A DNA stretch of 40,905 nt from NCBI GenBank assembly GCA_025924315.1, contig JAICIO010000046.1, positions 1 to 40,905 on the forward strand. Reading direction: 5' to 3'. Position numbers and translations under genes: made by a program. Positions within the stretch are counted from its first letter, which is position 1, and the number at the start of each line of letters is the position of its first letter. The stretch comes from Phycisphaerae bacterium (GTDB taxonomy: Bacteria; Planctomycetota; Phycisphaerae; Tepidisphaerales; Tepidisphaeraceae). Under the pieces are notes generated by a model that saw only the letters and a list, made by a program, of their open reading frames with translations, ran no database searches and was not told where the DNA came from. This document shows, piece by piece, positions 1 to 40,905 of this stretch.

Positions 1-7894: not shown

Positions 7895-8953
7895 TCAACG
7901 CCATAAGCCGGGTTGCGAGTGGGCGAGAAGGGCTTTTTCGGCCTGCGGGCGTGAGAAATAAGCGTACAAGGCGACGTCGAGCGCGAGTCCCGGCAGGATA
8001 AAGACGAGGTGCTGAACTGATCCGCTGATCGCAACGAGCATGTCGGAGACCTGATACATCATCATGACGATCAGGACCGCTTCGACGGTGTTAATGACGA
8101 TGGCGACGACGGCTTGGCGCAGGAGCAGTTTCCGTCCGCGGACGTTTCCGCGCGTCAGCATCACACAGCCGACGAGCAGCGCTATGCTGCAGCCGAAAAG
8201 GGCGATGCGTGTGAGGACATGCCAGACGCCAATCAGGGAATCGGAATGGGCCAAAAGAGGCAACCCAAGCGGTGCGCGTTCGGTCGACGCGGCGCCGAGC
8301 ATCGATAGCAGCGCGAGCGGTCGAAAGATCAGCCCGAGTCCGGCGATGACAATGCCGATGAAGCAAAGCGCTTGCGCGCCGCCAGGCAGCAGGTCGGATT
8401 CTGTAAAGCCGATTCGCCGGAACGCGCGATGCCAGAGGATCGCGCCGCCGGCGAGCGGGAAGATCAGCGGGGCGAAGCTCGGAAGGACCGTTAAGGCGAC
8501 TTCCAGTAAATGAGCGCGCGGGTTCCTGGATGACAGGAGCTGAAGCAGTCCCCAATTTCGCAGGATCGCCTCGAAGAGCAACCCGAGCCCGAGCATGCAG
8601 AGCGAAGACGCGAGACCTATGCGCATGGCGTTGCGACGAACGAACGTGCCGACGGCGGTGATCACCACGATCGCGGCGGCGGCGCCATTCAGCCAGCCGA
8701 GGGCTGAGAACGCCAGCACCAGTCCCGATTGCGGACGTCCATACGCCGTATAAACCGTCGTAAATCCGTAGTAGTTCTCGCGAATGCCGAGCAGCCTCAT
8801 GGTTGCGAGCGTGAGCGGATAGAGCGCCGCGGCGATGGCGGCCAGCGCCAGGACGCGAGCCGCGAAGACGATGAACCGATCCTGCGAAGCCTCCGGCGGG
8901 ACGAGCTGATATTCAAGCGTCGGATCGGCGCGCTGCGCGAGCGGAAGTTCCAT
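7895..8953 (-). CDS. unknown polytopic membrane protein
   Basis: A 352-residue protein that I do not recognise. The ATG at 8953 (MELPLAQ) is chosen because AAGGGG lies directly before it; an upstream in-frame start would add 19 polar residues. A polar N-terminus of about 40 residues is followed by roughly eight hydrophobic segments (for example AARVLALAAIAAALYPLTL, GWLNGAAAAIVVITAVG, FAPLIFPLAGGAILW, LCFIGIVIAGLGLIF, VLIVMMMYQVSDMLVAI, VFILPGLALDVALYAYF). No catalytic motif is visible. The gene lies between a terminator for the upstream PEP-CTERM gene and the rpsO promoter, so it is probably transcribed alone. Confidence 0.7.
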   Translation of the reverse strand: MELPLAQRADPTLEYQLVPPEASQDRFIVFAARVLALAAIAAALYPLTLATMRLLGIRENYYGFTTVYTAYGRPQSGLVLAFSALGWLNGAAAAIVVITAVGTFVRRNAMRIGLASSLCMLGLGLLFEAILRNWGLLQLLSSRNPRAHLLEVALTVLPSFAPLIFPLAGGAILWHRAFRRIGFTESDLLPGGAQALCFIGIVIAGLGLIFRPLALLSMLGAASTERAPLGLPLLAHSDSLIGVWHVLTRIALFGCSIALLVGCVMLTRGNVRGRKLLLRQAVVAIVINTVEAVLIVMMMYQVSDMLVAISGSVQHLVFILPGLALDVALYAYFSRPQAEKALLAHSQPGLWR

Positions 8954-9033
8954 CAGCCCCTTTTCGTTACAACGCCCGTCGAACCTATCGACGCTCGTGG
9001 CGAGACGCAAGCGATTCGAGATGCGATGTGCAT

Positions 9034-9070
9034 CAAAAAAAGAAGCTCGAGGGCCGAAAGACCCTCGAGC
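9034..9070 (-). terminator. Rho-independent terminator of the 672-aa PEP-CTERM gene
   Basis: Minus strand: GCTCGAGGGTC-TTTC-GGCCCTCGAGC followed by TTCTTTTTTT, 26 nt after the stop codon of the PEP-CTERM gene. Arms pair without mismatch over nine bases. Confidence 0.88.
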
Positions 9071-9095
9071 GTTCTGTTTCCGCTGTCAACGATTG

Positions 9096-11114
9096 TTACG
9101 CGAAGCGACGGCGTCGCGGGCGAATCGCGAGGCCGATCGCGCCAAGCGAGGCGAGCAGCAGGGTGGTTGGCTCCGGGACGGGAACGAAGTTGATGTCGAT
9201 GTCGTTTCCGTTGAGCGTTACCGTTGGGGCCACGCTGGTGTCGTAGATACCACTGAAGCTGAAATACGGAGTGAGATCAGTTCCTGAGAAACCCGTGGGC
9301 GGAGTGACGCCACCCGCATAACTGGCAATGACATACGTCGCGGGAGTACCGGTGGGCGATCCCGTCGGGAGTGGGTTGAGGTTGAGGTCGAACTTGGCGC
9401 TCGTGGTGAGGGTGGTCAGTACCAGCTTGCCAGTCCCGGTGTTTCGAACGAGGTCGTTCACGCCGCCGCCGGTGGCGTTGTTGCTCGCATTATAATCGAA
9501 GATATAGCGGCCAACTGGATTCCAAGTCATTTGTCCAGTCGTAAGCGTACCTGGACTGTTTACGCCGCTGCTGCCGGGCGACAAGTTTCCGCCCTGCTGA
9601 CCAGAAGCGGTCGGACTGACGTTGACCGTGCCGCTGATGGTTCCCGATCCGCCGAGGGTGCCGCCAAGACCGACGCCGGCATTGACTCCTCGAATGGTGA
9701 CGGCGCCTGTTCCGGTACCGGATCCGGTCGTGTTATTCACAAAAATCGTGCCGTAACCATTTGCCGCAGTCCCGGTGGCTGTTGTTGTCCCGGTGTATAG
9801 ATTCGCGGCGTTAAGAATCAGCACGCAGCGGTTTTGCGCGGCCAGCGCACCCGTACCGCCAGCAGGGTTATTTTTGACGACGTCGTTGATGATCGTGCTT
9901 TGGCCGCCATTCGCGACGTTCGTGGAGAACGTCATCGACGCGCCGAGGTTCATCGTTGAAGGGTTATTCGGATCGCCAAAGATGAGCGACGCGCCGACAA
10001 TGTTATTCGTGCTCGTTCGCCCTGTGGTTCCAAAAAAGATCGGCCCGCTCAGCGTCAAACTTCGCGGGGTGGGATCGGCGGTGGCATTCGTCTCCGCGAA
10101 CATGCCATTTGTCCAGAAAATAGGATTCGCGAGTGTGCGATCCCCCCCGATCGGCACGAGCTTGCTCGGCGTGGAACCGATGAAGTTGATGGTGCCCGTT
10201 CCAAGGGGACCCGACACGATGTTCCCACTGACGCTGGTTGAGTCCACAAGCAACTGAACCTGCGCGGCAGGTCCGTTCAGCGTCGTTCCAGCGGAATAAG
10301 TGCTCTGCGCGTTGAGGAGCAGACTGCCCGTATAGGTCCCTCCAAGGTCGAGGCCTCCCGTGCCGCCGCGCGCTGCGTTGATGGTTACGACTGTTGAGGC
10401 ACTGGCCGGAGTAATGGAAAGGGTGCCGCTTCCGGTCGCTGTGGCGTTGTACATCACCTTCGCGCCGGCACCGCTGATCGTCGTGTTGCCATTGCTGGTG
10501 ATGGCGCCGTTGAAGATCACACTGCCGGTGCTCGTGATCGCCATTGCCGTAGGCACACCGCTGGAATCCTGGATCGCATGATTGAACACGATGCGGCCCG
10601 GACCGGCAATCGTGAATGTTTGTCCCGCGGCGGAGGATAGCGTCAAGGTTCCCGGAGAAGCTGAATCTCCAATTGTCAGGATGGGACTTGTCGGAGAGTT
10701 CGTGGTCGAATTCGTGACCGTAAACGCGCCTGCGTTCGTGATGCTCGCGCCCACCTCTTCGTTCGCGGTCACGCCAGAGTTCATCGCGAGCTGGCCCGCG
10801 GCATCGAAGTTAAATACATCGCCGGCTGGAGAATTGCCCAGGACATAGGGCGCAGCCGCGGCATCGAAGAAGATCGAGCCGATCGGTTGGGCCGCGCCGC
10901 TCAGGCTGATGGTCGTATTGCCGTTCCCCGCATTATTAAAAAGTGCGGTCTGACCCGAGACGGGGACCGAGTTCGTGTCCCAGTTCCCTTGAGTAGTCCA
11001 GTTGCTGTCGACGGTACCGTTCCAAGTAGCGGTTTGCGCCAAGACGGATGGCGAGGCGACGGCAAGGGTGGCGGCCGCGAAGATCGCGCGCGAAGACAAA
11101 CGGCTGAGTTGCAT
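9096..11114 (-). CDS. PEP-CTERM protein with autotransporter-type beta-strand repeats
   Basis: A 672-residue exported protein. It has a signal peptide (basic LSRLSSR, hydrophobic AIFAAATLAVASPSVLA, cleavage before QTATW), an opening TATWNGTVDSNWTTQGNW typical of these proteins, then a long Gly/Thr/Ser/Asn-rich beta-helix region (GTLTLSSAAGQTF, NAANLYTGTTTATGT, GGTLGGSGTISGTV, then LSPGSSGVNSPGTL). It ends with VPEPTTLLLASLGAIGLA and RPRRRRFA, a complete PEP-CTERM sorting signal: motif, helix, basic tail. In the family exosortase removes the tail and the protein goes to the cell surface or matrix. It is divergent from a larger relative at 11503. No enzymatic domain is visible. Confidence 0.9.
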   Translation of the reverse strand: MQLSRLSSRAIFAAATLAVASPSVLAQTATWNGTVDSNWTTQGNWDTNSVPVSGQTALFNNAGNGNTTISLSGAAQPIGSIFFDAAAAPYVLGNSPAGDVFNFDAAGQLAMNSGVTANEEVGASITNAGAFTVTNSTTNSPTSPILTIGDSASPGTLTLSSAAGQTFTIAGPGRIVFNHAIQDSSGVPTAMAITSTGSVIFNGAITSNGNTTISGAGAKVMYNATATGSGTLSITPASASTVVTINAARGGTGGLDLGGTYTGSLLLNAQSTYSAGTTLNGPAAQVQLLVDSTSVSGNIVSGPLGTGTINFIGSTPSKLVPIGGDRTLANPIFWTNGMFAETNATADPTPRSLTLSGPIFFGTTGRTSTNNIVGASLIFGDPNNPSTMNLGASMTFSTNVANGGQSTIINDVVKNNPAGGTGALAAQNRCVLILNAANLYTGTTTATGTAANGYGTIFVNNTTGSGTGTGAVTIRGVNAGVGLGGTLGGSGTISGTVNVSPTASGQQGGNLSPGSSGVNSPGTLTTGQMTWNPVGRYIFDYNASNNATGGGVNDLVRNTGTGKLVLTTLTTSAKFDLNLNPLPTGSPTGTPATYVIASYAGGVTPPTGFSGTDLTPYFSFSGIYDTSVAPTVTLNGNDIDINFVPVPEPTTLLLASLGAIGLAIRPRRRRFA

Positions 11115-11194
11115 TTTCTCTCTCCACTACGCCGCTAAGATTTGGCTTTAAGAATTGGATCCCCGGCGGATCGGCGGACCCGTGAAGCGGCATA

Positions 11195-11222
11195 ATTGTA
11201 CAACGGTTACTATCGATCGCAA
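11195..11222 (-). promoter_or_regulatory. promoter of the 672-aa PEP-CTERM gene
   Basis: Minus strand TTGCGA (11217-11222), 16-bp spacer, TACAAT (11195-11200), about 80 nt upstream of the ATG at 11114. The gap 11115-11502 between the two divergent genes holds no gene that I can see. Confidence 0.5.
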
Positions 11223-11358
11223 TGAAATTCTTCGATGAATCGGCCCCCTTGGGAAGACCCGGGCTTCACCTATGTCTTTGTTCGTAAACGGATTATGCGT
11301 TCGACAGAATATGCTCCGGGATCGAAACGCCAGGATATCTTAGGTGCCTGACGCAAAT

Positions 11359-11375
11359 CGTAAACGTTATTTACG
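11359..11375. promoter_or_regulatory. palindrome in the divergent PEP-CTERM control region
   Basis: CGTAAA-CGTTA-TTTACG, flanked by AAAT and CATTT so that the symmetry nearly extends by another four bases. It lies mid-way between the two divergent surface-protein genes and about 25 nt before a weak promoter-like pair for the rightward gene (TTGCGT 11400-11405, GATACT 11422-11427, 16 bp apart). A shared operator is possible; nothing identifies the regulator. Confidence 0.35.
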
Positions 11376-11502
11376 CATTTCGGCGGCGCAGAATTTAAGT
11401 TGCGTGGTTAGATTACCTTCCGATACTGCGTGCGCGCGCCCTTGATCTCACAACGTTCGTACGCGCATGCAATCGATCAGGCGGGTCTTAGGAGAGGAAA
11501 AA

Positions 11503-14500
11503 ATGCGTTCGTTTCACCATTGGGGAATCCGTACCTTCGGCATCGTTTTCATTGCGTCAATCTTGAGCCCGTCGGTTTTTGCGCAGACCGGTTACTTTTT
11601 CCAGTCACCGAGTGGCGGAACCGGTAATTGGAAAACCGGTGTGCAAAACTGGGGTTCGACCTCCACCACCAACCCCCCGGATCACACCTGGCTAAGCGAT
11701 GGGAGCGAACGCGCCAACTTCAGCACGGCGGCCGGAACGGTCACGATCGATCCCAGCGGCGTCACAACCAACGGCATCAACTTCAACGTCACTGGCGTGA
11801 CGATCAACGGCGGTACGCTCAACTGGTTCGCCGGTAACGTCAACGTTGGCAGCGGCAATACTGGAACCATCGCCGCAGCGATTGCGGGTGGCGGTACGAC
11901 CGGATTCAACAAGATCGGTTTGGGAACGGTTATCCTCAGCGGCGCAAACACTTTCTCCAGTGGCCTGACCGTCAGCGGCGGTGGAACGCTTGTGGGGATC
12001 GCGCAAACCAGCGGCTCACCATTTTCGAGCGGCACGGTTCTTCTTAACACAGCGGTCCTTCGGCTGAACGGAATCGCTGCAACGACAACGACGACGGTGG
12101 GCGACTTCACCGCCGCCGGCACATCGCAAAGCTCGATTGGCACCGAACAACTGATCATCGACAACAGTGCAGGCCTCAGCGGCGGATCGGTTACCACGCT
12201 TGCCGCAGGTAACTTGTCGCGCAGCGGACAGGGCGGCGCGCTGATTGTCACCGCGCAAAACAACACGCTCGGCAACGGCGAAGACGTCACCTTTACGAAC
12301 GGCAACAGTCTGCTGACGAACGGCATTCTTCCTGCCTGGATCGTGCAAAGTGCAGCGGGGACCGGTGCGCTCGATTTTGTGGGCTATGGCGCGAATGGTC
12401 TCCAGACTGCAACCTATACGTCAAGCGATATCACGACCTCCGGCGCGAACGACGTCGTTCAATCCAGTGGTGCATCCGCCGGTGGAACCGCTTATGCCCT
12501 AAAGACCAACGGCGCGATCAACCTCAGCGGCAGCACACTCTCGCTGGGCAGTGGTCTCATCTTGAACAGTGGTGGCTCGGTTACGGGCGGAAATATCACC
12601 TTCGGAAACACAGAAGGAATGGTCTACTTCCAACCGGGCGCCGGCGCGATCGGTTCCAGCGGGAGCAACATCACCGGTAACGCCCTTACGTTCGTGATGG
12701 CGGGCGCCGGTACCGCCACAATCAACGGCAACATCGTTGATAATGGGGCGCAGCCGACAAGCGTGATTCTCAGCGCTCCAATCCTCGGATCGACGATCGC
12801 GCTCAACGGCACCAATTCTTACACCGGCGGGACGACGCTTTCGATCAATGCCACGACCGCCACAGCGGGCACTTTGCAGCTTGCAAATGACAGCGCGTTC
12901 GGCTCGGGCAAAGTGACCACTGTAATCGGGACCTCTGGCACGTCTCCGAATTTCGTTGCGACAGGTGGGCCGCGCACGATCGCCAACGCCCTTGATCTGG
13001 GAGGGGGATTGAACTTCGTCGGAACCAACGGATTCGTACTCACCGGTCCGATCGAGCTCATCGGAGGACGTACGCTGAACAACGTCCTGACGGCCGGAAG
13101 CGTCCAATATGGTTCAGCTGGCTCGCCCTCGACTATCACCGCCGGGAATCCTGTTTCCAATGGCGGCGACGGAGTTGGCAAAACGCTGACGATCACGTCG
13201 GCCAGTGGCGCGACAAGCCAAATCAATGACGTCATCCAAGATGCCGGAGCAGCACCCACCGGAAGCGGCGACGTCACCATGAACGGGCAGGGAACGACGA
13301 TCATCAACTCGCAAAGCACCTATACGGGCGGAACGACTTTGTCGGGCGCCGGAACGACTATCCCGCTGCTGGTGAGTTCCAACGCACTTCCCGGTCCATC
13401 GTTTACGGCAGGGCCCTTTGGAACTGGCACGCTCACCGTCAACAACGGAACCAATCAGCACCTTATCCCGACGGGGACCAACCAATTTGTCTCGAATGCT
13501 GTCTCCATGAGCACCGGATTCGCCATGGATAACTTTTCAGGCGAAACGTTCAGCCTGACCTTCGCCGGCCCGATCATCGAGTCCGCTTCGGGTAAGTTCA
13601 TTTCAAATGGGTTCACGAGCGGCGGCCTGAGCAACTTTGCCGACGGCAGCTTGATTCTCGGAGCGCCGGCTGCGGCGAGCACGATCACGATTGCCTCCGG
13701 CGGAAACCTGAATATCGCTGCGATCTCCGGCCCGATCGTCGTCAACGATGTCATTCAAAATGGAGCGACGGCTGGAAGCGTCGCGATCAATCCTCAGAAC
13801 CTCGATACCAAAGCAGTGGTATTGAACGGTGCCAACACGTACAGCGGCGGAACGACCATCGGCAGCGGAAGCGTTACTTCCGGCGGGATCGTGCAGATCG
13901 GCATCGACTCCGCGGGCAGTCCGGGCTCGCTCACTTCCGGTCCTTTCGGTACCGGCGCGGTTACGATGAACACGACCAACGCAAACGCCACCCCGCCCGT
14001 TCTTAATCCGGTAGGGGGCGATCGCACCGTGGGCAACGCGATCACCATGACCAGCGGATTCTTCGTGGCAAACAGCGCCTCTGAACTTCACAGCCTCAAT
14101 CTCACGGGGCCGATCACCCTCGGCGGCACCAGCCGCGTCCTGACCAACAACATGCTGGCGAACACAACGCTCACGCTCGGATCCGGCGGCAACCCCCAGC
14201 TGTTCACCCTTGGCTCAGAGCTGAAGATCCAAAGCCAGAGCGGCGCTGGTCTAACGACAATCAATGACCAGATCACCTCTACCGGCAAACTCACCGTTCA
14301 GTTGGGCGGAACGGTTTACCTTAACAACGGCAACAACAATTACTCCGGTGGAACGCAGGTCACCGGTGGCCGATTGGTTGCCAACAACACGAGTGGTTCC
14401 GCCACGGGCAGCGGCGCCGTGACGGTCACCGGCTCTGGCGCGGTCGGCAGCGGGGGCACGCTTTCGGGCACCGGTTCGATCAGCGGGCCGATCACCGTCA

Positions 14501-15006
14501 GCTCGACGACCGCCGGCAGCCAGGGTGGCGTGATCGCTCCCGGCAACAGTCCCGGAACGATCAATGTCGGCGCGATGACGTGGGATCCGAACGGCCGCTA
14601 TGCCTTCGAATACAATGCCGACAACAACGCCACTGGCGGCGGCGTCAACGACTTGATCAGCGGTTCGGGCGCGCTGAATCTTGCCAACCTCGTCAGCAAC
14701 ACCGCCGGCAGTCAGTTCGATTTGAACCTTACGCCCATCGCCGGTGTCGGCGGCGCCAATCAGACCTACGTGATTGCGACCTTCGCGGGCGGAACGGGTA
14801 TGGCGGCGGGCGACATCACGGGCCTATTCACCTTCAGCGGAACCTTCGCCGGCTCGCCGACCGTGGTGGTCGTGGACAACGGTGGCGGATCGCAGTCGCT
14901 CGACCTCTCGTTCACCGCGGTTCCCGAGCCGGGTTGCCTGATGCTCCTGGGCGCGGCCGCGGGATTGTTCGGCGTGCGTCGTCCCCGACGCCGTCGCGCA
15001 GCTTGA
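11503..15006 (+). CDS. large PEP-CTERM protein with autotransporter-associated beta-strand repeats
   Basis: A 1167-residue exported protein. The ATG at 11503 is chosen over the ATG at 11467 because AGGAGAGG stands 5 nt before it and translation then opens directly on a signal peptide (MRSFHHWGIRTFGIVFIAS, cleavage after SVFA). The body repeats the pattern LNGANTYSGGTTI: I count copies at GANTFSSGLTV, GTNSYTGGTTL, SQSTYTGGTTL, GANTYSGGTTI, and NNNYSGGTQV, then GGTLSGTGSISGPITV and the closing VIAPGNSPGTI. These fold as a long beta-helix. The end is VPEPGCLMLLGAAAGLFG plus RRPRRRRAA, a PEP-CTERM sorting signal, though with Cys after PEPG. Predicted surface or matrix protein; ligand unknown. A hairpin terminator follows. 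Confidence 0.92.
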   Translation: MRSFHHWGIRTFGIVFIASILSPSVFAQTGYFFQSPSGGTGNWKTGVQNWGSTSTTNPPDHTWLSDGSERANFSTAAGTVTIDPSGVTTNGINFNVTGVTINGGTLNWFAGNVNVGSGNTGTIAAAIAGGGTTGFNKIGLGTVILSGANTFSSGLTVSGGGTLVGIAQTSGSPFSSGTVLLNTAVLRLNGIAATTTTTVGDFTAAGTSQSSIGTEQLIIDNSAGLSGGSVTTLAAGNLSRSGQGGALIVTAQNNTLGNGEDVTFTNGNSLLTNGILPAWIVQSAAGTGALDFVGYGANGLQTATYTSSDITTSGANDVVQSSGASAGGTAYALKTNGAINLSGSTLSLGSGLILNSGGSVTGGNITFGNTEGMVYFQPGAGAIGSSGSNITGNALTFVMAGAGTATINGNIVDNGAQPTSVILSAPILGSTIALNGTNSYTGGTTLSINATTATAGTLQLANDSAFGSGKVTTVIGTSGTSPNFVATGGPRTIANALDLGGGLNFVGTNGFVLTGPIELIGGRTLNNVLTAGSVQYGSAGSPSTITAGNPVSNGGDGVGKTLTITSASGATSQINDVIQDAGAAPTGSGDVTMNGQGTTIINSQSTYTGGTTLSGAGTTIPLLVSSNALPGPSFTAGPFGTGTLTVNNGTNQHLIPTGTNQFVSNAVSMSTGFAMDNFSGETFSLTFAGPIIESASGKFISNGFTSGGLSNFADGSLILGAPAAASTITIASGGNLNIAAISGPIVVNDVIQNGATAGSVAINPQNLDTKAVVLNGANTYSGGTTIGSGSVTSGGIVQIGIDSAGSPGSLTSGPFGTGAVTMNTTNANATPPVLNPVGGDRTVGNAITMTSGFFVANSASELHSLNLTGPITLGGTSRVLTNNMLANTTLTLGSGGNPQLFTLGSELKIQSQSGAGLTTINDQITSTGKLTVQLGGTVYLNNGNNNYSGGTQVTGGRLVANNTSGSATGSGAVTVTGSGAVGSGGTLSGTGSISGPITVSSTTAGSQGGVIAPGNSPGTINVGAMTWDPNGRYAFEYNADNNATGGGVNDLISGSGALNLANLVSNTAGSQFDLNLTPIAGVGGANQTYVIATFAGGTGMAAGDITGLFTFSGTFAGSPTVVVVDNGGGSQSLDLSFTAVPEPGCLMLLGAAAGLFGVRRPRRRRAA

Positions 15007-15044
15007 TTGGCTTGATCTGCAGGGATTGGTTCGCAGGGAAACAC

Positions 15045-15088
15045 AAAGAGCACGAAGTGGTTCTCACCGCTTCGTGCTCTTTCGTTTC
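15045..15088 (+). terminator. terminator after the large PEP-CTERM gene
   Basis: Perfect 13-bp arms AAAGAGCACGAAG (15045-15057) and CTTCGTGCTCTTT (15070-15082), 12-nt loop, then CGTTTC. It starts 38 nt after the stop codon. The AAA/TTT flanks would also allow some function in the other direction, for the convergent receiver gene. Confidence 0.75.
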
Positions 15089-15138
15089 AATGTTTAGCCG
15101 CGAGCTTGCTCGCGTTCTCTTCCGACCGATTCAATCGC

Positions 15139-15555
15139 TCACGTCGCCGCCGGCGCCGCCCCCAACAATCGCTCAGCACTCGCCAGGATCTTGTCCAGCT
15201 TGATCGGCTTATTGAAGTACTCGCTCACGCCCAGGCTCTCCGCGAACATCTTGTGCCGCGCACCCTGATTCCCCGTGATCATAATGACGAACGGCGGACT
15301 GTTCCGCGGCTTCTTCGCTTTTACCTTTTCCTGCTGAAGCTTCTCCAGCACAAGGAATCCGCTGCGGCCGGGGAGCATCATGTCGAGCACGATGAGGTCC
15401 GGATTGGTTTTCTCCGTCAGTTCGACCGCCTTGTTGCCGTTGTTGGCGGTGTCCACTGTCGCGCCGGTTCCTTCGAACGCGGCCTGCATGCTCGTGAGAA
15501 TGTCCTGATCGTCGTCGACCAGCAGAATCCGTTTTCCTTCGAGTGACTGACTCAT
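15139..15555 (-). CDS. single-domain response regulator (CheY-like receiver)
   Basis: A 138-residue protein that is only a REC domain. The acidic pocket is D14-D15-D16, the phospho-acceptor is D58 in VLDMMLPG, the switch Thr is T94 (MITGN), and the conserved Lys is K116 (FNKPI). There is no output domain, so it must act by protein contact or as a phosphate relay or sink. No histidine kinase is adjacent; the kinase at 27381 is 12 kb away and lacks an obvious link. The loop between about residues 76 and 88 (EKVKAKKPRNSPP) is longer and more basic than in most CheY proteins. Confidence 0.93.
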   Translation of the reverse strand: MSQSLEGKRILLVDDDQDILTSMQAAFEGTGATVDTANNGNKAVELTEKTNPDLIVLDMMLPGRSGFLVLEKLQQEKVKAKKPRNSPPFVIMITGNQGARHKMFAESLGVSEYFNKPIKLDKILASAERLLGAAPAAT

Positions 15556-15716
15556 GGTGTGCCTCCAGCGTGTCGCGCGAGTCTGGTCCCATCCCCGTTA
15601 ATTGTCAAGCTTACCAAGAGAAACGTCCGATAACTCAGAAAAGCGGACGCCTGCGCCTCAGTTGCGCTCGTGAATTCGCGTCGCCTCACATTTTGACAGT
15701 AAGCGAAGAGATTTCG

Positions 15717-16589
15717 ATGTCGCCTGGTTCTCCTATTCTCGTTCTGGACAGTGGTCTCGGCGGACTGACCGTCGCGAAAGCGATTCGCGAAGTTTTGCCG
15801 CACGATGACATTCTCTACTTTGGTGATACGGCCCGCTTGCCGTACGGTTCAAAGACGGCCGCCACGGTTACGACGTTCATCCGCCAGATCATCTCATACC
15901 TGCGTCCGCACGATCCGAAGCACGTGGTGATCGCGTGCAACACCGCGACGGCGCTGGCGCTGCCGGCGATCCGTTCCGAATTTCCTGATCTTTCGATCAG
16001 CGGGGTGATCGAGCCCGGCGCCAAGGCCGCCGTTGCCGCCGCGGGCGCTAAAGAGGTGCCGACCATCGGCATCATCGCGACCGAAGCGACTGTTCGCTCG
16101 AAAGCCTACGAGCGCGCGATTCATCGGCGTCGCCATCACGCGCGGTTGCTTCTGCGACCGACGCCGCTCATCGTTCCGATCATCGAAGAGGGCCGCGGGA
16201 CGGACGATCCGCTCGTGAAGCTGGCGCTTCGGCAATATCTCGAGCCGCTCATCGAGCGCAAGATCGATGTCCTCGTCCTCGGCTGCACGCATTATCCAAT
16301 TCTCAAAAATCTCATTCAGAAGATTGTCGGCGCGAAGGTCAAGGTGATTGACTCGGGTCAGCAGTGTGCTGAAGATGTCGCGCGACGATTGCGATCGGCC
16401 GGGCTTTTGCGCGGCGACAGCGTCGGCGGGGGATCGATCCGCTGCTTCGTCACCGATGACTCGCCGCGATTCAAAGTGCTCGCGTCGCGCTTCATCGGAC
16501 ACGAAATCGATTCGCCCAAGTGGGTATCGCCCGACGAACTCTATCGCGTCGCGCTTCCGCCCCAACCGGACCTGCGAAAGGCTATCTAG
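15717..16589 (+). CDS. murI: glutamate racemase
   Basis: A 290-residue cytoplasmic enzyme making D-glutamate for peptidoglycan. Start ATG 15717 (MSPGSPILVLDSG) is chosen because the family begins with this strand; upstream in-frame sequence is not conserved-looking. Seen motifs: DSGLGGLTVAKAI, ILYFGDTARLPYGSK, the first catalytic Cys C74 in ACNTATAL, and the second C190 in GCTHYPIL. Both Cys that deprotonate the substrate are present. Around residues 141-152 a run of Arg/His (HRRRHHAR) replaces a usually less basic loop. The last bases overlap the GTG of the next gene. Its presence shows that this organism makes or retains a peptidoglycan pathway. Confidence 0.95.
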   Translation: MSPGSPILVLDSGLGGLTVAKAIREVLPHDDILYFGDTARLPYGSKTAATVTTFIRQIISYLRPHDPKHVVIACNTATALALPAIRSEFPDLSISGVIEPGAKAAVAAAGAKEVPTIGIIATEATVRSKAYERAIHRRRHHARLLLRPTPLIVPIIEEGRGTDDPLVKLALRQYLEPLIERKIDVLVLGCTHYPILKNLIQKIVGAKVKVIDSGQQCAEDVARRLRSAGLLRGDSVGGGSIRCFVTDDSPRFKVLASRFIGHEIDSPKWVSPDELYRVALPPQPDLRKAI

Positions 16590-17287
16590 TGAATTCAAGG
16601 ATGAGATTGTCCCTCTCTTCGATCGCCGCGGTTGTGCTCATCGCCGCATGCGCCGGTTGCCAGTCGAGCGGCGATGAATCGCGCTTCGGCAAGGTGGGTG
16701 ACTTCACACAGCGCATCATGGACAGCGTGAGCGGCGACACGGCCCTCAAAGCCGCCAAGCGCATGGAAAGCCAGTACTATCCCGACGAGCGCCGCGAAGG
16801 GATCAACCGCCTCGTCTCGCGGCCCTACGGCAAGCGACCGCCATACACCACGCGCTACGAACAGATCGCCAAATACGACAACGATTACCTTGTCCGCGCC
16901 ACCGCCATTCGCGCGCTCAACCGCTCTCGCGACGCGGGCGCAACTGACGTTTTTGTCAGCTCGCTCGACGATCAAAACGACCAGGTTCGGCTCGAAGCGT
17001 GCAAAGCGCTCGCGAATATTCCGGATGAGCGCGCCGTTCCCGCGCTGGTAAAAATCGCCAGCAACACCTCCGAAAATCGTGATATTCGCATCGCCGCCGT
17101 CGACGCGCTGCGTCACTACAGGACGATTCAAATCGCGAAGGTGCTGATCGACATCGTCGGCGAGCGCGATTTCTCCGTCGCGTGGCAGGCGCGACGAAGT
17201 CTCAAGGCGATGACGAAAAAAGATCTCTACTACGACCAAAATGCGTGGCTGCAGTACATCTCCGGATCAGCCAAGCCGCTCGGATGA
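16589..17287 (+). CDS. HEAT-repeat lipoprotein
   Basis: A 232-residue lipoprotein. GTG 16589 overlaps the murI stop (TAGTG) and has AAAGG 7 nt upstream; the ATG at 16601 is the alternative, but the AAGG touching it is too close. The signal peptide ends in the lipobox IAAC (Cys21). From about residue 80 helical pairs of the HEAT/PBS type follow: YLVRATAIRALNRSRD, DQVRLEACKALANI, DIRIAAVDALRHY, and WQARRSLKAMT. Such repeats bind proteins. It is probably anchored in a membrane facing the periplasm. Coupling to murI suggests a cell-envelope role, but that is only inference from position. Confidence 0.8.
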   Translation: MNSRMRLSLSSIAAVVLIAACAGCQSSGDESRFGKVGDFTQRIMDSVSGDTALKAAKRMESQYYPDERREGINRLVSRPYGKRPPYTTRYEQIAKYDNDYLVRATAIRALNRSRDAGATDVFVSSLDDQNDQVRLEACKALANIPDERAVPALVKIASNTSENRDIRIAAVDALRHYRTIQIAKVLIDIVGERDFSVAWQARRSLKAMTKKDLYYDQNAWLQYISGSAKPLG

Positions 17288-17301
17288 GCTGACGTTTAGC
17301 G

Positions 17302-17318
17302 GCCGCCCGAAGGGCGGC
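17302..17318. repeat. GC-rich hairpin
   Basis: GCCGCCC-GAA-GGGCGGC, a 7-bp stem with a 3-nt loop, between the lipoprotein gene and the dehydrogenase gene. No T-run follows on either strand, so it is a weak terminator candidate or a short palindromic repeat. Confidence 0.45.
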
Positions 17319-17329
17319 GTGTCAACACG

Positions 17330-18286
17330 ATGCGCGCGTTAACCTTCGACAAAACTCTCTCGTTCGACGCGCGGCGCGCTGATCCCATCGCAGACGACGG
17401 CGACACGCTCATCAAAGTCCGCCAGGCCGGCATCTGCTCCACGGATCTCGAAATCACCAAAGGCTACATGGGTTTCCACGGCGTGCTCGGCCACGAGTTC
17501 GTCGGCGAAGTCGTCTCATCTCCAAACAAAGATCTCGTCGGCCAGCGCGTCGTCGGCGAGATCAACATCGTTTGCGGCCGGTGCGATTTGTGTCTCTCCG
17601 GCCTCTCAACGCACTGCCGCAACCGCACAGTGCTCGGCATCCTCAATCACGACGGCGCCTTCGCCGATTTCGTGCGCCTGCCGGAGTCGAACCTGCACGT
17701 CGTCCCGAAAACAGTCGATGACGACTCCGCCGTCTTCGTCGAACCCCTCGCGGCGGCGTTTCAGATCCTCAAGCAGATCAAGCTCGATGGGCGAAAGTGG
17801 GTCACCGTCTTGGGCGACGGACGACTCGGTCTACTCGTTGCTCAGGTTTTGAGAAATGCCGGCTGCCCGGTTCGCGTGATCGGCAAACATCCCGAAAAGC
17901 TCACGCTCTGCGAAAAATGGTCGATTCGCTCGCGTCCGCTCGAGGACATCCAACCGCGGCACGATCAGGATGTCGTCGTCGATTGCACCGGCAGCGCCGG
18001 CGGATTCGAACTCGCAATGCAAATGGTCCGCCCACGCGGAACCATCGTGTTGAAAAGCACTTTTGCCGCGGGGAAGCCTTTGAACCTCGCGCCGCTGGTG
18101 ATCGACGAAATCCAGGTCATCGGCAGCCGCTGCGGCGCGTTCAAAGAAGCGATCCGCGCGCTGACAGAAAAACAAGTCGACGTCGCGAGCCTGATTCACA
18201 GAAGAATGAAAATAGAGCAGGGCGTCGAAGCGATGAACCTGGCGGGCAGACCGGGTGTGCTGAAAGTGTTGCTGACGATGGAGTGA
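17330..18286 (+). CDS. zinc-dependent medium-chain alcohol dehydrogenase
   Basis: A 318-residue NAD(P)-dependent oxidoreductase of the MDR family. Catalytic zinc ligands are C36 (GICSTDLE) and H55-E56 (LGHEFVGEV). The structural zinc lobe has four Cys at 82, 85, 88 and 96 (CGRCDLC and THC). The Rossmann fold begins at VTVLGDGRLGLL, with Asp in place of the second Gly of the usual GxGxxG. It is slightly shorter than typical members (about 340-350), mostly in the C-terminal part. The closest type is threonine/sorbitol dehydrogenase-like; substrate cannot be assigned. The next gene follows after 9 nt, so an operon with the 98-residue protein is likely. Confidence 0.92.
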   Translation: MRALTFDKTLSFDARRADPIADDGDTLIKVRQAGICSTDLEITKGYMGFHGVLGHEFVGEVVSSPNKDLVGQRVVGEINIVCGRCDLCLSGLSTHCRNRTVLGILNHDGAFADFVRLPESNLHVVPKTVDDDSAVFVEPLAAAFQILKQIKLDGRKWVTVLGDGRLGLLVAQVLRNAGCPVRVIGKHPEKLTLCEKWSIRSRPLEDIQPRHDQDVVVDCTGSAGGFELAMQMVRPRGTIVLKSTFAAGKPLNLAPLVIDEIQVIGSRCGAFKEAIRALTEKQVDVASLIHRRMKIEQGVEAMNLAGRPGVLKVLLTME

Positions 18287-18295
18287 TCGCTGGCC

Positions 18296-18592
18296 ATGAC
18301 GCAGATCGAAATTCACTGCGCCTGGCCGGATGACATCGTGAAAAGGATCGAAGCTGTCTTCGCGGCTCACGGCTTTTCGCAGACGCTCAAGGGCACGCTC
18401 CGCGGATTTCCTGGCTGCACGCACTGGCATTTCAAGAACGGGCGCGAAGCCGGTACGCTAGAGGTGACAGCGTGGCCCAGTGAGCAGCGATTGTGGTTGA
18501 GCGTGCAGTATCGCCGGCGAGCAAAGTGGATCGATCAGACGCTGCCGACCCTGAAGCGCGAACTTGAGCGCACGCTTGGGGACGCGAATTAA
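18296..18592 (+). CDS. small hypothetical protein
   Basis: A 98-residue soluble, basic protein that I do not recognise. ATG 18296 lies 9 nt after the dehydrogenase stop. The sequence has alternating strand and helix character (IEIHCAWPDDIVKRIEAVF, then CTHWHFK, GTLEVTAWP, RLWLSVQY, and the charged C-terminal helix), with a Trp-rich core. No Cys-based metal motif or membrane segment. Composition and codon use match its neighbours, so it is very likely real. Confidence 0.7.
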   Translation: MTQIEIHCAWPDDIVKRIEAVFAAHGFSQTLKGTLRGFPGCTHWHFKNGREAGTLEVTAWPSEQRLWLSVQYRRRAKWIDQTLPTLKRELERTLGDAN

Positions 18593-18669
18593 AGGATTGA
18601 AAAGGAGAAACCAACCGGCGTCGAGAAGCGTTCCGGCTTCTGGCTCCTGGGTTCTGGCTTCTAAACGAA

Positions 18670-19326
18670 ATGGCCAAGGATCTGGCGATCGTACTGAATA
18701 ACGGCAGCATCAACTCCGCGGTCGCGACGGCGCTGGCGGCGCAGAAGTTTCGACCGATTCTGCTGCACGCGGAGGTCGTGCAGCAACCGGGCTCGCGGAT
18801 CCGTGCTGCCTACGATCAGCAAGTCGCGCACTTCAAACCCTATCGCGAGCACACGCTGCCGATGCCGTACCTCGCGGCGGTGCAAGGCTCACAACCGCAG
18901 CAAACCGTCACCGACCCGCGCGTCCCCGCGGCCGTCGCGCCGCAAATGCTTGAGCTGCTTCCTCTAATCGCGGCCGCTGCGAGATACGCCGCCCACTACC
19001 AGGCCGCCGCGATCTACCTCGGCTTGCGCATCGGTGGTCACGGAGACGAGCTCGCCCAGGCGACAGAGTACATCCAGATCTGGAACGAACTCGTCCAGAT
19101 GCCCTGCGGACAGCCGGACCTCGAAATCGTCACCCCGCTCTTAGAACTCGAACCGTGGCAGGTGGTCGATGTCGGCTTCCAAGTCGCAGCGCCCTTCGAG
19201 CGCACGTGGAGTTGCATCGAAGAAGGCAGCGACCCCTGCTGGGCGTGCCCCGGATGCAGGGCGCGCGAAAACGCCTTCCATCAATCGGGGAAACCGGATC
19301 CGATGCGCGTGGTGCGGAAGATTTAA
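18670..19326 (+). CDS. QueC-like protein (7-cyano-7-deazaguanine synthase family) with altered ATP loop
   Basis: A 218-residue protein of the QueC family of ATP-dependent enzymes, which convert 7-carboxy-7-deazaguanine to preQ0. The C-terminal zinc site is intact: C182, C190, C193 and C196 in the pattern C-x7-C-x2-C-x2-C, followed by RAREN-AF. GLRIGGHGDELAQATEYI matches the family core loop. However, the N-terminal PP-loop, normally SGGLDS, reads NNGSINSAVA (10-19), so the Ser-Gly-Gly-x-Asp that binds pyrophosphate is largely lost. It may use ATP differently, act on another nucleobase, or have lost adenylation. No queD, queE or queF is in the window. A 77-nt spacer with repeated TTCTGGCT words precedes it. 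Confidence 0.75.
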   Translation: MAKDLAIVLNNGSINSAVATALAAQKFRPILLHAEVVQQPGSRIRAAYDQQVAHFKPYREHTLPMPYLAAVQGSQPQQTVTDPRVPAAVAPQMLELLPLIAAAARYAAHYQAAAIYLGLRIGGHGDELAQATEYIQIWNELVQMPCGQPDLEIVTPLLELEPWQVVDVGFQVAAPFERTWSCIEEGSDPCWACPGCRARENAFHQSGKPDPMRVVRKI

Positions 19327-19331
19327 GGTAC

Positions 19332-19389
19332 GTAGCACGGGCTACCAGCCCGTGCATCCACGAGGGCACGGGCTGGTAGCCCGTGCTAC
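19332..19389. repeat. REP-like double hairpin (BIME), GTAG-CACGGGCT type
   Basis: Two inverted copies of GTAGCACGGGCT-ACC-AGCCCGTGC, the left at 19332-19355 and the right at 19366-19389, with a 10-nt spacer. Each copy begins with the GTAG foot (or ends with CTAC) and folds as its own hairpin. It fills the gap between the convergent QueC-like and argS genes and could also end transcription. Confidence 0.85.
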
Positions 19390-19396
19390 GAAGAGA

Positions 19397-21109
19397 TCAC
19401 ATCTGCTCCGGATGCTCGATTCCGAGAAGGTCGAGCCCAAGCGCGAGTGTCGTCGACGTGAGATGACATAAAACAAGCCTGCTTGCACGTGTCGCGCCTT
19501 CGCTCTTGAGCACGGGACAGTTCTCGTAGAACGCGCTGAACTTCGTCGCGAGGTCGTACAGATACGTGCAGAGAAGATGCGGCTTGAGATCGCGCGCCAC
19601 TTGCTGGATCACTTCGCTGAATCGCAAGATCTGCTTCGCGATCGCAAGCTCGTACGGTGAGTCGAGCTGAATCGGCGCACTCGTCGGCTCTTCACCCGCC
19701 TTTCGGAAGATCGAACGAATGCGTGCGTAGGCATATTGAAGATACGGCGCGGTGTTGCCGTCCATCGCGAGCATTTTGTCCCAGTCGAACGTGTAATCAC
19801 CGATTCGGTCTTTTGAGAGGTCCGCGTATTTGATCGCGCCGATGCCAACTGCTTTCGCGATCGCGCGTTTCTCCACCTCAGGCAGGTCCGCGCTCTTTTC
19901 GTTCACGACCTTCATCGCGCGCTCTTCCGCCTCATCGACCAGGTCTTTCAGTTTTACGGACTCGCCCGAGCGGGCCTTGAACATCTTCCCGTCCGGACCA
20001 AGGACGCTGCCAAATCCGGCATGTTCGAGCACAACGCCCTTCGCCCAGCCCGCCTTTCGGGCGGTCGCGAAGACTTGCTGGAAATGCTGCGATTGCGGGG
20101 CGCCGACGACGTAAATGATCCGCGTTGCGTGAAGTGTGTCGATTCGGTGCCGAACCGCCGCGAGGTCGGTGGTGGCGTAGCCGAACCCGCCGCCGCTTTT
20201 TTCGACGATGATCGGCGCTTCGTGACCTTCGGTAAAAACCGCGATGGCGCCTTCGCTTTCTGTTGCGATGCCGGATTTCTTCAAATCGGAGACGACGCCA
20301 GCAAGCAGCGGGTTGTACGACGACTCGCCGCGCTCGTTCGCCTGTGTCAGGTTCACACCCAGACGATCGTAGATCGGCTGAAAATGGTTGCGCGACTCCG
20401 CGACGATCTTCTGCCAAAGCCGCGTTTCTTCATCGCCACCCGCTTGCAGACGCACCACGCTGGCACGAGCTTCATCGGCGAACGTGGGGTCCGAATCGAA
20501 GCGCTGGCGCGCTTCCTTGTAAAACTTATCGAGGTCCTCGATGCGCGTCTCGCCGGTCGGCGCGGTCTTTAGATGCGCGATGAGCATGCCGAATTGCGTG
20601 CCCCAGTCGCCAATGTGGTTCTGGCGAATGACCTTGTTCCCGAGGAATTCGAGAATACGCGCCAGTGCGTCGCCGATGATCGTGCTTCGCAAGTGCCCGA
20701 CGTGCATCTGCTTGGCGACGTTTGGCGCGGAGTAATCGACGACCACTGTTTCCGCGTTCGTCGCTGACTCGACGCCGACTCGTTTGTCCGCTTCGATCGC
20801 CTCCAACTGCTTCGCCAGCCAGTCCGCCTTCAGCCGCACATTGATAAACCCCGGGCCCGCGATCGAAATCTCTTCGACCATGTCACCCAAATCCAGCTTC
20901 GCCTTGATCTGCTCCGCGACCTGTCTTGGGTTTGTTTTCTGGCCGGTTTTCTCGCCGACCGCTTTCGCCAAACTCATCGCGGCGTTGGATTGGTAGTCGC
21001 CGAACTTTTCGTTCTGGCTGGGGCTGATCAATGGGTCGGCATCCACGCCGAATGATTGCTGGATGGCGCTTCGGAAGGCTTTTTCGAGTTGGGCGGTGAT
21101 CGTCTGCAT
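19397..21109 (-). CDS. argS: arginyl-tRNA synthetase
   Basis: A 570-residue class I synthetase charging tRNA-Arg. The N-terminal additional domain (to about 115) binds the tRNA D loop and shows NEKFGDYQSNAAM and IAGPGFINVRL. The catalytic domain has YSAPNVAKQMHVGHLRST, where HVGH near 135-138 is the HIGH motif, and QNHIGDWGTQFG. The KMSK equivalent is degenerate (DGKMFKARSG near 371-380), as usual for ArgRS. YGYATTDLAA-type sequence appears as GFGYATTDLAAVRHR. The DALR anticodon-binding domain closes the protein (APYLQYAYARIRSI; FSAFYENCPVL). Length is normal. No clear Shine-Dalgarno sequence precedes ATG 21109. Confidence 0.97.
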   Translation of the reverse strand: MQTITAQLEKAFRSAIQQSFGVDADPLISPSQNEKFGDYQSNAAMSLAKAVGEKTGQKTNPRQVAEQIKAKLDLGDMVEEISIAGPGFINVRLKADWLAKQLEAIEADKRVGVESATNAETVVVDYSAPNVAKQMHVGHLRSTIIGDALARILEFLGNKVIRQNHIGDWGTQFGMLIAHLKTAPTGETRIEDLDKFYKEARQRFDSDPTFADEARASVVRLQAGGDEETRLWQKIVAESRNHFQPIYDRLGVNLTQANERGESSYNPLLAGVVSDLKKSGIATESEGAIAVFTEGHEAPIIVEKSGGGFGYATTDLAAVRHRIDTLHATRIIYVVGAPQSQHFQQVFATARKAGWAKGVVLEHAGFGSVLGPDGKMFKARSGESVKLKDLVDEAEERAMKVVNEKSADLPEVEKRAIAKAVGIGAIKYADLSKDRIGDYTFDWDKMLAMDGNTAPYLQYAYARIRSIFRKAGEEPTSAPIQLDSPYELAIAKQILRFSEVIQQVARDLKPHLLCTYLYDLATKFSAFYENCPVLKSEGATRASRLVLCHLTSTTLALGLDLLGIEHPEQM

Positions 21110-21356
21110 GGATTTCGTGGAATTTTAGGTCGCTCAGAGGGAACGATGTCTGAAACAAAACCCGAGCGGCCGCATATTACTGGCAGGGGGCGCGAACACC
21201 AGCCCCTGTGATGCGTCTAATTTATGACGCCCGCACTGCTTGTATAGCCGATGTGAGAGGGTGGAAATTGCGGTTTGACCCCGCGAAATGACGCGATTAC
21301 TGTTGAGCGTCCGGCCGATTGGATGTGCGTTCGCATTCGCGTGTAAGGATTCACCG

Positions 21357-23675
21357 ATGAAGCAATTAATGAGTGGACGGATCGCCGCTGTCGCAGTTTT
21401 GCTGGGCGGGTTCGTATTTTCGGGACCGATCCGAGCCGCCGATCAGCCCGAACAGGTGGCGACGGTCGAGCAGCTTAAGACCGAAGCGTTCAAGGCGCTG
21501 AAGGAAGGGCAGTTCGATCGGACGTCGCAGCTGATCAGCAAAGCTGCGACGATGGATCCCTCCCTCACGCAGATTTCGAGCTGGATCAAGCAATTCGACG
21601 ACCAGCGGGTCGATTTCGCAACCGAGCGCCACAAGCAATTCGATAAAGCCGTCGCGGACGTGCATAAGGTCCTCGACGGTCACAAAGACAGCTACGCGAT
21701 TACCTTCGCCGCCCGCGCATATCTCCTCGCCGACGACAAAGAAGCTTTCCGCAAAGAAGACTGGATCGATGCGCTGGTCAAGAAGACCGTGAAGATGGCG
21801 GCCGATGCGGACGAGCATCAAGAGTGGTTGACCGCGCTTCGCATGTATTCCGATCTCGGCTCGATGGAGCCGGCCAATCCGGAATGGAAGGACAAGCTCA
21901 AGACCGTCACCCGTCGCATTCGGCTGCTGGCGGTTTATACGCCAGATGAATTGAAGGCAACGCAGGACAAGGAAAGCAAGGATCGCGACGAGGTCGAAGC
22001 GCTCGTGAAGGATCCCAGCGACAAGACCAAAGATCCGACGACCAAGCCCGCCGAGATCAACGACAGCTTCAAGACCGATTGGAAAGACACGCTCAAGGGC
22101 ATCCGCATGGACATGCTGAAGGAAGCCCTTGCAGATGCGCGCAGCAATTACTGGCGCGACATCAACTATCGCACGCTTCTCCTCGGCGGGCTCAAGGGCA
22201 TTCAGGCCGTCGTGACGACGCCTGGTCTTGAAGATGCCTTCCCAGAGCTGAAGGACAACGACAAGAAGCAGCAGTTCACGCAGGTGCTGAACGATTGCCT
22301 CACGCAGGCGAACGACCCCGCCGTTGAGAACGACGCGGTCCTGCTCAGCACGTCGCTCTCCAAACTGAAAGACACGAACGACGAAACGATTCAGCTTCCC
22401 GAAGAAGTGCTCGTGAGCGAATTTGCCGACGGCGCCTTCGCGGAGCTCGATCCGTTCACCAGCATGATCTGGCCGAGCGATGTCGAAGAGTTCAACAAGA
22501 GCACGCAGGGCGAATTCAGCGGCGTTGGCATTCAGATCCAACTGGAAGATGCGGCGCTGAAGGTTGTGAGCCCGCTGGAGGATAGCCCCGCATACAAGCA
22601 GGGCATCAAGGCCGGCGACATCATCACCGCCATCAATGGCAAGAATGCCAAGGGCATTACGCTCAACCAGGCCGTGAAGAACATCACGGGCGTGGAAGGC
22701 ACGTACGTCACGCTCACGATCAAGAGCCCCAGCGGCGTGGTGAAGGACTACCGCATCCGCCGTGAGAAGATCAAAGTCGCGAGCGTGAAAGGGTGGACGC
22801 ACAAGGCCGGCGGCGGATGGGACTACTTCGTCGATCCGGTGCAGAAGATTGGTTACGTGCGTCTGACCAATTTCACGAAGACGAGCGCTGCCGAGATGGA
22901 TCAGGCGGTCGATGAAATGAAGTCCGAAGGCGCCAAGGCGATGATCCTCGATCTTCGCTACAACCCCGGTGGTCTGCTGACGGCGGCGACGGACATTGCC
23001 GACAAGTTCCTGAAGGAAGGCACGATCGTCAGCACAAAGGCCGATCGCGATACGCCGGTGGCTCCGCCGATCGAAGCCAAGGATTCGCCGGACGATTTCG
23101 ATATGCCGATGGTGGTGCTGGTCAACCAGTTCTCCGCCAGCGCGAGCGAGATTGTCTCGGGCGCGCTCAAGGACCTGCATCGCGCGACGATCGTAGGCGA
23201 GCGCAGCTTCGGTAAGGGCTCAGTGCAGATGCTCTTCCCAATCGACCGCGACCCAAGCGGCAAAGGCAAGTCATATCTGAAGCTCACCACGAGCCACTAT
23301 TACCTCCCCAGCGGCCGCTGCATTCACCGCGAGGAGAATTCGACGACGTGGGGCGTTGAGCCGGATCTGGCCGTTGAGATGACACCCGAGCAGATGCGTG
23401 CCGCGATCGACGCGCGCCAGGACGTCGAAGTCCTGCGCGACGCCGCCCCCGCCGAAGGCGATCAGCCGAAGGTTGAGGAAAAAGCCGACAAAGCGAAAGA
23501 CGCCTCAAACGACAGCGCGGGTGACAAGCCCACGACGGCGCCGGTGAACACCGACGCGACCCACGTTTTGCAGGCGACCACCAAGCCCGCGAAGAAAGAT
23601 CTGCTGGCGTCGGATCCGCAGCTCAGTGCCGGTTTGCTGTGGCTCCGATTGGAGCTGGCGGGTGTAAACTTGTGA
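21357..23675 (+). CDS. S41 family C-terminal processing peptidase with PDZ domain
   Basis: A 772-residue exported serine protease. AAGGA stands 7 nt before ATG 21357; the in-frame upstream start at 21288 would bury the signal peptide (GRIAAVAVLLGGFVF, cleavage after IRAA). Residues about 30-370 are a helical, charged region with TPR-like character (FKALKEGQFDRTSQLI). A PDZ domain lies at about 386-458 (GVGIQIQLED, IKAGDIITAINGK). The S41 core follows, with the Ser in NQFSASASEIVSG near 590-600 and the Lys in GERSFGKGSVQ near 620, the Ser/Lys dyad of CtpA/Prc. The tail is Ala/Lys/Asp-rich. The long N-terminal region is unusual for CtpA. Likely role: periplasmic protein processing or quality control. 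A strong terminator follows. Confidence 0.93.
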   Translation: MKQLMSGRIAAVAVLLGGFVFSGPIRAADQPEQVATVEQLKTEAFKALKEGQFDRTSQLISKAATMDPSLTQISSWIKQFDDQRVDFATERHKQFDKAVADVHKVLDGHKDSYAITFAARAYLLADDKEAFRKEDWIDALVKKTVKMAADADEHQEWLTALRMYSDLGSMEPANPEWKDKLKTVTRRIRLLAVYTPDELKATQDKESKDRDEVEALVKDPSDKTKDPTTKPAEINDSFKTDWKDTLKGIRMDMLKEALADARSNYWRDINYRTLLLGGLKGIQAVVTTPGLEDAFPELKDNDKKQQFTQVLNDCLTQANDPAVENDAVLLSTSLSKLKDTNDETIQLPEEVLVSEFADGAFAELDPFTSMIWPSDVEEFNKSTQGEFSGVGIQIQLEDAALKVVSPLEDSPAYKQGIKAGDIITAINGKNAKGITLNQAVKNITGVEGTYVTLTIKSPSGVVKDYRIRREKIKVASVKGWTHKAGGGWDYFVDPVQKIGYVRLTNFTKTSAAEMDQAVDEMKSEGAKAMILDLRYNPGGLLTAATDIADKFLKEGTIVSTKADRDTPVAPPIEAKDSPDDFDMPMVVLVNQFSASASEIVSGALKDLHRATIVGERSFGKGSVQMLFPIDRDPSGKGKSYLKLTTSHYYLPSGRCIHREENSTTWGVEPDLAVEMTPEQMRAAIDARQDVEVLRDAAPAEGDQPKVEEKADKAKDASNDSAGDKPTTAPVNTDATHVLQATTKPAKKDLLASDPQLSAGLLWLRLELAGVNL

Positions 23676-23697
23676 TCAATGATCGAGCGAAATGAAG

Positions 23698-23729
23698 AAG
23701 CCCAAGGCCGAAGGCCTTGGGCTTTTTTG
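23698..23729 (+). terminator. Rho-independent terminator of the S41 peptidase gene
   Basis: AAGCCCAAGGCC-GAA-GGCCTTGGGCTT followed by TTTTG, 22 nt after the stop codon. Twelve perfect base pairs with a 3-nt loop. Confidence 0.93.
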
Positions 23730-23798
23730 TTGCATGAACTCTTGGTCGGGCCCGCTTCAGGGTACGGTTTATTTCGCGTGTGCTAAAAAACTAACAAC

Positions 23799-23824
23799 CG
23801 GTCCGCTGACGCGGACCCTACAAG
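23799..23824. repeat. single REP-like hairpin, GTAGGGT type
   Basis: CGGTCCGC-TGAC-GCGGACC-CTACAAG. Read on the minus strand it is TTGTAGGGTCCGC-GTCA-GCGGACCG. It shares frame and flanks (GGT...ACC-CTACAA) with the copy at 37754-37777, whose stem is GTGTGC instead of GTCCGC with matching changes on the other side. It lies just before the end of the STAS gene. Confidence 0.65.
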
Positions 23825-23840
23825 AGGGCGGATGTTGCTG

Positions 23841-24170
23841 TTACGCGATCTGAAGAGATGCCAGCGCCGTCGTCACGTTGTCGCTGAACTCGAAGACTTT
23901 ATCGAGCCCCGTCACCAGAAACGTTCCCCAGATGGCCGTGCCGACGTTGCACAGCACAATCTTCGAATCCTTCTGAATGAACTGGTTTCGCAGCTTGATG
24001 AGCTTGGCGAGGTTCGACGAATTCACGAAATGCACGGTGCCGAAGTCGAGCACCGCGTCGAATTTCCGGACGGCCGTCTCATCTTCGAGCATCTGGAGAT
24101 CATCCGACATCTGCGGATCGTCCGCCAGATGAACCACGCTGACTTGTTCCGACCATTTTTCAATCGGCAT
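23841..24170 (-). CDS. STAS-domain protein (anti-sigma factor antagonist type)
   Basis: A 109-residue protein that is only a STAS domain. It opens with a strand (VSVVHLADDP), has a central DAVLDFGTVHFVNSSNLAKLI segment, split as DAVLDFGTVHF and VNSSNLAKLIKL, where S51 or S52 sits at the usual phosphorylated Ser of SpoIIAA/RsbV, and ends with the IVLCNVGTAIWGTFLVTGL and FEFSDNVTTAL pair. I chose ATG 24170 (MPIEKWSEQ) because the domain begins there and GAGG lies upstream; ATG 24236 would add 22 residues and also has a ribosome-site-like GAAGAG. Partner kinase, phosphatase or sigma factor is not in the window. It is divergent from a membrane-protein gene. Confidence 0.8.
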   Translation of the reverse strand: MPIEKWSEQVSVVHLADDPQMSDDLQMLEDETAVRKFDAVLDFGTVHFVNSSNLAKLIKLRNQFIQKDSKIVLCNVGTAIWGTFLVTGLDKVFEFSDNVTTALASLQIA

Positions 24171-24291
24171 GCGCGTCGCCTCGCTTCGTCGAACACCGTA
24201 ACAGGGGACGGCGGTGTTGACAATCGGCAATAGCATTAACTCTTCGCGCTCGGTATTGAGCAATGGCGTCTCGGCTTTAGACTCACACACA

Positions 24292-26013
24292 ATGACGACC
24301 GCCGAGGTGAAGCTTGAGCCGCTCGTTGCAACCTCGCGCGGCGGCGTTGCATTGCGGCGAATCGGTTACCTTCTGATGTGCACTTCGGCGCTCGCGACGC
24401 TCTGGGCGATTCACGAATACGGCGTCGATGTTCCCTACTACGACGACTGGAATTTCACGGGCGCCATGCTCGATCAGTGGCTGCAGGGGAAACTGCCGAT
24501 CGGACTGCTTTTCGCGCAGAACATGGAGCATCGAGTGCTGTTGCCGCGTCTGATGCTGTTTGGCCTGGCGCTCATTACGCATTGGCGCACGACGGCGGGG
24601 ATGTACGCGAACTTCGCGATCGTTCTAGCGGCCGGACTGCTGCTTGTGCGGCTTGCGGCTCAGCAGGCGCCCTGGGCTTCCCTGCGTGCAACATCTGCAC
24701 TCATTCTCATGTTTGCGCTGCTTTTTGGTTTGATCCAGTGGGAGATCTGGTTGTGGTCGGCGTCGATGCAGATCGTGCTGATCGACCTGCTGCTCGTGAT
24801 TGGAATATCGGTCGCTCGAGCGCGCTGGCGGTTCCCGCTTCGCGTGGGAACTTGCGCATTCCTGGCACTCCTGGCGACGTACTCCTCCGGCAACGGCTTT
24901 CTGCTGTGGATTCTTCTACCGCCGATCCTGCTGCTCGATCTGCCGGGGCGGAAGCAGAAGTGGCTCTTCACAAGCGGCTGGCTCCTGGCCGCAGCGGGGG
25001 CGGTTGCGCTGTATTTCGTGCATTACACGAAACCGCAGACAGGTGACGCTCGTGAGGCGGTCAGCGCATTTCAGACGGTCGCGTTTCTGCTTCGATATCT
25101 CGGCGCCTCCGTGGCCGCGGGCACGGGCGCGCCCGCGATGACATCGCTCGTCGCCGGCACGGCGCTGCTCTGTGTTTGGATCGGGATCACCGCCAACGTT
25201 GCGCGTCGACCGAACCGAGACGCGATTCGAGTAATGCTTCCGTGGATCTGCCTGGGCGCGTACGCCATCGCGACGGGCGTCATGATCTCGTTCGCCCGCG
25301 CTTCCAGTGCGGCGACGATCGCGCTGAGCTCACGCTACATTGGTTATTCCGTCTATCTCCCGATTTCGTTACTCGGCGTTTGTGCGGTCTCGCGAAAATC
25401 GGGCCGATGGAGCTATAGCATCTATGGTTTCATGATTGCTCTGCTCGCGCTGCATCTGCACACGACTGTCGGCGCAATGACGTGGCTGGAACTTGCGCGA
25501 AGCGTGCGCGCCCAGGCCCGCTGCACGCTACGGTATATCGACCTTGTGCCGACAGAGCAGGTCGTGGGGGCACTGTCTCCGCAAGCGAATTTAACGCGCG
25601 AACAGGCGCACCGATTGGATCGAGCGGGGTATTTGCATCCATCGCTTGCGCTCAGCAACGATGTCGTTAAAGACTCGATTACTTCGGCGCAAATCGTTGC
25701 TCCCATCGCTCAGATTGAACGCGTTGGAAATACGTTCAGGGCGATAGGGGGAATTACGCCGGAGTTGGGGCGAGATGGGATCGGCGCTGTGGCGATTACG
25801 GTTCCACGCGGGAATGACGCCTACGAAATCGTCGGAATATCAGCGAGCGGGGTGCGAACGGATACGGCCGAACCCTTGGAGACACTGCTGAAGTCGTCGA
25901 TATGGCACGCCGAGTTTCCCAGCGACCGCGTGCACACGGATCAACCCCCATTCGTGCTGTGGGCAATCCATTCGACGAGCTTTCGCTTCACGCGAATTGT
26001 TCCGCCGCAATGA
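24292..26013 (+). CDS. polytopic membrane protein, GT-C glycosyltransferase-like
   Basis: A 573-residue protein with about ten hydrophobic segments (GYLLMCTSALATLWAI, FAIVLAAGLLLVRLA, LILMFALLFGLIQWEIWLW, VLIDLLLVIGISV, FLLWILLPPILLLDL and more) and a polar C-terminal domain of about 150 residues. The first loop has DVPYYDDWNF, an acidic pair at the place where GT-C transferases carry catalytic Asp, so a lipid-linked sugar transferase is a reasonable guess but not proven. ATG 24292 is used; an upstream in-frame start would add 26 polar residues. No good ribosome site is seen. Its stop lies 8 nt from the stop of the convergent RNase HII-like gene. Confidence 0.7.
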   Translation: MTTAEVKLEPLVATSRGGVALRRIGYLLMCTSALATLWAIHEYGVDVPYYDDWNFTGAMLDQWLQGKLPIGLLFAQNMEHRVLLPRLMLFGLALITHWRTTAGMYANFAIVLAAGLLLVRLAAQQAPWASLRATSALILMFALLFGLIQWEIWLWSASMQIVLIDLLLVIGISVARARWRFPLRVGTCAFLALLATYSSGNGFLLWILLPPILLLDLPGRKQKWLFTSGWLLAAAGAVALYFVHYTKPQTGDAREAVSAFQTVAFLLRYLGASVAAGTGAPAMTSLVAGTALLCVWIGITANVARRPNRDAIRVMLPWICLGAYAIATGVMISFARASSAATIALSSRYIGYSVYLPISLLGVCAVSRKSGRWSYSIYGFMIALLALHLHTTVGAMTWLELARSVRAQARCTLRYIDLVPTEQVVGALSPQANLTREQAHRLDRAGYLHPSLALSNDVVKDSITSAQIVAPIAQIERVGNTFRAIGGITPELGRDGIGAVAITVPRGNDAYEIVGISASGVRTDTAEPLETLLKSSIWHAEFPSDRVHTDQPPFVLWAIHSTSFRFTRIVPPQ

Positions 26014-26021
26014 CCAGAAGA

Positions 26022-26990
26022 TCAGCGGCAGCGGACCAGGAGCGAATCGTCGATCGAAAGCTGTTTGCGGATGGGTTGGATGTCGCGGAGGAAGCGCGCG
26101 CCGTCGCCGTAATAACCGGCGGTCGGCTCCAGGTCCGGCATATGACGCTGCCAGAACGCGTTGAACCGCCGCATCAGCGCTTCACGGAGATATTTGCTCA
26201 GCATTGAGGCGATCGCGACCGGCATGCACTGCGCCTCCGCCTTTTCACAGAAGATAACCCGCACGACGTGACCGTTTTTCAGCAGGCGATATTCGCTGTG
26301 GCCTTCAGATTCTTCGAGGATCTCCAGATACCAATCTTCCCACATCAGCCGAAACGACGGAGCGTAATGACCACGTCCGCCCTGGCGATCGCAGAAGATT
26401 ACCAGATCTCGATGCCCATACGTTTTCAGCAGGTGATCGAGATGGATGGCGGCGATGGAAAAGAGCGCGTTGCTCTTGTTCCGCGTGTTGTCGATCATCT
26501 CATTCAGCTGCCGCTCACACACCACCCGCGCGGCCAAATGCACGCATCGCGTCGCCGACTTGTCCATCTCCTGTTTGAGCACATTGGCGAAGATCTGAAT
26601 CGCGGCCGCTTCGCACTCGATGGGAAACAGTTCAGCTTCCGGCGCCGAATACCACGAATAGCCATCCAGGTCCTGCAGGACGTGCGGTGAAACCTTAGCG
26701 AGCAGCTCCCCCAGCGTCGGGCTCCAGCCGGCCCAGCTGGCCGAGATCGCAAGCAGGCTGCGCTCCAATTCCTTTAATCCCAAGCTCGGGTTGTAGACTT
26801 CTTTGCTGTCGTTGACGTGAAGCTTCTTCCCGCTCTTCAGGCGGTTCTTACTGACGAGCTTCCGCAGCCGTTTCCACAGGCAGGGCAACTCGCCGGCCGG
26901 ATCTCCATCCAGCTCGAACGCGCAGCATCCCACGACCAACGGCCCAAGCATGGGCCCGTACCCGGCTTCGTCCACTCCCGCCAGTATCAT
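26022..26990 (-). CDS. enlarged ribonuclease HII-like protein
   Basis: A 322-residue protein. It begins MILAGVDEAGYGPMLGPLVVG, split as MILAGVDEAGYG and PMLGPLVVG, the RNase HII signature (DEAGRGPLAGPV) with Tyr in place of Arg. ATG 26990 fits the family start; the longer frame to 27110 adds 40 residues without motif. LHVNDSKEVYNP matches the next motif (DSK). VIFCDRQGGRGHY near 200 supplies another Asp, and AIASMLSKYLRE matches the AASILAKVxRD helix, but the acidic residue ahead of it is Glu. RNase HII is normally 200-230 residues; the extra length is in the middle. RNase HII removes ribonucleotides from DNA. The changed Arg (which recognises the RNA-DNA junction) suggests altered specificity. 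Confidence 0.8.
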   Translation of the reverse strand: MILAGVDEAGYGPMLGPLVVGCCAFELDGDPAGELPCLWKRLRKLVSKNRLKSGKKLHVNDSKEVYNPSLGLKELERSLLAISASWAGWSPTLGELLAKVSPHVLQDLDGYSWYSAPEAELFPIECEAAAIQIFANVLKQEMDKSATRCVHLAARVVCERQLNEMIDNTRNKSNALFSIAAIHLDHLLKTYGHRDLVIFCDRQGGRGHYAPSFRLMWEDWYLEILEESEGHSEYRLLKNGHVVRVIFCEKAEAQCMPVAIASMLSKYLREALMRRFNAFWQRHMPDLEPTAGYYGDGARFLRDIQPIRKQLSIDDSLLVRCR

Positions 26991-27131
26991 GGCGCGCAGT
27001 ATAGCTTCGCGCATGACCGTTCCAACGCCTGCAAGCATCGAACTCAACCGGTTTTGCACAGTTTTCCCACAACCGCGTCGCGCTTGTGTGACTTGAACCG
27101 GTCTTCGCATGCGGCGTAGAATTCGTCTCGC

Positions 27132-27159
27132 TTGACAACCGCGACGACGGGCCTAAATT
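27132..27159 (+). promoter_or_regulatory. promoter of tRNA-Asp
   Basis: TTGACA (27132-27137), 16-bp spacer, TAAATT (27154-27159). The -35 box is a perfect consensus. A start near 27166 would leave a leader of about 50 nt before the mature tRNA. Confidence 0.7.
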
Positions 27160-27216
27160 GAATGGCTCGATTGCGGCGGACGCATTTGCGTCTTTGACTG
27201 TTTCGGCTGAGTGTTC

Positions 27217-27290
<74 letters not shown>

Positions 27291-27317
27291 CTGAAAAATC
27301 GTCGCGATCGTTCGAAC

Positions 27318-27350
27318 GAAACCCGGTTTTATGCCGGGTTTCTTCATTTT
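27318..27350 (+). terminator. terminator after tRNA-Asp
   Basis: GAAACCCGG-TTTTATG-CCGGGTTTC followed by TTCATTTT, 28 nt after the tRNA. Read on the minus strand it also lies 31 nt downstream of the kinase gene stop and may serve both. Confidence 0.8.
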
Positions 27351-27388
27351 CCCGGTCAGTGAATTCCTTCGACAACCACCCTACGCCG
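27331..27388 (+). repeat. left copy of an imperfect direct repeat flanking the kinase gene
   Basis: Shares GAATTC-N-TTCGACAACC and flanking CTTCATT with 29498-29558. By eye about 38 of 48 positions agree over the best part, with one 1-nt gap. The copy overlaps the tRNA-Asp terminator and the last codons of the kinase gene. Confidence 0.45.
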
Positions 27389-29252
27389 TCTGTCCGTTCA
27401 CGGGTACCGTAAAATGAAACGTCGCGCCCTTGGGCGAATTGTTTTCCGCCCAAAGCCGCCCGCCATGGGCTTCTATGATCGACCGGCTGATGGATAGGCC
27501 GATGCCAAGACCGTTGTACTTCGTTGTATGAAAGGGCTGGAAGACTTTCTCCAGACTATCGCTCGTCAATCCCACACCGCAGTCCTTGATTGCGATATGT
27601 ACCATGCCCGCATCGTCCACTTCTGTCCGAATGAGAACTTCTCGCTCTTCTACGGGGACGTCTTTCATCGCCTCGAACGCGTTCACGAGAAGATTCAGAA
27701 CGACTTGCTGTAACTGCACTTTGTCGCCGCGAGCATGCGGGAGTGTTGCGCCCACATCAACCGAAACGCGTACGTTGCGCAACACAGCATCGCTGTTGAC
27801 CAGCAGGACGGTCTCGCGAATAACATCTAAGACGTCAATCGATCTGAACGTGATGTCTTCTTTCTTCACCATCGCGCGCAAGCGGGAGATGACCTCGCCT
27901 GCGCGTCGGTCGTCTGTGATGATGTCTTGAAGAATCTCGCGCACGTCTTCGATCTTGAACGACTCGTCGGCTAAGAAGTTTTGGGCGGCCTGTGCATTGC
28001 AGAGAATCGCTGTAAGCGGCTGATTGACCTCGTGTGCGATCGAGCTCGCCAGCCCATTGAGAGTTGTGGTGCGTGTAATATGCGCCAGCGCATCCTGGTT
28101 GCGACGCAAGTCAGCCTGAATGCGTTGACGATACCGGCGCTGCACGAACATCAGGGCGATCATTACACTCTGTAAGCAGATCATGGTGAGCCCGCCGACG
28201 ATCCAGCCCAGGTACTTCCGCCAGATACTGCGCTGTCGGAATTCGATCGTGCTGCCTGGCGGCAACCGATTCTCGCTGATGTTCCAGCGCTGGAGTTCCC
28301 GCCAATCGTATCGCGGCCCCAACGTGCCAATGATTTTCGGCGGGAAATTCGAAATGGGTTCGCCGCGCAGAATTCGGATTGCGACGCGGGCTGCCTCCTG
28401 GCCCTCCAACTCGCCCTGATACAGGTGCCCACCGACGATCCCGAGCCCAACTTGATTTTGATAGAGTCCGTTGATTGGTGCGTTTGCGACAGCATGGAGA
28501 CGCTGCAGCGCATCGTCCTCGTTGTGTGTCACCCCCGACGCATCGCGCAGAAGCAGCCCGAGCAGAACGAAGGAGTGGGGCGGCAACTTCGATACCAGTT
28601 CCTGCATCTGGTCGAATGACAAGTCATTGACCCAGGTAAAGCGAACGCGGTCGGCAAACGGTTCGAATGCATCGCGAAACGCCGCCGTCCAGTAACGCTC
28701 CAGTGGCGTGGCACCGAGAATGACCACGATATGATTGGTGTCGGGAGCGAGTTGGAGAATGTCCTCGACGAGCCCGGCGAGTTTAAAATCCTCGCCGACA
28801 AAAGTAGCGTTGTTTGCGAATGCGTCGGGCGGCAGCGTTCGCCGGTCCATCCCCGTGTAAACGATTGGCGTCTGCGGAAACAGTTGATTCCTGAATTTCG
28901 CTACGAACCGTCCAGCAGGAGATCCGACGGGAACGACCAGATCCGGTTGCCATTTGCCAAGCCGCTTGTGCAGGAACTCTGCGAAAGGCTCTTCTAAATC
29001 CGGCTGCGCGTAGCGGGCCATATCCAGAGACACTTCATCAAGATCGACTTTTTGCCCCAGCTCCTCGGTCAGGGTCGTCTCGAACGCAGTCGAGTGGGTG
29101 GTGAACGGCGGAGTGCTGCTCCCGAAGGAATTAACAATCAGTACGCGCTTAGCTGACTCAGCTGCGGCCGCGTGTGGCTCGGTTGCGGCAATGAAATAGA
29201 TAACGGCACAGAGGAAGGCTCCGCGCCCGACACTGCGAAGGAAGTTTGCAAT
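27381..29252 (-). CDS. sensor histidine kinase with ABC substrate-binding-like sensor; start codon unclear
   Basis: Membrane kinase of a two-component system. N-terminal periplasmic sensor resembles ABC_sub_bind proteins (LVVPVGSPAGRFVAKF, TPIVYTGMDRR, HIVVILGATPLERYW, GLYQNQVGLGIVGG). One membrane helix follows (GWIVGGLTMICLQSVMIAL, about 28140-28205), then a His-box IAHEVNQPLTAI (about 28020-28045), N-box VVLNLLVNAFEAM, DCGVGL, and GLGIGLSISRSI. The first ordinary start in frame is GTG 29033, but it would remove the signal peptide and first sensor strand: upstream the frame stays open to a stop near 29295 and reads LRSVGRGAFLCAVIYFIAA, then KRVLIVNSFG. No ATG, GTG or TTG exists there; I mark the ATT at 29252. 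The HEVNQP type is common in rhizobial kinases. No cognate response regulator adjoins. Confidence 0.85.
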   Translation of the reverse strand: MANFLRSVGRGAFLCAVIYFIAATEPHAAAAESAKRVLIVNSFGSSTPPFTTHSTAFETTLTEELGQKVDLDEVSLDMARYAQPDLEEPFAEFLHKRLGKWQPDLVVPVGSPAGRFVAKFRNQLFPQTPIVYTGMDRRTLPPDAFANNATFVGEDFKLAGLVEDILQLAPDTNHIVVILGATPLERYWTAAFRDAFEPFADRVRFTWVNDLSFDQMQELVSKLPPHSFVLLGLLLRDASGVTHNEDDALQRLHAVANAPINGLYQNQVGLGIVGGHLYQGELEGQEAARVAIRILRGEPISNFPPKIIGTLGPRYDWRELQRWNISENRLPPGSTIEFRQRSIWRKYLGWIVGGLTMICLQSVMIALMFVQRRYRQRIQADLRRNQDALAHITRTTTLNGLASSIAHEVNQPLTAILCNAQAAQNFLADESFKIEDVREILQDIITDDRRAGEVISRLRAMVKKEDITFRSIDVLDVIRETVLLVNSDAVLRNVRVSVDVGATLPHARGDKVQLQQVVLNLLVNAFEAMKDVPVEEREVLIRTEVDDAGMVHIAIKDCGVGLTSDSLEKVFQPFHTTKYNGLGIGLSISRSIIEAHGGRLWAENNSPKGATFHFTVPVNGQTA

Positions 29253-29294
29253 GCGGCAGAGAATTCCTGTACTCCCAACGTGATCCTCAACTTT

Positions 29295-29603
29295 TCAATC
29301 GCGAACTTCATTATGGGTGAGCCAACTTGCGGTGTCGAGCAGATAGCGGATAGTTGCGCTCCTGCACCGTCGTCGGCGTGATTGCCTGGGCATGCACGGG
29401 GCCTCTCGGAGCCGCCGTCGCACTCCCCGCAAGGCTAGCGCGTTTTCATCGATAAGCCGATCGGAGCCCGCAAACGCACTCCACGCTTACGTTTGCGCAT
29501 GCGGCGGTTACTTCATTCTCTCGCTTCACCGAATTCGTTCGACAACCGCTCTCCGCCGGGGGATAATCACCTCGTACGCGGGGCTCTCACCAAATAGGGT
29601 CGG
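29295..29603. other. intergenic stretch without a recognisable gene
   Basis: Only short, low-quality frames occur. It contains a hairpin CGCAAACG...CGTTTGCG (about 29470-29497) and the right copy of the direct repeat at 29498-29558, which runs close to the start of the delta-60/RTX gene. An ATG on the minus strand at 29311 is out of frame with the kinase. Confidence 0.5.
29498..29558 (+). repeat. right copy of the imperfect direct repeat flanking the kinase gene
   Basis: Counterpart of 27331-27388, about 2.17 kb away in the same orientation. The most alike block is GAATTC-G-TTCGACAACC (29531-29547). Between the two copies lie the kinase gene and its upstream region only. Confidence 0.45.
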
Positions 29604-31454
29604 ATGATCGAACAACTCGAATGTCGGCGGATGCTGAGCGCGGGCGAAGTGGATTTGGCGTTTGGAACGCTGGGGGTTGTATCCCTGGTCTTCGGCAGCC
29701 ATTCCCAGAACGACGCCGTCATCACCTCGACCAGCGACGGCAAGTTGCTCGTCGCCGGCGCGAAACCGGATGGCGGGTATGAGCTGATCCGGCTCACGCA
29801 GGGCCGGATTGATAAGACTTTCGGCGATCACGGTTACCTGTTCCGCACCGGAGCCGACGGCGGATTCACGCCCCGCGCGATCGCGGTCAACGACGCGACC
29901 GGCCGCATCGTCGTCAGCGGGATCACGGAATCCGATACGGCCCGTCCGGTCTACGTCGACGCCTATCTTCCGAATGGAGCAGTCGACACATCCTTCGGCG
30001 ACAACGGGCACTTATCTCTGAATGTCAGCAACGCACCCCAAAACGACACCGAGCGAATGTCGTTTCAGTCAGATGGAAAACTCCTTCTCGCCTACGGCAA
30101 AGCCGCCCACGATTTCAACATTTCGAACGCCGCCCTCGAACGACTGAAAGCTGATGGCACGCCGGATGGTTCGTTTGGCAACACCGGCATCGAAGTCTAT
30201 ACCAACATCCAGGCCATCTCTTCCATCCAACTGGTCGGCGGATCGATTTACATCGGCGGAAGTTACGAGCGACCTGATGTGAACGATATCTACACCACAA
30301 CAGGCGGATATGCGGTGATGAAGCTGCGGTCCAACGGCACGCTCGATCCGTCGTTTGGCGATGCGACGAATCATCGGATTTCGGCAGATGCCCCCGATGA
30401 GCCGTTGACGCTTACGAGCTTTGCGGTCGCCGCGGACGGCTCGTCGTATCTCCTCGTTTACAGCGATCCGATGAGCTTCCACGACGCCACCAAGCACATC
30501 CTTTATCACTATGACGCGGCGGGCACCCACGTGCTGAAGAAGCTGGAGTTCCCCCTTGGCTTATCCAGTTTCTACCCCCAGGACATGGGCCTGCAGGCGG
30601 ATGGCCATGTCGTCCTCATCGGCAGCGATCCATACGAAGTTGCTTCCACGATGCAGCTGAAGCCAGACCTCAGCATCAACACGAGTTTCGGCAAGAACGG
30701 CGTGTCTACGTTTGGCGTGACATACTACTACGATCACGTGCTGCTTCCGCAGGACAACAGCATCATCATATATGGCCAATACGGGTTTACAGACAATGGC
30801 GCCAATCTCAAGGAGATGCGCCTCCGGCGTTTCCTCGGCGGAGCGGACGCCGACCATGCAGAGCCGGGTGGATCGGCACTCGATCGTCCCATCGAACTGC
30901 TCGATGTCGCAGGCACAAGCGATGCCGATGAGATCATTCTCTCCCGGCACCGCAGTCAGATCTTCGTGCAGGTGAACGGGGTCGTTCAGCGTTATCCCGC
31001 GTCCGCGGTTTACTCCATCAACATTCGCGGAAATGAGGGCGACGATCGCATTGTCGTGGGAAGCGGAATACCCGCGGCTTATATCCTCGGCGACGACGGA
31101 AACGACTCGATCCAGGGCGGCGATGGCAACGACACCCTCACCGGGGGCGGCGGGCGCGATGTGATCCACGGCGGGGCGGGCGATGACTCACTCACCGGCG
31201 GCAGCGGAAACGACACGCTCGGTGGAGACGGCGGCCGCGATATCCTCATGGGAGGCAACGGCAGCGACTGGCTCTACGGCGGCGACGACAACGACACCCT
31301 CGACGGCGGAGACGGCGGCGATTATCTCGAAGGCGACGTCGGTCACGATCAACTTCAAGACGCCGAGGGCGGCAATCGATGGGATAAAGACCCGCACGAT
31401 TACACGGACGTGCTGGACGAGACCGGATTCATGACGCCAATCGGACAGCTGTAG
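29604..31454 (+). CDS. delta-60 repeat and RTX calcium-binding surface protein with planctomycete N-terminal signal
   Basis: A 616-residue protein. It starts [17 protein letters not shown], matching the LExRxLLSA-like signal found at the N-terminus of planctomycete extracellular proteins, and has no classical hydrophobic signal peptide. Six delta-60 blades follow, each with the form LDxSFGxxG ([54 protein letters not shown]), spaced about 50-75 residues, probably a beta-propeller. From about 472 to 585 there are hemolysin-type GGxGxD repeats ([33 protein letters not shown]), which bind Ca2+ and form a beta-roll after export. Ligand unknown. Predicted cell-surface or secreted protein. Confidence 0.88.
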
Positions 31455-31478
31455 CATCATCGTAAAGATGAGATCGGC

Positions 31479-31518
31479 AGGCCGCCGCATCATCGCGAAC
31501 GCGATGTTGCGGCGGCCT
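31479..31518. terminator. 19-bp hairpin between convergent genes
   Basis: Arms 31479-31497 and 31500-31518 are inverted copies with one mismatch and a 2-nt loop (core AGGCCGCCGCAT). CGCTTTGCG follows on the plus strand. It lies between the delta-60/RTX stop (31454) and the end of the leftward membrane-protein gene (31545). No long T-run, so termination is likely but not certain. Confidence 0.6.
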
Positions 31519-31544
31519 CGCTTTGCGACGCGACCAATTCCTTT

Positions 31545-32408
31545 CTAGGCAGTCGCAAGACTTGGCTGCGGTCCCGCACTTGTGCCGATCGCTTGCATGC
31601 GTTTGAGTTGGCGCAGCGAAAGCACGTGCAGGAATATCGAGAACGGAACGACGAACGCGGGCGTCATGACCGTGGGAAACATCGCGATCTGGATATTCGG
31701 ATGCTCGCGCGCGAGCAACTGCGCGGGACCGGGGGCAGTCAGCATTCCCATGGTGATCGCGACCGCAAAGTCGATCAGGCCGAGCACGTTCCACCGGATG
31801 CCAATTCTTCGGCCGATCGGAGAGCCTGAGGCGACCCAAATGGCCGCGGGCAGGGCAAGCAGGCCGGTGGCAACATCGCCAATCCCCGCCGGCAGCGCAA
31901 AGGCGCCGGGCATCGTGCCGCGAATCCAGTAGACGAGGAACATCCCGCCGAGAATTCGATAAACCTGAATGCCGATCAGCCACGACGCTGGTGTCGCATC
32001 CAATGCCAACCCCACAGCGTCAGAACGCGTCAATACGAAAACGCCGACGAGAACCGGTAAGAAGATTGCAATCGGCACCGTAGGAATTTTGCCGACCGAT
32101 TGCTGGAATACTCCCTTCTCGCCGAGCGTCCACGCCGCGGCGATCCAGATCGTCAGGACGAGCGCGACGCCGACCCATGCTGCGATACGTGTAGCCGGCG
32201 CGAATGGAGTCCGAGCCAACCCGCGCCACAGGCCGTATAAGATGACTCCATCCGCTGCAAGGACGAGCAGAAGTCGCAGGGGGATTCGCCCGACCGTCAT
32301 GTCCGGGGCCAGAAGATTGAGTCCAAACCACGCCGCGGCCAGGACAGCGGCCAGCACAAACAACCCCCAGGCTTTTCGATTCAAGCCCGCATCCGTAAAT
32401 TCCTTCAT
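31545..32408 (-). CDS. polytopic membrane protein controlled by the adjacent HxlR regulator
   Basis: A 287-residue protein with about eight hydrophobic segments (AWGLFVLAAVLAAAWFGL, LLLVLAADGVILYGL, WVGVALVLTIWIAAAW, PIAIFLPVLVGVFVL, GIGDVATGLLALPAAIWVA, VLGLIDFAVAITMGML). ATG 32408 has AAGGAGA 7 nt upstream, which settles the start over an in-frame start at 32465. I do not recognise the family; it resembles small uncharacterised inner-membrane proteins often found beside MarR or HxlR regulators. It is divergent from the HxlR gene with an operator between them, so its expression is probably repressed until an effector appears. Confidence 0.75.
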   Translation of the reverse strand: MKEFTDAGLNRKAWGLFVLAAVLAAAWFGLNLLAPDMTVGRIPLRLLLVLAADGVILYGLWRGLARTPFAPATRIAAWVGVALVLTIWIAAAWTLGEKGVFQQSVGKIPTVPIAIFLPVLVGVFVLTRSDAVGLALDATPASWLIGIQVYRILGGMFLVYWIRGTMPGAFALPAGIGDVATGLLALPAAIWVASGSPIGRRIGIRWNVLGLIDFAVAITMGMLTAPGPAQLLAREHPNIQIAMFPTVMTPAFVVPFSIFLHVLSLRQLKRMQAIGTSAGPQPSLATA

Positions 32409-32422
32409 CGATTCTCCTTCAG

Positions 32423-32464
32423 TAGTGACTTCATTATCAATAGTCACTATAGTTTTTATAGTCA
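32423..32464. promoter_or_regulatory. divergent promoters with palindromic operator
   Basis: TAGTGACT (32423-32430) and AGTCACTA (32442-32449) are perfect inverted copies; ACTATAGT (32446-32453) is a second full palindrome, and ATAGTCA recurs at 32458-32464. Rightward promoter: TTATCA (32434-32439), 17 bp, TATAGT (32457-32462). Leftward: TTGACT (32459-32464) with a poor -10 near 32436-32441. The palindromes cover both, as expected for autoregulation by the winged-helix HxlR protein. Confidence 0.6.
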
Positions 32465-32510
32465 ATATCGCGCTGTCATTTTTACTCGAAGAGTCGAAAG
32501 ATCATTGCTT

Positions 32511-32828
32511 ATGGAGTCGAGATACGATTTGTCGTGCCCCGTTGCCCGGACCCTGGACGTCATCGGCGAGCGATGGACGATCCTGATCCTGCGCGACCTC
32601 TTCAAGAAGGGACCGCTGCGCTTTCAGGACCTTGAGCGCTCGCTGGAAGGCGCCAGCACGAACACCTTGGCAGCCCGCCTGAAAGGACTAATGGACCGCG
32701 GCATCATTGATCGTCGCTTTTACGAAGAGCACCCGCCGCGCGCCGAGTATTTCCTGACCGAGAAAGGCCGCACCCTCGGACCAATCCTCAAGTCGCTGTA
32801 CGAATGGGGACAGAAACACGCGAAGTGA
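32511..32828 (+). CDS. HxlR-family winged-helix transcription regulator
   Basis: A 105-residue DNA-binding protein. It begins MESRYDLSCPVARTLDVIGERW, split as MESRYDLSCPVART and LDVIGERWTILILRDL; CPV...IGxRWTxLILR is the HxlR signature, with the conserved Cys at position 9. The recognition region is RFQDLERSLEGASTNTLAARL, and the wing ERRFYEEHPPRAEYFLT-type sequence appears as RFYEEHPPRAEYFLT. The ATG at 32511 is preferred to the in-frame TTG at 32505. Family members are dimers that often sense reactive small molecules. Divergent from the membrane protein and likely to control it and itself. Confidence 0.93.
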   Translation: MESRYDLSCPVARTLDVIGERWTILILRDLFKKGPLRFQDLERSLEGASTNTLAARLKGLMDRGIIDRRFYEEHPPRAEYFLTEKGRTLGPILKSLYEWGQKHAK

Positions 32829-32886
32829 TTGAAAAGCTGTGCGCAATACCGGGTTTCGTTCGTTTCTCGGGCGCACGCGTAGGTGG

Positions 32887-33723
32887 CTACTTCCGGCGGG
32901 CGTACAGATAGTCGCGGACCCAGTATCGGGGATCGTTCGGCCGCGTGAGAATCTCGAATCCCTCTCGCTCGAGCACACCTTTTACAAACTCCTTGGTTCG
33001 ACAGTCGCCGTCGCCTCCCCGCTCGGCAAGGAAATCGTGGCACGAAATCGCCATGTGCTGTGTGATCGCCAGCGTATGCGACATCGCGGCAAACGCGGCG
33101 CGCTCGGCGCCTTCGATGTTCATCTTGAGAAAATCGATCCGGTCAATCTTCTGCTCGCGGACCAGGTCATCCATACTGAGGCTCGGCACGTCGACAGAGC
33201 CATGCGCACTGTCCGTGAGCACGCGATTGGCGACGTGATCGACGATGTCTGTCATACGCACGACGCCGCGCTGGTCGGAGATCGCCAATTGCAGGCATGT
33301 CACGTTGCGTAAAGCATTAAGCTGCACAAGCTGCTGCAGCCGCGCAAACGTCCGCGGGTGGCCTTCGATCGCGATGACCCGACCGCTCGGCCCGACGAGC
33401 CGCGAGAAGGTCAGCGTCTCCGTCCCTTCACCCGCGCCCACATCCACGATCACTCCGCCCGGCTTCGGCACGTACTCGAACAGAAACGTGTCGTGGGTTT
33501 CGGCATCGAGCCTGCTCGGGGACGTCGCACCGATTCGCTCCGCCGCGATTTTTCCACCCGGAAACGAATGCACCCAGTACCCGTCGCGATAGCTCACGCG
33601 ACACAATTTTCGGCTGCGGATGCTCTCGCGACCAGTGGCGATCAGACCAAGCAGCCACCGCAGCCCGGGTCGGTCCAGAGCCTCGAAGACATCGCGCTGC
33701 CAGGTGCGTGGAACTTCGCCCAT
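32887..33723 (-). CDS. FkbM-family SAM-dependent methyltransferase
   Basis: A 278-residue protein. SAM-binding motif I is VIVDVGAGEGTETLTF; RVIAIEGHPRTFARLQ is motif II with the acidic residue that holds the ribose; RIDFLKMNIEGAERAAF carries the family DxxKxDxExxE-like block, with Asn in place of the first Asp. ATG 33723 (MGEVPRTW) has AAGG 7 nt upstream; two further ATGs at 33744 and 33747 are possible. FkbM enzymes O-methylate sugars, lipids or polyketides. Isolated on the minus strand; substrate cannot be inferred. Confidence 0.9.
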   Translation of the reverse strand: MGEVPRTWQRDVFEALDRPGLRWLLGLIATGRESIRSRKLCRVSYRDGYWVHSFPGGKIAAERIGATSPSRLDAETHDTFLFEYVPKPGGVIVDVGAGEGTETLTFSRLVGPSGRVIAIEGHPRTFARLQQLVQLNALRNVTCLQLAISDQRGVVRMTDIVDHVANRVLTDSAHGSVDVPSLSMDDLVREQKIDRIDFLKMNIEGAERAAFAAMSHTLAITQHMAISCHDFLAERGGDGDCRTKEFVKGVLEREGFEILTRPNDPRYWVRDYLYARRK

Positions 33724-33747
33724 CGTACGACCTTGTGAGCACATCAT

Positions 33748-34088
33748 TTCTGGGCGAAGGAGGTTGCCGACGACAGCGTCGCCCGATCACCGCCGCTCGA
33801 TTCGACGGGAGCATTATCGCGCAAAGTGATCGCCAACAATAGTTCGCCTGAGACGCGCCAATGGCGTCGAAAGAAGAAGCGTATTCGCCGCGCAAGTTCT
33901 GCGCGATACGGACGGAACCCCGGTCCTTCTCCGTCCGATGATCGGTTTAGGTAATCTGGGAAAGCAGAAGTTGCCCGCAGAATCGCACGCCACGATCATT
34001 TTGGACCCCATTCATCGCGCGCTCCCCACTATATTGCCACTCGACGTTGCTGTTTTTCATTTCACCCGGCTTGGGGAGTCAGAAACTT
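33748..34088. other. intergenic stretch without a recognisable gene
   Basis: The gap between the FkbM gene and the divergent AraC-type gene shows no convincing frame. It has one clear hairpin, CGGACGGA (33907-33914) with TCCGTCCG (33928-33935), enclosing an inner ACCCCGGT palindrome. Confidence 0.5.
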
Positions 34089-34541
34089 ATGGCCACCAGC
34101 GTCGCGACCGCAAACGATCCGACTTTTACGTACACAGAGACACTATCGGCCGTGAATCCAAGCCAGGAAGCTCGACTGCGACGCGTGGTGGACTACCTCA
34201 AAGAGCATTTCCGCGAACACCCGACGCTTGCGAAACTTGCCGAAGTTGGCGGATTGAGCCCCTTCCACTTTCACCGTCTGTTTCGGGCGCATTACGGCAA
34301 GACGCTGAAGCGCATGACCACCGAATTGCAGGTCGAGCATGCCCGCCAACTGATGATCGATGGCGTCCCCGCGGCGGAAGCTGCTGATCGTGCCGGCTTC
34401 GCCAACCAGTCGCACCTGACCAGCCGCTTTAAGATGATTCACGGGACCACGCCGGGCGCGTGGCTCCGGCAGTATCGAGCCCGCAAGGCGTCCGCGCCGC
34501 CTCAATCGCCGACTTCGCCCTCCGATCGGCCCGTCGCCTGA
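34089..34541 (+). CDS. AraC-type transcription regulator, DNA-binding domain only
   Basis: A 150-residue protein. After a short N-terminus the two helix-turn-helix units of the AraC/XylS domain follow: LAKLAEVGGLSPFHFHRLFRAHYG, split as LAKLAEVGGLSPFHFHRL and FRAHYGKTLKR, then AAEAADRAGFANQSHLTSRF and TPGAWLRQYR. No sensor domain is fused, so activity must be set by abundance or a partner, as in MarA/SoxS-sized proteins. ATG 34089 (MATSVATAND) is preferred over the start at 34047. Its last 40 nt overlap the convergent two-TM protein gene. Confidence 0.88.
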   Translation: MATSVATANDPTFTYTETLSAVNPSQEARLRRVVDYLKEHFREHPTLAKLAEVGGLSPFHFHRLFRAHYGKTLKRMTTELQVEHARQLMIDGVPAAEAADRAGFANQSHLTSRFKMIHGTTPGAWLRQYRARKASAPPQSPTSPSDRPVA

Positions 34542-35029
34542 TCGGGCTGATCCGCCTCGACCTTCCCCGATCGCAACGCATCCCGCAGCTGTCCATGCTG
34601 CGCGTGCAGCGCCGCCACGCGCTCGCCCATCGCGTCACGATGCGCGATTGCCGCAGAAAGCGCCTGCTGGCGCATCTCCCGCCGGTTCGAATCGTCTTCG
34701 CCTTCCCGATCCGCCAGCAGCAGCAACGTTGCCGGCGACAAGATCGTGTAGGCCGCGCAAACCGCGATGAACACAAAGAAGAGATTGTCCCCTCGGATGA
34801 GCATCGCCGGGATCGCCCCAATTGCAGCGCCGATGCTTCCGACGACCAGCGCTGCCACCCACGCCGGCGCCTCATAGCGGCTCGGAAATGCCCTCAGTCC
34901 ACGATACAGCACGTCATGCCGCGCCTTACTCAGTTCGGCTGTCGCCTCGTTGAGCTCCACCGAAACAATCCGCAACTGCGTGCGGATATCGAGCGGCGGA
35001 TCCGGCGAATGTCCGGGAGTCGCATCCAT
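34502..35029 (-). CDS. small two-TM membrane protein with coiled-coil tail
   Basis: A 175-residue protein that I do not recognise. A helical N-terminus (RTQLRIVSVELNEATAELSKA) is followed by two hydrophobic segments, WVAALVVGSIGAAIGAIPAML and NLFFVFIAVCAAYTILSPATLLLL (each read here only to mark the helices; the second is 84-107 approximately), then a charged Arg/Glu helix with coiled-coil character (RREMRQQALSAAIAHRDAM). ATG 35029 is used; the frame opens at a TTG at 35044. The opposite-strand frame 34460-35050 is Arg-rich and is taken as the shadow. Confidence 0.65.
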   Translation of the reverse strand: MDATPGHSPDPPLDIRTQLRIVSVELNEATAELSKARHDVLYRGLRAFPSRYEAPAWVAALVVGSIGAAIGAIPAMLIRGDNLFFVFIAVCAAYTILSPATLLLLADREGEDDSNRREMRQQALSAAIAHRDAMGERVAALHAQHGQLRDALRSGKVEADQPDQATGRSEGEVGD

Positions 35030-35092
35030 AGAAACCAAACCCAATCATGACTATTCTGCTCGATTCAATACCAGCTGAGGAAGGCCCGCACC

Positions 35093-37717
35093 ATGGCGAC
35101 GAACGAACGTGATAGAAACAAATCGATTGAACGACGCGTGAGTGAACTGCTCTCGCGCATGACGCTCGAAGAAAAGATCAACCAGATGAGCATCCGCATG
35201 GGCAGCGGCGAAGAACCCGAAACCGCCGCGCGTCTCAACAACGAGTTGCAAAAGGAAACGATCGAGAAATCGCGCCATCGCATCCCGATGCTCTTCACCC
35301 GCGAGTCCTCTCACGGCCTCAATACGCTGCACGTCACGAGCTTCCCCGCCTGCATCGTCATGGCCAGCACATGGGATGAAGACCTCAACTATCGTGTCGG
35401 TCGAGTCATCGCGCAGGAAGCTCGCGCCCAAGGCGTTCATCAAGGCCTCTCGCCGGTCCTCGACATCGCTCGCGATCCGCGCTGGGGCCGGATGGAAGAA
35501 GGCCTCGGCGAAGATGCGCTCCTCTGTTCGCGCATCGGCGTCGCGTTCATCAAAGGTTTGCAGGGCGACAACCTCAAAGACGGCATCATCGCCACGCCGA
35601 AGCATCTCGTCGGTTACGGCGCGAGCGAAGGTGGAAAGGACAACGATCCGATCTCCATCACCGAGCGGGATCTGCTCGAAACCTACCTTCCTCCATTCGA
35701 GGCCGCCATCAAGGATGGCAAGGCCGAGTCGGTCATGATCTGTTTCGGCGCGCTCAACGGTATTCCCTGCACGCTTGATAAGCACATCGTGACCGACATC
35801 CTTCGCGAATGGGGCTTCGACGGCCACGTCGTCGACGATTGCCCCGGCATCGCGGGCCTCGTCGGCCATCGCGCCGCCCATGACATGGACGAAGCGATCG
35901 CCCTTGCGATCAACGCGGGCATCGATCGGCAGTTCTACGATTACATCGGCCTCGTCCCCAGCCAGGCCGCGGGGCAGGAGATGTTCGAGAAGGCGCTCGT
36001 TAAGCTCGTGAAGGAAGGAAAGGTCTCCGAAGAGCGCATCACCGACGCCGCCCGTCGCACGCTGCGATCTAAGTTCAAGCTCGGCCTGTTCGAAAACGCG
36101 ATCGTCGATCCCGCGAATGCAAAAGAAGTCGCGAGCAACCCCGAGCACGCGAAACTCGCGAGAGAAGTCGCCGCGAAGGGGATTACACTTCTCAAGAACG
36201 ATAACAACGTTCTCCCGCTGAAGTCCGACATTAAAACAATTGCGGTGATCGGCCCCAACGCCGCGGACGGACAGATCGGCGATTACAGCGGTACGCCGAA
36301 GCACATCGTGTCGCCGCTCGAAGGTTTGCAAAGGGCGGTCGGCGCTTCAACGAAGATTGTCTACGAAAAAGGCTGCGAGATTCTTCCGCTCGCGAGCGTC
36401 GCGGGGCGCTTCAGCGTTCGCGCGCACGGGAATCTGAAGGTCGATCTGGATGACGAGTATCAGTTCTCACTCGAATCGAACGACGGCGCTAAGCTGATCA
36501 TTGACGGCAAGACCCTCATCAATGATTGGGAAACCGGCGCTCGCCGCAAGCGCGAAACGAAGCTCAAGCTCGCCAAAGGCGATCACCAAATCGCCGTTGA
36601 ATACTTCAAAGGCACGCGCGGATTGGTCACCGAAGGTGACGCCGCCGAGCTGAACCGCAACGTTCTTCGTCTCTCGTGGAGCAGCTCCAAGTCGCCATCG
36701 CGCATCATCCCAACCGATGCCTTCACCTACCGCGGCGAGCTCGGCAAGCAGCAGCACGGCTCCGGCGAAGGGCTGATGATGGATGTTTTCCTCGGCATGA
36801 ACTTCCAGCAGCCGATCACCGAGCAAAGCCGCGTGGTGCGCGATGTGAACTTCGACTGGGGCGATCACTCGCCGATCCTCGCAGAGGCGGCGGCGTCACA
36901 CGAAGCGGAGTCGATCGCGAAGGCTGCGCAAGCCGCGAAGAATGCCGACGTCGCGATCGTCTGCGTCGGCGAAACCAGTCACCGCGGCGCACAACAAGTC
37001 TGCGGCGAACACTTCGACCGCGCTGATCTCGGCCTCACGGGCGCGCAGGCTCAACTCGTCGAAGCGGTCCTTGCCACCGGCACGCCGACGGTTCTCGTCC
37101 TCGTCAATGGCCGCTCCCTCGCCATCCCCAAACTCATCGCGAAATCCCAAGCGGTCCTCGAATCCTGGTACCCCGGACAAGAGGGCGGCCATGCTCTCGC
37201 GGATATTCTCCTCGGCAAGACGAACCCCAGTGGCAAGCTGCCGGTTTCCATTCCGCACACGTCCGGCCAGTTGCCCGTCTACTACAATCGCCGTCCGCGC
37301 ATGGGCTGGTACATCGACGAAAAATCCGAGCCGCTCTTCCCATTCGGCTTCGGCCTCAGCTACACGACGTTCGAGTACGGCAACCTCCGTATCTCGCCTG
37401 AGCGCGGAAATGAGAAGCAGGAATTCAGCGTCACGTGTGACGTGAAAAACACAGGCAAACGCCCTGGCGATGAGATCGCGCAGCTCTATGTCGACGACGC
37501 GATCTGCACCTTCGCCACACCTGTGAAGCGGCTCACCGATTTCAAACGCATTTCGCTGAACCCCGGCGAAACCAAATCCGTCTCATTCAAGATCGGCTCC
37601 AAGCAACTCGCGCTGCTCGATCAAAGCCTGAAACCCCGAGTCGAGCCCGGCGAATTCAAGGTCCAGGTCGGCGGAAGCTCGACCAGCGGTATCACGAAAA
37701 GCCTTTTGATTGGATGA
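35093..37717 (+). CDS. glycoside hydrolase family 3 beta-glycosidase with internal PA14-like domain
   Basis: An 874-residue enzyme. GAGGAAGG precedes ATG 35093 by 8 nt. The first TIM-barrel domain shows LLSRMTLEEKINQM, LSPVLDIARDPRWGR, ATPKHLVGYGASEGG (the KH pair), and VVDDCPG at 246-252, where D249 aligns with the catalytic nucleophile; Asp248 replaces the usual Ser. The second alpha/beta domain is interrupted at about 437-542 by a PA14-like insert (EYQFSLESNDGAKLIIDG, LAKGDHQIAVEYF), and resumes with DVAIVCVGETS and ESWYPGQEGG. A fibronectin III-like domain ends the protein (GDEIAQLYVDD; RLTDFKRISLNPGE). No signal peptide is visible, so it may be cytoplasmic. Beta-glucosidase or xylosidase type. 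Confidence 0.93.
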   Translation: MATNERDRNKSIERRVSELLSRMTLEEKINQMSIRMGSGEEPETAARLNNELQKETIEKSRHRIPMLFTRESSHGLNTLHVTSFPACIVMASTWDEDLNYRVGRVIAQEARAQGVHQGLSPVLDIARDPRWGRMEEGLGEDALLCSRIGVAFIKGLQGDNLKDGIIATPKHLVGYGASEGGKDNDPISITERDLLETYLPPFEAAIKDGKAESVMICFGALNGIPCTLDKHIVTDILREWGFDGHVVDDCPGIAGLVGHRAAHDMDEAIALAINAGIDRQFYDYIGLVPSQAAGQEMFEKALVKLVKEGKVSEERITDAARRTLRSKFKLGLFENAIVDPANAKEVASNPEHAKLAREVAAKGITLLKNDNNVLPLKSDIKTIAVIGPNAADGQIGDYSGTPKHIVSPLEGLQRAVGASTKIVYEKGCEILPLASVAGRFSVRAHGNLKVDLDDEYQFSLESNDGAKLIIDGKTLINDWETGARRKRETKLKLAKGDHQIAVEYFKGTRGLVTEGDAAELNRNVLRLSWSSSKSPSRIIPTDAFTYRGELGKQQHGSGEGLMMDVFLGMNFQQPITEQSRVVRDVNFDWGDHSPILAEAAASHEAESIAKAAQAAKNADVAIVCVGETSHRGAQQVCGEHFDRADLGLTGAQAQLVEAVLATGTPTVLVLVNGRSLAIPKLIAKSQAVLESWYPGQEGGHALADILLGKTNPSGKLPVSIPHTSGQLPVYYNRRPRMGWYIDEKSEPLFPFGFGLSYTTFEYGNLRISPERGNEKQEFSVTCDVKNTGKRPGDEIAQLYVDDAICTFATPVKRLTDFKRISLNPGETKSVSFKIGSKQLALLDQSLKPRVEPGEFKVQVGGSSTSGITKSLLIG

Positions 37718-37718
37718 C

Positions 37719-37777
37719 GTAGGGTGTGGTTCACCACACCAGTTTTCGACCGCGGTGTGCTGAAGCACACCCTACAA
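37719..37777. repeat. REP-like double hairpin (BIME), GTAGGGTGTG type
   Basis: Left copy GTAG-GGTGTGG-TTCA-CCACACC (37719-37740) and right copy GGTGTGC-TGAA-GCACACC-CTACAA (37754-37777), in opposite orientation, with a 13-nt spacer. The outer bases GTAGGGTGTG and CACACCCTAC also pair. It occupies the whole gap between the GH3 and U32 genes; the U32 start is therefore placed after it. Confidence 0.85.
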
Positions 37778-37785
37778 TTTTAACT

Positions 37786-40386
37786 ATGACCGCGGCCGTA
37801 TCGACACAAACGCTCACGCGCGCCCCCGAACTTCTCGCCCCCGCGGGCGATTGGGACGCGATGCGCGCGGCGGTGTCGAACGGCGCCAACGCCGTTTACT
37901 TCGGTCTGGGCAACTTCAACGCCCGTCATCGCGCCACCAACTTCACGGTTGAAGAGCTCCCGAAGATCATGCAGTATCTGCACGGTCACAACGTTCGCGG
38001 ATTTCTCACTTTCAACACGCTGATCTTCTCCGACGAGCTTCCCGCCGCGGTCGAGTACATCAAAGCCATCGCCGCCGCGAACGTCGATGCGGTCATCGTG
38101 CAGGATCTCGGCCTGGCGAAATTGATCCACGCGATGGCGCCCTCGTTGCGCATTCACGGCTCGACACAGATGACGCTTACTGAGCCACGCGGGATCGAAT
38201 TCGTCCGTCAGCTCGGCGTTGAGCGCGTGGTTCTCGCGCGCGAACTGTCGATTCCGGACATCCAGCGCATCACGAGCGCGACGACGATGCCGCTGGAAGT
38301 TTTCGTCCACGGCGCGCTCTGCGTCGCCTACTCCGGCCAATGCCTGACCAGCGAAGCCCTCGGCGGACGCAGCGCCAACCGCGGGCAATGCGCGCAAGCC
38401 TGCCGCCTGCCGTACGAGCTCGTCGTCGATGGAGAAACGCGCGACCTCGGCGAGAAGTCTTACCTCCTCTCGCCGCAAGACCTCGCCGCGTATGATCTCA
38501 TCCACGACCTCACGAAGATGGGCGTCGCCAGCTTCAAAATCGAAGGCCGTCTAAAGAGCGCCCATTACGTCGCCGCCACCACGCAAACGTATCGCGCCGC
38601 GATTCAATCCGCGCTCGCGCATGAGCGCTTCCGCATCGCGCAACAACAACGCGCCGATCTCGAACAAACTTTTTCGCGTGGATTCGCCCATGGTTTTCTT
38701 TCCGGGGTCAATCACCAGGAACTCGTCAACGCGCGATTTCCTAAATCCCGCGGCTCGCGCATCGGGACGATCGCGCAAATCACCGATCGCAGCGTCATCG
38801 TTACGCTGGAGAATCATGTGGCACAGCCGCCCTCGGCTGTGCTCCGCGCGCATGCACAGTCCCGGCGCGCAGGGACTGTGCCACACAGTCCACTCAAACC
38901 CGGCGATGGCATCGTCTTCGACGAAGGCCACCCCGAACAAGACGAGCAGGGCGGTCGCGTGTTCACTGTCCGGACTCGCGGCAAACACCAGATCGAACTC
39001 GAATTCGGTCGCGGAGATGTGAACCTCGCAGCGCTCTCGATCGGCGCGATCGTCTGGAAAACCGACGACCCCGCCATCCGCAAACGCCTCGAGCATTCCT
39101 TCTCGCGAGACACCGTCATCGATCGCATTCCGCTCGCGGCGCGTGTGCACGCGCACGTCGGCCAACGAATCACGCTAACGCTGACCGATGATCGATCGAG
39201 TGCGTCGGCAACGTGGGACAAGCCGCTCGAAAGGGCGAACAAGTTTCCGGTGAACGAAGCGATGTTGCGCGAGCAGCTCGGTCGATTGGGCGATACGCCT
39301 TATGAACTCGATGAGCTGACAACCGACATCGCCGGCGAGCCGATGGTGCCGAAGTCGGTGCTGAACGATCTGCGGAGAAAAGCCGTCGAGCAGTTGCTCG
39401 CGAATCGCGCGACGTCGCATCCGATTAATGATGCGGAAGCACTTGAGCGGCTTCGGAAAGACGCATGTGGCACAGCCGCCCTCGGCTGTGCGGACGCGGA
39501 AGCACAGCCGAGGGCGGCTGTGCCACACGTAACGCAACTGACTGTGCTCGTGCGCACGCTCGATCAACTCGATGCGGTGCTCGCGTGGCAGAACGAGCTG
39601 CGCCCATCGATGGTCTACTGCGATTTCGAAGACATTCGGCGATCCAAAGAAGCCGTTGAGCGGTGTCGCGCGGCCAACATGCCCATCGCCCTCGCGACGC
39701 TGCGCATCGTCAAACCGACGGAAGAGGGCCTGCTTCGCCAAATTCTCGACTGCAACCCCGATGCGATTCTCGTCCGCAACCTCGCGGCCATCAGCTTCTA
39801 TCGCGAGTCCGCACCACAGATGCCGCTCATTGGTGATTATGCGCTCAACATGGCGAACGAACTGACTGCGAAGATCTTCGCCGACGCTGGACTTGTCCGC
39901 TTCGTGCCGAGCTATGACCTGAACTGGAAACAGCTCGCCGCGATGCTCTCGCGGTTCGATCCCTCGAAGTTCGAAGCCGTCGTTCATCAGCACATGCCCA
40001 TGTTCCACATGGAGCATTGCGTCTTCGCCCACACACTGAGCGATGGCAAGGACTACCGCGACTGCGGGCGGCCGTGCGAATCGCATCAGGTCGATCTGCG
40101 TGACCGCGTCGGTGAGCCGCATCCGCTCATCCCCGACGTCGGCTGCCGCAACACCGTCTTCAACGCCCAGGCCCAATCCGCCGCGGAGTTCATTCCGCAG
40201 ATGCTGGACCTCGGCTTGCGACATTTCCGCGTCGAGCTCTTGCGCGAAAAAGGCGAAGAGGTCGCGCCGCTGCTTGATCGTTACGCCGACGTCATCACCG
40301 GAAGGGCCGAGCCAAAATCAACTGTGCGATCGCTCCGCGTGCTCAATCAACTCGGTGTGACGCGCGGAACGCTGGATCATGAGTGA
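37786..40386 (+). CDS. peptidase U32-family protein, RlhA-type, carrying two in-frame palindromic inserts
   Basis: An 866-residue protein. ATG 37786 is chosen because the in-frame 37726 start lies in the palindromic repeat. The N-terminal barrel opens PELLAPAGDWDAMRAAV and has YFGLGNFNAR. The U32 signature is complete at about 171-212 (EVFVHGALCVAYSG, CLTSE, then RGQCAQACRLPY), with Cys that hold an iron-sulfur cluster in related enzymes. The later part has DYALNMANELTAKIF, HQHMPMFHMEHCVF, DCGRPCESH and VGCRNTVFNAQ, as in the rRNA hydroxylase RlhA and relatives. RlhA hydroxylates a 23S rRNA cytidine; tRNA-modifying TrhP is a shorter cousin. Residues about 345-368 and 560-582 are encoded by REP-like elements; without them the flanks join as VTLEN-SPLKPGDG and LRKD-TQLTVLV. 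Confidence 0.88.
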   Translation: MTAAVSTQTLTRAPELLAPAGDWDAMRAAVSNGANAVYFGLGNFNARHRATNFTVEELPKIMQYLHGHNVRGFLTFNTLIFSDELPAAVEYIKAIAAANVDAVIVQDLGLAKLIHAMAPSLRIHGSTQMTLTEPRGIEFVRQLGVERVVLARELSIPDIQRITSATTMPLEVFVHGALCVAYSGQCLTSEALGGRSANRGQCAQACRLPYELVVDGETRDLGEKSYLLSPQDLAAYDLIHDLTKMGVASFKIEGRLKSAHYVAATTQTYRAAIQSALAHERFRIAQQQRADLEQTFSRGFAHGFLSGVNHQELVNARFPKSRGSRIGTIAQITDRSVIVTLENHVAQPPSAVLRAHAQSRRAGTVPHSPLKPGDGIVFDEGHPEQDEQGGRVFTVRTRGKHQIELEFGRGDVNLAALSIGAIVWKTDDPAIRKRLEHSFSRDTVIDRIPLAARVHAHVGQRITLTLTDDRSSASATWDKPLERANKFPVNEAMLREQLGRLGDTPYELDELTTDIAGEPMVPKSVLNDLRRKAVEQLLANRATSHPINDAEALERLRKDACGTAALGCADAEAQPRAAVPHVTQLTVLVRTLDQLDAVLAWQNELRPSMVYCDFEDIRRSKEAVERCRAANMPIALATLRIVKPTEEGLLRQILDCNPDAILVRNLAAISFYRESAPQMPLIGDYALNMANELTAKIFADAGLVRFVPSYDLNWKQLAAMLSRFDPSKFEAVVHQHMPMFHMEHCVFAHTLSDGKDYRDCGRPCESHQVDLRDRVGEPHPLIPDVGCRNTVFNAQAQSAAEFIPQMLDLGLRHFRVELLREKGEEVAPLLDRYADVITGRAEPKSTVRSLRVLNQLGVTRGTLDHE
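38818..38884. repeat. REP-like double hairpin inside the U32 gene (copy A)
   Basis: GTG-GCACAGCCG-CCCT-CGGCTGTGC, an 11-nt spacer, then GCACAGTCC-CGGCGCGCA-GGGACTGTGC-CAC. Flanked by CAT before and ACAG after. It is read through in frame as a Pro/Ala/Arg-rich peptide that includes AQPPSAV. The stems of the two halves differ in sequence. Confidence 0.88.
39467..39526. repeat. REP-like double hairpin inside the U32 gene (copy B)
   Basis: GTG-GCACAGCCG-CCCT-CGGCTGTGC, spacer GGACGCGGAA, then GCACAGCCG-AGGG-CGGCTGTGC-CAC. Its first half is identical to that of copy A. It is translated in a different frame relative to the element (CGTAALGC, then AQPRAAVP), again without a stop. Confidence 0.88.
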
Positions 40387-40446
40387 TCCCTGCGGTAAAA
40401 CGTTCCCTTCGTTTCAATCACCAATAACCAATCACCAGGAGTCGTC

Positions 40447-40905
40447 GTGAGCAAGAAAGCATTGATCGTCTGGGGCGGATGGGATGGCCACCAACCGAAA
40501 GCCGTCGCGGGGATTTTTGAGAAGCTGCTGAAGGAAGAAGGCTTCGAGATCACGGTGAGCGATTCGCTCGATTCGTTCAACGATCGCGCGAAGCTCGAAG
40601 CGCTGAGCCTCATCGTCCCATGCTGGACCGCCGGGCAGCTCACCGGCGACCAGCAGGCGAACGTCTGCGGCGCCGTCGCGAGCGGTGTCGGCATCGCGGG
40701 TTGTCATGGTGGAATGTGCGACGCATTTCGCAATTCCTGCGAATACCAGTTCATGACCGGCGGGCAGTGGGTCGCGCATCCGGGGAACGATCAAACGAAA
40801 TACACGGTCAAGATGGGTCCGACCAAGAGCCCGATCACGGAAGGCATTAAGGACTTCCCGGTGTCGAGCGAGCAGTATTACATGCACGTCGACCCCGCGA
40901 TCAAA
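40447..40905 (+). CDS. ThuA-like protein, 3' end beyond the window
   Basis: The frame is open from GTG 40447 to the window edge (153 codons). AGGAG lies 6 nt before the GTG. The sequence KKALIVWGGWDGHQP, split after the first strand, and AGCHGGMCDAFR with FMTGGQWVAHPG are the typical blocks of the ThuA family, which has a class I glutamine amidotransferase-like fold but no confirmed catalytic triad. Family members are linked to trehalose or other sugar use and to keto-sugar metabolism; the GH3 gene two genes upstream fits carbohydrate use, but there is no direct evidence of a shared unit. Confidence 0.88.
   Translation, partial: MSKKALIVWGGWDGHQPKAVAGIFEKLLKEEGFEITVSDSLDSFNDRAKLEALSLIVPCWTAGQLTGDQQANVCGAVASGVGIAGCHGGMCDAFRNSCEYQFMTGGQWVAHPGNDQTKYTVKMGPTKSPITEGIKDFPVSSEQYYMHVDPAIK

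Follow-up and report, generated by a model that had tools for sequence, protein, structure and literature searches.

Two GTGG-tagged REP dimers lie in frame within one U32 protein gene of a Phycisphaerae-like planctomycete

The gene described here sits at the end of contig C46 of genome G000, a Phycisphaerae-like metagenome assembly of 6.57 Mb in 262 contigs. The stretch analysed, referred to below as the window, comprises 40,905 nt. The gene encodes a protein of the U32 family and contains two palindromic elements, and a palindrome of a different kind precedes it. The features are:

37719..37776, + strand: a different, GTAG-tagged inverted dimer (GTAGGGTGTGGTTCACCACACC...AAGCACACCCTAC), directly 5′ of the U32 start codon
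37786..40386, + strand: host gene, U32 family protein of 866 aa, with ATG at 37786 and stop codon at 40384-40386
38816..38886, + strand, core 38818-38884: insert 1, REP heterodimer, GTGGCACAGCCGCCCTCGGCTGTGC...GCACAGTCCC...GGGACTGTGCCAC, terminal AT/AC
39465..39528, + strand, core 39467-39526: insert 2, perfect inverted REP dimer, situated after DUF3656 in the linker that leads to the second U32 domain

The Pfam domain PF01136 was found twice in the U32 protein, with DUF3656 (PF12392) in between. The nearest NCBIfam models are TrhP, UbiU and UbiV, all of which scored under their equivalog cut-offs, and a PDB search with the protein gave no match. Judged from its sequence, the protein can reasonably be called RlhA/TrhP/UbiU-like; the label “RlhA-type” used in the sequence-only reading is sensible but unproven. 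For comparison we used 92 other U32 proteins, giving a set of 93 genes including the window's own. Conservation reaches 97% or more in 139 columns of the other 92 orthologues; the host protein retains 138 of them, and on either side of each insert the codon score is normal, with no change of frame. These two observations indicate that the host gene is intact and not a pseudogene. No second full-length U32 orthologue of the host-gene type was found in the genome. The dimer at 37719-37776 is probably part of the 5′ untranslated region. An upstream GTG start of the U32 ORF (37726) falls within this dimer, so automatic annotation may begin the protein too early.

Both elements were found where the sequence-only reading had placed them, and both are read within the single open frame of 866 aa. 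The cores measure 67 bp for element 1, equivalent to about 22-25 residues, and 60 bp for element 2, equivalent to 20, which corrects the earlier sizes of about 24 and 23 residues. Insert 1 encodes VAQPPSAVLRAHAQSRRAGTVPH in the VAQPPSAV frame and insert 2 encodes CGTAALGCADAEAQPRAAVPH in the CGTAALG frame. Their first halves are identical, as had been described, and the stretch that the two have in common is 33 nt long (94%). The window contains the 12-mer GTGGCACAGCCG exactly three times, every time inside one of the two elements. Element 1 consists of one GCCG hairpin and one GTCCC hairpin (z = -3.2 as RNA), and element 2 of an inverted pair that matches perfectly over 26 bp (z = -11.9 as RNA). 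Over window positions 37000-40905 no Rfam match reached the gathering threshold. Elsewhere in the window, a GTAG-type inverted dimer with perfect 25-bp arms (CGTAGCACGGGCTACCAGCCCGTGC) occupies the gap between two genes at 19331-19390. Further imperfect intergenic hairpins, one of them AT-rich, lie at 7286-7365 and 4861-4932 and do not belong to the REP family. Single 9-mer matches, such as that at 5277, were discounted as chance.

A search for the 24-mer arm with at most two mismatches yielded 79 + 84 = 163 copies in the genome and none with the reversed control, which excludes chance. In 60 stretches of the same genome, 770 kb with the window, we could read 52 paired arms. The termini of the dimers are almost always RT-GTGG-CACAGCC...GGCTGTG-CCAC-AY, while the sequence of the spacer varies; the elements range from 60 to 73 bp. 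The GCCG and GTCCC hairpin subtypes both recur and mix within dimers. Nearly all copies bear the tag GTGG. No target-site duplication was seen, the mean longest flank duplication being 0.56 as compared to 0.65 in shuffled pairs. By their anatomy the elements are GTGG-tagged REP inverted dimers (REPIN-like) with the tags facing outward, GTGG matching a known variant of GTAG. Where the terminus reads ATGTGG it supplies an ATG in the WHSRPRLC frame (L136:232-291, L168:5940-5997), so a copy just 5′ of a gene can give it an N-terminal MWHSRPRLC leader, whether spurious or real. A relative of the element, 100 bp in length (GTGGCACAGACATTC.TGTCTGTG...), is present at L163:4009-4108 and L158:9109-9208, and one copy lies upstream of the locus of the candidate transposase described below.

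The element family was also detected in three relatives of the same family (G001, G022 and G019) and in five class-level relatives. Among 392 genomes of the phylum, 4 have the exact 25-mer arm, and distant families are represented among them. This patchy distribution fits either horizontal spread or repeated loss. The genomes of other families with the exact 25-bp arm (G204, G256 and G444) have 1 to 12 copies, in keeping with a horizontal movement of the elements.

Ten Y1_Tnp ORFs were found in the genome, and the element family is present at only one of these ten loci. This ORF (locus L126 on contig C20) encodes 162 aa. Elements of both subtypes lie shortly before its ATG, one of them with the tag GTAG, and another element follows right after its stop codon. 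Reading of the sequence revealed the motifs PDHSH and YICENP, which we take to be those expected in the RAYT family. The ORF also passes the NCBIfam model REP_Tyr_transpos (NF047646), though narrowly (80.6 bits versus a cut-off of 80). We infer that this RAYT is the likely mover of the GTGG element family.

The orthologues were used to ask what the elements added to the protein. The segment around insert 1 has 61 residues here compared to a median of 36 in the orthologues (35-51, and one with 94; n = 92). Insert 1 thus looks like a clean addition of about 25 residues at a site that is empty in orthologues at the protein level, and the earlier suggestion that removing the insert joins sensible sequence holds here. 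It does not hold for insert 2. The corresponding segment is again 61 residues long, as compared to a median of 52.5 (44-93; n = 92), and taking about 23 residues out leaves a linker of 38, shorter than in any of the 92 orthologues. Insert 2 therefore appears to lie in a hypervariable linker rather than to be a pure addition. As the net gain over the median is only about 9 residues, the insertion may have come along with loss of linker sequence. The nearest orthologue (L010, 71-74%) has no palindrome at the insert sites, like most orthologues. In an AlphaFold2 model based on a 24-sequence alignment (mean pLDDT 81.8), residues 346-366 in insert 1 and 563-578 in insert 2 have pLDDT below 50 in mostly confident surroundings, and both inserts are accordingly predicted to form disordered, flexible loops.

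Other copies within genes were identified by an open frame and the codon score. Since the sampled stretches had been picked around copies, the result, about 10 intragenic clusters out of 79, is a fraction per element and not per base. Coding sequence makes up about 85% of the sampled DNA. It is thus strongly avoided, and the few intragenic copies are what has survived a strong filter; the view that the inserts represent a mechanism of protein growth was overstated. In G001, which has 94 arm copies, none of 48 clusters was intragenic. The in-frame inserts in other proteins of the genome include:

RarA: inside AAA_assoc_2
PurL: at the junction of its two halves
PabB: between the N-terminal and the chorismate-binding domains
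CarB: within the ATP-grasp domain, flanked by the positions of ...DAICD and GEMVLIGG... in E. coli
GNAT acetyltransferase: in-frame insert
GSDH-domain protein: in-frame insert
HEAT-repeat protein: in-frame insert

Several of the intragenic copies are found at domain boundaries or turns, and several of the hosts are core enzymes, a trait shared with Rickettsia. A gene for an HrpA-type helicase contains a degenerate half copy (HVAQPLAVS, L149:3270-3294) ahead of the OB-fold domain, which may be the remnant of an old insertion or a chance match.

The two inserts in the U32 gene are read in different frames of the element, from which it had been proposed that any frame is tolerated. In support of this, all six frames are free of stops in 43 of 50 dimers as compared to 5.8% of shuffled versions, a result that counts as one observation and not fifty because the dimers share their arm. 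The frames are not used equally, however: among nine well-supported intragenic copies, seven are read as VAQPPSAV, two as CGTAALG and none as WHSRPRLC. For the VAQPPSAV frame in seven or more of nine the probability is p = 0.008 against one third, a bias that rests on nine copies. Copies in the reading rich in Pro, Ala and Val are retained more frequently than those whose readings contain Cys, Trp and Arg.

We scanned the 93 U32 genes for palindromes with a perfect stem of at least 12, taking the expectation from codon shuffles. The linker that holds element 2 has palindromes in 8 of the 93 genes, the window's own included, versus 0.4 expected; these genes are from Planctomycetota and Verrucomicrobiota. 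With a stem of 11 a ninth gene, from the cyanobacterial locus L071, joins them. A second linker, residues 271-295, has four palindromes where none was expected, and residues 15-270 and 641-866 have none at a stem of at least 12 in any of the 93 genes. Internal strong palindromes are present in 13 of 93 U32 genes and 4 of 248 neighboring ORFs (Fisher p = 2e-5), corresponding to 7.2 and 1.5 per 100 kb, a 4.6-fold difference.

The linker palindromes of the U32 orthologues are unrelated to each other in sequence and differ in their tags. Most of those tested recur in multiple copies within the genome they come from (L077 lies outside the tested set): many further copies were found for L030, L041, L047, L049 and L071, 114 arm matches for L063, 23 for L106, and for L048 one further copy among the matches listed. 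As in the window, the U32 genes of L063 and L071 each contain the repeat of their own genome at two internal places, and that of L106 has a second copy, at the N-terminus, that may lie outside the translated part. It is conceivable, though we hold it only tentatively, that the U32/DUF3656 linkers are a cross-phylum hot spot which unrelated mobile palindromes entered independently, staying in frame, in Planctomycetota, Verrucomicrobiota and Cyanobacteriota and at a higher rate than in neighboring genes, either as a preferred target or as linkers that benefit from flexible sequence. For the excess itself we favor permissive linkers over target preference.

Taken together, we consider it very probable that the inserts are selfish REP dimers mobilized by a RAYT, whose drift is filtered by what the protein tolerates. 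The RAYT on contig C20 would copy hairpin pairs to new places via single-stranded DNA, without target duplication, and most insertions into genes would be lost. Those that survive would have kept the frame, avoided stops and hit a site able to carry a flexible loop of 20-25 residues. The stop-free, GC-rich palindrome would let an insert survive in any frame, and the surviving inserts, presumably translated with their host, would be passengers of neutral or near-neutral effect. Two or more permissive linkers between the domains of the U32 protein could then account both for the two copies here and for unrelated palindromes at the same linkers elsewhere.

An alternative is that the U32 gene or its linkers are not merely tolerant but a preferred target, being single-stranded, exposed during replication, or in possession of a RAYT target motif. 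The 4.6-fold higher density of strong palindromes per kb than in neighboring ORFs agrees with this, as do the two internal copies of the own repeat here and in at least two other lineages (L063, L071). Against it, the families involved are unrelated and differ in tag, the palindromes lie mainly in variable linkers, as tolerance alone predicts, and no common target motif was identified; we regard a preferred target as unlikely. A function of the inserts is less likely again. Their mRNA hairpins or encoded loops could regulate translation pausing, domain folding or enzyme activity, and the stability of the RNA hairpins, their location between folding domains and their recurrence in relatives would all suit such a role. 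However, most orthologues, the nearest one included, manage without a palindrome there, the sequences and families differ, and the peptides are predicted to be disordered.

Two insertions within one gene might also mark a decaying U32 gene. The frame of 866 codons is open, though, with a normal codon score around the inserts and all but one of the near-invariant residues, and no other full-length copy of the host-gene type was found in the genome, so that we find decay very improbable. We give equally little credit to an artefact of assembly or binning, in which a repeat-driven misassembly has joined unrelated sequence. The genome is a metagenome assembly and some contigs (e.g., C70, C73 and C82) do end near element copies, but the flanks of the inserts continue one protein in one frame with full orthologue coverage, and other copies are likewise in frame in core genes. 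Selfish dimers tolerated by their host thus remain the explanation that we prefer.

With these findings the known range of protein-coding palindromes comes to include a Phycisphaerae-like planctomycete, in which there is also a plausible source of transposase. They also provide a natural insertion-tolerance experiment, in which U32 linkers of three phyla accept foreign peptides and which shows which of the three readings of an element proteins bear. The intragenic, in-frame REP phenomenon is itself already known: REPs encoding 20-30 residues, two inserts in one gene and an explanation by flexible linkers have been described, with most cases in Opitutus terrae (PMC3733652). As far as the literature searched shows, what is new is the sequence of the element, for which we found no match there, the preference in frame, and unrelated palindromes in one linker across three phyla.

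The system described here resembles the GTAG REP/BIME/REPIN elements in its short tagged hairpins, high copy number, inverted dimers, mostly extragenic location and a RAYT bracketed by repeats. In most GTAG-20 elements of O. terrae the tag is mutated to GTGG (PMC3733652; Di Nocera and co-workers); our elements have GTGG with an outer RT, and the likeness rests on tag and description, not on stem sequence. Bacterial MITEs (ERIC/RU-1, YPAL/RU-2, Correia/NEMIS; PMC2229807) are likewise mobile repeats of small size that form in-frame fusions with genes. They look like degenerate IS elements that carry terminal inverted repeats, whereas each unit here has two tagged hairpins, and the lack of target duplication rules out membership.

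The sequence-only reading had likened the inserts to the palindromes of Rickettsia. The phenomenon is of the same kind: RPE-1 to RPE-7 of Rickettsia and WPE of Wolbachia (PMC3767692, PMC2229807) are in-frame palindromes at exposed positions of conserved genes, possibly with sites shared by different families. Possible insertion hot spots and solvent exposure have been discussed for RPEs (PMC3767692), and an RPE in guanylate kinase is functionally tolerated (summarized in PMC2229807). The behavior is common to both but membership is not. RPEs are 100-150 bp (PMC3767692) or 105-146 bp (PMC2229807) in length, RPE-4 and RPE-6 have the tag CGTC, and repeats with this tag are without a dedicated transposase (PMC3733652); the GTGG/GTAG-type REP dimers described here are ruled out as RPEs by their length of 60-73 bp and their GTGG tag, and they also bracket a RAYT. 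With the linker shared between phyla, what was an anecdote from the coding palindromes of Rickettsia and the REPs of O. terrae becomes countable, and target preference can be tested against tolerance.
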